The position numbers and the translations under genes were made by a program. Below, one piece after another: positions 1 to 64,000 of a stretch of 64,000 nucleotides of DNA. The stretch is from Flavobacterium sedimenticola (lineage in GTDB: Bacteria; Bacteroidota; Bacteroidia; Flavobacteriales; Flavobacteriaceae), in assembly GCF_030053345.1 (NCBI RefSeq), contig NZ_JASGBP010000001.1:682001-746000 (forward strand). Direction: 5' to 3'. Under the pieces are notes generated by a model. The model was given only the letters and a program-made list of their open reading frames with translations. It did not search any database and had not been told where the DNA came from. Positions within the stretch are counted from its first letter, which is position 1, and the number at the start of each line of letters is the position of its first letter.

Positions 1-1
1 T

Positions 2-553
2 AAAATGTTTTATTCGTTTGATTTTGAATTGGTGAAATTAACCAATAATGATCCGTATGCGGCGATGAATGAAATGTATGTGGTTCGTGGTCCATGGAAT
101 AATTTTGCCTATATGAATCATGCCAATACCGGAAACCTTCTTTTCGGGTTTTACATCACGCACGAAGAATTTATGCCGAATCCATCGAACAGCCGAAAAA
201 CAAATAAGAGCGTAAAATGGTCGGTAAACATGTTCAAAGACAACAAATTGTATGCGCAACACTACGGTAACGGACCGAACACCGCTCAAGTAGAGCAAGC
301 CAAATGGAACGAAGTGCAGTGTGCGTTCAAATTAGTGAACAAACCGGGTGAAATTAAATTTGCCGATTTAACCGATGGTGCGTACAGAGTGGAATTGACT
401 GTTGAAGGGGAAGCCAACCCAAGAATTTACAAGTTCACGGTTAAGGATAAAAAAATTGTACAAATTCCGGAGCAAGACCGAAGCAAAAATACCGACCCAA
501 CCCGACTTATTGAAGGATGGAATGACTTTTTTTGGATGAAATTGGAAAAGTAG
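2..553 (+). CDS. Unidentified protein, 3' part (5'-truncated by window edge)
   Basis: The reading frame is open to the left edge of the window with no stop before the first ATG at 5, so this is probably the C-terminal part of a longer gene. The visible 182-184 residues have no signal peptide or membrane segment. They are rich in aromatic residues and Asn, and end in a W-x-D-F-F-W motif. I do not recognise the family. A strong hairpin terminator follows 45 bp after the stop. The ATG at 5 could be a real start, but the first residues look like the inside of a beta-rich domain. Confidence 0.55.
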   Translation, partial: KMFYSFDFELVKLTNNDPYAAMNEMYVVRGPWNNFAYMNHANTGNLLFGFYITHEEFMPNPSNSRKTNKSVKWSVNMFKDNKLYAQHYGNGPNTAQVEQAKWNEVQCAFKLVNKPGEIKFADLTDGAYRVELTVEGEANPRIYKFTVKDKKIVQIPEQDRSKNTDPTRLIEGWNDFFWMKLEK

Positions 554-598
554 TCAACAAAACTATAACAATAAATTAGTATAATTGTGGATGGCGGG

Positions 599-625
599 CC
601 CGACAGTAATGTCGGGTTTTGCTTT
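599..625 (+). terminator. Rho-independent terminator
   Basis: Perfect 7-bp stem CCCGACA (599-605) / TGTCGGG (610-616) with a 4-base loop, followed by a T-rich run. It lies 45 bp past the stop of the preceding gene. Confidence 0.8.
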
Positions 626-675
626 TTATCCGGGTTCCAAAAACGTTATAGTTTTTGAATGTTGTGTATAAAAGT

Positions 676-703
676 CCCGTTTGGTCTTCTCAACGGGATT
701 TTT
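676..703 (+). terminator. Possible second hairpin/terminator
   Basis: CCCGTT (676-681) pairs with AACGGG (692-697), followed by ATTTTTC. It is weaker than the hairpin at 599-616 and may be a back-up terminator or part of the repeat-rich spacer. Confidence 0.4.
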
Positions 704-719
704 CGTTTATTTGCAGAGC

Positions 720-790
720 GCGTGAGTGATGGAAGCAAGTACCGCGTACTGCGGACAGCACGACCCGCCATGGGCGGGGCACGCCCAAAC
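720..790 (+). repeat. Dispersed imperfect-palindromic element, diverged copy A
   Basis: Contains the signature blocks GATGGAAGC and GCGGACAGCA-GA seen in better copies at 28457-28534 and 38495-38594. Between them is a small stem (AGTACCGCGTACT), and after them a CCCGCC-ATG-GGCGGG hairpin. The left end (TAGCCC) is degenerate. It sits directly upstream of the MFS transporter gene. Confidence 0.55.
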
Positions 791-801
791 AAACCTATTT
801 T

Positions 802-2037
802 ATGAAAAAAAACCAAAAACAAGCGGCGATAGGCTTTATTTTTATAACCATGCTTATCGACATTACCGGCTGGGGTATTATCATTCCGGTAATTCCAAAG
901 TTGATAGCCGAATTGATTCACGGCGACATTAGTGAAGCCGCCAAATACGGAGGTTGGTTGACCTTTGCTTATGCGATTACGCAATTTATTTGTGCGCCGC
1001 TCATTGGCAATTTGAGCGACAAATACGGCCGTCGTCCGATTATTTTGATTTCGCTTTTTGCGTTTGCCATGGATTATTTGTTGTTGGCTTTTTCGCCCAA
1101 TATTTTTTGGTTGTTTGTAGGCCGAATCATTGCCGGATTGACCGGAGCCAGCATCACAACAGCGTCGGCTTATATTGCCGATGTGAGTACGCCTGAAACC
1201 CGCGCCAAGAATTTCGGGATGATAGGCGCGGCATTTGGTTTGGGCTTTATTATTGGTCCGGTGATTGGCGGTTTGTTAGGTCAGTACGGTTCCCGTGTGC
1301 CGTTTTACGCGGCCGCTGTTTTGTGCTTGCTGAACTTTTTATACGGGTATTTTATCTTACCCGAATCGTTGGCTAAAGAAAACCGACGTGCTTTTGAATG
1401 GAAGCGGGCCAATCCGGTGGGCGCTTTGTTACGGTTAAAAAAATACCCGACCTTAATCGGGTTGATTGCGGCTATTTTTTTGTTGTATGTAGGGTCGCAT
1501 GCCGTGCACAGCAATTGGAGTTTTTTTACCATGTATCGCTTTGGTTGGGATGAAAAAATGGTGGGGATTTCGTTAGGTGTGGTCGGACTTTTAGTAGGGT
1601 TGGTTCAAGGCGGTTTGGTGCGTTTTACGAGTCCGCGTTTGGGAAATCAAAAAAGCATATACCTGGGATTGTCGTTGTACACCATTGGCATGGTATTGTT
1701 TGCTTTTGCCAGTGAAAGTTGGATGCTGTTTGCTTTTTTGGTGCCGTATTGTTTGGGCGGTATCGCCGGACCGGCTTTACAATCGGAAGTTTCGGGGCAA
1801 GTTCCGCCTAATGAGCAAGGCGAAATTCAGGGAACGTTAGCCAGTTTGATGAGTGCCTCTGCGATTATCGGTCCGCCCATGATGACCAATACCTTTTACT
1901 TTTTCACCCATAAAGAAGCCCCGTTTCAGTTCCCCGGGGCACCGTTTGTTTTAGGCGGATTTTTGATGTTACTCAGTACGGTTTTAGCGTATTATTCGAT
2001 GAAGAAACATTTTACTTCAGGTACAAGCAATGGTTAA
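802..2037 (+). CDS. MFS transporter, TetA/TCR-like family
   Basis: 411 residues with twelve hydrophobic segments. The major facilitator motif A is visible in the loop after TM2 ([12 protein letters not shown], residues 69-80), and the first helix carries the D-x-x-G-x-G-I-I-x-P pattern typical of the DHA1/TetA group of drug:proton antiporters. It probably exports a small molecule across the inner membrane; the substrate cannot be read from sequence, and tetracycline resistance should not be assumed. ATG start. The 3' end overlaps the convergent protease gene by 26 bp. No linked regulator is visible. Confidence 0.85.
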
Positions 2038-2449
2038 AGTAATCGATGATGCCTTTACCTTCGAGTAAGATATCCGCGCCGATAATCCCATCTACCGGTT
2101 TGGCTTTGTATTGCGTCAACGCTTCGTTTACATGAGTCATGTCAAAAATCACCAAATGCAAAGCCTCGGTTTTCCAGCGCCCTATTTTTAAGGTATTGTT
2201 TTTAGCGATTTGAGTGGTCATGCCCGTAGCGCCGGCACCTGCCGCTTTGGTTTTTGACTTCCCGGCTTTTAGATTAAATTTTTCAATACTGTTGAAACCC
2301 ACACAACTGTTGGAAGCACCGGTATCTAAAATAAAGTTACCCGAAATACCATTGATGGTTGCTTTAATGAGCAAATGTTGGGTTTTAGATACTTTAAAAG
2401 TAATCTTCTTGTACTTTTCTTTTTTCAGTACTTCGTGCAAGTCTTTCAT
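2012..2449 (-). CDS. Retropepsin-like aspartic protease (clan AA)
   Basis: 145 residues. The catalytic triad region of retroviral-type aspartic proteases is visible as [11 protein letters not shown] (D42-T-G), followed by a second hydrophobic-G motif near the C-terminus ([10 protein letters not shown]). The length fits one subunit of a homodimeric single-domain protease. There is no signal peptide, so it is probably cytoplasmic. ATG start. It is convergent with and overlaps the MFS gene, and diverges from tatD. Substrate and role are unknown; such genes are common singletons in Bacteroidetes. Confidence 0.8.
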
Positions 2450-2508
2450 AATAGTGTATTGGTTTTCAAAAGTAATCTAAAATCCATTATACCGGAAAAT
2501 TATCGGTA

Positions 2509-2549
2509 AACTTAGTACCTTAGCACCTCAGAACTTTAGTGCCTTACAG
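2509..2549. repeat. Degenerate octamer array (CCTTAGnn class), W1
   Basis: Reads as consecutive 8-mers CCTTAGCA, CCTCAGAA, CTTTAGTG, CCTTACAG. It ends 4 bp before the tatD ATG. The same octamer class recurs at 23049-23087 and 53875-53918. Confidence 0.75.
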
Positions 2550-2553
2550 CCCA

Positions 2554-3324
2554 ATGATTTTAACCGATACGCACACCCATTTGTATTCCGAAGAGTTTGC
2601 AAACGACCGAACCGAAATGATTCAGCGCGCTATTAACGCCGGTGTTTCTCGCTTTTTTGTACCTTCCATAGATTCTTCGTACACGCAAAAAATGTATGAC
2701 TTGGAAGCACAGTTCCCGCAAAACATTTTTTTGATGATGGGATTGCATCCGTGTTATGTGAAGCCGGAATCCTATTTGGAGGAATTGGCGCATGTGGAAG
2801 CCGAATTATCAAAAAGAAAATTTCAGGCCATTGGTGAAATCGGAATCGATTTGTATTGGGATACATCTACCCTGGCCATTCAACAAGAAGCATTTCGTCG
2901 CCAAATTCGTTTGGCTAAAAAGTACCAATTGGCGATTAACATCCATTGTCGGGATGCTTTTGAGGAAGTTTTTGACGTTTTGGAAAGTGAAAAGAGTGAT
3001 GATTTGTTTGGTATTTTTCATTGTTTTACCGGTGATGCCGCACAAGCAGAGCGCGCTATTTCACTGAATATGAAGCTCGGAATCGGAGGTGTCGTGACTT
3101 TTAAGAACGGGAAAATCGATCAGTTTTTAGATCAAATAGAATTGCAGCACATCGTGTTAGAAACCGATGCACCTTATTTAGCACCTGCCCCGTATCGCGG
3201 TAAACGAAACGAGAGTAGCTATACCTTGTTGGTAGCACAAAAATTAGCGCAAATTTACGGTCTGACGGTAGCCCAAATTGCAGAAATCACCACTCAAAAT
3301 GCCAAAACTGTTTTTGGGATTTAA
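2554..3324 (+). CDS. TatD family metal-dependent hydrolase
   Basis: 256 residues from the ATG at 2554. A GTG at 2539 extends the frame but lies inside a repeat array and would add unlike residues. TatD hallmarks: DTHTHL (metal ligands H7 and H9), GEIGID, the HCRD and HCFTG histidine motifs, and ETDAPYLAP near the C-terminus. TatD proteins are TIM-barrel nucleases acting on DNA ends or modified substrates such as D-aminoacyl-tRNA. It heads a co-directional run with the acyltransferase and asparaginase. Confidence 0.92.
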   Translation: MILTDTHTHLYSEEFANDRTEMIQRAINAGVSRFFVPSIDSSYTQKMYDLEAQFPQNIFLMMGLHPCYVKPESYLEELAHVEAELSKRKFQAIGEIGIDLYWDTSTLAIQQEAFRRQIRLAKKYQLAINIHCRDAFEEVFDVLESEKSDDLFGIFHCFTGDAAQAERAISLNMKLGIGGVVTFKNGKIDQFLDQIELQHIVLETDAPYLAPAPYRGKRNESSYTLLVAQKLAQIYGLTVAQIAEITTQNAKTVFGI

Positions 3325-3388
3325 CGCTGAAATCGTTAAAAATTGAGTTTTTTTTTGTTCATTTGTTTTCCTAAACAAACCCACAGAT

Positions 3389-4525
3389 ATGCAAAAATTC
3401 GACGCCATCCGTCCGTTTTACGATTCGGAAGTCAACTCCGCCCTGCAGGCCGTTGCTAATCACCCCATGATGAAAGCGTTAATGAATTTTGCCTATCCCA
3501 ATGTGGAGGAAACGGTATGGAAAGAACAACTCAAACGCACGCATTCCATTCGCGATTTTCAAATCAATTTTGCCTATCAGGCGGTTCAAAAAGTACTCGA
3601 AAAAAGTTCTGACGGGTTGTCGACTTCGGGTTTTGAAACCCTGGAACCCAATACCTCTTATCTTTTTATTTCGAATCACCGCGACATCATTTTGGATACC
3701 TCGATACTCAACGTGTGTCTTTTTGATCACGGTTTGGTCATGACGGCTTCGGCTATTGGCGATAATTTGGTGAAGAAAGATTTTTTAAAAACGCTGTCTA
3801 AACTCAATCGGAATTTTTTGGTACAACGCGGTTTGCCGCCACGAGAGTTGTTGGAAAGCTCTAAGTTGATGTCGGAATACATTGCCCAGCTATTGCTGCG
3901 CGAGAATCGTTCGGTATGGATTGCCCAACGTGAAGGACGCACCAAAGACGGTAACGATGCTACGCACAGCGGTGTTTTAAAAATGTTAGCGATGGGTTCG
4001 GATGAAAAGGATCCGATGCGTTATTTTAAAAAGATAAGAATTGTTCCGGTTTCCATATCGTACGAATACGATCCTACCGATGCCTTGAAAATGCCGCAAT
4101 TAATGGCTGAGGCTAAAGCCGAGATTTATGTCAAGGAAAAGAATGAAGACTTTATCACCTTGTTAAGCGGAATTATTGGTCAAAAAAAGAGAATCCATCT
4201 GCATGTTGGGAAGATTTTAGACGAAGAGATTGATCAAATTTGTGCCGAAAACGATAATTTTAACAAGCAGATTCAAGCCTTAGCGCAGGTCATTGACGAC
4301 TCCATTTTGCAATCGTACAAATTGTGGCCGACCAATTATATTGCTTATGATTTACTCCATCATACCCAACAATATGCTTCTTATTATACGGAGGCAGAGA
4401 AATCCTTATTTGAGCGCCGATTGGAGATGCGTATCGATGTGAATAACGAAATGATGCGTGAGAGTTTTTTGGCTATGTATGCCAATCCGGTAGTCAATAA
4501 ATCGAAATATCAGTATGGTCACTAA
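3389..4525 (+). CDS. 1-acyl-glycerol-phosphate acyltransferase family protein
   Basis: 378 residues. The PlsC-type acyltransferase signature is clear: NHRDIILD (H97-x4-D), followed by a second motif containing the substrate-binding region (WIAQREGRTKDG). PlsC enzymes acylate lysophosphatidate at the inner membrane. At 378 residues this is longer than the classic ~245-residue PlsC, and its acceptor could be another lipid, such as an aminolipid. It lies 64 bp after tatD and its 3' end overlaps the asparaginase start by 11 bp, suggesting translational coupling. Confidence 0.85.
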   Translation: MQKFDAIRPFYDSEVNSALQAVANHPMMKALMNFAYPNVEETVWKEQLKRTHSIRDFQINFAYQAVQKVLEKSSDGLSTSGFETLEPNTSYLFISNHRDIILDTSILNVCLFDHGLVMTASAIGDNLVKKDFLKTLSKLNRNFLVQRGLPPRELLESSKLMSEYIAQLLLRENRSVWIAQREGRTKDGNDATHSGVLKMLAMGSDEKDPMRYFKKIRIVPVSISYEYDPTDALKMPQLMAEAKAEIYVKEKNEDFITLLSGIIGQKKRIHLHVGKILDEEIDQICAENDNFNKQIQALAQVIDDSILQSYKLWPTNYIAYDLLHHTQQYASYYTEAEKSLFERRLEMRIDVNNEMMRESFLAMYANPVVNKSKYQYGH

Positions 4526-5543
4526 ACCGAATATATTACTCATATATACCGGCGGAACTATCGGAATGATGAAAGATTTCGCAACCGGTGCATTGAAAGC
4601 GTTCAACTTTAAAAAATTACTGCAAAAAATTCCCGAAATCAAACAACTGGATTGTCATATTGAAACGGTTTCTTTCGAAAAGCCTATAGATTCCTCTAAT
4701 ATGAATCTGCAACAGTGGATTACCATTGCTACGATTATCGAGGAAGGATATGCGCGTTTTGACGGCTTTGTAGTTTTGCATGGTTCCGACACGATGTCGT
4801 ATTCGGCTTCGGCTTTGAGCTTTATGTTGGAGAATTTGAGCAAGCCTGTCGTATTCACCGGTTCACAGTTGCCCATCGGAGATTTGCGTACGGATGCCAA
4901 AGAAAATTTAATCACGGCCATACAAATAGCCTCTTTGCAAACAAAAGGAAAACCGGTTATACAGGAAGTGTGTTTGTATTTTGAATACAAATTATACCGA
5001 GGCAACCGAACCACAAAAATCAATGCCGAGCATTTTAATGCCTTTTCGTCCCCTAATTATCCACCGTTGGCCGAATCGGGGGTTCATTTAAATATTACAC
5101 CGAGCATTTTAGTGCAAAAACAAACGGTTAAAAAGCTAACGGTGCATAAGGAGTTAGATGACCGTGTGGTTATTGTTAAGATGTTTCCCGGCATCAGTGA
5201 ATCGGTCCTCAATGCCATCATTAACATTCCCAATCTCAAAGGGATAGTGTTGGAAACGTATGGTTCCGGAAATGCGCCCTCAGAGGAGTGGTTTATTCAA
5301 ATACTGAAGAAAGCGGTAAAAAGTGGTTTGCATGTAATAAACGTTACCCAATGTTCCGGGGGTAGTGTTAATATGGGGCAGTACGAAACCAGTACGCAGT
5401 TGAAAAACATTGGAATCATATCGGGAAAAGATATTACGACAGAAGCAGCTATTACAAAGCTGATGTATTTGTTAGGGCAAAATGTAGCACCGTCAGTTTT
5501 CAAGACTATTTTTGAAACGTCCTTACGCGGTGAAATGCAATAA
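4515..5543 (+). CDS. ansA: Type I (cytoplasmic) L-asparaginase
   Basis: 342 residues, the usual length. Hydrolyses L-asparagine to aspartate and ammonia. The first catalytic motif is YTGGTIGM (nucleophile T15 in GGT) and the second is LHGSDTMSYSASAL with its Thr-Asp pair. No signal peptide, so the cytoplasmic type I form. The ATG overlaps the end of the acyltransferase gene, consistent with one operon starting at tatD. Confidence 0.93.
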   Translation: MVTKPNILLIYTGGTIGMMKDFATGALKAFNFKKLLQKIPEIKQLDCHIETVSFEKPIDSSNMNLQQWITIATIIEEGYARFDGFVVLHGSDTMSYSASALSFMLENLSKPVVFTGSQLPIGDLRTDAKENLITAIQIASLQTKGKPVIQEVCLYFEYKLYRGNRTTKINAEHFNAFSSPNYPPLAESGVHLNITPSILVQKQTVKKLTVHKELDDRVVIVKMFPGISESVLNAIINIPNLKGIVLETYGSGNAPSEEWFIQILKKAVKSGLHVINVTQCSGGSVNMGQYETSTQLKNIGIISGKDITTEAAITKLMYLLGQNVAPSVFKTIFETSLRGEMQ

Positions 5544-5601
5544 GAATTTTGCAACACACTTTTATAAATCATTTTTTTTGTTGTTCTTTGCACCACGAAT
5601 T

Positions 5602-5688
5602 AGAGAGGTGTCCGAGTGGTTGAAGGAGCAAGCCTGGAAAGTTTGTATGTGGGTAACTGCATCGAGGGTTCGAATCCCTTCCTCTCTG
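5602..5688 (+). tRNA. tRNA-Ser (anticodon GGA)
   Basis: 87 nt with a 7-bp acceptor stem (AGAGAGG 5602-5608 / CCTCTCT 5681-5687), discriminator G5688 and no encoded CCA. The anticodon stem 5629-5633 encloses CTGGAAA, placing anticodon GGA at 5636-5638. There is a long class II variable arm (ATGTGG/CTGCAT) and a T-arm with TTCGAAT loop at 5669-5675. It reads UCC/UCU codons. Confidence 0.97.
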
Positions 5689-5692
5689 CGAT

Positions 5693-5726
5693 GAAAACCG
5701 AAGTGAAAGCTTCGGTTTTCTTTTTA
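5693..5726 (+). terminator. Terminator of tRNA-Ser
   Basis: Perfect 11-bp stem GAAAACCGAAG (5693-5703) / CTTCGGTTTTC (5710-5720) followed by TTTTT, 4 bp after the tRNA. Confidence 0.9.
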
Positions 5727-5776
5727 CTGCAAAAAATGGAAAGTTTACGTTCTGATTTTTTGCAGTAAAAAGAAAA
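5717..5776. repeat. Inverted repeat linking the tRNA terminator to the tandem array
   Basis: The stretch 5717-5738 (TTTTCTTTTTACTGCAAAAAA plus one base) is the reverse complement of 5755-5776 in the first tandem unit. The spacer is about 16 bp. The second arm is repeated in each of the three tandem units. Confidence 0.85.
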
Positions 5777-6046
5777 TAGCCATTTCTAATGGCGGGTTTT
5801 CGACGACAGAATTCCCGTTGTGGATCACCGCAGGTAATCCCGAGTTTACGTTCTGATTTTTTGCAGTAAAAAGAAAATAGCCATTTCTAATGGCCGAGTT
5901 TTCGACGACAGAATTCCCGTTGTGAATCACCGCAGGTAATCCCGAGTTTACGTTCTGATTTTTTGCAGTAAAAAGAAAATAGCCATTTCTAATGGCCGGG
6001 TTTTCGACGACAGTATTCCCACTGCAGTTTACCGCAGGTTCCCGTT
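5743..6046. repeat. Three-copy 101/102-bp tandem repeat
   Basis: Units begin with GTTTACGTTCTG at 5743, 5844 and 5946 (periods 101 and 102). Units 1 and 2 differ at only a few bases. Unit 3 diverges in its last third. Each unit holds internal palindromes (GCCATT-TCT-AATGGC; CGGG...CCCG). A minus-strand open frame (5745-6053) is only a by-product of the repeat. The region 5689-6106 otherwise contains no gene. Confidence 0.95.
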
Positions 6047-6106
6047 TCAGCAAACCATTGTGTATTCCGTTGAAAAAATGTACTTTCGCTATTCACTATA
6101 CAGTTT

Positions 6107-6805
6107 ATGCGGATTAACTATTTTTTTTGGGTTTTCTTAGTAACACTTGGCGTTTGGGCTCAAGGAGTGGAGAAAGATTTTGACGCCCCGGATTCGCTTT
6201 ACCGAGAAGACCAATTTTATCTCAACATTACCTATAATACCTTACAAAAAGGACCGGACGGTTTGCGACAGAATAAATTATCGCCCGGATTGGCTTTTGG
6301 TTTTTTGCGAGATATGCCGTTAAACAAAAAAAGAACGGTTGCTGTTGCCGCGGGTTTAGGGTATTCATTGGCCATTTACAATCACAATTTGGGAATAATT
6401 CCGGTCAACAATCAATCGACCTATCAAATTTTTGATTCGGAAGTGATTACGTTTTCAAAAAACAAATTATCCCTGCATTATGTCGATGTACCGATTGAGT
6501 TCCGTTGGCGCAACTCTACTCCGGAAAGTCATAAATTTTGGCGTGTTTATACCGGTTTTAAACTCAGTTATTTGTTCTCTAATCAATACAAATCAGAGAC
6601 TTCACAAGGGAATTTCAACCAAAATAATCTGGAAGATTTAAATCGTATACATTACGGCGTATATGTCACTGCCGGTTGGAATACTTGGAATATTTATGCC
6701 TATTACGGTTTGAACTCCTTATTTGACGCGTCGGCCGAGACCAACGCTAACGAAAAGGTTAACATGAATACGGCCAATTTCGGCATCATGTTTTACATTT
6801 TATAA
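6107..6805 (+). CDS. porT: PorT-like outer-membrane beta-barrel protein (probable T9SS component)
   Basis: 232 residues with an N-terminal signal peptide ending VWAQ (residues 1-19), then alternating amphipathic strands and a C-terminal aromatic/aliphatic strand (GIMFYIL). The early D-S-L-Y-R-E-D-Q-F-Y segment and F-x-W-R-x-Y-x-G-F-K region resemble the flavobacterial PorT/SprT group, an accessory of type IX secretion; this assignment is from memory of the family and is not certain. T9SS cargo-type sorting domains occur elsewhere in this window. A TACTTTCG -7-like box is at 6081-6088. The last 6 bp overlap the convergent PAP2-like gene. Confidence 0.6.
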   Translation: MRINYFFWVFLVTLGVWAQGVEKDFDAPDSLYREDQFYLNITYNTLQKGPDGLRQNKLSPGLAFGFLRDMPLNKKRTVAVAAGLGYSLAIYNHNLGIIPVNNQSTYQIFDSEVITFSKNKLSLHYVDVPIEFRWRNSTPESHKFWRVYTGFKLSYLFSNQYKSETSQGNFNQNNLEDLNRIHYGVYVTAGWNTWNIYAYYGLNSLFDASAETNANEKVNMNTANFGIMFYIL

Positions 6806-7405
6806 CCAAACGGCGAGTAGCCCTATTTGTGGAAGTAAGCCACATAAAAAACCAATCGTCAGTTCTTTATAGGTATGGGCGTTCATGGTTAGGCGAGAAG
6901 ACGCAACCAATCCGTTCAGCACTACAAAAAAAGCGACTAAATGTACCGTATTCATTTCGTTTTTCAAACTCAGCCCAAAGATAAAAACGGTAAGCGCACT
7001 AATGCCAATCATGTGAATGCTGGCTTTTATTTTGGCAAATAAAAAGAGAAAAGCAATGGCCGCACTGATGATTCCACCCAAGAAAAAATAGTGTAACGAT
7101 TCGAACGATTCGGCCGTAATACTTTTTTGGACTAAAACCGACAACAGACAAATATGCAACACCAGCGGAATTTTGCGATGAGAAATATCTGAGAGCATAA
7201 TGCTTTCTATTTTGCCGAAAGTTCGCAGCAAATAAAAAAAAGCGATCGGCAGTAAAAAAGTGATAATGATTATTTGAAGAAACAAAATCAGGTATTGTCC
7301 CGGTGTGAAATACCGTTCTTCCAGCAGCACATAAAAAAAAGTCCCGAATAAAGGCACAAAAATAGGATGCAGCGCATACGAGAAAAACGGAAGTAATTTT
7401 TTCAA
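6800..7405 (-). CDS. PAP2-like polytopic membrane protein
   Basis: 201 residues, about six hydrophobic segments. The C-terminal S-S-R-L-x5-H-T-x-K-E-L segment followed by a Gly-rich helix resembles the last motif of PAP2 phosphatases, but the earlier K-x6-R-P motif is not visible, so catalysis is doubtful. The start is TTG at 7405, 10 bp after the rpoN stop; the ATG at 7410 reads into a stop after one codon. Probably cotranscribed with rpoN. Confidence 0.65.
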   Translation of the reverse strand: MKKLLPFFSYALHPIFVPLFGTFFYVLLEERYFTPGQYLILFLQIIIITFLLPIAFFYLLRTFGKIESIMLSDISHRKIPLVLHICLLSVLVQKSITAESFESLHYFFLGGIISAAIAFLFLFAKIKASIHMIGISALTVFIFGLSLKNEMNTVHLVAFFVVLNGLVASSRLTMNAHTYKELTIGFLCGLLPQIGLLAVWL

Positions 7406-7415
7406 AACATTTTTT

Positions 7416-8882
7416 TTAAATCTTCTTCCTCATTCGGGCCACCGGAATATCCAACAATTCGCGGTATTTGGCAATGGTTCTTCGGGCAATTGGATACCCT
7501 TTTTCTTTTAAGATTTCTGCCAATTGATCGTCGGGTAGCGGTTTGCTTTTGTCTTCTTCTTCGATTACGGTTTTCAGAATTTTTTTGATTTCCAAAGTGG
7601 AAACGTCTTCGCCTTGGTCGTTTTTCATGGCTTCCGAGAAGAATTCTTTGATGAGTTTCGTGCCGTAAGGGGTATCCACATATTTGCTGTTGGCTACACG
7701 GGAAACCGTAGAAATATCCAACCCGACCAAATCGGCTATATCTTTCAATATCATCGGTTTGAGCTTGGTTTCGTCGCCGTCGAGGAAATAGTCTTTCTGG
7801 AAATGCATAATGGCATTCATCGTCACATAAAGTGTTTCCTGACGTTGGCGTATCGCATCGATAAACCACTTGGCCGAATCCAGTTTTTGTTTGATGAACT
7901 GTACCGCATCCTTTTGTTGATGCGACTTGTCGCGGGAGTCTTTGTATGTTTGCAACATTTCCTGATAATCTTTGGAAACGTGTAACGTAGGTGCATTTCT
8001 GCCGTTAAGGGTTAATTCCAATTCCCCGTCCACAATTCTAATGGTAAAATCGGGAACGATTTGTTCTACTACGCGACTGCTGCTGTCAAACGAACCACCC
8101 GGTTTTGGGTTTAGTTTTTCGATTTCTTCGATGGCTTTCTTTAGGCGCTCTTGCGTAATCTCGTATTTCTGCAGTAACTTTTCGTAATGTTTTTTGGTGA
8201 AGGCTTCAAATTGATTTTCAATAATATTGATAGCCAACTCCACGGATTCGGTAGGTGTTTTGTGTTTCAGTTGCAACAACAAACATTCCTGCAAATCGCG
8301 AGCACCAACACCGGCCGGTTCTAATTCATGTATAACGTGTAATATTTTTTCAACCGTTTTTTCATCGGTATAAATTCCTTGAGTAAACGCCATATCGTCA
8401 ACCATATCGGGGATGCTTCTGCGCAAATAACCATCATCATCTATACTGCCGACCAAAAACTCAGCGATTTCACGTTGCTCATCCGTTAAGATAAAAGTAT
8501 TCAATTGATTGATTAAATCCTGATGAAAACTCACCGGTGCCGCAAAAGGCATTTCGCGGTCGTCGTCATCGTCGCTGTAGTTGTTGGCTTGTAGTTTATA
8601 ATCGGGCGTTTCGTCGTCGCTCAGGTATTCATCGATGTTGATTTCATCGGCATCAATACTGTCGTTGTCGTCGAATTCATCGTAGTCGTCATTGTTGTCG
8701 AATTCGTCTTTCTCATACAATTCCTCTTCTTCTTTACCGCTTTCCAAAGCCGGATTCTCCACCAATTCCTCTTTCAGCCTTTGTTCAAAAGCTTGCGTAG
8801 GCAACTGAATTAACTTCATCAGCTGGATTTGCTGAGGCGATAATTTCTGGGTGAGTTTAAGATTTAGAAATTGTTTGAGCAT
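7416..8882 (-). CDS. rpoN: RNA polymerase sigma-54 factor
   Basis: 488 residues from the ATG at 8882 (MLKQFLNLKLTQKLS...); the longer frame to 8957 runs into a repeat array and is rejected. It has the Gln/Leu-rich region I (binds activators and core), the acidic region II (long D/E stretch about residues 55-110), the core-binding domain, and the C-terminal RpoN box (ARRTIAKYRE, residues 466-475) that recognises the -24 element. Directs transcription from -24/-12 promoters with AAA+ activators. Lies between asnS and the PAP2-like gene on the same strand. Confidence 0.95.
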   Translation of the reverse strand: MLKQFLNLKLTQKLSPQQIQLMKLIQLPTQAFEQRLKEELVENPALESGKEEEELYEKDEFDNNDDYDEFDDNDSIDADEINIDEYLSDDETPDYKLQANNYSDDDDDREMPFAAPVSFHQDLINQLNTFILTDEQREIAEFLVGSIDDDGYLRRSIPDMVDDMAFTQGIYTDEKTVEKILHVIHELEPAGVGARDLQECLLLQLKHKTPTESVELAINIIENQFEAFTKKHYEKLLQKYEITQERLKKAIEEIEKLNPKPGGSFDSSSRVVEQIVPDFTIRIVDGELELTLNGRNAPTLHVSKDYQEMLQTYKDSRDKSHQQKDAVQFIKQKLDSAKWFIDAIRQRQETLYVTMNAIMHFQKDYFLDGDETKLKPMILKDIADLVGLDISTVSRVANSKYVDTPYGTKLIKEFFSEAMKNDQGEDVSTLEIKKILKTVIEEEDKSKPLPDDQLAEILKEKGYPIARRTIAKYRELLDIPVARMRKKI

Positions 8883-8892
8883 TTTTTGTCGT

Positions 8893-8950
8893 ATGTTGTA
8901 AGTTGTTGGTTGTGAGTTGAAGTTAACATAGAACCTACAACTTACAACCC
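8893..8950. repeat. Two-armed heptamer array (TTGnnnn class), W2
   Basis: Left arm reads TTGTAAG, TTGTTGG, TTGTGAG, TTGAAG; right arm ACCTACA, ACTTACA, ACCC is its reverse complement. It nearly fills the 78-bp spacer between the asnS stop and rpoN start, beginning 10 bp from the rpoN ATG. Confidence 0.8.
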
Positions 8951-8960
8951 AAAACATTTT

Positions 8961-10406
8961 TTAAAATTCTGCATTTTGCGGTGTTCTCGGGAACGGAATC
9001 ACGTCTCTGATGTTGGTCATTCCGGTTACGAAAAGCACCAACCGTTCAAAGCCCAATCCGAAACCGGAGTGTACAGCCGAACCAAATCGACGCGTGTCTA
9101 AATACCACCACAATTCTTCTTCATCAATGCCGATAGCTTTCATTTTTTCGACCAAAACATCGTAGCGTTCTTCTCTTTGCGAACCACCCACAATTTCGCC
9201 AATACCCGGGAATAAAATGTCCATGGCGCGAACCGTTTCTTTACCCGGTTCGGTATTGTCGTTTAAACGCATGTAGAACGCTTTAATTTTAGCCGGATAA
9301 TCAAACAAAATTACCGGACATTTAAAATGTTTTTCTACCAAGAAACGTTCGTGCTCACTTTGTAAATCGGCACCCCATTCTTCAATTAGGTATTGGAATT
9401 TTTTCTTTTTATTCGGCGTTGAATCTCTCAAAATATCGATGGCTTCAGTATAAGAAACGCGTTTGAAATCGTTGTGCAACACAAAGTTCAATTTCTCTAA
9501 CAACGCCATTTCGCTGCGTTCCGCTTGTGGTTTTTGTTTTTCCTCGTCGAGTAATCGGCCTTCAAGGAATTTCAAATCGTCGCCACAACGGTCAACGGCA
9601 TACTTGATAACGAATTTAATGAAGTCTTCCGCCAAATCCATATTGTCGGTCAAATCGTTAAACGCTACTTCCGGCTCAATCATCCAAAATTCGGCTAAGT
9701 GGCGCGAGGTATTCGAGTTTTCCGCACGGAAAGTCGGTCCGAAAGTATAGACCTGACCCAAAGCCATGGCATAAGTTTCGGCTTCTAACTGACCCGAAAC
9801 GGTTAAGTTGGTGTGTTTTCCGAAGAAATCTTCTTTGTAATTGATTTGTCCGTCTTCTGTTTTGGGTAAACTGTCTAATGGCATAGACGTTACTTGGAAC
9901 ATTTCGCCGGCGCCTTCGGCATCCGCTCCGGTAATAATCGGCGTATTCACATACACAAAACCTCGTTCTTGAAAATAAGTATGAACCGCGTGAGCTAATA
10001 CCGAACGCACACGCATGATGGCGCCGAATGCATTGGTACGCACACGCAAATGGGCATTTTCTCTTAAGAATTCCAACGAGTGTTTTTTAGGCTGCATTGG
10101 GAATTTCTCCGCATCGCAATCCCCTAAGATTTCCAATTGGGAAACCTGAATTTCATATTTTTGTCCGGCACCCTGACTTTCCACCAATTTTCCGGTTAGC
10201 GCCACAGCCGTTCCGGTGTTGATTCTTTTTAAAGTGGTTTCGGGGGTGTTTTCAAAATCAACCACACACTGTAAATTATGAATCGTTGAACCATCGTTCA
10301 ACGCAATAAACTGATTGTTTCTAAAAGTTCTTACCCAACCTTTTACGGTTACTTCATAGTTCGTTTGCTCGCTGCTCAGTAAGTCTTTAACTTTCGAATG
10401 TTTCAT
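8961..10406 (-). CDS. asnS: Asparaginyl-tRNA synthetase
   Basis: 481 residues. N-terminal OB-fold anticodon-binding domain (about 1-110) followed by the class IIb catalytic core with motif 2 ([15 protein letters not shown]) and motif 3 (GFGLGFERL near the C-terminus). The Asn-type [11 protein letters not shown] segment separates it from AspRS. A TATATTTG -7 box lies upstream on the minus strand at 10456-10463. Confidence 0.97.
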
Positions 10407-10455
10407 TTAAATATCAGATTTTATAGGTAAATAGTTGCTGCTCTTATTTTAAACG

Positions 10456-10463
10456 CAAATATA
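10456..10463 (-). promoter_or_regulatory. -7 box of asnS promoter
   Basis: TATATTTG on the minus strand matches the Bacteroidetes TAnnTTTG consensus, 50 bp upstream of the asnS ATG. No clear -33 TTTG partner was seen. Confidence 0.65.
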
Positions 10464-10465
10464 AA

Positions 10466-12886
10466 TTATTTATTGCTTTTTTCTAACTCGTCAATCTCCT
10501 CATCGGTATGTTCCAGGATGTCGATGGTAGGTTCGGGTAATTCCTGTTGGTTGGCCAAGGTTTTGTTCAGTGAAAGCACCAAAGAAGGCAGTAAGACCAA
10601 ATTGGAGAGCATTCCGAAAGAAAGCGTCAAGGCTACTAAGCCACCCAAAGCAACGGTACCTCCGAAGCTCGATAACATAAAGACCGAGAACCCGAAGAAC
10701 AGTACAATTGAGGTGTAAAACATACTGATTCCGGCATCGTCAAAAGTGGCGAAGACTGATTTTTTGATTTTCCAATCGTTACGCGACAACTCCAATCGGT
10801 ACTGCGCTAAAAACCGCAGTGTATCATCTACCGACATGCCAAAAGCGATTCCGAAAACCAAAAGGGTAGACGGTTTCAGCGGAATGCCCAAGAAGCCCAT
10901 TAAACCGGCGGTCATTAATAAAGGCAACAAATTCGGGATAATCGAAACCAGTACCATTTTAAACGAACGGAACATAATAGCCACCAATCCTCCGGTTAAA
11001 AAGAAAGCAAACAGTAATGACGACAGTAAGTTGTCTAACAAATATTGGGTTCCTTTTTGAAATACCGAAGGTTTTCCGGTAATGATGACTTCATACCGCG
11101 GTGACGGAAAGAGTTTGTCTACTTTGTTGCGTATATGTGCTTCAATATCCTCCATTCTTTCTCCGTTTTCATCCTTGATAAAAGTCGTCATACGGGCAAT
11201 ACGACCATCAGTAGTGATATAACTTTTCAGTTGGTTGTCTTTGGCATGTTTGAGCGAATTCTTGATATACGGCAACAAAAAGATTTCTTCCTGAGCCGAA
11301 GGCAACGCGTAAAAATCAGGGTTACCGTTGTAATACGCCTGATTGAAACTTTTGGCAATATTGACAATGGATAAGGGTTTAGACAATTCGGGCACATCCA
11401 TAATGGTTTGTTCCAATTCTTCCATGCGGCGCAAATTGCTGAGCTTCATAGCGCCGTTTTTGCGTTTGGTATCAATCATGATTTCCAACGGCATCACCCC
11501 GTCAAATTCTTTTTCAAAGAAACGGATATCCTCAAAAAAAGCGGTGTGTTTCGGCATATCCTCTATGATACTGCCGGAGACTTTTATTTTTCCGATTCCG
11601 ATAATTCCGAAAACCAGCAAGCAGATAGCTGTGATGTACACTCCTAATCGGTTGTATTTTACGGTGTTGACAATCCATCGTAAAAAGGAAGTCAGCGATT
11701 CGCGTTCCAAATGGCCCAAGTGTCTCGGTATGGGCGAAGGAATATAGCTGAAAAATATCGGAATCACCAACAAACTCAGCGTATAAATAGCCAAAATATT
11801 AATTGTAGTTATGACTCCGAACTCACGCAACAGCACATTATTGGTGGCTATAAACGTAGCAAAACCAACGGCAGTGGTAATATTGGTCATCAACGTAGCC
11901 GTTCCTGTTTTGGTAATTACGCGCTGTAAGGCCTTGGCTTTGTTTGAATGTTTGTGGTATTCCTGGTGGTATTTGTTGATAAAGAAAATACAATTCGGAA
12001 TACCGATGACGATGACTAAAGTCGGTACTAAAGCGGTGAGCACTGTGATTTCGTAACCCAACCAACCCATCAGTCCGAAGGACCACATAACCCCTATAAT
12101 CACTACAATTAAGGAGATTAAGGTGGCGCGGAACGAACGGAAGAAGTAAAAGAAAATTAACGCTGTTATCAATAAGGCTGCGCCAATAAACAGCCCAATT
12201 TCGTCTATGATGGTTTTGGCGTTCAGCGTTCGAATGTACGGCATCCCCGAAGTGTGCAAGCTGATACCGGTAGCTTTTTCAAATTTTTGAATAGCCGGAA
12301 TCAAGTCGTTTAATACGTATTCTTTTCGGGCTTTGGTATTGACAATTTTTTTATCGAGATAAATGGCTGAGCGAACGGCACCGGTTTTTTTATTGAAGAG
12401 TAGTCCTTCGTAAAACGGAAGCTTGGTGAACAATTCTTTTTGAATACGCTTCAGGTACTGTTGGTCTTGGATTTTAGTAGGGTCAACTAAAGGTTTTAGC
12501 TCAAAGGTTTCGAGGGAATCATTTTTGGTGAGTTTCTGTAAATTATCCACGGAAACTACCAAACTGACTTCCTTGTGCGATTTAATGGTATGCATTAATT
12601 CGGTCCAAGATTGGAATACTTTGGGCGAAAACAGGTGTTTGTCTTTGGTCGCAATGACAATTAAATTACCTTCTTCCCCAAAATGAGATAAAAAGGTATC
12701 ATAGTCAACATTAACTTTATCATCAGCGGGAATCAGGTTGGCTTCGGTTTGGGTAAATCGAATGTATTTCCATTGCGTAGACAACAAAATCGTAATTAAG
12801 ATGATGCTGACCAAAATAATAATTCTGTTTCTGAGAATAATTCGGGCTATAAATTCCCAAAAACCAATACCTAACAACTTTTTCAT
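10466..12886 (-). CDS. RND superfamily (MMPL-type) exporter
   Basis: 806 residues from the ATG at 12886 (MKKLLGIGFWEF); the ATG at 12907 would add an unlikely 7-residue leader. Two repeats, each with one TM helix, a large periplasmic loop and a cluster of five TM helices (about residues 220-390 and 620-770). The second cluster carries GIAFGMSVDDTLRF, an RND-type conserved acidic pair in the membrane. Members export lipids or hydrophobic compounds using the proton gradient. Residue count and layout fit the two-domain MMPL/HpnN-like class; the substrate is unknown. Confidence 0.85.
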   Translation of the reverse strand: MKKLLGIGFWEFIARIILRNRIIILVSIILITILLSTQWKYIRFTQTEANLIPADDKVNVDYDTFLSHFGEEGNLIVIATKDKHLFSPKVFQSWTELMHTIKSHKEVSLVVSVDNLQKLTKNDSLETFELKPLVDPTKIQDQQYLKRIQKELFTKLPFYEGLLFNKKTGAVRSAIYLDKKIVNTKARKEYVLNDLIPAIQKFEKATGISLHTSGMPYIRTLNAKTIIDEIGLFIGAALLITALIFFYFFRSFRATLISLIVVIIGVMWSFGLMGWLGYEITVLTALVPTLVIVIGIPNCIFFINKYHQEYHKHSNKAKALQRVITKTGTATLMTNITTAVGFATFIATNNVLLREFGVITTINILAIYTLSLLVIPIFFSYIPSPIPRHLGHLERESLTSFLRWIVNTVKYNRLGVYITAICLLVFGIIGIGKIKVSGSIIEDMPKHTAFFEDIRFFEKEFDGVMPLEIMIDTKRKNGAMKLSNLRRMEELEQTIMDVPELSKPLSIVNIAKSFNQAYYNGNPDFYALPSAQEEIFLLPYIKNSLKHAKDNQLKSYITTDGRIARMTTFIKDENGERMEDIEAHIRNKVDKLFPSPRYEVIITGKPSVFQKGTQYLLDNLLSSLLFAFFLTGGLVAIMFRSFKMVLVSIIPNLLPLLMTAGLMGFLGIPLKPSTLLVFGIAFGMSVDDTLRFLAQYRLELSRNDWKIKKSVFATFDDAGISMFYTSIVLFFGFSVFMLSSFGGTVALGGLVALTLSFGMLSNLVLLPSLVLSLNKTLANQQELPEPTIDILEHTDEEIDELEKSNK

Positions 12887-13071
12887 AAATCCGCAAATGG
12901 GTTGCAAAGGTAATTAAAACCCTAAAAATAAGGGGTGATTCTAATAAAGTTTTTCTTAATTTAACAACGAATTAAGAATGCGTTTTAAATAATAGTTAAG
13001 CGATAAAAAAAATAGTTATAATTAAGCCCTTTTTTAGCATCTTTGTTAAGCAAAAAACACAATTTTTTTAG

Positions 13072-15342
13072 ATGAGAAAACTCAAAAATACACTGTTCTA
13101 TTTAATCATCACCGGCGGTTTTACCTATCTGATGTATTGGATAGTAGAGCAAGGAAAGTTGCTGGAAGTAGGGCGTAAAATTGTCTCACCTTCTTCTACT
13201 GACAGCGAATGGATACAATTTTTGAGTTCGCTTTTTCACAATCTGAAACATCCTTTGGCCCTTTTACTCATCCAAATCATCACCATCGTTATTGTGGCCC
13301 GGGTTTTTGGTTGGATTTTCAGAAAAATTGGCCAGCCTTCGGTTATTGGGGAAATCATTGCCGGAATTGTCTTAGGGCCATCGTTATTCGGGTTGTATTT
13401 TCCCGATTTAAAAGAAGTGCTTTTTCCGGTTGAATCCTTGGGGAATCTTCAGGTATTGAGTCAGGTTGGACTCATTCTTTTCATGTTTGTTATCGGAATG
13501 GAGCTCGATCTCAAAGTGCTCAAGAACAAAGCCAATGATGCCGTTGTAATCAGTCACGCCAGTATCGTCATTCCGTTTGCCTTAGGTATTGGATTATCGT
13601 ATTTTATTTACCATCAGTTTGCGCCCTCGGGTATAGAATTTTTGTCTTTCAGTTTGTTTATGGGAATTGCTATGAGTATTACGGCTTTTCCGGTTTTAGC
13701 GCGCATTGTTCAGGAACGCGGGATGCACAAAACCCGCTTGGGCACTATTGTCATTACGTGTGCCGCTGCCGATGACATCACGGCTTGGTGTTTGTTAGCA
13801 GCCGTAATCGCCATAGTAAAAGCCGGTAGTTTTGTGAGTTCGTTGTATGTGATTGGTTTGGCCATACTCTACGTCTTGATGATGCTTTTTGTGGTGAAAC
13901 CGTTTTTGAAAAGAGTCGGAGAGTTGTATGCCAAAAAAGACAACATCAAAAAATCAGTAGTAGCCATCTTTTTATTAACCTTGATGGTATCGGCCTATCT
14001 TACCGAAATTATCGGAATTCACGCTTTGTTCGGCGCTTTTATGGCCGGAGCCATTATGCCCGATATTGCTAAGTTTCGTAGCATCATTATTGAAAAAGTT
14101 GAAGATGTTGCGGTTATTTTATTGTTGCCGTTGTTTTTTGTGTTTACCGGATTGCGCACCGAGATCGGGTTGATTAACGAGCCGTATTTGTGGAAAGTTA
14201 CCGGTTGTATTATTGCGGTGGCAGTGGTTGGGAAATTTTTCGGAAGTGCTTTGGCTGCTAAGTTTGTCGGACAAAGTTGGCGCGAAAGTTTAACCATCGG
14301 TGCCTTGATGAACACCCGTGGCTTGATGGAATTGGTAGTGTTGAATATCGGTTACGAACTCGGGGTACTTTCGCCTCAAATATTTACCATGATGGTGATT
14401 ATGGCTTTGGTTACGACGTTTATGACCGGTCCGGCGCTCGATATTATCAATTTTATTTTTAAAACCAAAGATGTGATTATACCGGGAGAAATTACCAAAA
14501 ACTCCAAATTCAAAATTCTTATTTCTTTCGGAAACAATGAAAAAGGGAAATCACTGCTGCGTTTGGCCAACAGTTTGGTGAAAGCGCAACCCGAGTCTTC
14601 CAATGTAACGGCTATGCACCTTACCGTGAGCGATGAAATGCACGCCTACAACATTGAAGACTACGAAAAGGAGACCTTTGAGCCGATTGTTAAAGAATCG
14701 AAAAAACTCAATCAGGAAATTACCACCATATTTAAAGCAACCGGAGATATTGAGACGGATATTGCCGATGTCGCCTTTGAAGGCAAATACGATTTGGTGT
14801 TGGTAGGTTTGGGAAAATCTATATTTGAAGGTACCATTTTGGGAAAAGTGTTAGGCTTTACGTCGCGGATGATTAATCCCGATCGCTTGTTGGATAAGTT
14901 CAAGGGAAAAGAAGGGTTGTTTGAAAACTCTCCTTTTGATGACCGAACCCGACTCATCATCTCCAAAACCAAAACACCGCTGGGGATTTTAATTGATAAG
15001 GATTTGCAAAAGGTGGATAAGGTGTTTTTAGGAATGTATGGCGTTGGCGATGTATTCTTGATTGATTACGCGCAAAGATTGATGCAAAATAATAATTCGG
15101 AAGTCACCATTTTAGTCGATACCGATTACACCAAGAACAACTTCTTAATCCAAAATTCTCTCGAAGCCTTAGAGCAAAAACACGGAGAGAAGTTTGATGT
15201 ATTCGAACCCAAACAAATCAACAAACCTTTTTTAGCACAACAGGATTTGGTGATTTTCAGTCTGGAAACCTGGAAAAAATTGGTAGACGATCAGGTGTCG
15301 TGGTTGCAGGATATTCCTTCGGTGTTGATTATTAAGCCGTAA
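13072..15342 (+). CDS. Cation:proton antiporter (CPA2-like) with C-terminal cytoplasmic domain
   Basis: 756 residues. One N-terminal TM (about 8-25), then a 12-13 helix Na+/H+ exchanger domain (about 60-460) with the G-x-I-x-A-G-I-x-L-G-P-S motif after TM2 and the CAAADDITAW acidic pair typical of CPA antiporters. The remaining ~290 residues are soluble and resemble tandem universal stress-like folds, probably regulatory. Role: Na+/K+ and pH homeostasis at the inner membrane. Monocistronic, divergent from the MMPL exporter with a 185-bp AT-rich spacer. Confidence 0.88.
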   Translation: MRKLKNTLFYLIITGGFTYLMYWIVEQGKLLEVGRKIVSPSSTDSEWIQFLSSLFHNLKHPLALLLIQIITIVIVARVFGWIFRKIGQPSVIGEIIAGIVLGPSLFGLYFPDLKEVLFPVESLGNLQVLSQVGLILFMFVIGMELDLKVLKNKANDAVVISHASIVIPFALGIGLSYFIYHQFAPSGIEFLSFSLFMGIAMSITAFPVLARIVQERGMHKTRLGTIVITCAAADDITAWCLLAAVIAIVKAGSFVSSLYVIGLAILYVLMMLFVVKPFLKRVGELYAKKDNIKKSVVAIFLLTLMVSAYLTEIIGIHALFGAFMAGAIMPDIAKFRSIIIEKVEDVAVILLLPLFFVFTGLRTEIGLINEPYLWKVTGCIIAVAVVGKFFGSALAAKFVGQSWRESLTIGALMNTRGLMELVVLNIGYELGVLSPQIFTMMVIMALVTTFMTGPALDIINFIFKTKDVIIPGEITKNSKFKILISFGNNEKGKSLLRLANSLVKAQPESSNVTAMHLTVSDEMHAYNIEDYEKETFEPIVKESKKLNQEITTIFKATGDIETDIADVAFEGKYDLVLVGLGKSIFEGTILGKVLGFTSRMINPDRLLDKFKGKEGLFENSPFDDRTRLIISKTKTPLGILIDKDLQKVDKVFLGMYGVGDVFLIDYAQRLMQNNNSEVTILVDTDYTKNNFLIQNSLEALEQKHGEKFDVFEPKQINKPFLAQQDLVIFSLETWKKLVDDQVSWLQDIPSVLIIKP

Positions 15343-15380
15343 GTAGTGAAAGGTCAATAATCTTTCTAAGGGTTGGTTCG

Positions 15381-17867
15381 CTACAAACCTAAGTCCAATA
15401 CAAAACTCAATTTTAGCGCAATGTTGTCTTCAAAACGCGCCAATTGATACGGACCGTAACGGTAAAATCCGGTCAACCCGAAACCTTTATAAATCTGATT
15501 CAATTCGATACCCGATTCGAAAAAGCCATCGTTCAGGGTTTTGTACGTGATACCGATATGTTGTTGCGGATTTTTTAAATCGCCCCACGCCATTCGGCTC
15601 ACCAATACCAAGGAAGGCCGCACTTTTTTAAACAACTCAATGCGTTTAAAACCGTGTTTGAATTGCAACATCACAAACTCACTCGAGAAGAACTCATTGA
15701 AATACATCGTCTCAAAACTGTTCTTACCTGCTATGGTTATGCGTTGCAGCAAGTTGTCTTTGGTTAAATTATTGGGCGAGGAATTGTACAAATGGGTAAT
15801 CGGCACCGCACCGTTTACATATCCGGCCTGAATCAACACCGTTGATTTTTGACCGTTTAAATATTTTTTTTCGTATTCTATTCTGGCATCTACTTTGGTA
15901 AACTCAAAATCGTTATTGAATAAATTGGCCACCGATTGGGTAAACTGAAACGTAAATTTCGGGTAGCGTTTTTCGAATTCAATTTTGCCGTTAGGCGTTT
16001 GCATATAATCACTAAACGGATTCCATTGTATCGAAACCATGGCCATCGTCATACCAAATTCGCGATACAAACGGTCGTTATTCAAGAAAGTATAATCGAA
16101 CAAAGGTTGAATATCGCTGTGTGTTAACTGCCAAATGCTTTCGGTTTTGGGGATAATCTTGGTTTCTACAAAAGCGCGCCATGTTTTGTGATTGTAAAAG
16201 GTACTGATGTTAATAGGTCTGGGATCGTAGAGTTTAAAAACACGCTTGTCGATGGCAAAAGTGGTACTCGCAATCTCTCGGAGATCATCGGTAAACGAAC
16301 CGCCAATCCACGAGTTGGAAAAGTTACCTATGCGAACGGCGCCACCCAAATGGTATTTGCTGTCGTCGTCTTTTATACCATAAGCGGTATAGCCTTCCAA
16401 TCGGAATTTTTTGGAAAAAACCTCGTTGGTAATGCCGCCAATCCCTAATCGAAAACCTTCGTAATTGTTGTAACTCAACAGGTAGCGTAAATCAAAATCA
16501 AACGGTCCGAAAGGCAGATAACCGTTGATAATCTTGCGCCCGAATTTGATTTTCTTTTCAATTTTTTCTTTGGTCACCAAACTGTCCAAAGCCACGTATG
16601 TTTTTTCGCTTCTTACATCCAAACTGTCGAGGCGATAAGCCTTCCAAAACGTTTCCTCTTTTTGATTGGCATTAGGTCGGACATCAATGGCGATGTACGA
16701 TTTTTTAATTTTTAATTTCGGATTGATTTGCAAATCAAATACGCGCATCTCCGATGCCAAATAGGTAAAATCAGAAGCATTTTTTCCTTTTGTATCCTCA
16801 TCGCTCTCGGCGGCAAACTCAATACGACCGCCTAAAATGGAGGTGGGCTCTTTGCTTTTTCCTTTACTGATTTTGAAATCCTTCCGAACCGGAAACCAAA
16901 CTTTTTCCTCGGGCAAATAGTCAAACTCATGAATCCCGGTAATATTCAATACGCCTCGGATACGCATCACGGCTTTGGCCACGGCAAAATTTTCACGGTC
17001 AATATATAATAATCCCTCGAGACCTTTCCGACTAATCTTATTGTTGAAATAAAGGACCCATACTTTTCGGTTGCCGAGTGTAACCGTATCTAAAATTTTA
17101 TACCGATATTCCTCGAGTGCGTTGTCACTAATCGGACTTTTATACTTGGTTTCAAACAGTTCGTATTTGTCGTCATATACCGAAGCCGATTGCAGACTAA
17201 AACCTAAAAGCTCGTAAATGGGTTCTTTAAATCCGGCCATTTTGGTCCCGATGATGGTTTCCTTTACTACCGGTTTTTCAAACTGAAAAACCGATACTTT
17301 TTCGGTTAAGAACAAATGCTGTTTGGTGATGATTTTTTTGAATTTGTAATCGGATGAATCAATTTTGAAGCCTTTTTCTTTGGCTGAAAAATCCGTAAAA
17401 AGGGTGTCAATTTTTCCCGAAATCGAATCGGGATTGGCGGTTACCAACAGTTTATTATACGTTTTATACTGAAAGGTGTTTAGCTTTTGAAGCGGATTGT
17501 TTTGGTTTTTCAAGCGAATGACTTCTCTAATAACCCGATGCGCTAATGTGGTATTGGAAACGATTGCCTCTTTCATTTCTTCCGTTCTTGGTACAAGCAG
17601 TAACGTCAGAAACTTTTTTTGTTCAAACAAGGAATAGGATTGGGTAGTGTAACCCACATAAGAAACCGTCAGTGTTTCGGGAGCTTCGGGTAATAGTAAG
17701 TTGAATTTACCGTCCACATCGGTAATCGTGGTGAAGCCTTTTTCGGTTTTCAGTGTGGCAAAAGGTAATGGTTTTTTGGTTTCGGCATTTTTAACAATAC
17801 CGTTGACTTGAAATTGTGCCTGAAGCGACAGGGAAAAGAAGAACAGTAAATAGAGGAATCGCTTCAT
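15381..17867 (-). CDS. DUF5686 family protein with carboxypeptidase-like regulatory domain
   Basis: 828 residues. Signal peptide ending LQAQ (1-18), a carboxypeptidase-D regulatory beta-sandwich (about 20-105: V-N-G-I-V-K-N-A-E-T-K-K-P-L-P-F-A-T pattern), a middle region, then a long beta-rich C-terminal half ending in an outer-membrane style strand (KLSFVLDLGL). This is a Bacteroidetes-specific outer-membrane barrel family of unknown function. ATG start. Isolated from neighbours by a terminator upstream. Confidence 0.85.
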   Translation of the reverse strand: MKRFLYLLFFFSLSLQAQFQVNGIVKNAETKKPLPFATLKTEKGFTTITDVDGKFNLLLPEAPETLTVSYVGYTTQSYSLFEQKKFLTLLLVPRTEEMKEAIVSNTTLAHRVIREVIRLKNQNNPLQKLNTFQYKTYNKLLVTANPDSISGKIDTLFTDFSAKEKGFKIDSSDYKFKKIITKQHLFLTEKVSVFQFEKPVVKETIIGTKMAGFKEPIYELLGFSLQSASVYDDKYELFETKYKSPISDNALEEYRYKILDTVTLGNRKVWVLYFNNKISRKGLEGLLYIDRENFAVAKAVMRIRGVLNITGIHEFDYLPEEKVWFPVRKDFKISKGKSKEPTSILGGRIEFAAESDEDTKGKNASDFTYLASEMRVFDLQINPKLKIKKSYIAIDVRPNANQKEETFWKAYRLDSLDVRSEKTYVALDSLVTKEKIEKKIKFGRKIINGYLPFGPFDFDLRYLLSYNNYEGFRLGIGGITNEVFSKKFRLEGYTAYGIKDDDSKYHLGGAVRIGNFSNSWIGGSFTDDLREIASTTFAIDKRVFKLYDPRPINISTFYNHKTWRAFVETKIIPKTESIWQLTHSDIQPLFDYTFLNNDRLYREFGMTMAMVSIQWNPFSDYMQTPNGKIEFEKRYPKFTFQFTQSVANLFNNDFEFTKVDARIEYEKKYLNGQKSTVLIQAGYVNGAVPITHLYNSSPNNLTKDNLLQRITIAGKNSFETMYFNEFFSSEFVMLQFKHGFKRIELFKKVRPSLVLVSRMAWGDLKNPQQHIGITYKTLNDGFFESGIELNQIYKGFGLTGFYRYGPYQLARFEDNIALKLSFVLDLGL

Positions 17868-17907
17868 TAGAAAGTGTTTGGCTCAAACGGCATACAAAAA
17901 TAGGAAT

Positions 17908-17934
17908 AAAAAAATCCGTACGAGACGGATTTTA
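17908..17934 (-). terminator. Terminator of the pyrH-frr operon
   Basis: On the minus strand AAATCCGT pairs with ACGGATTT followed by a run of T. It lies 20 bp past the frr stop. Confidence 0.8.
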
Positions 17935-17952
17935 ATATCGAATTAACAATAG

Positions 17953-18513
17953 TTAGACTTTCATAATCTCGGCTTCTTTGATGGCCAAATGCTCGTCTAT
18001 TTTTTTGATGAAAGTATCGGTGAGTTTTTGAACGTCTTCCTCGGCATTTTTACATAAATCTTCCGAGACACCGTCTTTTTCTAATTTTTTAATTTCGGTA
18101 TTGGCATCTTTACGGGCATTTCTAACCCCAATCTTAGCATCTTCCGCTTCCGCTTTGGCTTGTTTTACCAATTCCCGTCTTCTTTCTTCCGTAAGCGGCG
18201 GAACACTGATGATGATGTTGTCACCGTTGTTCATGGGGTTGAACCCGATATTCGCCATCATAATCGCTTTTTCAATAGGTTGCAACATGCTTTTTTCCCA
18301 AGGTGTAACCGTGATGGTTCGTGCATCGGGAACATTAATGTTGGCTACTTGAGACAATGGCGTTTGCGAGCCGTAGTAATCGACAAACACACCACCCAAC
18401 ATTTGTGGCGTGGCTTTTCCGGCACGAATATTTAAAAATTCTTTTTCCAAATGCGCCACAGAACCGCTCATCGATTCTTTGGTGCTGTCTAAAATAAATT
18501 CAATTTCTTCCAT
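17953..18513 (-). CDS. frr: Ribosome recycling factor
   Basis: 186 residues, the standard length. With EF-G it splits post-termination ribosomes. It shows the family pattern S-x-x-H-L-E-K-E-F-x-x-I-R-A-G-K-A, P-x-x-A-R-T-I-x-V-x-P-W-E, and R-R-x-E-L-V-K-Q-A-K-x-x-A-E. It follows pyrH, the common bacterial order, with an 85-bp spacer filled by repeat array W3. Confidence 0.97.
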   Translation of the reverse strand: MEEIEFILDSTKESMSGSVAHLEKEFLNIRAGKATPQMLGGVFVDYYGSQTPLSQVANINVPDARTITVTPWEKSMLQPIEKAIMMANIGFNPMNNGDNIIISVPPLTEERRRELVKQAKAEAEDAKIGVRNARKDANTEIKKLEKDGVSEDLCKNAEEDVQKLTDTFIKKIDEHLAIKEAEIMKV

Positions 18514-18516
18514 TTT

Positions 18517-18600
18517 CTAATTAGATTGTTAGCGTGTTAGATTTTAAGATTGTTAGACCTTTCTAAGCAGTCTAATAATCTAAGTCAGTCTAAGTGGTCT
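18517..18600. repeat. Two-armed octamer array (GTTAGATT class), W3
   Basis: Left arm: TTAGATTG, TTAGCG, GTTAGATT, TTAAGATT, GTTAGACC. Right arm: TCTAAGCA, GTCTAATA, ATCTAAGT, CAGTCTAA, GTGGTCTA, the reverse complement of the left with indels. It fills the whole pyrH-frr spacer, touching the pyrH stop. The left-arm word recurs at 38427-38467. Confidence 0.8.
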
Positions 18601-19306
18601 ATATTTTAACTACGGTTCCTATATTTTCGCCTTCGCAAATTTTGAGTAAGTTTCCTTTTTTATTCATATCGAATACGACTATCGGCAATTCGTTTTCCTG
18701 ACTTAAAGTGAAAGCCGTGGTATCCATCACGTTCAATCCTTTTTTAATCACATCATCAAAAGTAATGGTATCAAACTTCACGGCATTGGCGTTTTTCTCC
18801 GGATCGGAATCATATACACCGTCTACGCGAGTGCCTTTCAATATGACATCGGCATGAACTTCAATACCGCGCAAAACCGCTGCAGTGTCTGTGGTGAAAT
18901 AAGGATTTCCGGTTCCGGCTCCGAAAATTACGATTCTGCCTTTTTCCAAATGACGCACCGCTCTACGTTTGATGTATGGTTCGGCGATTGCTTCAATTTT
19001 TAAAGCGGTTTGCAAACGGGTTAGCATGCCTTTGTCCTCCAAAGCACCTTGTAACGCCATTCCATTAATTACGGTAGCCAACATACCCATGTAATCGCCT
19101 TGAACTCGGTCCATACCGTTACTGGCTCCGGCAACGCCTCTGAAAATATTACCGCCGCCAATCACTATCGCAATTTCAACGCCTTTGTCGTGAATCTCCT
19201 TGATTTCTTCGGCATATTCCGCCAAACGTTTCGGGTCAATACCATATTGTCTGTCGCCCATCAGCGCCTCGCCACTTAATTTCAGGAGAATTCTTTTGTA
19301 TTTCAT
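18599..19306 (-). CDS. pyrH: UMP kinase
   Basis: 235 residues from the ATG at 19306 ([17 protein letters not shown]); the frame extends upstream to 19405 but that part overlaps the promoter. Amino-acid-kinase fold: KLSGEAL at 9-15 binds phosphate, [11 protein letters not shown], and the nucleotide-binding [13 protein letters not shown]. Phosphorylates UMP to UDP, usually as a GTP-activated, UTP-inhibited hexamer. Cotranscribed with frr. Confidence 0.97.
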
Positions 19307-19370
19307 TGGTGTTGTTTGTTTTTGAAGCTGTAATTTTCGTTTGTACGGCTGCGAACCGCATTGATGGTTG

Positions 19371-19378
19371 CAAATATA
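19371..19378 (-). promoter_or_regulatory. -7 box of pyrH-frr promoter
   Basis: TATATTTG on the minus strand, 65 bp upstream of the pyrH ATG at 19306. This supports that start over the upstream one. Confidence 0.65.
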
Positions 19379-19459
19379 AACATATTCTGTTTTTTGTAAG
19401 CCCATCGTTAAAAATAATGTTAGGTAACAAATGTCACTTTTTTATCGCTTGGGGTTTTG

Positions 19460-19467
19460 TAGCTTTG
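19460..19467 (+). promoter_or_regulatory. -7 box upstream of thioredoxin-like gene
   Basis: TAGCTTTG, an exact TAnnTTTG match, 20 bp before the ATG at 19488. It lies inside the longer open frame starting at 19431, which argues against that start. Confidence 0.7.
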
Positions 19468-19487
19468 CAACACCAAATGCAACAACC

Positions 19488-20117
19488 ATGAAATCCATAC
19501 TTACCGACAGCTTAGCCAAAAGCTACACCTACGACCAATACAGAAATGCCATCACAGCGCTTTTAAAAGAAGGCAAATCGACCGGTAACGAACAATCGGA
19601 AGCCTTAACGCATTATTCCGAATTAAACGAAACCCGCATGAATCGTTTGGAGAAAACCATCACTATTACAGATGAATTTTCAGCTCAATTACAACAGTTA
19701 CAACGCGAATACATTTGGTTAGTCATCTCCGAAGGCTGGTGTGGTGATGCCGCTCAAATTGTGCCGGTGATTTATAAAATGGCGGAGTTGTCGCCTAAAA
19801 TCGATTTAAGATTGGTGTTCCGAGATGAAAACGATGCATTGATGAATGCCTTTTTAACGGATGGCGCCAGAAGCATCCCGAAGTTGATTGTACTGGATAA
19901 AGAAACGATGGCTGTTTTGGGCGACTTCGGACCGCGGCCACAAGGAGCCAAACAGTTAATTTCAGATTACAAGGCCGAACATGGAAAAGTAGACGAAACA
20001 GCCAAAACCAACTTGCAATTGTGGTATTTACACGATAAAGGGCTTTCGATTCAAAAAGAAATCATGGCGTTGATGGCTACCTTGGAGCCAACTGCTGTTC
20101 AAATGCCTCAGGAGTAA
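19488..20117 (+). CDS. Thioredoxin-fold protein with WCGDA active-site motif
   Basis: 209 residues from the ATG at 19488, just after a -7 box. The motif EGWCGDAAQ replaces the usual WCGPC: only one Cys of the pair is present, so this is unlikely to be a classical disulfide reductase. The rest fits the bacillithiol-related/thioredoxin-like family (V-F-R-D-E-N and S-I-P-K-L-I-V-L-D cis-Pro region). No signal peptide; cytoplasmic. The last 41 bp overlap the convergent truB. Confidence 0.8.
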   Translation: MKSILTDSLAKSYTYDQYRNAITALLKEGKSTGNEQSEALTHYSELNETRMNRLEKTITITDEFSAQLQQLQREYIWLVISEGWCGDAAQIVPVIYKMAELSPKIDLRLVFRDENDALMNAFLTDGARSIPKLIVLDKETMAVLGDFGPRPQGAKQLISDYKAEHGKVDETAKTNLQLWYLHDKGLSIQKEIMALMATLEPTAVQMPQE

Positions 20118-20775
20118 GACCGTTGGTCACGTTATAATCGCCAATTTTGGTTCTTCGCAACACCGATAAATAGCCGCCGGATTGCAAGGCTTTGCCAAAG
20201 TCGTTGGCCAACGAACGAATGTAAGTGCCTTTGCTGCAAACTACCCGAAAATCTAGTTCCGGTAGGGCAATACGTGTGATTTCAAATTCGTAAATCGTAG
20301 TTTTTCTCGATTCAATTTCCACCTCCGAACCCTCGCGCGCGTGTTCATACAATCGTTTTCCGTCTTTTTTGATGGCCGAAAACACCGGTGGTTTTTGATC
20401 GATTTCACCCAAAAACTGCGGAATTGTTTCCGCAATAAGTTCCGGAGAAATATGGGCTGTAGCGAAAGTGGCATCTACTTCCGTTTCCTTGTCATAAGAC
20501 GGCGTCGTGGCGCCTAAAACGATAGTTCCGGTATATTCTTTGGCTTGCGCCTGAATCTGCGGGATTTTTTTGGTAAACTTTCCGGTACAAACAATCAGCA
20601 AACCTGTAGCCAACGGATCTAAGGTGCCGGCATGGCCAATCTTAAATTTTTTCGGAAGGTTGTACCGTCTTTTTAAGACATACTTTAATTTATTCACCGC
20701 CTGAAACGAAGACCAAGTCAACGGTTTGTCGATTAATAAAATCTGACCTTCTAAAAAATCTTCAGCGGTTTTCAA
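20077..20775 (-). CDS. truB: tRNA pseudouridine(55) synthase
   Basis: 232 residues. Makes Psi55 in the T-loop of tRNAs. The catalytic motif GHAGTLDPLATG is intact (catalytic Asp), followed by K-x-Y-x-G-T-I-x-L-G and the RSL-A-N-D-F-G-K-A motif. The start is TTG at 20775, 4 bp after the uppP stop, with no in-frame ATG nearby that preserves the conserved EGQILLIDKPLTWSS start. Last gene of the ftsX-DUF3098-uppP-truB run. Confidence 0.95.
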   Translation of the reverse strand: MKTAEDFLEGQILLIDKPLTWSSFQAVNKLKYVLKRRYNLPKKFKIGHAGTLDPLATGLLIVCTGKFTKKIPQIQAQAKEYTGTIVLGATTPSYDKETEVDATFATAHISPELIAETIPQFLGEIDQKPPVFSAIKKDGKRLYEHAREGSEVEIESRKTTIYEFEITRIALPELDFRVVCSKGTYIRSLANDFGKALQSGGYLSVLRRTKIGDYNVTNGLTPEAFEQQLAPR

Positions 20776-20779
20776 TAGT

Positions 20780-21589
20780 TTATGGGTTTAAGGTAAAATA
20801 AATCAGCAACAATACACCGGCAATGATGCGGTAATAACCCCAAGGCTTGAAACCGTATTTTTTGATAATGCCGATAAAGAATTTGATAGCAATTACCGCT
20901 ACTATAAAGGCAACTGCATTGCCAATCAAAAACATTTTCAGGTTGTCTGGAGACTGTGTCAGTAATTCATATCCTTTAAGCTGAGACACTTCATACGTTT
21001 TCAGGAATAACGAATACGTCGTTACCGCCAACATGGTCGGAACGGCCAAAAAGAACGAAAACTCGGCTGCCGTTTCACGAGTCAGGCCTTGTTGCATCCC
21101 GCCGATAATAGAAGCGGCCGAACGGCTGGTGCCGGGCATCATGGCCAAACACTGCCAAATACCAATGGTAAAGGCTTTTTTTACGGTAATGTCTTCCTCA
21201 TTAGCCACAGTCGGATGATGAAATCGACCGTCGATGAATAGCAAAACAACGCCGCCAATAATTAACACTATGGCAATCGGAATGGGGTTGCCGAGTACGG
21301 CATCAATTTTATCATCAAACAATTTCCCTAATACCAAAGCCGGAATGACCGCTAAGGCTAATTTGAGGTAGAAATGAATGCGTTTGAAATCGAAAAATTT
21401 ACGCCAGTACAATACTACGACCGCCAGGATGGCACCGAATTGTATCGAAACCTGAAACAATTTGACAAAATCGTCTTCCTGAATCCCGAAAAAAGAACTG
21501 GTAAAAATCATGTGAGCGGTCGAGGAAACCGGTACGTATTCGGTTAAACCTTCCACGATGGCAATGAGAACAGCCTGAATGTAATCCAT
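20780..21589 (-). CDS. uppP: Undecaprenyl-diphosphatase (BacA/UppP family)
   Basis: 269 residues, 7-8 TM helices. Removes a phosphate from undecaprenyl diphosphate to recycle the peptidoglycan lipid carrier. The two BacA signatures are present: EGLTEYVPVSSTAH (residues 13-26) and PGTSRSAASI (second repeat). The upstream spacer is filled by repeat array W4. Confidence 0.96.
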   Translation of the reverse strand: MDYIQAVLIAIVEGLTEYVPVSSTAHMIFTSSFFGIQEDDFVKLFQVSIQFGAILAVVVLYWRKFFDFKRIHFYLKLALAVIPALVLGKLFDDKIDAVLGNPIPIAIVLIIGGVVLLFIDGRFHHPTVANEEDITVKKAFTIGIWQCLAMMPGTSRSAASIIGGMQQGLTRETAAEFSFFLAVPTMLAVTTYSLFLKTYEVSQLKGYELLTQSPDNLKMFLIGNAVAFIVAVIAIKFFIGIIKKYGFKPWGYYRIIAGVLLLIYFTLNP

Positions 21590-21596
21590 GTCTTGA

Positions 21597-21685
21597 GTGA
21601 TTGGTAATTAGTGAATAGTAATTAGTAATTTGTATAGTAATCACATGATTTTGGCTAATCACTAATTACTAATTACTAATCACTT
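21597..21685. repeat. Two-armed heptamer array (GTAATTA class), W4
   Basis: Left arm GTAATTA, GTGAATA, GTAATTA, GTAATTT; right arm CTAATCA, CTAATTA, CTAATTA, CTAATCA, its reverse complement. It spans from 7 bp before the uppP ATG to the last codons of the DUF3098 gene, filling the spacer. Confidence 0.85.
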
Positions 21686-21913
21686 TTTTTTAAAAATCGA
21701 GTAAATCGTGATTCCGAAACCAATCAACACAATAGTCGGCGCCAAACGAATTCTTTGAAAATTAAAAACCGAATCGTTCCAAACCTTTGGGTCGTCACTG
21801 CCGCCGCCACTCATCAGAATGAAACCAACGCCAATCACGGCAATACCGATTAGTAATATTTTATAGTTGACTTTTTCAAAAAGAAAATCAGGTTTTTGTT
21901 CGTTGTTTTTCAT
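21680..21913 (-). CDS. DUF3098 family small membrane protein
   Basis: 77 residues with two TM helices (about 17-34 and 55-72) joined by a short Gly/Asp-rich loop, basic C-terminus (IFKKK). The family is Bacteroidetes-specific and regularly sits between ftsX and uppP. Function unknown; the neighbourhood suggests the cell envelope or division. The final codons overlap the edge of array W4. Confidence 0.85.
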   Translation of the reverse strand: MKNNEQKPDFLFEKVNYKILLIGIAVIGVGFILMSGGGSDDPKVWNDSVFNFQRIRLAPTIVLIGFGITIYSIFKKK

Positions 21914-21929
21914 GTCTAAAAGTTTTTGA

Positions 21930-22805
21930 CTAATACAAGTCGTCGGTTCTCAAATTCAGGAAACGTTGCGTGGCCAGGAAGGTACTAATCCAAGTAATTA
22001 CAATTCCCAAAACCAATACGCCCAACAACACAATGCTGATGGCCAATTGGTCCTCCATAATGCCCAGATTCGGGAAGTTCGTTTGAATGTACAACAACAT
22101 GCCAATTAACGCTAAAATGGCTAAAACCGCACCCACAAAACCTAAGATCACATTGGTTTTAATGAATGGTTTACGGATAAACGATTTGGTTGCACCCACC
22201 ATTTGCATGGTCTTAATGATAAAGCGATTGGAGTAAATAGACAACCGCAACGAACTGTTAATGAGCAATACCGAAATCAAGGCAAACACACCGCTCACCA
22301 CCAAAATCCACATGCTGATATTGTTGATGTTGTCGTTCACCAGAGTCACCAATTGCTTGTCATATACCACATCGGCAATCATATCGTTTTTACGCAAACG
22401 GTTCTCAATTTTAGTCAGTTCCGTATTGTTGACATAATCGGCTTTCAGGTAAATATCAAACGAATTCTGCAACGGATTCACCCCCAAAAACTGCATAAAA
22501 TCTTCGCCAATTACTTTTTTGTGTTGCTCGGCTGCTTTTTCTTTCGAAACATATTCAAACCTTTTGGCAAATTTGGCGGTTTTTAATTCTTCGTTAAAGG
22601 CCGTCGTTACCGAGTCGGTCGCTTCGCTTTTAAAAAAGACCGTCATCGCAATCTCTTCCTTGAAATTATCGGACAAGCGTTTGGAATTAATCACAAACAG
22701 CCCTAAGGTCCCCAATAAAAACAGCACTAAAAAGATACTCAACACCACCGAGAAATAGGAGGTAATCACTCTGCGTTTCTGAAACTTTTCAAATGACGAT
22801 GACAT
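21930..22805 (-). CDS. ftsX: Cell division protein FtsX-like ABC permease
   Basis: 291 residues: cytoplasmic N-terminus, TM1 (about 17-38), an extracytoplasmic domain (about 40-165), and three further TMs (about 170-190, 215-240, 255-280). This is the FtsX topology; the partner ATPase FtsE is not in the window. FtsEX regulates peptidoglycan hydrolases at the septum. ATG start. First gene of the ftsX-DUF3098-uppP-truB run. Confidence 0.92.
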   Translation of the reverse strand: MSSSFEKFQKRRVITSYFSVVLSIFLVLFLLGTLGLFVINSKRLSDNFKEEIAMTVFFKSEATDSVTTAFNEELKTAKFAKRFEYVSKEKAAEQHKKVIGEDFMQFLGVNPLQNSFDIYLKADYVNNTELTKIENRLRKNDMIADVVYDKQLVTLVNDNINNISMWILVVSGVFALISVLLINSSLRLSIYSNRFIIKTMQMVGATKSFIRKPFIKTNVILGFVGAVLAILALIGMLLYIQTNFPNLGIMEDQLAISIVLLGVLVLGIVITWISTFLATQRFLNLRTDDLY

Positions 22806-22936
22806 AAGCGGGATTTTAAGCGGTAAAAATAATAAAGAAAATTGTTTTTCTCCTTTATAACGCGCAAACTTTTAACTTTATTATAATAAACGTAAATTTG
22901 CCGCTGAAATTTTAGGCTTGTCCCCAATTTAGTTTG

Positions 22937-23030
22937 GGAAGCGAATGGTTCGGGCCGTTTCAGCCGGCCATTTTCCCGCTTTCCGGGTTACTCCGAAGTG
23001 TCGGAGGTAACCTCTCCAATCGGGGCTAGA
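22937..23030 (-). repeat. Dispersed imperfect-palindromic element, copy B
   Basis: Read on the minus strand: starts TAGCCCCGATTGGAG, has a variable stem (GGTTACCTCCG / CGGAGTAACC), then GGAAAGCGGGAA, a second small stem (GGCCG...CGGCC), and ends CCCGAACCATTCGCTTCC. Best matched by copies C, D and E. Confidence 0.85.
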
Positions 23031-23048
23031 AAGTAAACGAATCAAAAA

Positions 23049-23087
23049 CCACAGAACCTTAGCGCCTCAGTGCCTTAGAACCTTTAT
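23049..23087. repeat. Degenerate octamer array (CCTTAGnn class), W5
   Basis: CCTTAGCG, CCTCAGTG, CCTTAGAA, CCTTTA. Same octamer class as W1 and W14. It lies 63 bp upstream of the leuS ATG. Confidence 0.75.
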
Positions 23088-23150
23088 AAGAATGACTCGA
23101 GCTCGCAAGAGCGACTGCATGAGACCGATAAAAAACAATATAAACGACGA

Positions 23151-26006
23151 ATGAAATACCATCACGAAAAAATCGAAGCCAAATGGCAACACTATTGGGC
23201 ACAAAACCAAACCTTTGCCGCTACCAATCAATCGGATAAACCCAAGTATTACGTCCTCGACATGTTTCCGTATCCCTCGGGAGCCGGTTTACACGTTGGG
23301 CATCCGCTGGGGTACATTGCGTCCGATATCGTAGCGCGCTACAAGCGTCACAAAGGCTTTAATGTGTTGCATCCGCAAGGCTATGATTCGTTTGGGTTGC
23401 CGGCCGAACAATACGCCATCCAAACCGGGCAACATCCCGAAAAAACCACCCGTGAAAACATTGCCCGGTACCGCGAGCAGTTGGATAAAATTGGGTTTTC
23501 CTTCGATTGGAGTCGCGAAGTGCGCACCTCTAATCCCGATTATTACAAACACACGCAATGGATTTTTATCCAACTCTTCAATTCGTGGTACAACCTCGAA
23601 ACCGATAAGGCCGAAGACATATCCGAATTAATCTCAATTTTCCAAAAAGCCGGAAACGCCACTGTTAAAGCCGTGTGCGACGACGATACCGAAATCTTTT
23701 TTCCGTCCGATTGGAATGCGTATTCCGAAGAAAAAAAGCAACAAATTCTCTTAAAATATCGATTGACCTATTTGGCCGAGACCGAAGTAAACTGGTGTCC
23801 GGCTCTGGGTACCGTATTGGCCAACGACGAAATCGTTAACGGTGTTTCCGAACGCGGCGGGCATCCGGTGATTCGCAAAAAAATGACCCAATGGTCCATG
23901 CGCATTTCCGCTTATGCCGAACGTTTATTGCAAGGCTTAGACACCATCGACTGGAGCGAATCCATCAAAGAATCACAACGCAATTGGATTGGAAAATCGG
24001 TTGGTGCCATGGTGAAGTTTAAAGTTCAAAACCCGCAACCCGCAACCCGCAACTCGGAACTTTTTATCGACGTTTTTACCACACGCCCCGACACCATCTT
24101 CGGCGTTACGTTTATGACTTTAGCGCCCGAGCACGAATTGGTGTCTCAGATTACTACGCCGGAGCAAAAAGCAGCCGTTGACGCGTACGTGGAAGCTACT
24201 GCCAAACGTTCGGAGCGCGATCGTATGGCCGATGTGAAAACCATATCCGGGGTGTTTACCGGCGCCTATGCCGAGCATCCGTTTACCAAAGAGCCCATTC
24301 CGGTTTGGATAGGTGATTACGTGTTAGCCGGTTACGGCACCGGTGCCGTAATGGCCGTGCCTTGCGGCGATGAAAGAGATTACGCTTTTGCCAATTTCTT
24401 CAAAGGACAAAACGGCATGCCTGAAATCAAAAATATTTTCAATCAGGATATTTCGCAAGAAGCCTTTGCCGCCAAAGACGGTTTCGAATTGGTGAATTCC
24501 GATTTCTTGAACGGTTTAGGCTACAAAGAAGGCACTCAAAAAGCCATCGAAGCGTTAGAGCAAATCGGGCAGGGGAAAGGCAAAACCAATTACCGTTTGC
24601 GCGATGCGGTGTTCTCCCGCCAACGCTATTGGGGCGAACCGTTCCCGGTATATTACGTAAACGGCTTGCCGCAAATGATTGACTCGAAATACTTGCCTAT
24701 TGTTTTACCGGAAGTAGAAAAGTATTTGCCCACCGAAGACGGCCAACCGCCATTGGGCAACGCCACCCATTGGGCGTGGGACAGTGTGCAGTGTTCAGTA
24801 GTCAGTAATCAGTTGATTGACCACAAAACCATATTTCCTTTAGAACTTAACACTATGCCGGGTTGGGCCGGCAGCTCCTGGTATTGGATGCGCTATATGG
24901 ACGCGCACAACGACACCGAGTTTGCCTCAGCCGATGCGCTAAAATACTGGGAAAACGTCGATTTATACATCGGCGGAAGCGAACATGCCACCGGGCATTT
25001 GTTGTACTCGCGTTTTTGGAATAAATTCCTAAAAGACAAAGGTTTTGCGCCAACGGAAGAACCGTTTAAAAAGTTGATCAATCAGGGCATGATTTTGGGG
25101 ATGAGTGCGTTTGTGTATCGTTCTGAAGATTCCAAAAAATTATATTCAAAAGGATTGATTGCCGGTGAAAAAGTACACCCAATTCATGTTGATTTGTCTG
25201 TCATCAACGACATCACCAACGAATTAGACATCGACGCTTTCAAAAATCATCCGTTGTATTCCGACTATAAGGATGCTGAATTCATTTTAGAAAACGGCAA
25301 ATACATCGTAGGACGCGAAGTCGAAAAAATGTCGAAATCCAAATACAACGTGGTGAATCCCGACGATATCTGTGAACAATACGGCGCCGATACCTTGCGT
25401 TTATACGAAATGTTCCTCGGGCCGCTCGAACAAGCTAAACCTTGGAATACTGCCGGAATCACCGGAGTATCGGGCTTCTTAAAAAAACTGTGGCGTTTGT
25501 ATTTTGACGATAACGGTTTGATAGTGACCAACGACGAGCCAACGGCCGACATGTACAAAACACTCCACAAAACCATCAAAAAAGTGACGGAAGACATCGA
25601 GAACTTCTCGTTTAATACCTCGGTGTCGCAGTTTATGATTTGCGTAAACGAGTTGGCGCAGCAAAAATGCCGCCATCGTGCCATCTTAGAACCGTTGGCC
25701 ATCATCGTGTCGCCTTATGCGCCGCATATCGCCGAAGAATTGTGGGAACAATTGGGCCATCAAGGGTCGATTGCCACCGTGGCATTCCCCGTTTTTGAAG
25801 AAAAATACTTGGTGGAATCCGAAAAGGAATACCCGGTATCGTTTAACGGAAAAATGCGCTTTACCATCAAGTTGCCGCTCGATTTAACCGCTGCGCAAAT
25901 TGAGGAAATCGTCATGGCCGACGAACGCACCCAACAGCAACTGCAAGGCAGAACCCCCAATAAAGTGATTATCGTTCCCGGCAAAATCATCAATTTGGTG
26001 GGCTAA
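23151..26006 (+). CDS. leuS: Leucyl-tRNA synthetase
   Basis: 951 residues. Class I core with HIGH-like HVGHPLGY near residue 47 and KMSKS (EKMSKSKYN, around residue 727); CP1 editing domain with the TTRPDTIFG threonine-rich motif. The middle insertion before WCPALGTVLANDE is usual for Bacteroidetes LeuRS. Two short stretches are odd at DNA level: 24026-24060 and 24784-24816 are heptamer arrays read through in frame, the first adding roughly seven residues just before the editing motif. ATG start. Confidence 0.97.
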   Translation: MKYHHEKIEAKWQHYWAQNQTFAATNQSDKPKYYVLDMFPYPSGAGLHVGHPLGYIASDIVARYKRHKGFNVLHPQGYDSFGLPAEQYAIQTGQHPEKTTRENIARYREQLDKIGFSFDWSREVRTSNPDYYKHTQWIFIQLFNSWYNLETDKAEDISELISIFQKAGNATVKAVCDDDTEIFFPSDWNAYSEEKKQQILLKYRLTYLAETEVNWCPALGTVLANDEIVNGVSERGGHPVIRKKMTQWSMRISAYAERLLQGLDTIDWSESIKESQRNWIGKSVGAMVKFKVQNPQPATRNSELFIDVFTTRPDTIFGVTFMTLAPEHELVSQITTPEQKAAVDAYVEATAKRSERDRMADVKTISGVFTGAYAEHPFTKEPIPVWIGDYVLAGYGTGAVMAVPCGDERDYAFANFFKGQNGMPEIKNIFNQDISQEAFAAKDGFELVNSDFLNGLGYKEGTQKAIEALEQIGQGKGKTNYRLRDAVFSRQRYWGEPFPVYYVNGLPQMIDSKYLPIVLPEVEKYLPTEDGQPPLGNATHWAWDSVQCSVVSNQLIDHKTIFPLELNTMPGWAGSSWYWMRYMDAHNDTEFASADALKYWENVDLYIGGSEHATGHLLYSRFWNKFLKDKGFAPTEEPFKKLINQGMILGMSAFVYRSEDSKKLYSKGLIAGEKVHPIHVDLSVINDITNELDIDAFKNHPLYSDYKDAEFILENGKYIVGREVEKMSKSKYNVVNPDDICEQYGADTLRLYEMFLGPLEQAKPWNTAGITGVSGFLKKLWRLYFDDNGLIVTNDEPTADMYKTLHKTIKKVTEDIENFSFNTSVSQFMICVNELAQQKCRHRAILEPLAIIVSPYAPHIAEELWEQLGHQGSIATVAFPVFEEKYLVESEKEYPVSFNGKMRFTIKLPLDLTAAQIEEIVMADERTQQQLQGRTPNKVIIVPGKIINLVG
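24026..24060 (+). repeat. In-frame heptamer array inside leuS (CCCGCAA class), W6
   Basis: CCCGCAA repeated three times, then CTCGG. Encodes Q-N-P-Q-P-A-T-R-N-S-E between FKV and LFIDVFTTRPDT. The same heptamer is found outside genes at 27824-27867. Confidence 0.8.
24784..24816 (+). repeat. In-frame heptamer array inside leuS (CAGTnnT class), W7
   Basis: CAGTGTT, CAGTAGT, CAGTAAT, CAGTTGA, preceded by GTGTG. Encodes the variable segment S-V-Q-C-S-V-V-S-N-Q-L between WAWD and the conserved FPLELNTMPGWAG. Because the period is 7, successive units are read in different frames. Confidence 0.65.
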
Positions 26007-26011
26007 TCCAT

Positions 26012-26078
26012 AAAAGGGATATCAAAAGGGATTAGGGATGAGTTGAGTTACTTGTCCCTAATCCCTTTTCCCTTTCTA
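26012..26078. repeat. Two-armed heptamer array (TTTTCCC class), W8
   Basis: Left arm AAAAGGG, ATATC, AAAAGGG, ATTAGGG; right arm TGTCCCT, AATCCCT, TTTCCCT, the reverse complement. It starts 6 bp after the leuS stop and could act as a hairpin at the mRNA 3' end. Single-arm relative at 52100-52129. Confidence 0.8.
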
Positions 26079-26140
26079 TGCTTTCTTTCTCCATTTGTCA
26101 ATAAAAAGTTAAACCTACAGCAGCGGTTTTGTTCTCTTTT

Positions 26141-26148
26141 TATTTTTG
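26141..26148 (+). promoter_or_regulatory. -7 box of outer-membrane protein gene
   Basis: TATTTTTG, exact TAnnTTTG match, 23 bp before the ATG at 26172. It supports that start. Confidence 0.65.
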
Positions 26149-26171
26149 AATTAAATTGTAAATCAATCATC

Positions 26172-26846
26172 ATGAAAAACACTATTTTATCCCTACTGCT
26201 ACTCTCCTTTTTTATCGGTTTCAGCCAAGAAAAGACAACCGATTCGACCCAAACCAAGAAAATCAAACTCGACGGTTATTTCGGATTCACCGGAAACATC
26301 AACGACAACTTCAATCTCAACAAAAAACTACGCAACGCCAACTTACCGGAACTCGACAGTTTTATCCCCGAACTCACTTTCGGATTGAATTACTTTGCCC
26401 CACACTATTCGGGCGATATCGAGTTTGGTGTCTTGTTTGCCAAGCCCGAGGAAAACAACAACGAAATGAAATACCGCGGTTTCAATACCCGTTTGCGTGT
26501 GCATTACAACGTGGTGAACCAAGAAAAATTCGCCTTTACAACCGGACTATCCTTAGCCTATATAGGGAGTCAATACGATATTTACTCCAAAGACAACACG
26601 ATTGATTTAAACGATTTAGATCCCGACAACAACAGCGGTCACGTAAATTTTACCAATCAAATGTTGTACGTAGGACCGTCGGTTTCTTTGTATTTGTTTA
26701 AAAAATCCAATTTACAAGTCAAAGTAAACGCCGGCTATGAATTTGCCATCACTCGTGGCCGATACGATTCGGAATACGGTAGCGTGCTCAACAACATCGG
26801 CGAATCGGGGAACAACCGTTTTGTGTTCGGTGTGACCTTGTTGTAA
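26172..26846 (+). CDS. Outer-membrane beta-barrel protein
   Basis: 224 residues from the ATG at 26172. Signal peptide with an L-rich core ending GFSQ (1-19), then alternating strands with aromatic girdles and a C-terminal FVFGVTLL strand typical of Bacteroidetes small barrels. I cannot name a function. The upstream frame to 26043 overlaps array W8 and the promoter and is rejected. Confidence 0.75.
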   Translation: MKNTILSLLLLSFFIGFSQEKTTDSTQTKKIKLDGYFGFTGNINDNFNLNKKLRNANLPELDSFIPELTFGLNYFAPHYSGDIEFGVLFAKPEENNNEMKYRGFNTRLRVHYNVVNQEKFAFTTGLSLAYIGSQYDIYSKDNTIDLNDLDPDNNSGHVNFTNQMLYVGPSVSLYLFKKSNLQVKVNAGYEFAITRGRYDSEYGSVLNNIGESGNNRFVFGVTLL

Positions 26847-26916
26847 TGACAAGCTGTCATTCGTTTTGGTTTGGCGTACACTTTGTTAGGCTTTTACTAA
26901 ACTTAAATATAAAATT

Positions 26917-27618
26917 ATGTTAGGCTATTATATTTTAATCGGATTGATTGCTTTGGTCAGCTTTGCGGTAAGTTCCAAGCTGAAGAGCAAGTTTGACGAA
27001 TATTCGCATTTGCATTTACGCAATGGTATGAGTGGTGCCGAAATCGCCACACAAATGCTGAACGATCACGGGATTTATGACGTTAAAGTGATTTCCACCC
27101 CGGGACAATTAACAGACCATTACAACCCAACCGACAAAACGGTGAACTTGAGTGAAGGGGTGTACAACCAACGAAATGCTGCCGCCGCTGCCGTGGCGGC
27201 GCACGAGTGCGGACACGCTGTGCAACACGCCACAGCGTATAATATGTTGCAGTTGCGCTCGCAACTGGTTCCTATTGTGAACATCGCTTCGGGCATGTCA
27301 CAATGGTTGATTATCGGAGGGTTAATTTTAGGAGCCGCCGCCGGTTTAGGCTTGGGCTTTTACATCGCCGTAGCCGGATTGGTTTTGATGGCTATTGCCA
27401 CTGCGTTTAGTTTTATTACGCTGCCAGTGGAGTACGACGCCAGTAACCGTGCTTTGGCTTGGTTAAAAAATAAAAATATGGTGAGTCAGCAAGAATATGC
27501 CGGTGCCGAAGACGCTTTAAAATGGGCTGCCCGTACCTATGTGGTGGCCGCTATCGGAGCGCTGGCTTCGCTCTTGTATTGGGCGCTGCAAGTATTCGGA
27601 GGTTCCCGAGACGAATAA
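26917..27618 (+). CDS. Neutral zinc metallopeptidase, YugP/COG2738 family
   Basis: 233 residues. Zinc motif HECGHAVQH (H96-E-x2-H100) between a first TM (1-18) and two central hydrophobic segments (about 120-160), plus a C-terminal TM. This is the membrane-anchored YugP family, whose physiological substrate is not established. ATG start, 70 bp after the beta-barrel gene; followed by a strong terminator. Confidence 0.88.
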   Translation: MLGYYILIGLIALVSFAVSSKLKSKFDEYSHLHLRNGMSGAEIATQMLNDHGIYDVKVISTPGQLTDHYNPTDKTVNLSEGVYNQRNAAAAAVAAHECGHAVQHATAYNMLQLRSQLVPIVNIASGMSQWLIIGGLILGAAAGLGLGFYIAVAGLVLMAIATAFSFITLPVEYDASNRALAWLKNKNMVSQQEYAGAEDALKWAARTYVVAAIGALASLLYWALQVFGGSRDE

Positions 27619-27622
27619 AAAC

Positions 27623-27650
27623 AACCCGTTACGAAAGTAGCGGGTTTTTT
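27623..27650 (+). terminator. Terminator of zinc peptidase gene
   Basis: AACCCG-TTAC-GAAA-GTAG-CGGGTT hairpin followed by TTTT, 5 bp after the stop. Confidence 0.85.
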
Positions 27651-27654
27651 ATTT

Positions 27655-27737
27655 GGGAGCGGAATGGCTCGGGCTTTATCAGTGGTCCGTTTTCCCGCTT
27701 TTCGGGTTACGCGGTAACCTCTTCACTCGGGGCTAGA
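27655..27737 (-). repeat. Dispersed imperfect-palindromic element, copy C
   Basis: On the minus strand: TAGCCCCGAGTGAAG, stem GGTTAC-CGC-GTAACC, CGAAAAGCGGGAA, then ACGGACCACTGATAAA and GCCCGAGCCATTCCGCTCCC. The ACGGACCACTGATAAA segment is shared almost exactly with copy E, 11 kb away. Confidence 0.85.
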
Positions 27738-27767
27738 GAGAAGCAATAAGTGTACTTGTGAGCAAAG

Positions 27768-27817
27768 GTTCTCGATACAATTTTCACTCCACTGCGTTCC
27801 GTGAAAACCACTCGAAC
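27768..27817. repeat. Palindromic intergenic element (GTTCTCGA...TCGAAC)
   Basis: Imperfect 50-bp palindrome: GTTCTCGA and TTTTCAC on the left pair with GTGAAAA and TCGAAC on the right. It is unrelated to the heptamer/octamer arrays. One clear copy in the window. Confidence 0.65.
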
Positions 27818-27823
27818 CGACGA

Positions 27824-27867
27824 ACCCAGCAACTTTAAACCCGTAACTCGCAACCCGCAACTTTCAA
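27824..27867. repeat. Degenerate heptamer array (CCCGCAA class), W9
   Basis: CCCGTAA, CTCGCAA, CCCGCAA, CTTTCAA, CTA. It runs directly into the lrp stop codon (27868 on the minus strand). Same heptamer as W6 inside leuS. Confidence 0.75.
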
Positions 27868-28338
27868 CTAAAGTTGAATCTGACGTTCCAACTGTTGCTC
27901 TAACGAAATAAAAGTCTCCGTTCTCGAAACACCTTGAATGGGTTGGATTTTTTTGTTGAGCAATTGCATCAAATGTTCGTTGTCGCGGCAAATGATTTTG
28001 ATGAGAATACTCCAGTTGCCGGTAGTGTAGTGGCATTCTAACACTTCGGGAATTTTTTTGAGTTCGCGCACGGCATCGGAGTTGCTCGAGGCTTTGTCGA
28101 GGTAAATCCCGATAAACGCCATGGTTTTGTAACCTAAGACTTTGTTGTCAATCACAAATTTGGAGCCCGAAATAACGCCGGCCTCTTCGAGTTTGCGCAG
28201 GCGTTGGTGAATGGCTGCACCGGAAATTCCGATTTTGTTGGCGATTTGTAAAATGGGTTTTCGGGCATCTTCCATGAGGTCGCGCAGGATTTCTTTGTCG
28301 ATGCCGTCTATCTCTATTTGTAGCTGGTTAATTTTCAT
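27868..28338 (-). CDS. Lrp/AsnC family transcriptional regulator
   Basis: 156 residues: N-terminal winged-helix DNA-binding domain (about 1-60; I-D-x-x-I-L-R-D-L-M-E-D-A-R and I-S-x-x-x-I-H-Q-R-L-R-K-L-E-E-x-G-V-I) and C-terminal RAM ligand-binding domain (about 70-150). Such proteins sense amino acids. The next gene upstream is a saccharopine dehydrogenase-like enzyme on the same strand, so a role in lysine or other amino-acid metabolism is possible but inferred. An inverted repeat just upstream may be an autoregulatory site. Confidence 0.93.
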   Translation of the reverse strand: MKINQLQIEIDGIDKEILRDLMEDARKPILQIANKIGISGAAIHQRLRKLEEAGVISGSKFVIDNKVLGYKTMAFIGIYLDKASSNSDAVRELKKIPEVLECHYTTGNWSILIKIICRDNEHLMQLLNKKIQPIQGVSRTETFISLEQQLERQIQL

Positions 28339-28351
28339 AGTTTAAAACTTT

Positions 28352-28375
28352 AAAGTAAAAATAGTAATTTACTTT
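28352..28375. promoter_or_regulatory. Inverted repeat upstream of lrp, possible operator
   Basis: AAAGTAAA (28352-28359) and TTTACTTT (28368-28375), an 8-bp inverted repeat with 8-bp spacer, 14 bp upstream of the lrp start. AT-rich symmetric sites are usual for Lrp-type proteins; binding is inferred. Confidence 0.45.
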
Positions 28376-28389
28376 ATATTTAAAATAAA

Positions 28390-28419
28390 AAAACCAAAAT
28401 CGGTTAAGATTTTGGTTTT
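28390..28419 (-). terminator. 12-bp hairpin between the dehydrogenase and lrp genes
   Basis: AAAACCAAAATC (28390-28401) / GATTTTGGTTTT (28408-28419), perfect 12-bp stem with 6-base loop and flanking A/T runs. It could terminate minus-strand transcripts from the upstream dehydrogenase gene before the lrp promoter. Confidence 0.65.
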
Positions 28420-28456
28420 ATACTATTGCCCGCTGAAAAGAAAACGGAAACCTCTT

Positions 28457-28534
28457 TAGCCCTGATGGGAGTGGCACGGAGTAAAACGGACAGCAGGAAT
28501 TACCCTGCCAAAAATGCCCGAGCCATTCGCTTCC
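28457..28534 (+). repeat. Dispersed imperfect-palindromic element, copy D
   Basis: TAGCCCTGATGGGAGTGGCAC, short spacer, CGGACAGCAGGAATTAC, then GCCCGAGCCATTCGCTTCC. A compact copy of the family that defines both ends. Confidence 0.85.
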
Positions 28535-28542
28535 AAGTATAT

Positions 28543-28569
28543 CAGCAACTCAGTTTCTCAGCTACTTTG
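28543..28569. repeat. Short octamer array (CAGnnnCT class), W10
   Basis: CAGCAACT, CAGTTTCT, CAGCTACT, TTG. Three units directly after element D, reaching the stop region of the dehydrogenase gene. Confidence 0.6.
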
Positions 28570-29943
28570 TTAATTTCCTAACAATCGGTCCGGATTGTAG
28601 CCGATATACGGCATTTCGGTTTCTTTGAAAATCACGCCGAAGGTTTCCAATTCTTTTAAGATGGGGTTGTATACTTCGGGACGGATGGGCAGTTGTACGC
28701 CCGGTGTTTTGATGTTGCCGTTGAGGATTTGTAGGGTCGCCATAGCCACCGGTAACCCTACGGTTTTAGCCATGGCGGTATAGGTTTGGTCGTCGCCGAT
28801 GCAAACCATTTTGGAGTCGATTTGCTTGCGCTCGCCGTTAATTTCGTACCCGAATTTGTGGTACATCACAATCATGTCTTTGTCTTCGGGTTGGAGCGAC
28901 CAACTGTCGTTGAGGATGCGTTCGAGAATTTGCGCCGGTGTGGCATTTTTAAGTCCGACCTTTTTATTGGGGTTAAACAAATCGAGTTCGAGCAGTTTGT
29001 CCCACATGATGTCGTCTTGTTCGATGCCCAATTGCAATCGGGTTTTGATTTCCACCGAATCGGTTGGCGAATAGGGCAGGAACGAATTGATGAAATCGCG
29101 GTAGCTCATGTTTTCCGAGTCTTCCATCACATAGGTATCATCGGTCATACCCAATTGTACAAACATATTCCAGGCTTTCGAGAACCCTACGCGACGAATG
29201 GTGCCGCGGTACAACGTGAGTACGTCGTCTAAGCCGTATACGCTGCGGTATTTGAGCGAATCGCGGTTGGCGTAGCCTTCAAATTTGCCGTAACCTTCCA
29301 CTTCCAAGAACTCCGTTCTGCGGAACAGTTTGTGGTACGGGATGTATTTGTATTTGCCTTCTTGGATGAATTTGGAAGCGCCGCCCTGACCGGCTAAAAC
29401 CACATTACGCGGTGCCCAAGTGAATTTGTAGTTCCACAAATTGGTGTCGCTTTCGGGCGCTACTAAACCGCCGCAGAACGATTCGAATAAAATCATCTTG
29501 CCGCCTTTGGCTTTAATCTCGTCGATGACTTTCATGGCACTCATGTGATCGATTCCCGGGTCGAGTCCTATTTCGTTCATAAAAATCAAGCCTTTGGCTT
29601 TCACTTCGGCATCCAGACTTTGCATAGCGTCGGAAACGTAAGAGGCCGTGACCATGTTTTTTCGGAACGTCACACAATCTTTGGCGACTTCAATATGCAT
29701 GTGCGCCGGCAGCATCGAGATGACGATGTCGGCTTTTTGGATTTCGGCTTGACGTTGGGCTGCGTTGTTAATGTCGAGTGCAATAGCCGTGGCGTTTGGA
29801 TGGTTGTTGGTTTTGCGTTGCGCCAATTCCAAAGACAAATCGCCTAGGGTAAGGTGTATATTTTCTTCGTAGGATTTGTTTAAGAGGTATTGTATTAAGG
29901 ACGATGCGGAACGACCGGCACCGATGATTAGGATATGTCTCAT
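28570..29943 (-). CDS. Saccharopine dehydrogenase/reductase-like protein
   Basis: 457 residues from the ATG at 29943 (MRHILIIGAGRSASSL); the frame to 30000 is untranslated leader. N-terminal Rossmann fold with G-A-G-R-S-A motif (residues 7-12), and the family's N-E-I-G-L-D-P-G-I-D-H-M segment near the substrate site. Family members interconvert saccharopine with lysine or with glutamate and aminoadipate semialdehyde. The exact reaction cannot be fixed from sequence. Neighbouring lrp suggests amino-acid-responsive control. Confidence 0.85.
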   Translation of the reverse strand: MRHILIIGAGRSASSLIQYLLNKSYEENIHLTLGDLSLELAQRKTNNHPNATAIALDINNAAQRQAEIQKADIVISMLPAHMHIEVAKDCVTFRKNMVTASYVSDAMQSLDAEVKAKGLIFMNEIGLDPGIDHMSAMKVIDEIKAKGGKMILFESFCGGLVAPESDTNLWNYKFTWAPRNVVLAGQGGASKFIQEGKYKYIPYHKLFRRTEFLEVEGYGKFEGYANRDSLKYRSVYGLDDVLTLYRGTIRRVGFSKAWNMFVQLGMTDDTYVMEDSENMSYRDFINSFLPYSPTDSVEIKTRLQLGIEQDDIMWDKLLELDLFNPNKKVGLKNATPAQILERILNDSWSLQPEDKDMIVMYHKFGYEINGERKQIDSKMVCIGDDQTYTAMAKTVGLPVAMATLQILNGNIKTPGVQLPIRPEVYNPILKELETFGVIFKETEMPYIGYNPDRLLGN

Positions 29944-29987
29944 GCGTTTGTTTGTTGTTGGCCGTAAAGGTATGAATTTGATTCCAC

Positions 29988-30016
29988 AAAAAAAGCGCAT
30001 CGGAGGAGATGCGCTT
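29988..30016 (-). terminator. Terminator of the 30021-30344 gene
   Basis: On the minus strand AAGCGCAT-CTCCTCCG-ATGCGCTT followed by TTTTT, 5 bp past the stop. Confidence 0.85.
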
Positions 30017-30020
30017 GGTG

Positions 30021-30344
30021 TTATTCTAACCCTTCGAGTTCTTCAAGCTCTTTTTGGGCTTCTTTTTTGGTTTCCATTTTTTGTTGTTCAAATTGAGTAT
30101 CGGTGGCCACTTCGTCTTTAATTAAAAGTGTTTTTCCCAATACCACAGCGGAACACAAGGCTCCGATAAACAAAACTACTTTAGGTATTTTTTTTTGATG
30201 GTCTTCCGATTTGACCAACGTCAGCAAACCGAAAACCAAAGCGAGTCCGATAGGAAGAAACGCTAACGTGTCCATAGGCAATGCTGTGAAAACTATACCC
30301 AACACACCGAAAATACAACTTAAAATTAAAAACAGTTTTCTCAT
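30021..30344 (-). CDS. Small membrane protein of unknown function
   Basis: 107 residues: N-terminal hydrophobic segment (4-20), a second (26-44), a third (55-73), then a charged helix of E/K/Q (about 85-107, likely coiled coil). Not recognised. It lies 7 bp downstream of the DUF3108 gene on the same strand, so the two are probably cotranscribed. Confidence 0.7.
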   Translation of the reverse strand: MRKLFLILSCIFGVLGIVFTALPMDTLAFLPIGLALVFGLLTLVKSEDHQKKIPKVVLFIGALCSAVVLGKTLLIKDEVATDTQFEQQKMETKKEAQKELEELEGLE

Positions 30345-30351
30345 AAAAGGG

Positions 30352-31113
30352 TTATATTCCGGTAGCTGAGGTTAATACTAATTGTCCGGTTCCGACCGGA
30401 ATACTGAATTTGAGTAAGGCCGGAATTTTTTTAGCATCGGCTGTCAGCCAAATCAGGTTTTTGTCTTTACCGCGGAGCGCATCGGTTTTAGCACCGATAG
30501 AAATTTTGTAACACGGTTTTTGGCCTAAGTTTCCGGCATTAACGGTTTCCTTACCCATATATTTGAGGGTAACCGGAACTTGTTTTTCATCAAAAACAAT
30601 CATGAGCGATTGTGTTTGGCCTTCTTTCATTTTGCTGAAATCGAGCGTACGTACTTTGTACAACATTGAAATTACATCTTGCGTTGAGCCACCGATGGTA
30701 AACGTTTTTTGGGTTTCGGGACGGTTTCTTTTTTTTACGGTACTGTTCACCGTGTTTCCTTTAAAGGTGTATTTTTCTTTTTTGGTATACCCGCCTTCGT
30801 CGATGCTTCTTTTATATAAACTTGGCTTCAGATTGGTCGGATTTACATAGGATTCGTAAATGTCTCTAATCTTAAAGAAAGAATCCCATTTGCTGTAAGT
30901 AGACAATTCGCAGCTTAAATGCAGATAGGTGTTTTTGGAAGTAGCCACCGTTTCGGTACTCATGGTAACCTGTGCCAATTGTGTCATTAAACCGCTCATA
31001 TTATAGGAACCGGCATACACTAATTTTTCGCCGGCTTTGATGGCAGGGTTGCTTTGAGGCGCAAATGCGCTCAACAAAAAAGCTGTGCCTAAACATAACA
31101 GTAATCGTTTCAT
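30352..31113 (-). CDS. DUF3108 domain-containing exported protein
   Basis: 253 residues with a signal peptide (1-20, ending S-A-F-A). The G-E-K-L-x-Y-x-G-S-Y-N start of the mature part and the W-L-T-A-D-x-x-K-I-P C-terminal motif match DUF3108, a periplasmic or outer-membrane-associated beta-rich family of unknown function. ATG start; a TATATTTG -7 box lies 18 bp upstream. Confidence 0.82.
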   Translation of the reverse strand: MKRLLLCLGTAFLLSAFAPQSNPAIKAGEKLVYAGSYNMSGLMTQLAQVTMSTETVATSKNTYLHLSCELSTYSKWDSFFKIRDIYESYVNPTNLKPSLYKRSIDEGGYTKKEKYTFKGNTVNSTVKKRNRPETQKTFTIGGSTQDVISMLYKVRTLDFSKMKEGQTQSLMIVFDEKQVPVTLKYMGKETVNAGNLGQKPCYKISIGAKTDALRGKDKNLIWLTADAKKIPALLKFSIPVGTGQLVLTSATGI

Positions 31114-31130
31114 GGAAATAAAATAAGGTG

Positions 31131-31138
31131 CAAATATA
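31131..31138 (-). promoter_or_regulatory. -7 box of DUF3108 gene
   Basis: TATATTTG on the minus strand, 17 bp upstream of the ATG at 31113. Confidence 0.65.
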
Positions 31139-31238
31139 AAGTTTTAACAAAAATGGCTGACCAAAAGAAAAGTGAAATTTCTTTATTTCTAAAAAGATAA
31201 CGGATAAATTTGTGGTTTTGTATTTTAAATGAGTTCTC

Positions 31239-31625
31239 ATGGAAAGAAAAATTACGATTACGGCGCTTTTATTGGGTGTTACGGCTATTATTTTAGGTGC
31301 TTTCGGAGCGCATGCGTTGAAGCAGCATTTATCGTCCGAGGCGTTGATTACTTTTGAAACCGGTGTGAAATACCAAATGTACCACGCCTTGTTTTTATTG
31401 TTTTTGGGGCTTACGGTTGCGGTGGATGAAAAAGCCAAGAAAATGGTTTTTAATGCGATTCTTTTGGGCGTGATTTTCTTTTCGGGGTCGATTTATTTGT
31501 TGGCCACAAAAACCATTACGGGAATCGACTTTAAACCATTGGGTATCATTACGCCTATAGGCGGAACCTTGTTAATAGTGGGATGGATGATTTTATTGCG
31601 TCAAATGGTGAAGCGTCAAAAATAA
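31239..31625 (+). CDS. DUF423 family membrane protein
   Basis: 128 residues with four TM helices. The [10 protein letters not shown] segment after TM1 and [13 protein letters not shown] motif are the DUF423 signature (E. coli YgdD relatives). Function unknown; inner membrane. ATG start. Ends about 80 bp before the pckA start. Confidence 0.88.
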
Positions 31626-31664
31626 TATTTTGCTAAAAAAAATACTTTCTGACAATATAATTTT

Positions 31665-31672
31665 TACCTTTG
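31665..31672 (+). promoter_or_regulatory. -7 box of pckA promoter
   Basis: TACCTTTG, exact TAnnTTTG match, 35 bp before the ATG at 31708. The longer open frame from 31630 runs through it and is rejected. Confidence 0.7.
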
Positions 31673-31707
31673 TTGCCTCATTCATAATACAACACAAACT
31701 AAATTTT

Positions 31708-33333
31708 ATGGAGAACTACGCTCAAATTACGAAATCGATTTCGTTGGAAAAATACGGAATCAAAGACGTTCAAGAAATCATCCACAATCCTTCCTTTGAA
31801 AAATTATACAACGACGAATTAAATCCGAATTTAACCGGATATGAAAAAGGACAATTAACCGAATTAGGCGCTGTAAATGTAATGACCGGCGTATTCACCG
31901 GACGTTCTCCAAAGGACAAATACATTGTAAAAGATGCGGTTACCGAAAATACCATTTGGTGGAATTCAGATAAGGCTGCCAATGATAACAAACCGATTTC
32001 TCAACATACCTGGGAAGCGTTAAAGACAACCACTGCGGATCAACTTTCAGGAAAAAAATTATACGTGGTAGATGCTTTTTGTGGGGCTAATGAAAATACC
32101 CGTTTGAAAGTACGCTTTATTATGGAAGTAGCGTGGCAGGCGCATTTTGTGACCAACATGTTCATCCGTCCGACGGCAGAAGAGTTGGCTCATTTTGGGG
32201 AACCTGATTTTATTGTGATGAACGGTTCTAAAACGTCTTTCAAGGACTACGCTGCTCACGGATTAAATTCTGAGGTTTACATTGCCTTTAATTTAACCGA
32301 AAAAATGCAGTTAATTGGCGGTACTTGGTACGGTGGCGAAATGAAAAAAGGCATGTTTGCCATGATGAATTACTACTTGCCGTTGCAAGGAATTGCGTCG
32401 ATGCACTGTTCGGCCAATAAAGGGAAAGACGGTGATGTGGCAGTTTTCTTCGGATTATCCGGTACAGGAAAAACCACTTTGTCTACCGACCCAAAACGTG
32501 AATTAATCGGAGACGATGAGCACGGTTGGGATAATGAAGGCGTTTTCAATTTTGAAGGCGGTTGTTATGCCAAAACTATCGATTTAAGTAAAGAAAACGA
32601 ACCGGATATTTATGGGGCTATCAAAAGAGATGCGCTATTGGAAAATGTAACGGTTGATGCCGATGGTGTGATTGATTTCAAAGATGGTTCGGTAACGCAA
32701 AACACGCGTGTTTCGTACCCGATTTATCACATTCACAATATAGTTAAACCGGTTTCGAAAGCCGGACACGCAACCAAAGTAATCTTTTTAACCGCAGATG
32801 CTTTCGGAGTAATGCCGCCGGTTTCTAAATTAACTCCGGAGCAAACACAATACTATTTCCTTTCCGGATTTACGGCCAAATTAGCCGGAACCGAAAGAGG
32901 TGTAACGCAACCGGAACCTACTTTTTCGGCTTGTTTCGGGAAAGCCTTTTTGACGTTACATCCTACCAAATACGGAGAGGAATTGGTTAAGAAAATGGAG
33001 GAGCATCACGCGACTGCTTATATGGTAAACACGGGATGGAACGGAACGGGGAAACGCATTTCGATTAAAGACACGCGCGCGATTATTGATGCAATCCTAG
33101 ATGGTTCCATTGAAAAAGCCCAAACCAAAACTATTCCGGTATTCAATTTGACCGTGCCAACAGCCTTACACGATGTGAATTCGGCTATCTTAGATCCGAG
33201 AGATACCTATGAGAATGCTCAAGATTGGCAAGACAAAGCTACCGATTTAGCGTCTCGTTTTATCAAAAACTTTGTACAATATACCGATAATGAACAAGGT
33301 CAAAGCTTGGTTAAAGCCGGGCCGCAATTATAA
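31708..33333 (+). CDS. pckA: Phosphoenolpyruvate carboxykinase (ATP)
   Basis: 541 residues from the ATG at 31708. Converts oxaloacetate and ATP to PEP and CO2 in gluconeogenesis. The ATP-type P-loop GLSGTGKT is at 249-256 and the metal/kinase-2 motif GDDEHGWD at 268-275; the R-S-P-K-D-K motif near residue 66 is also intact. Monocistronic with its own promoter and a bidirectional terminator. Confidence 0.97.
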
Positions 33334-33354
33334 TTCCAACTAATCTAACCAAAG

Positions 33355-33384
33355 AAAAAGCCATTCAAATTGAATGGCTTTTTT
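33355..33384. terminator. Bidirectional terminator between pckA and hemD
   Basis: AAAAA-GCCATTCAA-A-TTGAATGGC-TTTTTT: a perfect 9-bp stem with A-run on one side and T-run on the other, between convergent genes. Confidence 0.9.
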
Positions 33385-33405
33385 ATGTTTTGTAATAAGT
33401 AACGA

Positions 33406-34164
33406 TTACTTTCCTTTGTTGGCATCGGCAATGTATTTTTCCAAAGCCATAGTCATGGAAGGTGTTTCGGGTGTTGGTGCCAATATATCAATTCGCAGGC
33501 CGTGCTCCAACGCTTCTTTTTGAGTAGTGCTTCCAAAAACGGCAATACGGGTGTTGTTTTGTTTAAAATCAGGGAAGTTTTTAAACAATGATTTGATTCC
33601 GGTTGGACTGAAAAAAGCCAACACATCGTAGTACACATCGGCTAAATCAGACAAGTCACTCATAACCGTCTTGTAGAAAGTAGCTTGTGTCCAATCTACT
33701 TTTAAGTTGTTCAGGGTTTGCGGTACGTCATAATTTAATTGGTCCGACGCAGGCAAAAGGAACTTTTCGTCTTTGTATTTTTTAATCAGTGGCGATAAAT
33801 CGACAAAATCTTTTTGGCCGACATAAATTTTACGTTTTCGGTATACCACATATTTTTGCAGGTAAAAGGCGATGGCTTCCGATTGGCAAAAGTATTTTAA
33901 GTCTTCCGGTACTTTATAACGCATTTCTTCTGCTACCCTAAAAAAGTGATCTACTGAATTTCGACTGGTTAAGATGATAGCGGTAAAGTTATTGAGGTCT
34001 ATTTTTTGAGCTCTCACATCTTTTGCACTAACGCCTTCTACATGTATAAACGAGCGAAAATCAACTTTTACTTTGTGTTTTTGTTGCAGTTCAAAATAAG
34101 GCGAATTCTCGACTTTGGGTTCCGGTTGTGACACCAGAATTGTTTTCACTTTCAAATTTGACAT
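33406..34164 (-). CDS. hemD: Uroporphyrinogen-III synthase
   Basis: 252 residues. Cyclises hydroxymethylbilane in haem synthesis. The family is poorly conserved, but the HemD fold pattern is visible: T-I-L-V-S-Q-P-E-P at the start, A-I-I-L-T-S-R-N-S-V-D-H-F-F in the first domain, and V-L-A-F-F-S-P-T-G-I-K-S-L in the second. It starts 1 bp after the DUF4271 stop, so the two form an operon, a pairing common in Flavobacteriaceae. Confidence 0.88.
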   Translation of the reverse strand: MSNLKVKTILVSQPEPKVENSPYFELQQKHKVKVDFRSFIHVEGVSAKDVRAQKIDLNNFTAIILTSRNSVDHFFRVAEEMRYKVPEDLKYFCQSEAIAFYLQKYVVYRKRKIYVGQKDFVDLSPLIKKYKDEKFLLPASDQLNYDVPQTLNNLKVDWTQATFYKTVMSDLSDLADVYYDVLAFFSPTGIKSLFKNFPDFKQNNTRIAVFGSTTQKEALEHGLRIDILAPTPETPSMTMALEKYIADANKGK

Positions 34165-34165
34165 T

Positions 34166-34843
34166 TTAATGTGCTAAATTTTTTGTAATCAAATAATATA
34201 TAAAATAGTAGGGCGCTATTTCAAGTGCGCAAAGATACAAAATAAAATAAAACAGTTTACTCAGTAGTAAGTTTTGATAAATTTTCAAGGAAACAAAGTA
34301 AGAAAACAAGTTTATTATTAAAATCACACCAATAACGCAAAAAATCAAAACATTTGATGAATTATTGTTATAAAAAAGATAGATGTTTACCGGGAGCAGA
34401 AGCAAGCCGATAAACGTTCTGTAGCTTACTTTCTGTAAATTGAACTGTTCTGTGAATTCTTCGATGTTGAAAGTCGTGGCAATAATTTTTTCAATCAGAA
34501 ACTTTGACAGGACAAAAACACCGAAAAACGTAAAAATCCGTATAAAAAGCACCCAATCGGTTTTAGATACATGCCCGAAATGCGCTAAAACAAGCTGGAT
34601 GAAAAAGGAAAAGGAAATTACCTGAACAATAAACAGCAGAACGGTAAAGCCACTCATTAAATGGGAAGTGTCTTTATACACTTTGATGTATTTGTCGGAT
34701 ACTAAAATTTTCAGGAAGTCATTGAACCTTGTTTCAAACGCCGTACGGGTAATGGCTATTAAGACAAACGCAAAGAGGAAAAGAAAAGTGGCCCAATCTT
34801 TTGCTTCTAAAACCCTTGGCTGTAAAACAATTTCTGTCATCAT
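34166..34843 (-). CDS. DUF4271 family membrane protein
   Basis: 225 residues with six to seven TM helices. Bacteroidetes-specific family regularly found directly upstream of hemD; function unknown. Two adjacent ATGs (34843, 34840). The TATTTTTG box at 34849-34856 is only 5 bp upstream of the first, so initiation at the second ATG or a leaderless/near-leaderless mRNA is likely. Confidence 0.82.
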   Translation of the reverse strand: MMTEIVLQPRVLEAKDWATFLFLFAFVLIAITRTAFETRFNDFLKILVSDKYIKVYKDTSHLMSGFTVLLFIVQVISFSFFIQLVLAHFGHVSKTDWVLFIRIFTFFGVFVLSKFLIEKIIATTFNIEEFTEQFNLQKVSYRTFIGLLLLPVNIYLFYNNNSSNVLIFCVIGVILIINLFSYFVSLKIYQNLLLSKLFYFILYLCALEIAPYYFIYYLITKNLAH

Positions 34844-34848
34844 TGGCG

Positions 34849-34856
34849 CAAAAATA
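34849..34856 (-). promoter_or_regulatory. -7 box of DUF4271-hemD operon
   Basis: TATTTTTG on the minus strand, exact consensus, 5 bp upstream of the first ATG. Confidence 0.6.
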
Positions 34857-34915
34857 CTAATTTTTACCGGCTAAATTATTATAAAATTATTAAGAGGCTC
34901 GAGTGATAAAAAGTT

Positions 34916-34923
34916 TATTTTTG
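34916..34923 (+). promoter_or_regulatory. -7 box of mannosyltransferase-pyrC operon
   Basis: TATTTTTG, exact consensus, 18 bp before the ATG at 34942. It lies inside the longer open frame from 34903, which is therefore rejected. Confidence 0.65.
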
Positions 34924-34941
34924 CATCGAAGTATCTTTTTT

Positions 34942-35667
34942 ATGAGCGACGCTATTGTCATTATTCCTACCTACAACGAAATCGAGAACATCGAAAGCAT
35001 TCTTCGTGCTGTTTTTGCCTTGCCCAAATCATTTCATGTTTTAATTGTGGATGACAATTCGCCTGATAAAACGGCAGATAAAGTGATTGAGTTACAAAAG
35101 GAGTTTGACAATCGTTTGTTTTTGGCTATCCGAAAGAAGAAATCGGGTTTAGGAACGGCTTACGTTCACGGCTTCAAATGGGCGCTTCAAAACGATTATC
35201 AGTATATTTTTGAAATGGATGCCGATTTCTCTCATAACCCAAATGATTTAGAGCGATTGTATGCCGCGTGTCATGACGATGGGGCCGATTTGGCCATAGG
35301 CTCGCGTTACGTTACCGGGGTTAATGTGGTGAATTGGCCTTTGAGCCGTGTTTTGTTATCCTATTTTGCTTCGGTGTATGTGCGTATGATTACCGGCATG
35401 AAAATTATGGATGCCACCGCCGGATTTATATGTTATCAGAGAGAAGTATTGGAGAAAATCAATTTAGATGCCATCAAGTTTGTGGGCTATGCATTCCAAA
35501 TCGAAATGAAGTACCGTGCATTTGCCAAAAACTTTAAAATTAAGGAAGTGCCGGTCATTTTTACCGACAGAACCAAAGGCCAATCCAAAATGAGTGGTGC
35601 TATTATTAAAGAAGCCATCTTTGGCGTAATTTCGCTCCGATTCCGGAAATTTTTAAACCGTTTATAA
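34942..35667 (+). CDS. Polyprenol-phosphate mannosyltransferase (GT2 family)
   Basis: 241 residues from the ATG at 34942 (MSDAIVIIPTYNE). GT2 motifs: I-I-P-T-Y-N-E at 7-13, VDDNSPDKTAD, and the metal-binding MDADFSHNP; Q-x-K-M-S near the C-terminus fits the dolichol-phosphate-mannose synthase group without a membrane anchor. Transfers a hexose from a nucleotide sugar to a polyprenyl phosphate at the inner membrane. Sits 10 bp upstream of pyrC. Confidence 0.9.
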   Translation: MSDAIVIIPTYNEIENIESILRAVFALPKSFHVLIVDDNSPDKTADKVIELQKEFDNRLFLAIRKKKSGLGTAYVHGFKWALQNDYQYIFEMDADFSHNPNDLERLYAACHDDGADLAIGSRYVTGVNVVNWPLSRVLLSYFASVYVRMITGMKIMDATAGFICYQREVLEKINLDAIKFVGYAFQIEMKYRAFAKNFKIKEVPVIFTDRTKGQSKMSGAIIKEAIFGVISLRFRKFLNRL

Positions 35668-35677
35668 CGACACAACT

Positions 35678-37018
35678 ATGAATACCGTTTTAATTAAGAA
35701 TGCCAAAATTGTCAATGAGGGAAAGATTACGGAAGGCGATGTTTTGATTGAAAACGAGTTTATTTCCGAAATCGCTTCCAGTATTAGTGCGAAATCATCC
35801 GATTGTAACATTATTGATGCCGAGGGTAATTATTTGATTCCCGGTGCTATCGACGATCAAGTTCATTTCCGTGAACCCGGTTTAACACACAAAGGAACGA
35901 TTGCCAGTGAAAGCCGCGCAGCCGTAGCCGGCGGAATCACTTCTTTTATTGAGCAACCCAATACGGTTCCCAATGCCGTGACTCAGGAATTGTTGGAGGA
36001 CAAGTACCAAATAGCGGCAAAAACGGCTTATGCCAATTATTCGTTCATGATGGGCGGTACGAATGACAACTTGGAAGAACTGTTAAAAACCAATCCGCGT
36101 AACGTAGCCGGAATCAAATTGTTCTTGGGTTCTTCTACCGGGAATATGTTGGTGGATAATGAAGAAGCTTTAGAAAAAATATTTTCTTCTACCAAAATGC
36201 TCATTGCGGTTCATTGTGAAGATGAAGCCACCATTAAAGCCAATTTAGAGCGTTATAAATTACAATTCGGCGATGACATTCCGGTCGATTGCCATCATTT
36301 AATCCGCAGTGAAGAAGCCTGTTATTTGTCGTCTTCCAAAGCGATTGCCCTGGCTAAAAAAACAGGTGCCCGTTTGCACGTCTTTCATTTATCGACCGCC
36401 AAAGAAATGGAGCTGTTTACCAATGCCATTCCGCTGGAAGAAAAACAAATTACGGCCGAAGTGTGTATCCATCACTTGTGGTTTACGGATGCCGATTATA
36501 AAACCAAAGGCAATCTAATTAAGTGGAATCCGGCGGTTAAAACGGCCAACGACAGAGCGGCCTTGTGGGAAGCCTTGCTGGATGACCGTATCGATGTGAT
36601 TGCTACCGACCATGCCCCGCATACCTTGGAGGAGAAAAGTCAAAACTATCTCAAAGCGCCATCGGGCGGCCCTTTGGTGCAACATGCTGTAGTGGCTTTG
36701 TTTGAAGCACACCATCAGGGAAAAATTTCGGTCGAACGCATCGTAGAAAAAATGTGTCACAATCCGGCGAAGATTTTTAAAATCGAAAAACGCGGATTTA
36801 TCCGAGAAGGCTACTATGCCGATTTGGTTTTGGTGAATCCTAATTTACCGTGGAATGTGAAAAAGGAAAACATCCTGGCGCAATGCGGATGGTCGCCTTT
36901 TGAAGGGTATACATTTACCTCGAGAGTCACCCATACTTTTGTAAACGGTCAATTGGTGTATCATAATTTTAAAGTCAAAGAAACACCTGTCGGACAACGG
37001 TTGTTGTTTAACAGATAA
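35678..37018 (+). CDS. pyrC: Dihydroorotase
   Basis: 446 residues. Cyclises carbamoyl-aspartate to dihydroorotate in pyrimidine synthesis. Class I amidohydrolase: QVHFREPG (metal ligands H63 region), G-x-T-S-F-I-E-Q-P-N-T, the H-C-E-D-E and H-L-S-T-A-K-E histidines, and TDHAPHT near residue 310. No Lys-carboxylation check is possible here. Between the mannosyltransferase and the DUF4296 lipoprotein in one operon. Confidence 0.94.
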   Translation: MNTVLIKNAKIVNEGKITEGDVLIENEFISEIASSISAKSSDCNIIDAEGNYLIPGAIDDQVHFREPGLTHKGTIASESRAAVAGGITSFIEQPNTVPNAVTQELLEDKYQIAAKTAYANYSFMMGGTNDNLEELLKTNPRNVAGIKLFLGSSTGNMLVDNEEALEKIFSSTKMLIAVHCEDEATIKANLERYKLQFGDDIPVDCHHLIRSEEACYLSSSKAIALAKKTGARLHVFHLSTAKEMELFTNAIPLEEKQITAEVCIHHLWFTDADYKTKGNLIKWNPAVKTANDRAALWEALLDDRIDVIATDHAPHTLEEKSQNYLKAPSGGPLVQHAVVALFEAHHQGKISVERIVEKMCHNPAKIFKIEKRGFIREGYYADLVLVNPNLPWNVKKENILAQCGWSPFEGYTFTSRVTHTFVNGQLVYHNFKVKETPVGQRLLFNR

Positions 37019-37027
37019 AGTAAAAGT

Positions 37028-37408
37028 ATGAGAAAAGTTTGTTTCGTTTTGGGATTCTTTTTGCTGCTGATGAGTTGCGAGAAAGCCATTGAAAAGCCAA
37101 AGAATTTGATTGCCAAAGACAAGATGATTGACATCTTATATGATTTGTCTTTGCTGGAGGCGATTAAGTCGCAGAATATTGGGGGCGGCATCAGCAACAA
37201 AAGTGCCAACGCCTTTATTTACAAAAAGTACAAGATTGACAGCACCCAATTGTCGGAAAGTAATAAGTATTACGCCACTGATGTCGAAGCCTACAAAAAA
37301 ATGTTTGAGACGGTAAAAAAGCGATTGGATGATGAAATTAAAAAAACAGGAGGTAGCGCAACCATAACACCAACACCTGTGAATCCCGATGTGCCGCAAG
37401 TGCAGTAA
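37028..37408 (+). CDS. DUF4296 lipoprotein
   Basis: 126 residues with a lipoprotein signal peptide; lipobox LLMSC gives Cys17 as the lipidated residue. The mature part is helical (KDKMIDILYDLSLLEA) and the C-terminus is low-complexity T/P/V. DUF4296 is a Bacteroidetes family of unknown function usually next to pyrC. The only terminator-like hairpin downstream lies inside the convergent epimerase gene (37473-37497). Confidence 0.85.
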   Translation: MRKVCFVLGFFLLLMSCEKAIEKPKNLIAKDKMIDILYDLSLLEAIKSQNIGGGISNKSANAFIYKKYKIDSTQLSESNKYYATDVEAYKKMFETVKKRLDDEIKKTGGSATITPTPVNPDVPQVQ

Positions 37409-37411
37409 TCG

Positions 37412-38419
37412 CTATGATTCTTTGTTGATGACCTCTTGAATTACTTCCGTTATGTTTTGAAAGTCAAAATGCAATCCCGAAATCTCGGGATTTTTTATTT
37501 TTTGATTCGAAATCATATCGGTTGAGAATAGGGCGTTAGCACTGTATTTAGACAATCTTCTTTTGGTTCCGAAGAATGTTGAAGTTAACCAATCGAGGCG
37601 CCAGGCTATAGCCAATAGCCAGGGTTTGGCTTCGAAAGTAGGCGGTTTTACACCATAGTGTTTTGCGATTTCGTAAATTACTTCTTTGAAGGTCAGGTTT
37701 TCGGCCACTAAAGCGAAACGTTCGCCGCTGACGGAGCTGTTCATTAAAGCAATCATCACGGTAACCACATCGGTAACGCTAACAAAACCGGTGCTGCCGT
37801 GAGTGTAAAAGGGAAAGCCTTTTTTGACTTTGGAGAAAAATACGCCACTGCCCTGATGGTTAAATCCGGCTCCGAAAATAACACCGGGATTCACAATTAT
37901 TACATTCAGTCCTTCTTGTTGGCCACGCCAAATTTCCATTTCGGCGCCGTATTTGGAGATGGCATAATCGCTGTGAAACACTTCGGGGTTCCATTCGGTG
38001 GTTTCGTTGATGGTGGTTTCGTTGGGTTTTACATCGCCCAAAGCGGCAATGGAACTGACGTGACAGAATTTTTGAATGCCGAAATCCAAACTCAAATTTA
38101 CCATATTGGCGGTACCTTCGATATTGATTTTGCGGAGTCGGTCTTCGTCTTTGGGATCATACGAAATTAGTGCGGCGCAATGGTACACGTAAGTGATTCC
38201 GGAAAAGGCTTTTTCTAAAGACGGAATATCGATGATATCGCCTTGTACCCACTGGATTTTTTCAAATTGGGCTTCCTTATCGTAGCGTTGGAACAGCGCT
38301 TTGGTTTTGGCGATGCTTTTTTCGGTTCGGAACAAGGCGCGAACTTGGGACTCGCTTGCGGTTACTTGTAACAGCAAATGCGCTCCGACCAAACCTGTTC
38401 CGCCTGTGACTAAAATCAT
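37412..38419 (-). CDS. NAD-dependent epimerase/dehydratase family protein
   Basis: 335 residues, extended short-chain dehydrogenase. NAD-binding TGGTGLVG at residues 5-12, and the active-site Y-x3-K (YAISKYGAE). The closest recognisable group is the dihydroflavonol reductase/3-beta-HSD-like set; substrate unknown. Convergent with the pyrC operon with a 3-bp gap. ATG start. Confidence 0.85.
   Translation of the reverse strand: MILVTGGTGLVGAHLLLQVTASESQVRALFRTEKSIAKTKALFQRYDKEAQFEKIQWVQGDIIDIPSLEKAFSGITYVYHCAALISYDPKDEDRLRKINIEGTANMVNLSLDFGIQKFCHVSSIAALGDVKPNETTINETTEWNPEVFHSDYAISKYGAEMEIWRGQQEGLNVIIVNPGVIFGAGFNHQGSGVFFSKVKKGFPFYTHGSTGFVSVTDVVTVMIALMNSSVSGERFALVAENLTFKEVIYEIAKHYGVKPPTFEAKPWLLAIAWRLDWLTSTFFGTKRRLSKYSANALFSTDMISNQKIKNPEISGLHFDFQNITEVIQEVINKES
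37473..37497 (+). terminator. Plus-strand terminator inside the convergent epimerase coding region
   Basis: AATCCCGA (37473-37480) / TCGGGATT (37485-37492) followed by TTTTATTTTTT on the plus strand, 65 bp after the DUF4296 stop. It would terminate the mannosyltransferase-pyrC-DUF4296 mRNA while encoding part of the epimerase C-terminus on the other strand. Confidence 0.75.
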
Positions 38420-38426
38420 TTGGTAA

Positions 38427-38467
38427 AGATAATTAGATTGTTAGATTTTTAGCCTATCAGATCAGAG
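38427..38467. repeat. Short octamer array (GTTAGATT class), W11
   Basis: TTAGATTG, TTAGATTT, TTAGCC, then TATCAGATCAGAG. Shares AATTAGATTGTTAG with W3 at the frr-pyrH junction, 20 kb away. It starts 8 bp from the epimerase ATG. Confidence 0.7.
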
Positions 38468-38494
38468 AAAAAGTATGCCAAACGTTTCCTCTTT

Positions 38495-38594
38495 TAGCCC
38501 TGATGGGAGCCAACTACCCTGCCTGCCTGTGGGCAGGCAGGTAGTGCGGACAGCAGGAACACGGACCACTGATAAATCCCGAACCTTTCGCTCC
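38495..38594 (+). repeat. Dispersed imperfect-palindromic element, copy E
   Basis: TAGCCCTGATGGGAGCC, then a long near-perfect stem (38513-38545, CTACC-CTGCCTGCC / GGCAGGCAGGTAG), GCGGACAGCAGGAAC, ACGGACCACTGATAAA, and CCCGAACCTTTCGCTCC. Ends 18 bp before the tyrS -7 box. Confidence 0.88.
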
Positions 38595-38612
38595 TAAATA
38601 ATCAATTCTCAT

Positions 38613-38620
38613 TATATTTG
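38613..38620 (+). promoter_or_regulatory. -7 box of tyrS promoter
   Basis: TATATTTG, exact consensus, 18 bp before the ATG at 38639. The TTG at 38618 that opens the longer frame is part of this box. Confidence 0.72.
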
Positions 38621-38638
38621 CGCAAATTTGATTACACG

Positions 38639-39934
38639 ATGAGAAATTTAGTAGCAGAATTGCAATGGCGCGGTTTGGTGCACGATATGATGCCGGGAAC
38701 GGAGGAACAATTGTTGAAAGAAATGACCACGACCTATATTGGGTTTGACCCGACGAGTGATTCGTTGCATATTGGGAGTTTGGTGCCGATTATTTTGTTG
38801 GTGCATTTGGAGCGTTTTGGTCACAAACCGATTGCTTTGGTGGGCGGTGCTACGGGTATGATTGGCGATCCTTCGGGGAAATCGGACGAGCGTAATTTGT
38901 TAGACGAAGCCACGCTGGAGAAAAATGTAGCCGGAATCAAAGCTGTGTTGTCCCGCTTTTTAGATTTTAATTCGACTGCCGCTAATGCGCCGATTTTGGT
39001 CAACAATTACGATTGGATGAAGGATTTTTCGTTTATCCATTTTGCGCGTGATGTGGGAAAACGAATTACCGTAAACTATATGATGGCGAAGGATTCGGTG
39101 AAGAAACGGTTGAGTGGCGAAAGCGGTGAGGGGATGAGTTTTACGGAGTTTACGTATCAGTTGATTCAAGGGTACGATTTTCATCATTTATACAAAACGC
39201 ACCACTGTTTATTACAGATGGGTGGTAGTGACCAATGGGGTAATATTACCACGGGAACTGAGTTGGTGCGCCGAATGAACGGCGAAGGCGCGAAGGCGTA
39301 TGCCATGACGTGTCCGTTAATTACCAAAGCTGATGGTTCTAAATTCGGGAAATCGGAAGGCGGGAATGTGTGGTTGACGGCCGATAAAACTTCGGTATAC
39401 AAGTTTTACCAGTTTTGGTTGAATACGACCGATGTGGACGCCGAAAAATACATTAAGATTTTCACGTTCTTAGATAAAGACACCATTGATGCTTTGATAG
39501 CCGAACATCACACGGCACCGCATTTGCGCGTGTTGCAAAAGCGTTTGGCCGAAGAGGTAACCACTTTTGTGCATGGTAGAGAGGAGTTGGACAAAGCCAT
39601 TTTTGCATCGGGTGCTTTTTTCAGTCCAACTATGGACGATTTGAAAAAGTTGGATACCCAAACGTTTTTGGAGGTGTTTGAGGGTGTATCGAAGGCGGAA
39701 GTAGCTAAAGCTGATTTAGAAAATGGGTTGGATATGATTGCGGCGCTTTCGGCAAAGACCGGGTTTTTACCCTCGAACAGTGAGGCACGACGCGAGTTGC
39801 AACAAAATGCCATTTCGTTGAATAAAGAAAAAGTGACGGCGGATTATATCATTACCGAAAAAGATCTTATTAACGGTCAGTTTTTGATGTTGCAAAAAGG
39901 CAAGAAGCATTATTACTTAATTAAGGTTATATAA
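38639..39934 (+). CDS. tyrS: Tyrosyl-tRNA synthetase
   Basis: 431 residues from the ATG at 38639. Class I synthetase: [14 protein letters not shown] with HIGS at 44-47, the Tyr-binding GGSDQWGNI, and KFGKSEGG (KMSKS equivalent). A C-terminal S4-like RNA-binding domain occupies about the last 70 residues. The 3' end overlaps the convergent LuxE-like gene by 8 bp. Confidence 0.97.
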
Positions 39935-40907
39935 CCATCAGGTTACAACCTCGAATATCAGAATTATCAAAGCGGCCCAATATTTCGAAAGAATTATTGG
40001 GTTGTTTTTTGCCCAAATCTTGCGTGGCGATAAAGGAACACGAGTTGAGGTTGGCCAAGTCGATGATGTTTACGCCGCCGGTTTTGCCGTAATCGACATA
40101 ACTCAGGGCGTCTTCGGTATCGCGGATTAAGATATGCATCCAGCTCGGGCACTCAAAAATCCCATGGCCTAAGGAATAGGCTTGGGAGAGCAATTCGGTC
40201 ATCCCGTATTCCGAGTGAATACGCGGTACTCCAAACCCATCGCAGAGGATTTGATGCAGTTCTTCGCGAATCATTTCTTTGCGTTGGCCTTTCATGCCGC
40301 CGGTTTCCATGATGATGGTGTTTTTGAGTTGGAATTTTTGTTTTTCAATAAGATCCAACAACGCATAGGTCACCCCAATCAGTATTACGTTTTGACCGGA
40401 GTTGTCGAGTTCCATTAATTTCGCAATCAGTTCGTCGTAGTTGTGCAGGTAAAAGCCGCTGTGTTCGTTGTTGGACAATTCGATTAAATCTTTGACCATA
40501 TAAATCAGTGACGAGCCGCTCCGTTCTAAATAGGATGGAAGCAACGCCAAAACCGCGTAGTCTTCGATATTGCCGTAGAATTCCGAAAAGGCCAAGCGAT
40601 AGCTTTGTTCGTAGAGTGAAACATCGGTGACCAAATGTTTGCTGGTAATCATCCCGGTCGTTCCGCTGCTGGTAAAGGTTTCTTGAACCGCATCGGTATT
40701 AGAAACTACAGTATGGCTTTTAAAAAACTGTATCGGCAGAAATGGGATTTGGGGTAGTGATTTTACTTTTTGAACATCGGTATTCAGAAAGTCACAAAAC
40801 TCTCGATAGACATGATTGTTTTCGTATTGGTACCGAAACACTTTCAATGCGATTTTTTCAAACTGCTTGTGGGAGGCAATGGTAAATATGTCTAGCGGAT
40901 GAATCAA
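39927..40907 (-). CDS. LuxE-like acyl-protein synthetase / acyltransferase
   Basis: 326 residues from the TTG at 40907. No ATG exists in the first ~95 codons, and the TTG at 40925 is the last three bases of a -7 box, so 40907 (then I-H-P-L-D-I-F) is preferred. An ANL-type phosphate motif is present ([10 protein letters not shown]), as in LuxE, which activates fatty acids as acyl-AMP. No luxCDAB genes are nearby; homologues are widespread in Bacteroidetes without luminescence. Role unknown, possibly acylation or carbohydrate/O-antigen modification. Confidence 0.78.
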
Positions 40908-40922
40908 AGTCGGTATTTTGTG

Positions 40923-40930
40923 CAAAAGTA
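40923..40930 (-). promoter_or_regulatory. -7 box of LuxE-like gene
   Basis: TACTTTTG on the minus strand, exact consensus, 15 bp upstream of the proposed TTG start at 40907. It overlaps the alternative TTG at 40925 and so decides the start. Confidence 0.65.
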
Positions 40931-40939
40931 AGGAAAATA

Positions 40940-40969
40940 AAAAAGCTCCAACTTTCGTCAGAGCTTTTT
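40940..40969 (-). terminator. Terminator of the 40988-41920 gene
   Basis: On the minus strand AAAAGCTC...GAGCTTTT with TTTTT tail, about 20 bp past the stop. Confidence 0.8.
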
Positions 40970-40987
40970 AGTAGTATTGGAATGGGA

Positions 40988-41920
40988 TTATTTAATCACC
41001 AATTTCGTAGTAGCGGTTTTACCTTCTTCGGTAATTTTTACCACATACACACCTGTTTTAAGTGCGCTTACATTGATGTTGTTATCAGCAGTAGTAGTAT
41101 TGAAAACTTGTTTTCCTAATACATCATAGATAACAATGTTTTTCTCAGCGTTAGTGGTAGTTTCTACAAAAACAACTCCGTTTGAAACCGGGTTAGGATA
41201 TACTTTTAAACCTGCGATTGCATTTTGGTTTACACCTAAAGTATAAGCGCCTAAGTTGATAGTACTTATAAGGTAAGCACAAGTGTTATTGGGAGCAACA
41301 AATGCGGCATTTCCACCATAAGTAAATGATGATGTTACAAAGTTACCTGCATTCGGTCCAACACCATTATTTCTGCTTGCATAGCTGTCTTGGTAAGCCC
41401 AAGGAGCAGAATAGTCAGAAGTTCCGCCCGGAATCTCTAATGGGTTTCCGAATTGGTCTACAACTGAAACAAGGTTACCTGCCGTTGGAGCATCATAAAT
41501 AGCTATTCTGTATGCGTCGTTACCATTTCCATTAGGAGCACCTGTTGATATGATGACATTAGAGCCTGTTAGAGCAGGGTACATTTCTGAAAAAGTTTGA
41601 GCTGTAGCAGGTGTTCCAGCTCCAACAACTAAATAAAGAAAAGTATTAGTTTGTGAACCAAATGGTGTCATGTCAAAACCTGCGTTCCATGAAATGGCTG
41701 AAGCATCGATTGCTCCGTTAGATTCTGTTTGGAATCTGTAGTTTGTAAAGTCAATTGTTCCTGAAACATACATTTCCACAATTTTAGGGCTAGATGAACC
41801 GCTTGCTCCTGAACATCCGTCAGAAGCTAAAGTTCCGTCAACCACTTTAGTAATTACAACAGTTTGTGAAAAACAGATTGCGGAAAGAAACAAAAAAGAT
41901 AAAGTGTAAAGTTTTTTCAT
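40988..41920 (-). CDS. Secreted protein with lamin-tail-like domain and T9SS sorting domain
   Basis: 310 residues. Signal peptide 1-18 (ending CFSQ), a middle domain (about 20-205) with the K-I-V-E-M-Y-V-S-G-T-I-D-F pattern of lamin-tail domains, and a C-terminal type A sorting domain (about 238-310): L-K-V-Y-P-N-P-V-S-N-G, I-Y-D-V-L-G-K-Q-V, L-K-T-G-V-Y-V-V-K-I, and a final KLVIK. This predicts export by T9SS and surface attachment or release. Adjacent to a TonB-dependent receptor locus. Confidence 0.88.
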   Translation of the reverse strand: MKKLYTLSFLFLSAICFSQTVVITKVVDGTLASDGCSGASGSSSPKIVEMYVSGTIDFTNYRFQTESNGAIDASAISWNAGFDMTPFGSQTNTFLYLVVGAGTPATAQTFSEMYPALTGSNVIISTGAPNGNGNDAYRIAIYDAPTAGNLVSVVDQFGNPLEIPGGTSDYSAPWAYQDSYASRNNGVGPNAGNFVTSSFTYGGNAAFVAPNNTCAYLISTINLGAYTLGVNQNAIAGLKVYPNPVSNGVVFVETTTNAEKNIVIYDVLGKQVFNTTTADNNINVSALKTGVYVVKITEEGKTATTKLVIK

Positions 41921-41942
41921 TTTTTTAAAATTAATTAGCCTA

Positions 41943-41950
41943 CAAATATA
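41943..41950 (-). promoter_or_regulatory. -7 box of lamin-tail/T9SS gene
   Basis: TATATTTG on the minus strand, 22 bp upstream of the ATG at 41920. Confidence 0.65.
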
Positions 41951-42023
41951 ATCACAAATTTTCTTTGTGAGAAAAAAGAATGTGAAAAAAAGATTAAATT
42001 TAGATTAAAATGTCAAATTTTAA

Positions 42024-42335
42024 CTATCTGACAATTAGTTTTCTAGTAGCCGTAGTATCTCCTTCCGTAATTTTGATGATGTAAACGCCCGGAGGAATAG
42101 AAGAAATGTTGAGCTCTTTAGAAGAGAGGGTTGTTTGTAAAACCTTTTTTCCTAACACATCAAAAATCAAAATTTCTTTGTCTACAGCTGTTTTGGAAGT
42201 AATATAGATTTTTCCGTTAGTCACCGGATTAGGGTAGAAACCAAGAGTCTCACCTTGTTGTTTTACGTCCTGTGCCATTGCCACAGATGCAAACAAAAGG
42301 GAACATAAAATGGTGAAAAAGTAGTTTTTAGCCAT
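42024..42335 (-). CDS. Signal peptide plus T9SS sorting domain only
   Basis: 103 residues from the ATG at 42335 (MAKNYFFTILCSLL); the longer frame to 42389 crosses the -7 box. Signal peptide 1-21 (ending AMAQ), eight linker residues, and then at once the type A sorting domain (LGFYPNPVTNGKIYI ... FDVLGKKVL ... PPGVYIIKITEG ... RKLIVR). There is no cargo domain. It could be a decoy, a T9SS adaptor, or a remnant. Its domain is closely similar to that of the neighbour at 40988-41920. Confidence 0.85.
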   Translation of the reverse strand: MAKNYFFTILCSLLFASVAMAQDVKQQGETLGFYPNPVTNGKIYITSKTAVDKEILIFDVLGKKVLQTTLSSKELNISSIPPGVYIIKITEGDTTATRKLIVR

Positions 42336-42354
42336 GACTCTAATTTGGTTATTA

Positions 42355-42362
42355 CAAATGTA
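42355..42362 (-). promoter_or_regulatory. -7 box of the sorting-domain-only gene
   Basis: TACATTTG on the minus strand, 19 bp upstream of the ATG at 42335. Confidence 0.65.
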
Positions 42363-42389
42363 TAAAAAATATTTCAAATATTGTACCAA

Positions 42390-42420
42390 AAAAACTCCTT
42401 CTTGTTAGGAAGGAGTTTTT
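42390..42420 (-). terminator. Terminator of beta-helix lipoprotein gene
   Basis: AAAAACTCCTT / AAGGAGTTTTT, 11-bp stem with a 9-base loop, 20 bp past the stop at 42440. Confidence 0.9.
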
Positions 42421-42439
42421 AGCTTTTTTACGAATTATA

Positions 42440-43564
42440 TTAAAGTGTCTTTAACCAAGTTCCTGAGGTAAAAGGTGCCGTATTGGCTCCAACAGCACCG
42501 GCATTAACACTGACAATACTGTCTATGTTAGTAGTGTCGCCGGATATTCCGTTTCGAGTTAGAGCTGTGATGAATGAGATGCTGGCATTGTTAATTTTTA
42601 ATGAACCGTCTTGGAATTGACCCAATTGATTTCTTAAATCTACTCCGTAGCCTACATTTGTTACCTTTACGTTAGAAATATTCCCTGCTGTTCCTTCTTT
42701 AAAGTTGAAAGCAGCTTTGTTGGCATTGCCTGAACCTGTTATGGTTACATTTGTTACAGTTGGATTAGCTCTCGGAGAACTATTAAATTCAACAGGTAAG
42801 TTAGAGCACTCAAAACCAAAGTCGCCATTAGCCGGTTGGATAATCCAAATATTACTCAAGTTTCCTCTATAGCCTCTGTCCCAGTCGATATTATCATCCT
42901 CACATCCAAAAGCAGCTAAATTTGTTGCATTTACAGATCCGCCAAAAAATTCAAAAGCATCATCGGCTCCCTTGTAAGCTTGTAAGTTTTCTAAAACTGT
43001 ACCGGAGCCAACTCCGAAGAAAGAAAAGGCATTGTATTCTGCTGTTCCTCCGGTAATAGCCGCGCCAGCGTATTCAACTCTTACATATTTTAATGAGCCT
43101 GAATTGTCAGCGTCATCGTTACCGCCGTATATTAAACCACCAGCCTCAGCAATTTCGGTACCGCCGGCAACGTTAATTCTGGCTTTTCCGTTGATGATGA
43201 TTCCGCCCCAAGCACCGATTTGTTGTGATTGCGCTGTGAATACAATTGGAGACGAGGAAGTGCCGTTTGCAATTAATTTTCCACCTTGCTCTACTTGTAA
43301 ATAGTTAGTTCCTGCCGCTTGGTCTGCTGTAGAAACTGTAAAAGTGGTTCCCGCTTCAATAGTTAAAGTAGCACCGGCTTTTACTACTACAACTCCTTTT
43401 AAATTGTAATTTCCTGAAGGAACGTTTAAGTCAGTTGTAATGTTTCCTTGAAGAACAGACCCTTCCAGGTTTGGTACATTTGTTCCGTTAGATTCGTCAG
43501 AAGAACAACCGAAGGTAAAAGTTAAGGCTGCTAAAGCGATAAATTTTAAGAAATTTGTTTTCAT
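42440..43564 (-). CDS. Right-handed beta-helix lipoprotein
   Basis: 374 residues. Lipobox TFGC gives Cys20, followed by S-S-D-E-S, which lacks a clear surface-export K-D-D signal. The body is a Gly/Asn/Val-rich repeat (A-G-A-T-L-T-I-E-A-G-T-T-F, G-I-I-I-N-G-K-A, V-E-Y-A-G-A) of the parallel beta-helix type found in Bacteroidetes surface proteins. Located between a TonB receptor and two T9SS proteins; role unknown but likely in outer-membrane nutrient capture or adhesion. Confidence 0.8.
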   Translation of the reverse strand: MKTNFLKFIALAALTFTFGCSSDESNGTNVPNLEGSVLQGNITTDLNVPSGNYNLKGVVVVKAGATLTIEAGTTFTVSTADQAAGTNYLQVEQGGKLIANGTSSSPIVFTAQSQQIGAWGGIIINGKARINVAGGTEIAEAGGLIYGGNDDADNSGSLKYVRVEYAGAAITGGTAEYNAFSFFGVGSGTVLENLQAYKGADDAFEFFGGSVNATNLAAFGCEDDNIDWDRGYRGNLSNIWIIQPANGDFGFECSNLPVEFNSSPRANPTVTNVTITGSGNANKAAFNFKEGTAGNISNVKVTNVGYGVDLRNQLGQFQDGSLKINNASISFITALTRNGISGDTTNIDSIVSVNAGAVGANTAPFTSGTWLKTL

Positions 43565-43587
43565 GTTTTAATGTTATATTGTTTTTA

Positions 43588-43595
43588 CAAAAGTA
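43588..43595 (-). promoter_or_regulatory. -7 box of beta-helix lipoprotein gene
   Basis: TACTTTTG on the minus strand, exact consensus, 23 bp upstream of the ATG at 43564. Confidence 0.65.
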
Positions 43596-43683
43596 AATTC
43601 GCAAATTTCAAAAGAGGTTAATCAATGGTTATTTAACGGTTACCGCCTAATGAAATATTTGTAAACAAAATGTTATGCAATAA

Positions 43684-43711
43684 AAAAGAGAATCGCAACG
43701 ATTCTCTTTTT
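43684..43711 (-). terminator. Terminator of TonB-dependent receptor gene
   Basis: AAAAGAGAATCG / CGATTCTCTTTT with a 3-base loop, 21 bp past the stop at 43733. Confidence 0.9.
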
Positions 43712-43732
43712 AGTATGTGATATTAAGCTTTA

Positions 43733-46519
43733 TCAGAAAGTATATGAGAACTCTAAACCTACGTTAACACCCTGCGTTAAACGATTGTTTACATTGCTGA
43801 ACTGACTTGGGTTAGCAATTGGTCGCGTTGGATCTTGTGTGGCCAAAATTTCGGCATTCAAGATGTTTTTTACCGTTAAATTCAGTTGATATTTTTTCGA
43901 GAAAGTATTACGCCAAGTAAAATCCAACATGTCAATAGGTTTTTGCTTGATATCCGAAGCACCGTCAGTTCCAACTGCATAGATTCTGTCAGAGAATGTA
44001 TTGTAAATGAATGATACTTTGGATTCTACTTTTTCGTTTTTAATCAAGTCATACACGATATCCGCGTTGATAATAAAATCAGAAGCTCCTTGTAAAGAAC
44101 GTTCGGTTGAAGTAATTCTTGGAAATTTAGCTTTATCGGCAATTTCTTCCGACTTCATGAAAATGGTATTCAAACCGAAAGAGGTTCTTTGGGCAAAGAA
44201 GCTTTCACCAAAAATTACGTCTAATCCAAAGTTTGATTCTAACTCAATGCCATATAAATTGGCTTCATCAAAGTTCACAAATTTGGTTAAGAAACCGGTT
44301 GAGGTTCCTTCTAACAAACGTGTGATCGGATCTTGAATATGCTTTCCGAAAATGGCTACGGCCACCAAGCTGCTTTGCGTTGGGAAGAACTCGTATTTTA
44401 AATCTACATTGTAGTTTTGAGTGTTCTTCAAATCCGGATTACCGATGCTGAAGTTTCCGTCCCCGTCTTGATAACGAAACGGCAAAATTTCACGGAATCG
44501 GGGCTTTGTAGATGTTTTTGAAGCCGTAAAACGCAAGTTGGATTTGTCGTTCAACTCGTATTTTAAGTTGAGAACCGGACTAAAGTCAATGGGGTCATAT
44601 ACCTGTACATCAAAAGGCGAAGTAACAGTACTGGTTTCTTTTCTCGATTTAGTCTCACGGAACATGTATTCAAATCGAGCTCCGATGTCCAAAGTCAATT
44701 TTTCCCAAATTCGGTTATAATTTACAAAACCGGCATTGATAAATTGTGCAATTTTTACGTTATAAGTTGGGTCGGAAGTGCTGGCGTAATATAAACTGCC
44801 ATTATCAAAATTTGTGTCAAAAAAGGCTTGTGGATTGTTGGTGTCCATAGTAGTGTCTGCCAAGTTACCGCCGCCATTCACTCGGATGGTTCGGTTGAAA
44901 AAATCGTAGTTTGTCATGTCTCCGGCATAGCCAAATCGTATACTGTTTTTCGATTTTCCATCTACATCACCACCGAATTTTATTTCGTATTCTGCTTTTC
45001 CGTTAACATTAAGATTGTCTAAAATCGAGTAGAATCGGAACGGATTTGCGCCATTAAAAGTTACGAAGTCAGCATCTGAACCAACCCCTTCAGCGATTAA
45101 AGTTTTTCGATCCGGCATGTTGTTTTTTCCTAATGTTGCTGCAATACCGTACTCCAAAGTGTGCTTTTTATCTTTAAAATACAAGGTTCCTACTTGTTGG
45201 ATTCCAAAAGAAGTATTTTCAACATATTTGGTATCTCTTAAGAAAAATGGTCGGTCAATGGTAATAAAATCGGTGTTTTCTCCTTGAATTTCTTCAATAG
45301 TACTCTCCGAGTTTTGAAGGTAGATAATGTTGAAAAAGAAGTTGTAAGCATTGGGTTTTTTAAAATTCAAACTGGCCAAGGCAGATTTTTGAGTAAAGTA
45401 TTTAGAATTAGCGACATCAAAATCCTTAAAAGCGGTTCCTTCTGAATTCAAGTTTCTTCTTTCACCCGTTTGCGATAAGTAGTTGTTGCTGAAGTTTACA
45501 TTGAATATATACCCAATTTTTCTGTCGTTAGATAAATCAAATGAATCCGAGTTAGTGATGCTGGTTCCAATACTCATAGGAGCTGTAGTTTGTTCCGGCG
45601 ACCAGGACGAGTTGAAAAGATTTTTAGATTCCGCCGGAGAAGCCTGATAGCCTAGGGCAACATTTTCACCAAAAACACCCGGTAGAGCTCTATTGTTTCC
45701 ACTATACCCGAAAAAATCAGTGCCGCCTTCACTGCCCGATTTGAAGTCTTTAAAGGTGGTAATCGAGTTGAATCCCGCTGAAATACTCACTTTAGTGTAT
45801 GGTTTTGAACTGATATCTTTCGTCCAAATGTTCAATGAAGCTCCGGCAAAGTCTTGGTACAAACCCGAATTAAAAGTTTTAAAAACATCAATATTTCTAA
45901 CAATATCAGTTGGAATAAAGCTTAACGGAATCGTTTTTAAGTTCGGATCCGAAGGAATAAAGTTCAACCCGTTAATTTGAAGATAATTATAACGGTCATC
46001 CAAACCGCGTATAAAAATTCCCCGGTCGGCAACTTTAGAAACCCCCGAAATTTTAGCTACTCCTTGTTCTACGGTGGATACCCCTTTGCGTTGCATTTCC
46101 TGAGCACCGATACTTTGTTTGATTTCCACGGCATTCTTTTGCTCTAACATTAAAACCGATTCTCTTTCGCGGCTTACAGTTTTTTGAATTACGACATCCT
46201 GCAACTGGTAGCTGCCCGAACCCAATGCTTTATTAATGGTAAGCGTTTCTCCGGCTTTCACTTCAATTTTTTCTTCTATCGATTCGTATCCCAAAAAGCT
46301 AAATTGTATGGTATACGTTCCGGCTTCTACCGATAGGGAATATTTTCCGGTTTCGTCAGTAGTAACACCTATGGTTGTTCCTTTAATCACTACATTGGCG
46401 AAAGGCAGGGCCTCATTGTTAAGGTCTTTGTCAGTCAGTATTCCGGTCACAGTTCCTTTGTTTTGAGCCCATCCGACCAAGTGTAACAGTAAAAAAGTAA
46501 CAATTAATTTAAGTTTCAT
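43733..46519 (-). CDS. TonB-dependent outer-membrane receptor
   Basis: 928 residues from the ATG at 46519 (MKLKLIVTFLLL); the frame to 46612 crosses the promoter. Signal peptide 1-18 (GWAQ), carboxypeptidase-D regulatory domain (about 22-105), plug domain (about 110-260, with G-I-F-I-R-G-L-D-D-R-Y-N-Y-L-Q-I-N-G) and a 22-strand-type barrel ending in FSYTF. No SusD partner is adjacent, so not a typical polysaccharide locus. Substrate unknown; linkage to a PhoB/PhoR-like pair hints at phosphate-compound uptake. Confidence 0.9.
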   Translation of the reverse strand: MKLKLIVTFLLLHLVGWAQNKGTVTGILTDKDLNNEALPFANVVIKGTTIGVTTDETGKYSLSVEAGTYTIQFSFLGYESIEEKIEVKAGETLTINKALGSGSYQLQDVVIQKTVSRERESVLMLEQKNAVEIKQSIGAQEMQRKGVSTVEQGVAKISGVSKVADRGIFIRGLDDRYNYLQINGLNFIPSDPNLKTIPLSFIPTDIVRNIDVFKTFNSGLYQDFAGASLNIWTKDISSKPYTKVSISAGFNSITTFKDFKSGSEGGTDFFGYSGNNRALPGVFGENVALGYQASPAESKNLFNSSWSPEQTTAPMSIGTSITNSDSFDLSNDRKIGYIFNVNFSNNYLSQTGERRNLNSEGTAFKDFDVANSKYFTQKSALASLNFKKPNAYNFFFNIIYLQNSESTIEEIQGENTDFITIDRPFFLRDTKYVENTSFGIQQVGTLYFKDKKHTLEYGIAATLGKNNMPDRKTLIAEGVGSDADFVTFNGANPFRFYSILDNLNVNGKAEYEIKFGGDVDGKSKNSIRFGYAGDMTNYDFFNRTIRVNGGGNLADTTMDTNNPQAFFDTNFDNGSLYYASTSDPTYNVKIAQFINAGFVNYNRIWEKLTLDIGARFEYMFRETKSRKETSTVTSPFDVQVYDPIDFSPVLNLKYELNDKSNLRFTASKTSTKPRFREILPFRYQDGDGNFSIGNPDLKNTQNYNVDLKYEFFPTQSSLVAVAIFGKHIQDPITRLLEGTSTGFLTKFVNFDEANLYGIELESNFGLDVIFGESFFAQRTSFGLNTIFMKSEEIADKAKFPRITSTERSLQGASDFIINADIVYDLIKNEKVESKVSFIYNTFSDRIYAVGTDGASDIKQKPIDMLDFTWRNTFSKKYQLNLTVKNILNAEILATQDPTRPIANPSQFSNVNNRLTQGVNVGLEFSYTF

Positions 46520-46542
46520 TTTTGTCTTGTTTAATTTTGGTG

Positions 46543-46550
46543 CAAAGAAA
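46543..46550 (-). promoter_or_regulatory. Probable -7 box of TonB receptor gene
   Basis: TTTCTTTG on the minus strand, one mismatch to TAnnTTTG, 23 bp upstream of the ATG at 46519. Confidence 0.5.
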
Positions 46551-46713
46551 CCACCGCATTGTAAAGGTCTTGTTAAACCGCTATTACGATTTTGTTCGCA
46601 AACCATTACCAAATTGTTAACATATTAAATTACGGTTAACTCAGTTTGTGGTGTATGTAAGCATTTTGTATTATCTTTACCTTTACATCCGGAAAACTTA
46701 ACAGGTCCGAATT

Positions 46714-47397
46714 ATGAAGAAAAAAGACATCAAGATTTTACTGGTTGATGACGAGCAGGATATATTAGAGATTGTGGGCTACAACTTATCTCAGGAAGGC
46801 TATCAAATTGTAACGGCAACCAATGGTAAAGAAGCCATTTTGAAAGCCAAAAAAGAACTGCCGCATCTGATCATAATGGATGTCATGATGCCCGAAATGG
46901 ATGGTATGGAAGCATGCGAAAACATTCGAAAATTACCCGAACTCAACCACGTAATCATCACGTTTTTAACGGCTCGCAACGAAGACTATTCTCAAGTAGC
47001 CGGTTTTGATGCCGGTGCCGACGATTATATCACCAAACCTATCAAGCCGAAATTATTGGTGAGCAAAGTCAAAGCCTTGCTGCGCCGATTGAAAAATGAG
47101 GAGCAAGCCACAGAGACACTTAATGTGGGCGGTATAGAAATCAATAGAGAAGAATATAAAATTATCAAGGAAGGTGTCGAAATCATTCTGCCTCGTAAAG
47201 AGTTTGAATTGTTTTATCTGTTGGCCTCCAAACCCGGAAAAGTATTCAAACGTGAAGAAATTTTAGATAAAGTTTGGGGTAATGAGGTTATTGTAGGTGG
47301 TCGAACCATCGATGTGCACATTCGCAAACTTCGCGAAAAAATAGGCGAAGATTTATTCAAAACCATCAAAGGCGTGGGCTACAAACTGGAAGTGTAA
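46714..47397 (+). CDS. OmpR/PhoB-family response regulator
   Basis: 227 residues. Receiver domain 1-122 with acidic pocket D12-D13, phosphoacceptor D56 in LIIMDVMMPEMDG, T/S switch in TFLTAR, and K in YITKP. C-terminal winged helix (about 130-227; RKEFELFYLLASKPGKVF, GRTIDVHIRKLREKI, IKGVGYKLEV) of the OmpR/PhoB type. The stop TAA ends immediately before the kinase ATG, so the two are coupled. Close to flavobacterial PhoB-like regulators, but phosphate sensing is inferred. Confidence 0.94.
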   Translation: MKKKDIKILLVDDEQDILEIVGYNLSQEGYQIVTATNGKEAILKAKKELPHLIIMDVMMPEMDGMEACENIRKLPELNHVIITFLTARNEDYSQVAGFDAGADDYITKPIKPKLLVSKVKALLRRLKNEEQATETLNVGGIEINREEYKIIKEGVEIILPRKEFELFYLLASKPGKVFKREEILDKVWGNEVIVGGRTIDVHIRKLREKIGEDLFKTIKGVGYKLEV

Positions 47398-48441
47398 ATG
47401 AAAGTTAATTTCAAGAAAACATACACCTTTGCGTTGGTGTCTACCACGTATATTACCCTTTTTTCAACTGGTTTTCTTGGCATTTTACTTTGGTTTTTTC
47501 ATGAATTTTCCTGGATGATATTGTTGGTTTTTGCCTTGTCAATGGCCATTTTTTCTTTTTTTGTCATCCAATACCGCGTAGAGCATTTTATTTACCGAAG
47601 GGTAAAAAAAATCTACGACGATGTGTCACTTTTAGAATCAACTTCTTTTAGAAACCAACCCATTACGACCGATATGGCAACGCTGACCCGACAAGTCAAA
47701 AAATTTGCCACCGATAAAAAAATGGAAATTGAAACCCTCAAAGTCCGCGAGGAATACCGCCGTGAATTTTTAGGAAATGTGTCGCACGAGTTAAAAACGC
47801 CATTGTTTACGGTTCAAGGGTATTTATCTACCTTGCTCGACGGGGCGATGAACGATAAAAACGTCCGCAAAAAATACCTCGAAAGAGCCGAAAAAGGCGT
47901 AGAGCGTCTTATTTACATTGTGGAAGACTTGGATATGATTTCGAAACTTGAAATAGGCGACTTAAACCTCGAGTTATCCAAATTCAACATTGTTGAGCTC
48001 ATTCAAAATGTATTTGATTTATTGGAAATGAAAGCCGATAAAAAAAACATCATCCTGATGTTTGATCGCAAATACAGTAAACCCATCAAAGTGTTTGCCG
48101 ATAAAGAAAAGATAGAGCAGGTCATCACCAATTTGGTCACCAACTCCATCAAATACGGTAAAGAAAACGGCACTACCGAAGTGACCATCGAAGATTTAGT
48201 CAACGATAAAATTATCGTTCGTTTTCGAGATAACGGAGAAGGCATCGAAAAGCAATACATTCCGCGTTTGTTTGAACGCTTCTTCAGAGTCGATAAAAGC
48301 GGGGCGCGCAGCGAAGGCGGATCGGGTCTGGGACTTTCGATCGTAAAACACATTATCGAAGCGCATGGCGAAAAAATTTATGTAGAAAGTGAATTCGGCA
48401 AAGGTTCCGAATTTTCATTTACCCTCGAAAAGTATAAATAA
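47398..48441 (+). CDS. Sensor histidine kinase
   Basis: 347 residues. Two TM helices (about 11-33 and 38-58) with only a few residues between them, so there is no periplasmic sensor domain; no PAS is evident in the ~60-residue linker. HisKA with phosphoacceptor H130 (FLGNVSHELKTP), then HATPase with N box (TNLVTNSIKYG), G1 (FRDNGEGIE), F box (FERFFRVD) and G2 (GGSGLGLSIVKHI). This PhoR-like layout suggests sensing via a partner membrane protein. Overlaps the convergent glycosyltransferase by 27 bp. Confidence 0.93.
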   Translation: MKVNFKKTYTFALVSTTYITLFSTGFLGILLWFFHEFSWMILLVFALSMAIFSFFVIQYRVEHFIYRRVKKIYDDVSLLESTSFRNQPITTDMATLTRQVKKFATDKKMEIETLKVREEYRREFLGNVSHELKTPLFTVQGYLSTLLDGAMNDKNVRKKYLERAEKGVERLIYIVEDLDMISKLEIGDLNLELSKFNIVELIQNVFDLLEMKADKKNIILMFDRKYSKPIKVFADKEKIEQVITNLVTNSIKYGKENGTTEVTIEDLVNDKIIVRFRDNGEGIEKQYIPRLFERFFRVDKSGARSEGGSGLGLSIVKHIIEAHGEKIYVESEFGKGSEFSFTLEKYK

Positions 48442-49470
48442 TTGTTTCCAGTTGACGGTTTCGATTAACTTCGGCAACCCTTTATACAACCCCATTTCCA
48501 ATAGGTTTTCAATTCTGAAATGCTCTTGTTCGGCAAAAGGCGCATAACCGTTTCTTTGGAAGCGTTTGGCTAAATATTCTTGTTCAAATTGACCCGGAGT
48601 CGGAATAAAAAAAGCGTTCTTTTGCAATTTCGCCAAATCCATTACAGTCGTGTATCCCGAACGACAAAGGACCATTTCACTTTCGTTGTAGGCTTGTTCG
48701 ATTTCATCGGATGTCATGAAATTGTAGTAGGTAATGTGGCCAATGGTTTCTTGGGTTTGTTGCGGCGCTACTTTCCCTTTGATAAAAATGACGCTGCCGT
48801 TGTACCGTTGCAATTCAATTATCAGTTTTTCTTCTAACAGGGTACGCTGCGGTTCCGGACCCGAGAGAATGACCATCAGTTCATAGTGCTTAGCAGTTTC
48901 TCTTTTTTCCAAGCGACTCAACGGGCCGAGGTATTTCAGTGGTAAATCGTTGTTTTTGAGATGCCCTAACTTACCGGTTAAATTGGGTTTGTTTTTCATG
49001 TCGGGAATCCAACATTCCGTAAATTTTTTGATAAAGTACTGATGCAATTTGCTCGAAATCCAAGTGGTTTTCCCCGACAACACATTGAGCTGATGGGTGA
49101 TAAAAACACTCGGTACTTTCTTGCTGTACACCCCTAATCGATTGTCGGAGATGATGCCTTTTAAATCCCATTCTCGGGTTAATTTTTTGACCATTTTTTT
49201 CTCTTCAAAAATAGCCTGAATCATTTTCGGACTGTTTTTGATAAGCTTCCACTTAAAATCGGAACCCTCTTTGGCATATTCAATGTCATAGGAGGGCAAC
49301 GTAACAAAAGGCAAATGCGGAAATTCTTTTTGCAATAACTGTAAGGCCTCTCCGTCTGAAGCCAATACGGGTGTAAAACCATAGTGTTCCAAGACCCGGA
49401 TAATCGGAATGCAACGAGTGGCGTGTCCCAAACCCCAATTGAGCGGCGCTATGAGTATGTTTTTGGTCAT
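48415..49470 (-). CDS. GT-B glycosyltransferase (GT28/MurG-like)
   Basis: 351 residues. N-terminal GLGHATR motif (residues 14-20) typical of GT28-like UDP-sugar transferases, and a C-terminal sugar-nucleotide region (VLCRSGYTTVMDLAKLQKNAFFIPTPGQFEQEYLA) like that of MurG and diacylglycerol glucosyltransferases. Not MurG itself: the lipid II motifs are missing. The ATG overlaps the end of the metallophosphoesterase gene by 4 bp, so both are one operon, probably acting on an envelope glycolipid. Confidence 0.82.
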   Translation of the reverse strand: MTKNILIAPLNWGLGHATRCIPIIRVLEHYGFTPVLASDGEALQLLQKEFPHLPFVTLPSYDIEYAKEGSDFKWKLIKNSPKMIQAIFEEKKMVKKLTREWDLKGIISDNRLGVYSKKVPSVFITHQLNVLSGKTTWISSKLHQYFIKKFTECWIPDMKNKPNLTGKLGHLKNNDLPLKYLGPLSRLEKRETAKHYELMVILSGPEPQRTLLEEKLIIELQRYNGSVIFIKGKVAPQQTQETIGHITYYNFMTSDEIEQAYNESEMVLCRSGYTTVMDLAKLQKNAFFIPTPGQFEQEYLAKRFQRNGYAPFAEQEHFRIENLLEMGLYKGLPKLIETVNWKQLFILFEGK

Positions 49471-50288
49471 GGTTTTATTACGCTGATAAATTGTTCGGCC
49501 AATTGGTCTTCGTATTCAAAATGCGATTCGTCTTCTCTCAGCACTAATTTCGAATCGTGCTTGTACAGCTTCCATTTTTTGTTGTGGTATTCCAAAGCGG
49601 TTAAATTTTCAATCCAATCGCCCGAATTCAAATAAGTGGTACTGCCTTTTTCGGTTTCCGTTACTTTGATTTTAGGTTCGTGAATGTGTCCGCAAATTAC
49701 ATAATCAAATTGATTTTCGATGGCTAATTCGGTGCAAACCGCTTCAAATTTGGTAATAAATTTGATGGCCGACTTCACATTGTCTTTTATTTTTTTTGAT
49801 AAAGAATACGGTTCTCGGTTACATCGGGTTAAAATCCAATTGAGTAATCGGTTAATCAATATGAGCATATCATAACCCCAACCGCCCAATTTGGCTAACC
49901 ATTTGGCGTGATTGACAGAAGCATCGAAGACATCGCCGTGAAAAATCCACGCTTTTTTCCCGTCCAAATCCAACACTAATTTGTTGAGCAGGCTGATGGT
50001 GCCCAAATGTAAATCGGTAAACTTCCGTAAAAATTCGTCGTGATTTCCGGTCAAATAATACACTTTGGTTCCCTTAGAACTCATCGACATGATTTTCTTA
50101 ATCACCTTTAAATGCGAGGCCGGAAAGTACGATTTTCGAAACTGCCAAATATCGATAATATCGCCATTCAAAATCAATATTTTCGGTTTAACCGAGTTGA
50201 GGTAATCCGTCAACTCGCGGGCATGACAGCCGTAAGTGCCTAAATGCACATCCGAAATCACCACAACGTCTACTTTTCTTTTTTTCAA
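49467..50288 (-). CDS. Calcineurin-like metallophosphoesterase, LpxH-like
   Basis: 273 residues from the TTG at 50288 (then K-K-R-K-V-D-V-V-V-I-S-D-V-H-L-G). Another TTG at 50306 is the end of a -7-like box and is rejected. Five metallophosphatase motifs: SDVHLG, LNGDIIDIW, TGNHDEF, FHGDVFD, and CGHIHEP. The LpxH-like set cleaves UDP-2,3-diacylglucosamine in lipid A synthesis, but this ~270-residue clade is distinct from E. coli LpxH; the activity is inferred. Cotranscribed with the glycosyltransferase. Confidence 0.82.
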   Translation of the reverse strand: MKKRKVDVVVISDVHLGTYGCHARELTDYLNSVKPKILILNGDIIDIWQFRKSYFPASHLKVIKKIMSMSSKGTKVYYLTGNHDEFLRKFTDLHLGTISLLNKLVLDLDGKKAWIFHGDVFDASVNHAKWLAKLGGWGYDMLILINRLLNWILTRCNREPYSLSKKIKDNVKSAIKFITKFEAVCTELAIENQFDYVICGHIHEPKIKVTETEKGSTTYLNSGDWIENLTALEYHNKKWKLYKHDSKLVLREDESHFEYEDQLAEQFISVIKP

Positions 50289-50303
50289 AATAAATAAGTT
50301 TTT

Positions 50304-50311
50304 CAAAGAAA
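50304..50311 (-). promoter_or_regulatory. -7-like box of the metallophosphoesterase gene
   Basis: TTTCTTTG on the minus strand, one mismatch to consensus. It overlaps the alternative TTG start at 50306. Confidence 0.5.
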
Positions 50312-50358
50312 GGATTTTTTCAAAACAGCCAGGTTACTTAAACATTATCAAAACTTTA

Positions 50359-50388
50359 TTTGAACTGTCTTTTATTTCCTTACTTTTG
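50359..50388 (+). promoter_or_regulatory. Full -33/-7 promoter of trmB
   Basis: TTTG (50359-50362), 18-bp spacer, TACTTTTG (50381-50388): the clearest complete Bacteroidetes-type promoter in the window. 47 bp before the trmB GTG. Confidence 0.75.
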
Positions 50389-50435
50389 CCAACGTAAGGC
50401 CTTGAGCCGAGTAATACCTAGTAAAATGTAAGTTT

Positions 50436-51110
50436 GTGGGCAGTAAGAATAAGTTAAAACGATTTAAAGAAAACGAAACGTTCGGCAATGTGTTCCAACC
50501 TACTCGGGAAGAAGTAGTAGGCGGATTATTTCCGTTGAAAGGCAAATGGAACAGCGATTTTTTCAAAAATAACCATCCCATCATCATCGAATTGGGTTGC
50601 GGAAAAGGGGAATATTCGGTGGGTTTGGCCGAACGCTATCCGGATAAAAATTTTATAGGAATCGACATCAAAGGGGCGCGTTTTTGGCGCGGTGCTAAAA
50701 CCGCTCATGAAAGTGGGATGCACCACGTGGCCTTTGTGCGCACTCAAATTGAACTCATTGACGGCATTTTTGCTGAAGGCGAAGTATCGGAAATTTGGAT
50801 TACGTTTCCCGATCCGCAAATCAAATATAAGCGTACCAAGCACCGCATGACCAACAGCGAATTCTTGAAACTGTACAAACGAATTTTAAAACCGGACGGA
50901 GTAGTCAATCTGAAAACCGACAGCGAATTCATGCACGGGTATACTTTGGGATTGCTCCATGGCGAAGGTCATGAAGTGCTGTATGCCAATCACAACGTGT
51001 ACAAAAACGAAGGCGCACCCGACGAAGTTTTAGAAATTCAAACGTTTTACGAAAAACAATATTTGGAAATCAACAAAGCAATTACGTATATTCGTTTCAA
51101 AATCAAATAG
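50436..51110 (+). CDS. trmB: tRNA (guanine-N7)-methyltransferase
   Basis: 224 residues from GTG at 50436 (GSKNKLKRFKENETF, the family's usual start in this group). Methylates G46 in the tRNA variable loop using SAM. SAM motif IELGCGKGEYSVGLA, then FIGIDIKGARFW, and the catalytic-site W-I-T-F-P-D-P-Q. First gene of a tight run with the LysE-type and ATL genes. Confidence 0.95.
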   Translation: MGSKNKLKRFKENETFGNVFQPTREEVVGGLFPLKGKWNSDFFKNNHPIIIELGCGKGEYSVGLAERYPDKNFIGIDIKGARFWRGAKTAHESGMHHVAFVRTQIELIDGIFAEGEVSEIWITFPDPQIKYKRTKHRMTNSEFLKLYKRILKPDGVVNLKTDSEFMHGYTLGLLHGEGHEVLYANHNVYKNEGAPDEVLEIQTFYEKQYLEINKAITYIRFKIK

Positions 51111-51737
51111 ATGTATTATTTTTTGCCACCGGTGCTGGGTTTTTGCATTGCTTTTTTGGCGGTTATACTCCCGGGTCTAATCAACATGACAGCAGCCAAA
51201 ATCAGTTTGCAGGAAGGCAGAAACGAAGCGGTTAACTTTGCATTCGGCGCTTCGCTGATTGTTTTTTTTCAAACCTTTATTGCCGTACTCTTTGCCCGAT
51301 TTATCAGTGAGCACGAAGAAATTGTGGCGACCTTACAAGAAATCGGGATTTTTATATTCGCGGGGTTGAGTGTTTATTTTTTCTGGATTGCCAAGAAACC
51401 CAAAAAACTCAATCGGGAAGCCAAAATCAAAGCCAAATCCAATCGGTTTTTTCTCGGCATGTTGTTGTCCACGCTCAATCTTCTGCCCATTCCGTTTTAT
51501 GTGTTTGCCAGTATGAGTTTGTCGGCAGCGGGGTATTTCAGTTTTGATAAAGTCCCGGTATCCGAATTTGTGCTGGGCGTAGTTTTGGGCTCGTTTACCG
51601 TGTTTTACATTTATATCGTAGCCTTCAAAAAAATTGAAAAAAAGACCGAGTTTTTGATGCAGAACATCAATATTGTTATTGGCTCGGTAACGACCTTTAT
51701 GGCGATTATCACACTCCTCAAATTGTTGTACCGATGA
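51111..51737 (+). CDS. LysE family translocator-like membrane protein
   Basis: 208 residues with six TM helices and the LysE/RhtB-like layout (P-G-x-x-N-M-T-A-A-K near TM1, central positively charged loop K-K-P-K-K-L-N-R). Probably an inner-membrane amino-acid or small-metabolite exporter; substrate unknown. Starts directly after the trmB stop and overlaps the next gene by 4 bp. Confidence 0.8.
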   Translation: MYYFLPPVLGFCIAFLAVILPGLINMTAAKISLQEGRNEAVNFAFGASLIVFFQTFIAVLFARFISEHEEIVATLQEIGIFIFAGLSVYFFWIAKKPKKLNREAKIKAKSNRFFLGMLLSTLNLLPIPFYVFASMSLSAAGYFSFDKVPVSEFVLGVVLGSFTVFYIYIVAFKKIEKKTEFLMQNINIVIGSVTTFMAIITLLKLLYR

Positions 51738-52066
51738 AGGATGAAGCCAATTTTTTTGAGCGTGTTTATGAAATTGCCCGTCAAATTCCCGAGGGGAAAG
51801 TCACTTCCTACGGGGCCATTGCCAAGGCTTTAGGCGCGGCTCGCTCTGCGCGTATGGTAGGCTGGGCCATGAATGCCAGTCACGGGCGCGAGGATGTGCC
51901 GGCGCATCGTGTGGTTAACCGAATCGGAGTGCTTTCGGGGAAACACCATTTTGAAGGCACGAATCTGATGCAGCAATTACTCGAAAACGAAGGCGTTAAA
52001 GTAGTCGATAACCAAATTGTCGATTTCGAAAAACACTTTTGGCGACCAGAGGTTAGCGAGCAGTAA
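51734..52066 (+). CDS. Alkyltransferase-like protein (ATL, MGMT family)
   Basis: 110 residues, single DNA-binding domain of the O6-methylguanine methyltransferase family. The active-site PCHR is VPAHRVV here (A57 in place of the acceptor Cys), so it cannot accept alkyl groups. ATL proteins bind O6-alkylguanine and hand the lesion to nucleotide excision repair. The conserved Tyr (TSYGAIA) and Arg finger (A-R-S-A-R) are present. The ATG overlaps the LysE stop (ATGA). Confidence 0.92.
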   Translation: MKDEANFFERVYEIARQIPEGKVTSYGAIAKALGAARSARMVGWAMNASHGREDVPAHRVVNRIGVLSGKHHFEGTNLMQQLLENEGVKVVDNQIVDFEKHFWRPEVSEQ

Positions 52067-52099
52067 TCCGCTATAAATTGTAATTATCCCATCATCAAA

Positions 52100-52129
52100 A
52101 ACTTTTCCCTTTTCCCTTTTCCCTTTTAA
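52100..52129. repeat. Short heptamer array (TTTTCCC class), W12
   Basis: TTTTCCC three times plus TTTT, in the spacer between the ATL and Mrp genes. Single-arm relative of W8 after leuS. Confidence 0.7.
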
Positions 52130-52203
52130 CTATTTTCAAACTATCTTTGCAATCTAAATTCAGTTTAAATAAAAGGAACTGAAAGATTTAAATGTAGTGC
52201 AAA

Positions 52204-53340
52204 ATGAAATTAGATAGAAAAGAAATTTTGGCTGCTTTGGAAACCATTACCATTGCAGGCGAGGGAAAGAATATGGTCGAAAGCGGTGCGGTAAAAAACG
52301 TGCTCACTTTCGGTAACGAAGTGGTCGTTGATTTAGTCATTACGACTCCGGCCATGCACATCAAAAAGCGTGCGGAAGACGATATCAAAAAACTCATCCA
52401 TGACCGATTTTCACCCGACGCTGTGGTAAAAGTCAACATCAAAGTGGAAACACCCGAGCAAAACCCAAATCAAATCAAAGGCAAAGCCATTCCGGGCATC
52501 AGCAACATTATTGCGGTAGCTTCGGGAAAAGGCGGTGTTGGGAAATCAACGGTTACCGCAAATTTGGCGGTTACTTTAGCCAAAATGGGCTTTAAAGTGG
52601 GCGTGTTAGATGCCGATATTTACGGACCAAGTATGCCGATAATGTTTGATGTGGAAAACGAAAAACCGCTTTCTGTTGAAGTCGACGGCAAATCGAAAAT
52701 GAAACCCATCGAAAGCTACGAAATCAAATTGCTTTCCATCGGTTTCTTCACGGCGCCGAGTCAGGCGGTGATTTGGCGCGGCCCTATGGCGGCCAAAGCC
52801 TTGAACCAAATGATTTTTGACGCGGCCTGGGGCGAACTCGATTTTATGTTAATCGATTTACCTCCGGGAACGGGCGATATCCACTTGTCCATCATGCAAT
52901 CCTTGCCAATCACCGGTGCTGTGGTGGTGAGTACACCGCAAGCGGTGGCTTTAGCCGATGCCAAAAAAGGCGTTTCCATGTTCCAATCCGATAGTATCAA
53001 CGTTCCCGTGTTGGGCATCATCGAAAACATGGCCTATTTTACTCCGGAAGAACTCCCGAATAACAAATATTACATCTTCGGCAAAGAAGGTGCTAAAAAC
53101 TTGGCGGCCGATTTGAATGTGCCGTTTTTGGGCGAAGTACCCTTGGTACAAAGCATCCGCGAAGCCGGAGATTACGGCCGTCCTGCGGCTTTACAAACCG
53201 CTTCGGTCATCGAAACCGTATTTGAAGAAATCACCCGAAATGTAGTACAGGAAACGGTAAACCGTAACGAAACCTTACCACCTACCGAGGCGATTAAAAT
53301 AACCACCATGGCCGGTTGTTCGGCTGTTAAAGGGAAATAA
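52204..53340 (+). CDS. Mrp/NBP35-type Fe-S cluster carrier ATPase
   Basis: 378 residues: N-terminal MIP18/DUF59-like domain (about 1-90), then the ParA/MinD-like ATPase with deviant P-loop SGKGGVGKST at 107-116, DADIYGPS (Walker A'), and DLPPGTGD. ApbC/Mrp proteins carry and deliver [4Fe-4S] clusters. The C-terminal C-x-x-C is not obvious here, only T-M-A-G-C-S-A-V-K. Precedes nifU-like and ferredoxin genes, consistent with Fe-S assembly. Confidence 0.93.
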   Translation: MKLDRKEILAALETITIAGEGKNMVESGAVKNVLTFGNEVVVDLVITTPAMHIKKRAEDDIKKLIHDRFSPDAVVKVNIKVETPEQNPNQIKGKAIPGISNIIAVASGKGGVGKSTVTANLAVTLAKMGFKVGVLDADIYGPSMPIMFDVENEKPLSVEVDGKSKMKPIESYEIKLLSIGFFTAPSQAVIWRGPMAAKALNQMIFDAAWGELDFMLIDLPPGTGDIHLSIMQSLPITGAVVVSTPQAVALADAKKGVSMFQSDSINVPVLGIIENMAYFTPEELPNNKYYIFGKEGAKNLAADLNVPFLGEVPLVQSIREAGDYGRPAALQTASVIETVFEEITRNVVQETVNRNETLPPTEAIKITTMAGCSAVKGK

Positions 53341-53342
53341 AA

Positions 53343-53481
53343 TAATGTATCAATTAAACAATGTATCAATTAAGCAATGTAACAATTAAGCAATGTAGCA
53401 ATTAAACAATTCAATTGTAACATTTATACATTGCTACATTTACACATTGCTACATTTACACATTGCTACATTTACACATTA
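53343..53481. repeat. Two-armed octamer array (CAATnnAn class), W13
   Basis: Left arm: four 16-bp pairs of octamers (CAATGTAT CAATTAAA, CAATGTAA CAATTAAG, CAATGTAG CAATTAAA...). Right arm: CATTGCTA CATTTACA three times from 53429 with exact 16-bp period. The arms share the complementary core ATTGCTACATT. It fills the spacer from 2 bp after the Mrp stop to 5 bp before the nifU-like ATG. Confidence 0.9.
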
Positions 53482-53486
53482 ATACT

Positions 53487-53726
53487 ATGACAAACGAAGA
53501 ATTAATAGGCAATATCGAAAAGGCACTCGACGAAATCAGACCGTTTCTCAACTCCGATGGCGGTGACATCAGTTTGGTTTCCGTAGAAGACCAAAAACAC
53601 GTTAAAGTACGTCTTCAGGGGGCTTGCACGTCGTGCAGTTTGAGTATTAGTACCATGAAAGCCGGTGTCGAAACCACCATCAAGAAATACGCGCCGCAAA
53701 TCGAAACCGTAGAAAACGTAGCCTAA
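53487..53726 (+). CDS. NifU-like C-terminal domain protein (NfuA-type)
   Basis: 79 residues from the ATG at 53487 (the upstream frame runs into array W13). Single Nfu domain with the cluster-binding GACTSCSLS motif, C47-x-x-C50. Such proteins bridge a [4Fe-4S] cluster as a dimer and pass it to target enzymes. Same strand as the Mrp ATPase and the ferredoxin/reductase pair. Confidence 0.93.
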   Translation: MTNEELIGNIEKALDEIRPFLNSDGGDISLVSVEDQKHVKVRLQGACTSCSLSISTMKAGVETTIKKYAPQIETVENVA

Positions 53727-53750
53727 CAAGAGCTTTTGTCGTTTTTCGGA

Positions 53751-53833
53751 GTAGGGCGTTCCCTCGTTTTTTTAAACGAGGTCGGGCTTTTCGCAAGTAC
53801 GTGGTACTTTGCTTCAATCCCTAACGCTAATGC
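53751..53833 (-). repeat. Dispersed imperfect-palindromic element, variant copy F
   Basis: On the minus strand: GCGTTAGGGATTGAAGC, stem AGTACCACGTACTT, GCGAAAAGCCCGACCTCGTTT and an A/T-rich stem (CTCGTTT / AAACGAG), then GGAACGCCCTAC. It shares GAAGC-AAGTACC-GTACT with copy A, but the left end is TTAGGGAT instead of TAGCCCGAT. Confidence 0.7.
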
Positions 53834-53874
53834 GTTTTATATGACAAAAATCATAAAATAAAAGTTCGGGTTTA

Positions 53875-53918
53875 AAGACCTTAGCGCCTTTGAATCTCAG
53901 AACCTCAGAATCTCAAAG
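53875..53918. repeat. Degenerate octamer array (CCTTAGnn class), W14
   Basis: CCTTAGCG, CCTTTGAA, TCTCAGAA, CCTCAGAA, TCTCAAAG. It ends 1 bp before the ATG of the ferredoxin reductase gene. Same class as W1 and W5. Confidence 0.8.
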
Positions 53919-53919
53919 C

Positions 53920-54978
53920 ATGATAGAAACAGATATACTCATTATCGGAGCCGGACCCACAGGTTTGTTTGCTGTTTTTGAAGCCGGTTTATTAAAATTA
54001 AAATGCCACATCATAGACGCCTTGCCGCAACCCGGCGGACAATTAGCCGAATTGTATCCCAAAAAACCCATCTACGATATTCCCGGTTATCCCGAAGTAT
54101 TGGCCGGGGATTTGGTGAATAACTTGATGGAACAAATCAAGCAATTCCAACCCGGATTTACCCTAGGAGAAACGGCTGAAACTATAGAAAAACTAGAAGA
54201 CGGTAGTTTTATTGTAACTACTAACGAAGGAACCCAACACCACGCAAAGGCTATTGCTATTGCCGGAGGCTTAGGGACTTTCGAACCGAGAAAACCAATC
54301 TTGAAAGACTTGGAATTTTATGAAAAGGAAAATCGCGGGGTAGACTATTTTATCAAAGATCCCGAAAAATACAGAGGAAAAAACATTGTCATCTCCGGAG
54401 GTGGTGATTCGGCCTTGGATTGGAGTATTTTCCTTTCCGATGTAGCGGCTTCGGTGACTTTAGTTCACCGTCGAAATGAATTCCGCGGGGCACTGGATTC
54501 TGTAGAAAAAGTACAGGAACTTAAATCGGAAGGAAAAATTAAATTAATTACACCGGCTGAAGTTGTAGGCTTTAAGGGTTCCGAGCGAATCGAATCGGTA
54601 GACATTGAAGTCAACGGTGCTCGTATGAACGTGCCAACCGATTATTTTATTCCGCTTTTCGGATTAACCCCAAAATTAGGGCCTATCGCCAACTGGGGAT
54701 TGGAAATCGAGAAAAATGCGATTAAAGTCAACAATGCGCTCGACTACCAAACCAACATCGACGGGATTTACGCCATAGGCGATGTCAATATTTATCCGGG
54801 AAAACTGAAACTTATTTTATGCGGCTTCCACGAGGCGACGCTAATGTGTCAAAGTGTGTATAACCGCTTGAATCCGGGCAAACGATACGTTCTGAAATAT
54901 ACTACGGTTTCGGGTGTTGACGGTTTCGACGGCACGCGCAAAGAAGCGGAAAAAGCGGTAGTAAAATCAATCAACTAA
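53920..54978 (+). CDS. Ferredoxin-NADP+ reductase, thioredoxin-reductase-like type
   Basis: 352 residues from the ATG at 53920; an upstream TTG at 53890 lies inside array W14. FAD-binding GAGPTG at 10-15 and NAD(P)-binding GGGDSALDW; no CxxC redox pair, matching the TrxR-like FNR of Bacteroidetes/Chlorobi. Moves electrons between NADPH and ferredoxin. The stop shares one base with the start of the 2Fe-2S ferredoxin gene, its likely partner. Confidence 0.93.
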   Translation: MIETDILIIGAGPTGLFAVFEAGLLKLKCHIIDALPQPGGQLAELYPKKPIYDIPGYPEVLAGDLVNNLMEQIKQFQPGFTLGETAETIEKLEDGSFIVTTNEGTQHHAKAIAIAGGLGTFEPRKPILKDLEFYEKENRGVDYFIKDPEKYRGKNIVISGGGDSALDWSIFLSDVAASVTLVHRRNEFRGALDSVEKVQELKSEGKIKLITPAEVVGFKGSERIESVDIEVNGARMNVPTDYFIPLFGLTPKLGPIANWGLEIEKNAIKVNNALDYQTNIDGIYAIGDVNIYPGKLKLILCGFHEATLMCQSVYNRLNPGKRYVLKYTTVSGVDGFDGTRKEAEKAVVKSIN

Positions 54979-55310
54979 TGGCTCAGGATATCACTATTAC
55001 AATCACCGATCGCGATGGCATTACGCACGAAGTGCAAGCGCCGACCGATATGAATATGAATATCATGGAGTTGGTTCGCTCTTATGAATTGGCTCCCGAG
55101 GGCACTATTGGCATTTGCGGCGGGATGGCCATGTGCGCTTCTTGCCAATGTTATGTGTTGAATGACATCCCGCTACCTGATAAAAGTCCGGATGAAGAAG
55201 CCATGCTATGGGAAGCTTTTAATGTTAAAGAAAACAGCCGTTTGGGTTGTCAGCTTCATATTACGGAAGAAATGGACGGACTCGAAATTGAATTGGCTCC
55301 GGAAGCGTAG
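54978..55310 (+). CDS. 2Fe-2S ferredoxin, adrenodoxin type
   Basis: 110 residues. Ligand cysteines C47, C53, C56 and C91 (C-x5-C-x2-C...C) in CGGMAMCASCQC, matching the adrenodoxin/Fdx group. Start overlaps the reductase stop (TAATG), so the electron-transfer pair is translationally coupled. The stop is followed with no gap by the convergent GDSL gene stop. Confidence 0.94.
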   Translation: MAQDITITITDRDGITHEVQAPTDMNMNIMELVRSYELAPEGTIGICGGMAMCASCQCYVLNDIPLPDKSPDEEAMLWEAFNVKENSRLGCQLHITEEMDGLEIELAPEA

Positions 55311-56009
55311 TTACAAACCCAATGTCATTTTTGCCACAGGCAAAATCCGCTCCACAAATTGAGTATAAGCCATTGTAGAAGGATGCAAACCATCGGTTGC
55401 CACCAATTCGGGGTCTAATAATCCCATTTGGGTGATATCGGTAATATACACAAACGAAATCCCATTGCTTTCACAATATGCTTGTGCAAAAGTATTGTAT
55501 TGTTGCACACCATTGGAAATGGTGGTAGAGCCTTGGCCAAAGGGAGTATACGCATAATCGGGAATCGAAACTACAATCAGATTTTTTTTGTCACCACCGG
55601 CTTTGGCTATGGCAGTATTTACCAACTCCGGAAATTCCTGTTCGTAAAGACTGAATGGTTTATTTTGGTATTGATTGTTCACCCCAATAAGCAACGTGAC
55701 TAAGTTATAATCGTTTGGTAAATTTTCGTTGGCAATAGCCGTTTTCAAGTTGGTAGTGGTCCAGCCGGTTTGCGCAATCAGTGTAATGGCAAACGTATCC
55801 GTTTCATTCAAATACGGGGCAAGACTGTCTTTTAACTGTTCCGGGAATCGGCAATCAGTACAAACGCTTTGGCCATAGGTATAGCTGTCGCCTAAGGCCA
55901 AATACTTAAATAATCGGGGAGCCGGAGGTGTGGTTTCTTTATCTTCGGAACAACTCTGTACACCCAAAGCCAAACCAAAAACTACAAGTATTTTAAAAAA
56001 GAATTTCAT
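55311..56009 (-). CDS. SGNH/GDSL-family hydrolase lipoprotein
   Basis: 232 residues. Lipobox GVQSC, Cys20. Block I LALGDSYTYGQ with the nucleophile Ser, block III G-V-N-N-Q-Y, and block V DGLHPS with the catalytic D-x-x-H. Cleaves esters or acetyl groups at the outer membrane or periplasm; substrate unknown. ATG start. Stops immediately adjacent to the ferredoxin stop (convergent). Confidence 0.9.
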   Translation of the reverse strand: MKFFFKILVVFGLALGVQSCSEDKETTPPAPRLFKYLALGDSYTYGQSVCTDCRFPEQLKDSLAPYLNETDTFAITLIAQTGWTTTNLKTAIANENLPNDYNLVTLLIGVNNQYQNKPFSLYEQEFPELVNTAIAKAGGDKKNLIVVSIPDYAYTPFGQGSTTISNGVQQYNTFAQAYCESNGISFVYITDITQMGLLDPELVATDGLHPSTMAYTQFVERILPVAKMTLGL

Positions 56010-56037
56010 AACCGAATCTTTGGTTTAACGTTTGTTT

Positions 56038-56820
56038 TTAAGCAAGTTCCAAACGGGCTTCAATTTTTTCTTCAATCGCATCCCAAAGTCCGATTCGTTT
56101 TTCCAAAGCCAAAACCGATACTTCTTCTACTTCTTTCCATTTTTGCGCATCGTCTTGGCAAAGTTCATGAATCATTTGCATCGCCATCGGCCCGTGTTCG
56201 TCGGCATCCAATTCGATATGTCTTTCGAAGTAGTAAATCAATTTGGATAAATCCACATCCGGGAAGTTTTGCTGGAAATTTTTCAGGATTTCGGTAAACA
56301 TAGTCGGAATCAAATCTTCGCGCCCAAAGGTAAACGCGGCCGCAATTTTATGCACTTTACTTTCTTCAATTACTCGGAAAGTAAAATCGAGAAACGCCTT
56401 AACATTCTCATGCAAATCACTTTGTTTGATGGCAATGAATACGTTTTTGGTATCGACTACATTCTTCAAAAAGGCTTTCAGTTCATCCGTTGAAGCACCG
56501 CAACTTTGCATGGCTTCGACATACATTTCAAAGTGACTCAAACGCTTTCCGTCTAAAGTTAAATCGCTTTCCTCAGCCAATACAATTTCGTTGATTAAAT
56601 AACGGGTTTCCGGATTTTCTGAGGCAAACCAAGGTGTTGTAGTGCAAGTCAGTTTGTTTTGCAAGGCTTTTAGGAGCGACATAAAGTCCCAAACCGCATA
56701 CACGTGGCATTCTAAAAACTGACGCAAGTCGTCGATGGTTTTTACTTTTTCATATAAAGGATGTTGTAATAAAGTATCTTTTTGCGGTTGGATAGTTTGA
56801 TTGATGGTGGAGATCGTCAT
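56038..56820 (-). CDS. DUF3050 family protein (heme-oxygenase-like fold)
   Basis: 260 residues, all-helical, no signal peptide. The motif H-V-Y-A-V-W-D-F-M-S-L-L-K near residue 40, the central D-E-H region, and Y-F-E-R-H-I-E-L-D-A-D-E-H-G match DUF3050, a family with a predicted heme-oxygenase-like/TenA-like helical fold. The H and E residues suggest metal binding. Function unknown. Confidence 0.82.
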   Translation of the reverse strand: MTISTINQTIQPQKDTLLQHPLYEKVKTIDDLRQFLECHVYAVWDFMSLLKALQNKLTCTTTPWFASENPETRYLINEIVLAEESDLTLDGKRLSHFEMYVEAMQSCGASTDELKAFLKNVVDTKNVFIAIKQSDLHENVKAFLDFTFRVIEESKVHKIAAAFTFGREDLIPTMFTEILKNFQQNFPDVDLSKLIYYFERHIELDADEHGPMAMQMIHELCQDDAQKWKEVEEVSVLALEKRIGLWDAIEEKIEARLELA

Positions 56821-56876
56821 AGCTTTTTTGGTATTTACGTTCTATAAACCCATGTGGATTTATATGAACAAAAATA

Positions 56877-56906
56877 AAAATGCTTCCCGTAACAGAGAAG
56901 CATTTT
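56877..56906 (-). terminator. Terminator of acyl-CoA dehydrogenase gene
   Basis: AAAATGCTTC / GAAGCATTTT, 10-bp stem with an AT-rich tail on the minus strand, 28 bp past the stop. Confidence 0.85.
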
Positions 56907-56934
56907 GTATCAATTTTATTGATTGTTTAATATT

Positions 56935-58113
56935 TTATTTAAAGGCCGGCATACCGGTAATATCGGCTCCCGTAATCAACAAGTGAATGTCGTGCGTACC
57001 TTCGTACGTGATTACGCTTTCTAAGTTCATACTGTGACGCATAATCGAGTATTCACCGGTGATTCCCATGCCGCCCAAGATTTGACGGGCTTCACGCGCA
57101 ATGTTAATCGCCATATCTACGTTGTTTCTTTTCGCCATCGAAATTTGAGCTGTGGTTGCTTTTCCTTCATTTCTTAAAACACCTAATCGCCAAGTCAACA
57201 ATTGTGCTTTGGTGATTTCGGTAATCATTTCGGCTAATTTCTTTTGCTGTAATTGGGTAGCGGCAATCGGTTTGTCAAATTGGATTCTTTCTTTGGCATA
57301 ACGCAAAGCGGTATCATAGCAATCCATAGCCGCACCAATAGCGCCCCAAGCAATACCGTAACGCGCCGAATCCAAACACATCATCGGTGCGCCAAGACCT
57401 GATTTGCCCGGCAATAAGTTTTCTTTAGGTACTTTTACATTGTCAAAAATCAATTCGCCGGTAGCGGAGGCACGCAACGACCATTTGTTATGTGTTTCCG
57501 GTGTCGTAAAGCCTTCCATACCGCGCTCCACGATTAGACCGTGAATTCTGCCTGATTCGTCTTTCGCCCAAACCACGGCAATGTCGGCAAACGGTGCGTT
57601 CGAAATCCACATTTTGGCTCCGTTCAACAAATAATGGTCGCCCATATCTTTGAAGTTGGTCACCATACCACTCGGATTCGAACCGTAATCCGGTTCCGTT
57701 AATCCGAAACAACCCATGAATTCTCCGGTGGCTAATTTCGGCAAGTATTTCATACGCTGCTCTTCGGTGCCGAATTTCCAAATCGGATACATCACCAAAG
57801 ACGATTGTACCGATGAGGTGGAACGCACACCCGAGTCGCCTCTTTCAATTTCCTGCATAATCAAACCATACGAAATTTGGTCTAATCCGGCACCGCCGTA
57901 TTCCTCGGGAATATACGGACCAAAGCCGCCAATTTCTCCTAACCCTTTGATGATTTGTTTAGGGAATTCCGCACGTTGGGCATAGTCTTCAATGATAGGC
58001 GACACTTCGCGCTTCACCCACGCACGTGCCGAATCGCGCACTAATTTGTGCTCTTCCGTTAATAAATCATCTAGTAAATAGTAATCCGGAGCTTGAAATA
58101 AATCGGGTTTCAT
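56935..58113 (-). CDS. Acyl-CoA dehydrogenase, glutaryl-CoA dehydrogenase-like
   Basis: 392 residues. FAD-dependent ACAD with FGLTEPDYGSNPSGM and W-I-S-N-A-P-F-A (FAD binding), and the catalytic Glu in VITYEGTHDIHLL, the placement and YEGTHDIH wording typical of glutaryl-CoA dehydrogenase. Converts glutaryl-CoA to crotonyl-CoA in lysine/tryptophan breakdown; a saccharopine dehydrogenase-like gene elsewhere in the window would fit lysine catabolism. ATG start. Confidence 0.9.
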   Translation of the reverse strand: MKPDLFQAPDYYLLDDLLTEEHKLVRDSARAWVKREVSPIIEDYAQRAEFPKQIIKGLGEIGGFGPYIPEEYGGAGLDQISYGLIMQEIERGDSGVRSTSSVQSSLVMYPIWKFGTEEQRMKYLPKLATGEFMGCFGLTEPDYGSNPSGMVTNFKDMGDHYLLNGAKMWISNAPFADIAVVWAKDESGRIHGLIVERGMEGFTTPETHNKWSLRASATGELIFDNVKVPKENLLPGKSGLGAPMMCLDSARYGIAWGAIGAAMDCYDTALRYAKERIQFDKPIAATQLQQKKLAEMITEITKAQLLTWRLGVLRNEGKATTAQISMAKRNNVDMAINIAREARQILGGMGITGEYSIMRHSMNLESVITYEGTHDIHLLITGADITGMPAFK

Positions 58114-58196
58114 AGTGTATAATTTGGTTTACGAAAACGTTTGCAAAGCTACACAATCTAAGTTAAAATCTCAATCAACAAGTGTTATAATTTTTT

Positions 58197-58276
58197 GAAG
58201 CTTTTTCCGGCTTTACACTGCAATCTTTCCCTTTTTTATCAAAAAGGAAAAGGATTTTCGTTGCAATCCGGGCTAG
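58197..58276 (-). repeat. Dispersed imperfect-palindromic element, copy G
   Basis: On the minus strand: TAGCCCGGATTGCAACG, then a long stem (AATCCTTTTCCTTTTTG / AAAAGGGAAAGATTG), GTAAAGCCGGAAAAAGCTTC. The AGCCC-GGATTGCA left end and GCCGGAAA-AGCT right end match the short form seen at copy H. Confidence 0.8.
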
Positions 58277-58292
58277 GGCAGTGGGCTTGCAT

Positions 58293-59027
58293 TCAACGCT
58301 CTAGTTTTCGGAAGGCTTCGTTTTTTTCAAACAAAAAATCGGCCATTTCCAATACATCTTGGCGTTCGGCTAAAGCAGCCGCTCGGACATCGGCTTCGCA
58401 ATAGGCAATAAATAAATCTATTTCTTCCGGTTTTAATTTGAGGGTATTCAGGTAAAAATTACGATCGTAATGACTGCTCAGAAAGTCTTTAAAATTGGGC
58501 GGAAGAACGGCTTTTTCAAGCTTTTCTTTGTCTTTGATTTTGAACCAATTGGCTATGCCTTTAAACATCCGCACAAAGTCGACACCGTTTTCAATCGTCC
58601 CGTCGTATACATTAACTACTTTTAGCGCTTGGCTTTGTTTGCTCAGTTTTATAGCATCGATATCGGCTTGGGAGATTTGGACTTTTAAACGTGACTTGTT
58701 TACAATCTCAACATCTTCCAGGGCTATGGGTTTCTTTTCAATGGTAATGGTCAATTGGTTTTGATTGAAGTGTGTTTCGGTAATTTTGAGTTTGAAATCA
58801 ATGTATTCTTTAGAAAGGATATACAATTCATCGCCTACAGCAACGCCAATACTAAAATGCCCTTGAGGGTCTGTAGTGGTACTTTTTTTTGAAGTCAAGT
58901 TGACAAGGTCGATGTTGGCAATGCCTCTCCCTTCACAAACTATTTTTCCGCTTAGCACTTTTTCGTTTTGGGCTAAACAAAAGTTTGTCGTAAAGAACAA
59001 AAAGGTAAAGAGTAGCGTTGGTTTCAA
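58293..59027 (-). CDS. Exported protein with carboxypeptidase-like regulatory domain
   Basis: 244 residues with signal peptide (1-19, ending C-L-A-Q), a carboxypeptidase-D regulatory beta-sandwich (about 20-90: K-I-V-C-E-G-R-G-I-A-N-I-D-L-V), and a helical C-terminal half without recognised domain. The start is TTG at 59027; no ATG precedes the signal peptide. Function unknown. Confidence 0.7.
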   Translation of the reverse strand: MKPTLLFTFLFFTTNFCLAQNEKVLSGKIVCEGRGIANIDLVNLTSKKSTTTDPQGHFSIGVAVGDELYILSKEYIDFKLKITETHFNQNQLTITIEKKPIALEDVEIVNKSRLKVQISQADIDAIKLSKQSQALKVVNVYDGTIENGVDFVRMFKGIANWFKIKDKEKLEKAVLPPNFKDFLSSHYDRNFYLNTLKLKPEEIDLFIAYCEADVRAAALAERQDVLEMADFLFEKNEAFRKLER

Positions 59028-59125
59028 TAATCAGACTTTAAAGATGGAACCTCTAAAGTACAGTTTTCGTTTTCGCTTAGTGATAAAGTGGTGTTAATTA
59101 AGATTTTTTTACCACTTGGCGGATA

Positions 59126-59842
59126 TTACATTTTCAAGTAAAAATCTTGGGTCAACGCCATGTATTCGGCGGTGTATTGGTGTCTGGCGGTTTCAATGAC
59201 CAATTCGTCGATAGGGAAATCGGTGGTTTCGGTCAACGAAAAAGCCATCAAACTTCTTTTGATTTCAGAGGTAGGCGTGCCTTTCACACGGGTAATTTGG
59301 AGCGGAAACAAATCGCATGCTTGGGCCAACGCCATCAGTCTGTCTTCCTCTTTGTAGGGAACAATTATGGCCAAAACCCCTTTTTCAGAAAGCAGCACGG
59401 AAGCGGCTTCCACCAAATCCTCAAAAGGCAAAGCGTCTTGAAAACGCGCTAAGTCACGGGATTCGTTTTCGGTTTTGTAATCTTCGCTGTAAAACGGCGG
59501 ATTGGAAACAATCAAGTCGTACTCCTCGTCTTCCAAATCGTCCATAAAATCATCGAGCGAGGCGTGAAAACAAAACAAACGGTCGTTCCAAGGCGAGTTT
59601 TCAAAATTGTCCACGCATTGTTCAAAGGCGTTTTCGTCTATTTCTATGGCGTCAATTTGTTCAGCATGACTTCTTTGAGCCAACATTAACGCGATGAGTC
59701 CGGTTCCGGCGCCAATATCCAATACCGAAAACGGGCGGTGGTCAATAGGAGCCCAAGCGCCAAGCAGAACGCCGTCGGTGCCGACTTTCATGGCACATCG
59801 GTCTTGTTGGATGGCAAATTGTTTGAATTGGAATGTAGACAT
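59126..59842 (-). CDS. trmN6: tRNA1(Val) (adenine(37)-N6)-methyltransferase
   Basis: 238 residues. Class I SAM methyltransferase with motif I VLDIGAGTGLIALMLA and the adenine-N6 catalytic motif NPPFY. The YfiC/TrmN6 group methylates A37 of tRNA-Val. No signal peptide. ATG start. The symbol follows the E. coli homologue. Confidence 0.88.
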   Translation of the reverse strand: MSTFQFKQFAIQQDRCAMKVGTDGVLLGAWAPIDHRPFSVLDIGAGTGLIALMLAQRSHAEQIDAIEIDENAFEQCVDNFENSPWNDRLFCFHASLDDFMDDLEDEEYDLIVSNPPFYSEDYKTENESRDLARFQDALPFEDLVEAASVLLSEKGVLAIIVPYKEEDRLMALAQACDLFPLQITRVKGTPTSEIKRSLMAFSLTETTDFPIDELVIETARHQYTAEYMALTQDFYLKM

Positions 59843-59968
59843 TTGAAATTAAAAGGAATTTGATATTAAGAGGAGAATGTCCGGTGGACATTCGGTTTTA
59901 TTCCAGTGGGCTTCAGGTATTTTTAATGGTGTTTTTTACTCACAAACAGGAATCAGAACTCAAACCCC

Positions 59969-60021
59969 TAGCCCCGATTGCAGCTGGCTACCATGTAGCG
60001 CGAAAAGCGGGAAACAGCTCC
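59969..60021 (+). repeat. Dispersed imperfect-palindromic element, short copy H
   Basis: TAGCCCCGATTGCAGC, stem TGGCTAC-CAT-GTAGC, GCGAAAAGCGGGAAACAGCTCC. The most compact copy. Its right end abuts the rimM stop codon. Confidence 0.85.
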
Positions 60022-60545
60022 TAAAGATACATTTCAATTAAGCCTTCCGGTAAGTCCATAATGACTTTTTTGTTTTCCCTGTCGATTTTTACCAGGAACT
60101 GGTCAATCATTGGGACTAATATTTCTACAGAACCGTTTACCACTTCGAATAAAGGTTGTGCTGTAGTGTCGTTGATGGAGGCTATTTTTCCGAAAACCCC
60201 GAGGCGCTTGTCCTCAATTTCAAAGCCAATCACTTCGTGGAAATAGAATTTGTTGCCTTCGAGTTTAGGGAGCATCTTTAAAGGCAGGTAGATTTCACAG
60301 CCAATGAGTTTGTCGGCTTCTTCTTCGGTGTCGACATCTTCAAATTTTACCCGCAAAAAATCGTTCTTGTGTAAGGCGCTGTGTTCAATAAAAAATGGAA
60401 CCAGATCTTTGTGGTATTCCACAAATACTGATTCCATATTTTCATATAATTCGGGTTCGTCGGTATCTAAATAGACTAAGACTTCTCCCTTGAAACTAAA
60501 TTTTTTGGCAATTTTACCTAAATAGAAACACTCTTTTTTACGCAT
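60021..60545 (-). CDS. rimM: 16S rRNA processing protein RimM
   Basis: 174 residues: N-terminal RimM barrel (about 1-85; C-F-Y-L-G-K-I-A-K-K-F-S-F-K-G-E-V-L) and PRC-barrel (about 95-174). Assists 30S head maturation and binds S19. It lies 13 bp downstream of rpsP in the common rpsP-rimM order. Confidence 0.95.
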   Translation of the reverse strand: MRKKECFYLGKIAKKFSFKGEVLVYLDTDEPELYENMESVFVEYHKDLVPFFIEHSALHKNDFLRVKFEDVDTEEEADKLIGCEIYLPLKMLPKLEGNKFYFHEVIGFEIEDKRLGVFGKIASINDTTAQPLFEVVNGSVEILVPMIDQFLVKIDRENKKVIMDLPEGLIEMYL

Positions 60546-60558
60546 TTGCCTAAATAGA

Positions 60559-61173
60559 TTAAGCTTCTGTTTCTTCGCTGGTTTCTTCAGCAGCAGGAGC
60601 TTCTTCGGTAGCTTCTGCTACAGTCTCTTCAGCAACTTCCGCTACAGTTTCCTCAGCAGCTGTTTCGGCTACTACTTCTTCGGCAGCTTCTTCGGCTACT
60701 TCAGCAGCTTCTTCGGCTTTGGCAGCTTCAGCAGCAGCGGCAGCACGCTTGTCATTAGCTTCTTTTTCAGCTTTTAAAGCTTTCGCTCTGGCAGCTTCTT
60801 GTGCTTTTGACAAACCTTCTTTTTTAGCCGTTACTTTACCAGCTTTTTCTTCTAACCAAGCCGCTAATTTAGCATCGGCTTGCTCTTGCGTTAAAGCACC
60901 TTTACGAACGCCACCGTCTAAGTGGTGTTTCAACAGCGCCCCTTTGTACGAAAGGATAGCTCTGGCCGTATCGGTTGGTTGTGCACCATTGTGTAACCAA
61001 GTTACAGCCTGATCCAAATTTAAGTCGATAGTGGCAGGGTTAGTGTTTGGATTGTAAGTTCCTAATTTTTCTAAGAATCTACCATCTCTTTTTGAACGAG
61101 CATCAGCGGCTACGATCCAGTAAAAAGGTTTCCCTTTTTTTCCGTGTCTTTGTAATCTAATTTTTACTGACAT
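60559..61173 (-). CDS. rpsP: 30S ribosomal protein S16 with long C-terminal extension
   Basis: 204 residues. The first ~85 are canonical S16 ([21 protein letters not shown]...). After a lysine/alanine-rich helix, the last ~85 residues are almost only A, E, V and T, a low-complexity acidic tail. E. coli S16 is 82 residues; long tails are seen in Bacteroidetes. The tail is repetitive in codons (GCNGAN). ATG start; first gene of rpsP-rimM. Confidence 0.96.
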
Positions 61174-61221
61174 AATCTTTTTGATTAATTTGAGGTACTC
61201 GACCTCGGTTATTTAAGGGCG

Positions 61222-61229
61222 CAAAGATA
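61222..61229 (-). promoter_or_regulatory. -7 box of rpsP-rimM operon
   Basis: TATCTTTG on the minus strand, exact consensus, 48 bp upstream of the rpsP ATG. Confidence 0.65.
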
Positions 61230-61344
61230 ACTATTTTTTAGAAACAAACTAACAGCGCGCAATATTTTTGATGATAACTTCTTGTTTGGTTTGGTGTTAA
61301 CGTTATTTTTTTTAAATTTTAGTAGCATTTTTACTTTAAAAAGT

Positions 61345-61352
61345 TATTTTTG
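61345..61352 (+). promoter_or_regulatory. -7 box of DUF6252-like lipoprotein gene
   Basis: TATTTTTG, exact consensus, 20 bp before the ATG at 61373. It overlaps the GTG that opens the longer frame. Confidence 0.7.
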
Positions 61353-61372
61353 TGGAGAAATACCATGAAATA

Positions 61373-62095
61373 ATGAAAAGATTTTTGTCCCTAATTCTTA
61401 TAGCCATTGCGTTTACCTCATGTCAGGAAGATGTTAAGTTTAATGACCCCGGTCTTCAGGCGCTCAAAGACGATGTTTTTTGGAGAGCCAGTGATACCAG
61501 AGCCTACTTAACCACTGACGGGAAGTTGACAATTGAAGCCTACACTCAATTTGAACTGCTTAGTTTGAGCACAGCCAGCGCCAATGAAGGAGTTTACCTT
61601 TTGGGGTCGACTAACATCAACAATGCGGCATCTTATTCTTCAGAGTTTAACGGAGTGGAATTAGAATATGCTACCGTTCCGGTGCCGGGACCGGTATCAA
61701 ATATTGCCATTGCAGATTCCGGAACAGGATATACCACAACAAGCGGTTCTTCTGTTGCTACCACCGGTGGTTCCGGTAGCGGATTAACTGTAAAAGTGGT
61801 GGCTAATGCCGGAGGTAATGTTACTTCTGCCACAGTAGTTTCGAGAGGAAACGGTTATGTAGCCGGAGACTTAGTCATAGTTTCAGGGGGTAATTTGAAT
61901 TGTAAACTGAGAGTAGTGAATGTTCAAAACAGTAATGGTCAAATCGAAATTTTAGAATACGACAACGTCAATATGACCATCTCCGGAAAGTTTAAGTTTA
62001 ATGCCGTGAATACCAATGCTAGTCCGTTTGGTGGGCCTATTTTGAACTTCCAATACGGAGAATTTTATAAAATACCGATTTTCCCATCGATATAA
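61373..62095 (+). CDS. DUF6252-like lipoprotein
   Basis: 240 residues from the ATG at 61373 (MKRFLSLILIAIAFTSC, lipobox FTSC, Cys17). The mature start (QEDVKFNDPGLQALKDDVFWRA) resembles the DUF6252 family of Flavobacteriaceae lipoproteins. A Gly/Ser/Thr-rich insert (about 110-165; G-T-G-Y-T-T-x-S-G and G-N-G-Y-V-A-G-D) is beta-helix-like. Function unknown. Confidence 0.75.
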   Translation: MKRFLSLILIAIAFTSCQEDVKFNDPGLQALKDDVFWRASDTRAYLTTDGKLTIEAYTQFELLSLSTASANEGVYLLGSTNINNAASYSSEFNGVELEYATVPVPGPVSNIAIADSGTGYTTTSGSSVATTGGSGSGLTVKVVANAGGNVTSATVVSRGNGYVAGDLVIVSGGNLNCKLRVVNVQNSNGQIEILEYDNVNMTISGKFKFNAVNTNASPFGGPILNFQYGEFYKIPIFPSI

Positions 62096-62116
62096 AAGGT
62101 AACGATTATACAACAG

Positions 62117-62139
62117 AACCATCTTCGGATGGTTTTTTG
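62117..62139 (+). terminator. Terminator of the lipoprotein gene
   Basis: AACCATC-TTCG-GATGGTT with a UUCG tetraloop and TTTT tail, 21 bp past the stop. Confidence 0.9.
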
Positions 62140-62186
62140 TTTCGGTTTCCGAACCCGTTTTTTGTAACACAACTAAATAATACTAT

Positions 62187-62432
62187 ATGAATATTTTCGT
62201 CGGAAGCCTTCCTTTTAGCATAAACGAAGCAGATTTAAAAGACTCTTTTGAAGCTTACGGAGCGGTTAGTTCTGTAAAAATTATTACGGATAAATTTACA
62301 GGCAGAAGCAAAGGATTCGGTTTTGTAGAGATGCCTAACGAAGCAGAAGCATTAAAAGCCATAGAAGAGCTCAACGGGGCTACGGTCAGTGGTCGTACAA
62401 TAATAGTAAACAAATCCATTCCTAAAGAATAA
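62187..62432 (+). CDS. Small RRM-type RNA-binding protein
   Basis: 81 residues, a single RNA-recognition motif: RNP2 IFVGSL (3-8) and RNP1 KGFGFVEM (42-49). It resembles bacterial cyanobacterial-type Rbp proteins. Binds single-stranded RNA; in bacteria these proteins are often cold-induced. Monocistronic with its own terminator. Confidence 0.93.
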   Translation: MNIFVGSLPFSINEADLKDSFEAYGAVSSVKIITDKFTGRSKGFGFVEMPNEAEALKAIEELNGATVSGRTIIVNKSIPKE

Positions 62433-62453
62433 GCATTAGTAAATGTCTTTTGC

Positions 62454-62480
62454 AAACCACTCCGTTTCGAGTGGTTTTTT
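62454..62480 (+). terminator. Terminator of RRM gene
   Basis: AAACCACTC / GAGTGGTTT 9-bp stem, 6-base loop, T-run, 22 bp past the stop. Confidence 0.9.
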
Positions 62481-62524
62481 GTTTTTTGTTAATAACTAAA
62501 ATTGATTGCTACCTACAGAAATCT

Positions 62525-62532
62525 TATTTTTG
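62525..62532 (+). promoter_or_regulatory. Probable -7 box of dnaE promoter
   Basis: TATTTTTG, exact consensus, 78 bp before the ATG at 62611, leaving a ~70-nt leader. Confidence 0.5.
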
Positions 62533-62610
62533 AAAGGATTCAAATCCTCATATTAAACACGTTTAGTGTTTTGAAAATGGGGAGTTTAACTGTTGGATTA
62601 TCCTCAAGCT

Positions 62611-64000
62611 ATGTATTTAATTTTTGATACCGAAACTACCGGTTTGCCTCGTAATTGGGCGGCACCGATTACCGATACTGATAATTGGCCGCGTTGTGTT
62701 CAAATTGCTTGGCAGTTGCACGATGCGATGGGAAATCTCATAGAGCATCAAGATTACTTGGTACAACCTGAAGGGTTCAATATTCCGTATGATGCCGAGC
62801 GTATTCATGGAATTTCGACAGAATTGGCGCAAGCCCAAGGTATTCCTTTGTCGGAAGTACTCAAAAAATTCAATGCGGCGCTTTCCAAAGCCAAGTTCAT
62901 CGTTGGGCAAAATGTAGGTTTTGATGTTAACATTATGGGATGTGAATTTTACCGTTTGGGTGTAGATTCACCCATGGCATCCATGCCCGTACTGGATACC
63001 TGTACCGAAGTGACGGCCGAGCTTTTAAAACTACCCGGCGGACGCGGCGGAAAATTTAAATTGCCAACGCTAACCGAATTGCATCAATACCTTTTCGGAG
63101 AGCCGTTTGCCGAAGCCCACAACGCTACTGCCGACGTGGAAGCCACTACCCGTTGTTTTTTGGAGTTGGTGCGAAGAGCGGTTTTTACCAAAGAGGAATT
63201 GGATGTTCCGGCCGATTATTTTCAAAATTTCAATCAAAACAATCCGAAAGAAATTGCACTGATTGGACTGAAGCATATCAATTTAAAACAAGCTTCAGAC
63301 GAAATCAGAAAGCAGTTTCAGCCCAAAGTTGAGGAGTCCGGGTCTACGTCTCAAACCGGTATTCATCACGATTTATCGGAGGTCGATTTTGTGCATCTGC
63401 ACAACCATACCCAGTTTTCGGTATTGCAATCGACCATCAGTGTAAAAGATTTGGTGACCGCTGCGGTGCAACACCAAATGCCGGCGGTAGCCATGACGGA
63501 CCATGCCAACTTAATGGGTGCATTTCATTTTGTGAGAGATATTTTGGCACATAACAAATCGGTTCAAGCCAAGAACAAACAGGCGGAAGAAGCCGGCGAA
63601 GTGCCTTCTGAAAAAATAATCAAACCTATCGTAGGGTGTGAGTTTTATGTGTGTGACAACCTGCACGACAAATCCCGAAAAGACAACGGCTACCAAGTGG
63701 TCTTTTTGGCTAAAAATAAAAATGGTTACCACAACTTGGCCAAGCTTTCCTCCATTGCCTACACCGAAGGCTTCTATTATGTGCCGCGGATTGATAAAAA
63801 AACCATCCAACAGTACAAAGAAGATATTATTATTCTTTCCGGAAATCTCAATGGAGAAATTCCGAGTAAAGTGTTAAACATAGGCGAAAACCAAGCTGAA
63901 GAAGCACTTATTTGGTGGAAAGCACAATTCGGTGACGATTTTTACATCGAGTTAATGCGACACAATCAGGAAGATGAGAATCGCGTGAACGCCTCACTGA
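62611..64000 (+). CDS. dnaE: DNA polymerase III alpha subunit with N-terminal DEDDh exonuclease (3' end beyond window)
   Basis: 463 codons are visible and the frame is open at the window end. Residues 1-190 form a DnaQ-like 3'-5' exonuclease with all five DEDDh residues: D6 and E8 (FDTETTG), D105 (VGFD), H170 and D175 (HNATAD). After a linker (about 195-255), the PHP domain typical of bacterial alpha subunits begins (VHLHNHTQF, H262/H264; MTDHANLMGAFHF). The polymerase core would follow outside. Unlike PolC, where the exonuclease is inserted within PHP, it is fused at the N-terminus here. Confidence 0.92.
   Translation, partial: MYLIFDTETTGLPRNWAAPITDTDNWPRCVQIAWQLHDAMGNLIEHQDYLVQPEGFNIPYDAERIHGISTELAQAQGIPLSEVLKKFNAALSKAKFIVGQNVGFDVNIMGCEFYRLGVDSPMASMPVLDTCTEVTAELLKLPGGRGGKFKLPTLTELHQYLFGEPFAEAHNATADVEATTRCFLELVRRAVFTKEELDVPADYFQNFNQNNPKEIALIGLKHINLKQASDEIRKQFQPKVEESGSTSQTGIHHDLSEVDFVHLHNHTQFSVLQSTISVKDLVTAAVQHQMPAVAMTDHANLMGAFHFVRDILAHNKSVQAKNKQAEEAGEVPSEKIIKPIVGCEFYVCDNLHDKSRKDNGYQVVFLAKNKNGYHNLAKLSSIAYTEGFYYVPRIDKKTIQQYKEDIIILSGNLNGEIPSKVLNIGENQAEEALIWWKAQFGDDFYIELMRHNQEDENRVNASL

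Follow-up and report, generated by a model that had tools for sequence, protein, structure and literature searches.

The window, a 64,000-nt stretch of the Flavobacterium sedimenticola genome (contig NZ_JASGBP010000001.1, positions 682,001 to 746,000), carries a leuS gene with two in-frame heptamer arrays, named site A and site D, and a related copy outside genes (Table 1). An earlier note, made from the letters of this DNA, had proposed that a heptamer array lies in frame in the editing region of leucyl-tRNA synthetase (LeuRS), and both the sequence and TRF confirmed it at site A. The array starts on codon 294 and is translated as NPQPATRNSE-L, and the gene that holds it is still intact, with the LeuRS catalytic, editing and anticodon domains recognized by Pfam in an open frame. 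At 24030-24053, TRF reported 3.4 copies of a unit of exactly 7 nt with a 100% match, while none of 100 first-order Markov randomizations of the window contained an exact period-7 run of 24 nt. The array sequence itself contains no arms that could pair into a hairpin, and it is not a palindrome of the kind seen in Rickettsia palindromic elements (RPE). Site D, detected by TRF, is a second in-frame heptamer array of the same gene that the earlier note had missed. The word TAACTGA/TCAGTTA is present at neither site, the word being AACCCGC at site A and TCAGTNN, which is related but degenerate, at site D. The same note had placed the heptamer of site A at a second position, outside genes, and a copy was indeed found there, between the ends of the ORFs at 26917-27618 (+) and 27868-28338 (-), with one exact CCCGCAA and two variants; on a longer span (27823-27868), TRF gave a period of 14 with 75% matches.

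Table 1. Features of the leuS locus and its heptamer arrays (positions are those of the window)
Feature	Positions	Strand	Evidence or remarks
leuS, leucyl-tRNA synthetase, 951 aa	23151..26006	+	Frame open throughout; Pfam PF13603, PF00133, PF08264
LeuRS editing domain PF13603, residues 277-469	23979..24557	+	Pfam; structure matches of the AF2 model
Left arm AAAGTTC of the 7-bp inverted repeat enclosing the site A array	24021..24027	+	
Site A heptamer array, AACCCGC x3 + AACTCGG + AAC, in frame, codons 294-304	24030..24060	+	
Right arm GAACTTT of the 7-bp inverted repeat enclosing the site A array	24057..24063	+	
Site D heptamer array, TCAGTNN family, in frame in leuS, about codons 544-555	24782..24813	+	
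Intergenic copy of the AACCCGN-family heptamer, AACCCGTAACTCGCAACCCGCAAC	27838..27861	+	Sequence, TRF

The loop that contains site A measures 29 aa in the window by our own measure, and alignment to the Thermus thermophilus LeuRS (1h3n) left a 7-residue gap at the position of the array. In an AF2 model of residues 267-495 (pLDDT 77.5, pTM 0.77), a strand at 280-293 is followed by a loop at 294-304 and a second strand at 305-310, and the best matches of this model were solved LeuRS editing domains (Z 21.7-24.4 among the 50 matches listed). A full-length AlphaFold model was poor (pLDDT 65.5, pTM 0.42) and was used solely as local agreement. From the modelled strands and loop, together with the match to solved editing domains, we conclude that the array peptide is the tip of the predicted editing-domain beta-hairpin, the surface position that the note had expected of structural modelling.

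The site A loop in relatives

We read leuS in 176 loci, consisting of the best 80 of 589 related loci and 96 from a genus sample, which together hold 155 distinct genes. Of the 176 rows, 90 have a loop of 22 aa and 86 a longer one, in agreement with the statement in the note that this loop is several residues shorter in other LeuRS. Period-7 arrays were present at site A in 43 of the 155 distinct leuS genes, and arrays of periods 4-6 and 8-12 were present there in none of them. Since a period of 7 is not a multiple of three, the repeat counts as a DNA-level one; it is scattered in the genome, and within the coding DNA that we examined it is kept at a few tolerant loops of a few enzymes. A chance origin was ruled out by the shuffles and the period spectrum. 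The usual expansion of coding DNA, with a period that is a multiple of three, was also rejected, with periods 6, 9 and 12 found at site A in 0 of 155 genes.

The 43 arrays are built from 18 words, some of them similar to one another (AAACTTG in 13 genes, AAAGTCG in 6, AACAACC in 4, AACTTCC in 3, and others), and the nearest relative read (G082/L082, 91% identity) has GASVDFRLKNGEGTISVF at site A and no array. The variation in word and the restricted presence are what the note had anticipated from an alignment of flavobacterial LeuRS. When the array or no-array state was placed on a tree (FastTree, 732 columns with variable sites excluded, 154 of the 155 distinct genes, one truncated gene being left out), it required at least 31 changes.

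To these rows we added a family sample of one genome from each of 92 other genera (92 of the 96 fetched loci matched the search expression, and 3 of 99 other genera were not fetched). It gave 64 base-length loops and five period-7 arrays, with no array of another period in the 92 genera. None of the 92 other-genus loops has the residues of the window, so that the conservation across distant Flavobacteriaceae which the note had named as counting against its proposal was not seen. A conserved LeuRS feature was rejected on these grounds, given also that half of the rows have a loop of 22 aa.

The array fills a base-length loop in 4 of the 43 genus leuS genes and in four of the five genes of the family sample (L073, L333 and L343 are examples from the two sets), therefore replacement or growth in place happens too. 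The term insert, used in the note, is apt for the longer loop of the window leuS and does not hold for relatives whose array occupies a loop of normal length. Such cases would be consistent with slippage in place from a chance seed, the likeness among arrays then being convergence through a shared mutational bias, as would the statement, attributed to Mrazek 2007 in excerpts of PMC4679880, that in most genomes no unit length is more frequent among long simple repeats than 7. This explanation is weighed below against the words themselves.

The arrays are unevenly distributed over coding DNA. In 81 sources (the 80 leuS loci and the window), we counted 27 period-7 arrays in leuS and 25 outside ORFs, compared with none in the 332,240 b of other ORFs, where ORFs were called mechanically at 150 codons or more and an array across an ORF edge may be uncounted. 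Each other period from 5 to 12 occurred 0-2 times in ORFs and 0-6 times outside them in the same sources. With 27 arrays against 0 in other ORFs, leuS acts as a harbour for them and has not been hit at random. For the genes adjoining leuS, the absence of arrays from these 332,240 b led us to reject the idea that coding DNA in these genomes takes up arrays in general.

Within leuS, heptamer arrays were found at site D in 18 of the 155 distinct genes, in addition to the 43 at site A; site B, site C and the remainder of the gene had none in any of the 155. Other periods do occur elsewhere in these genes, with period 8 in 14 leuS segments outside the sites and period 5 at site D in five genes. At site C (residues 418-445), relatives carry palindromes and a second DUF559 domain and no heptamers. 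AroA is a stronger harbour case still: period-7 arrays were present in 29 of 30 stop-to-stop frames, in about four loops, with period 8 in two frames and other periods in none (the sample being the 30 genomes of 101 with the best scores, in two of which a stop interrupts the match).

Palindromes and DUF559 domains in the same loops

In 7 of the 176 rows (best 80 of 589 plus the genus sample) the leuS loop is 135-192 aa long and contains a DUF559 domain, with Pfam E values of 6e-33 and 1e-34 in the two proteins scanned, and each of the seven genomes gave PF04480 matches within its leuS frame. The leuS gene of one genome (G016) has two such domains. On the tree, the six DUF559-bearing rows that were kept need six changes, and four more DUF559-containing leuS genes were found in the translations from the 92 other genera, by our own reading. 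A palindrome motif occupies site A in 13 of 155 relatives, five of them with DUF559; L069, L007 and L026 are examples of bare palindromes.

A selected, functional LeuRS insertion, for example one tuning editing or tRNA binding, might be expected at a tip on the editing domain, and the 86 of 176 rows with a loop longer than 22 aa could be read in this way. However, the remaining 90 rows manage with 22 aa, the peptides of different lineages share little beyond the period of 7 or the palindromy of their DNA, and entire nuclease domains stand at the same point, and we consider such a function very improbable.

The DUF559 motif was present in 28 of the 30 loci examined, 23 times in long frames and five times in short stand-alone frames. 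The 23 long-frame hosts are 12 MetH, four RecG (one of which, L210, belongs to the window's genome), four UvrD-type helicases and three LeuRS, where two MetH, one RecG and one UvrD-type helicase were confirmed by Pfam and the others were named by likeness. Pfam scans of six DUF559 host proteins list no splicing domain around DUF559. By our own reading, palindromes flank six of the seven leuS copies, the exception being L172. A script that required a perfect stem of at least 7 bp with over half G+C found, in 28 DUF559 loci of all hosts, hairpins on both sides in five, on one side in four and on neither side in 19. All 12 MetH loci fall among these 19, though their end peptides look alike. In L204, a second MetH site holds the element reduced to its two ends.

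These observations could point to a mobile element of the Flavobacteriaceae made of a DUF559 endonuclease, which we take to be PD-(D/E)XK-like, with REP-like palindromes on its flanks, which would insert in frame and without splicing at hairpin tips and linkers of conserved proteins (LeuRS, MetH, RecG and a UvrD-type helicase). The nuclease would also make or repair breaks at these loops that let bare palindromes and heptamer arrays be copied in. We put this forward as a tentative and rather doubtful possibility, and lowered its odds because the script finds palindromes on neither side in 19 of the 28 loci. If it were true, break-prone, tolerant loops of this kind would be open to several classes of repeat, the heptamer array of the window among them.

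The repeated word in its own genome

The repeated word was searched for in the window's own genome (G000, 3.14 Mb) and in a genus set made up of this genome and 100 genus-mates. With up to three mismatches, it has 94 sites in G000, against three for the reversed word. The exact sequence AACCCGCAACCCGCAAC, with the AACCCGC word, has 12 sites in G000 and one each in two of the 100 genus-mates, and none in the other 98. In 210,824 b of G000 sequence, comprising the window and 25 stretches picked for array hits, we found 39 AACCCGN-family arrays and none of the reversed word. About eight of the 39 lie in frame within genes by our own reading. Three of them are in aroA, and the others are in leuS, in metH (in the loop before LTLRQQ), in a ketoacyl synthase, at the N-terminal end of an enzyme of Cys/Met metabolism and in one ORF without assignment; Pfam confirms the host families EPSP synthase, ketoacyl synthase, methionine synthase and Cys/Met.

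For three words tested, the six genomes that carry them in leuS or metH rank 1, 1, 1, 5, 9 and 13 of 101 for other copies of the same word, and none of 20,000 random assignments equalled these ranks. The rank counts include copies outside the leuS and metH loops, with those in aroA and other genes left in, and the metH carriers are known solely from the 38 metH loci read, which were taken from 90 genomes with a match (eight of the loci were chosen for DUF559, and one gene, L203 and L244, was read twice). The carriers at ranks 9 and 13 (G032 and G030) have few other copies. Of the nine G000 sites outside the leuS and metH loops, aroA and the ketoacyl synthase account for about five, which leaves few exact copies in the non-coding DNA of this genome. 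Two genomes, G000 and G032, have the same word in both leuS and metH. The GTCNAAAGTC word occurs in 58 of the 101 genomes; its reversed control is a common heptamer itself, hence it gives no clean contrast.

This sharing of words is better explained by copying from site to site inside one genome than by arrays that grew independently. Slippage in place from chance seeds would be expected to yield different words, but exact AACCCGC recurs in leuS, metH, aroA, the ketoacyl synthase and leaders of this genome, whereas the 100 congeners have hardly any copies of it, and one common word is unexpected from independent seeds. We therefore regard local slippage with convergence as an unlikely origin. 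The proposal of the note that a housekeeping enzyme had absorbed an array is supported, and was even understated, because capture recurs in leuS, because the identical word has also been captured by metH, aroA and the ketoacyl synthase of the same genome, and because the leuS and MetH loops of relatives also host palindromes and DUF559 nuclease domains.

Taken together, we think it likely that the site A array is a copy of the dispersed heptamer of this genome (AAC-C/T-CG-N), placed in frame in a surface turn of the LeuRS editing hairpin. The units would multiply by replication slippage, and the words would spread by copying from existing arrays, through template switching or gene conversion and with no dedicated enzyme. 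Copies would survive where the sense strand is stop-free, the net length keeps the frame and the residues encoded are polar and suited to a loop, as in NPQPATR, while selection would remove the others, leaving those in leaders, in intergenic DNA and in frame-keeping polar loops. The array may have grown, or have been copied, into the tolerant hairpin tip, the word presumably having moved there, and we propose no function of its own for the leuS copy.

Many arrays of this genome lie close to start codons. Sixteen of the 39 are in the sense orientation within 75 nt upstream of a start and four of the 39 are antisense; for random places, the value was 5.2% (1033 of 20,000). One leader array is upstream of an ORF read as a putative metF, and others precede genes for an RNase E/G family protein, a DUF58 protein and a response regulator. 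The sense placement of 16 against four antisense is not obviously explained by a purely passive repeat. A regulator acting after transcription or on translation might bind the arrays, with the copies in leuS, metH and aroA belonging to its regulon. The leader excess over random places would agree with this, and so would the lean of the hosts towards amino-acid genes (leuS, metH, aroA and the leader of the putative metF) and the similar placement and idea put forward for TAACTGA in Beggiatoaceae in excerpts of PMC4679880. The list of such hosts is short, however, and the other leaders belong to unrelated genes; the same loop also hosts palindromes and nuclease domains, and its 18 words among congeners amount to a change of target that a conserved binding protein would not track. 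Regulation by such a protein appears improbable to us.

Under the preferred reading, in which the site A array is a copy of the dispersed heptamer, loops of highly conserved enzymes have been shaped again and again by a repeat of seven bases, with a clean signature (period 7 alone) at the leuS loop. Some protein loops would be safe harbours for spreading DNA, and from their sequences one could read where a protein accepts new residues and how short repeats travel between sites. Palindromes and nuclease domains are found in the LeuRS and MetH loops as well; these two enzymes and AroA are therefore ready test objects for selfish DNA turning into protein. For annotation, such loops can be mistaken for functional insertions.

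Comparison with known repeats and insertions

Heptanucleotide tandem arrays are known from cyanobacteria as STRR. Excerpts of PMC4679880 describe TAACTGA heptamers of Beggiatoaceae, cyanobacteria and some Bacteroidetes; most copies in the main genome of that study precede start codons, and one array of that family lies in an RNA polymerase beta-prime-like protein, in a variable region that corresponds to a surface loop. The same excerpts cite Mrazek 2007 for heptamers outnumbering every other class in most genomes, and for multiples of three being the likeliest repeat lengths within coding DNA. The arrays described here resemble known heptamer arrays in having a period of 7 and in being short, dispersed, mainly extragenic and in many cases located just before start codons, and the TCAGTNN of site D resembles the reverse complement of TAACTGA. 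Unlike in the TAACTGA arrays, the word here is AACCCGN and changes from species to species. They also differ from known heptamer arrays in that they recur in frame in LeuRS, MetH, AroA and ketoacyl synthase, and in that the same loops of LeuRS, MetH and AroA were hit in many lineages.

In-frame palindromic elements of Rickettsia are the subject of a review (PMC10969869), and satellites that of a survey (PMC6749651). Like RPE, the heptamers are dispersed repeats that are translated in frame in unrelated housekeeping genes. In contrast to RPE, which are about 150 bp long and encode a conserved peptide, the array of the window consists of 31 nt of tandem repeat that form no hairpin by themselves, and several unrelated repeat types share one loop in Flavobacteriaceae. 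For the DUF559 insertions, the comparison is with inteins and free-standing homing endonucleases. They resemble these in placing a nuclease-like frame in conserved genes at recurring positions. Pfam listed no splicing domain around DUF559 in the six proteins scanned, and palindromes flank some of these candidate mobile insertions. Among the matches listed in our literature search there was no report of heptamers or DUF559 in LeuRS, MetH or AroA. Separately, arrays of heptamers and repeats inserted in frame have both been described before; the literature searched held no example of the two coming together in core enzymes.

Heptamer arrays ahead of start codons and in aroA

The placement of AACCCGN arrays, a dispersed heptamer family, was read at loci L177-L190 and L377-L385 of the F. 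sedimenticola genome. Sixteen of the 39 arrays examined were in the sense orientation and 5-65 nt upstream of start codons, far above chance. Period-7 arrays were also present in 29 of 30 aroA (EPSP synthase) frames of the genus, over about four loops (L251-L280), and the palindrome-like loop SPPLEGSPKGG was also found in the F. sedimenticola aroA copy.

Inverted arrangements and other repeats

Some heptamer arrays formed inverted pairs, in which a forward array was followed by a short spacer and a reverse array, and which could allow hairpin formation. The leuS loop of genome G129 (L351) was read as holding two distinct palindromic repeats in succession.

Positions of repeats and of the variable leuS segment
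Feature	Position	Detail
Tandem array	window 5742-6020	102-nt unit x2.7
Tandem array	window 52102-52127	CTTTTCC x3.7
Two adjoining tandem arrays	window 53336-53480	16-nt unit
Perfect 7-bp inverted repeat around leuS array	window 24021-24027 and 24057-24063	AAAGTTC/GAACTTT
Inverted-pair heptamer arrays	G075:C16:594587/594635; G053:C3:384909/384954 (genome:contig:position)	also leuS loops L024, L049, L065
Hypervariable leuS segment	window 25104-25190; same place in relatives	residues ~652-680, near SAFVYR...PIHV

Insertions and variable segments in conserved proteins

In-frame DUF559 domains were found within the conserved products of leuS (L143, L166, L172-L176), metH (L191-L197, L199, L200, L202-L204) and recG (L210, L212, L215, L217) and within a UvrD-type helicase (L206, L207, L213, L216), with palindromes flanking some copies; recG of the F. 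sedimenticola genome itself carries one (G000:C20:309610). Six DUF559-bearing host proteins were scanned, and no splicing domain from Pfam was detected in them.

The hypervariable leuS segment was 29 aa long in 98 of the 155 distinct genes and 44-126 aa long, and hardly alignable, in 55. It looks like a rapidly changing domain, and perhaps an arms race lies behind its variability.
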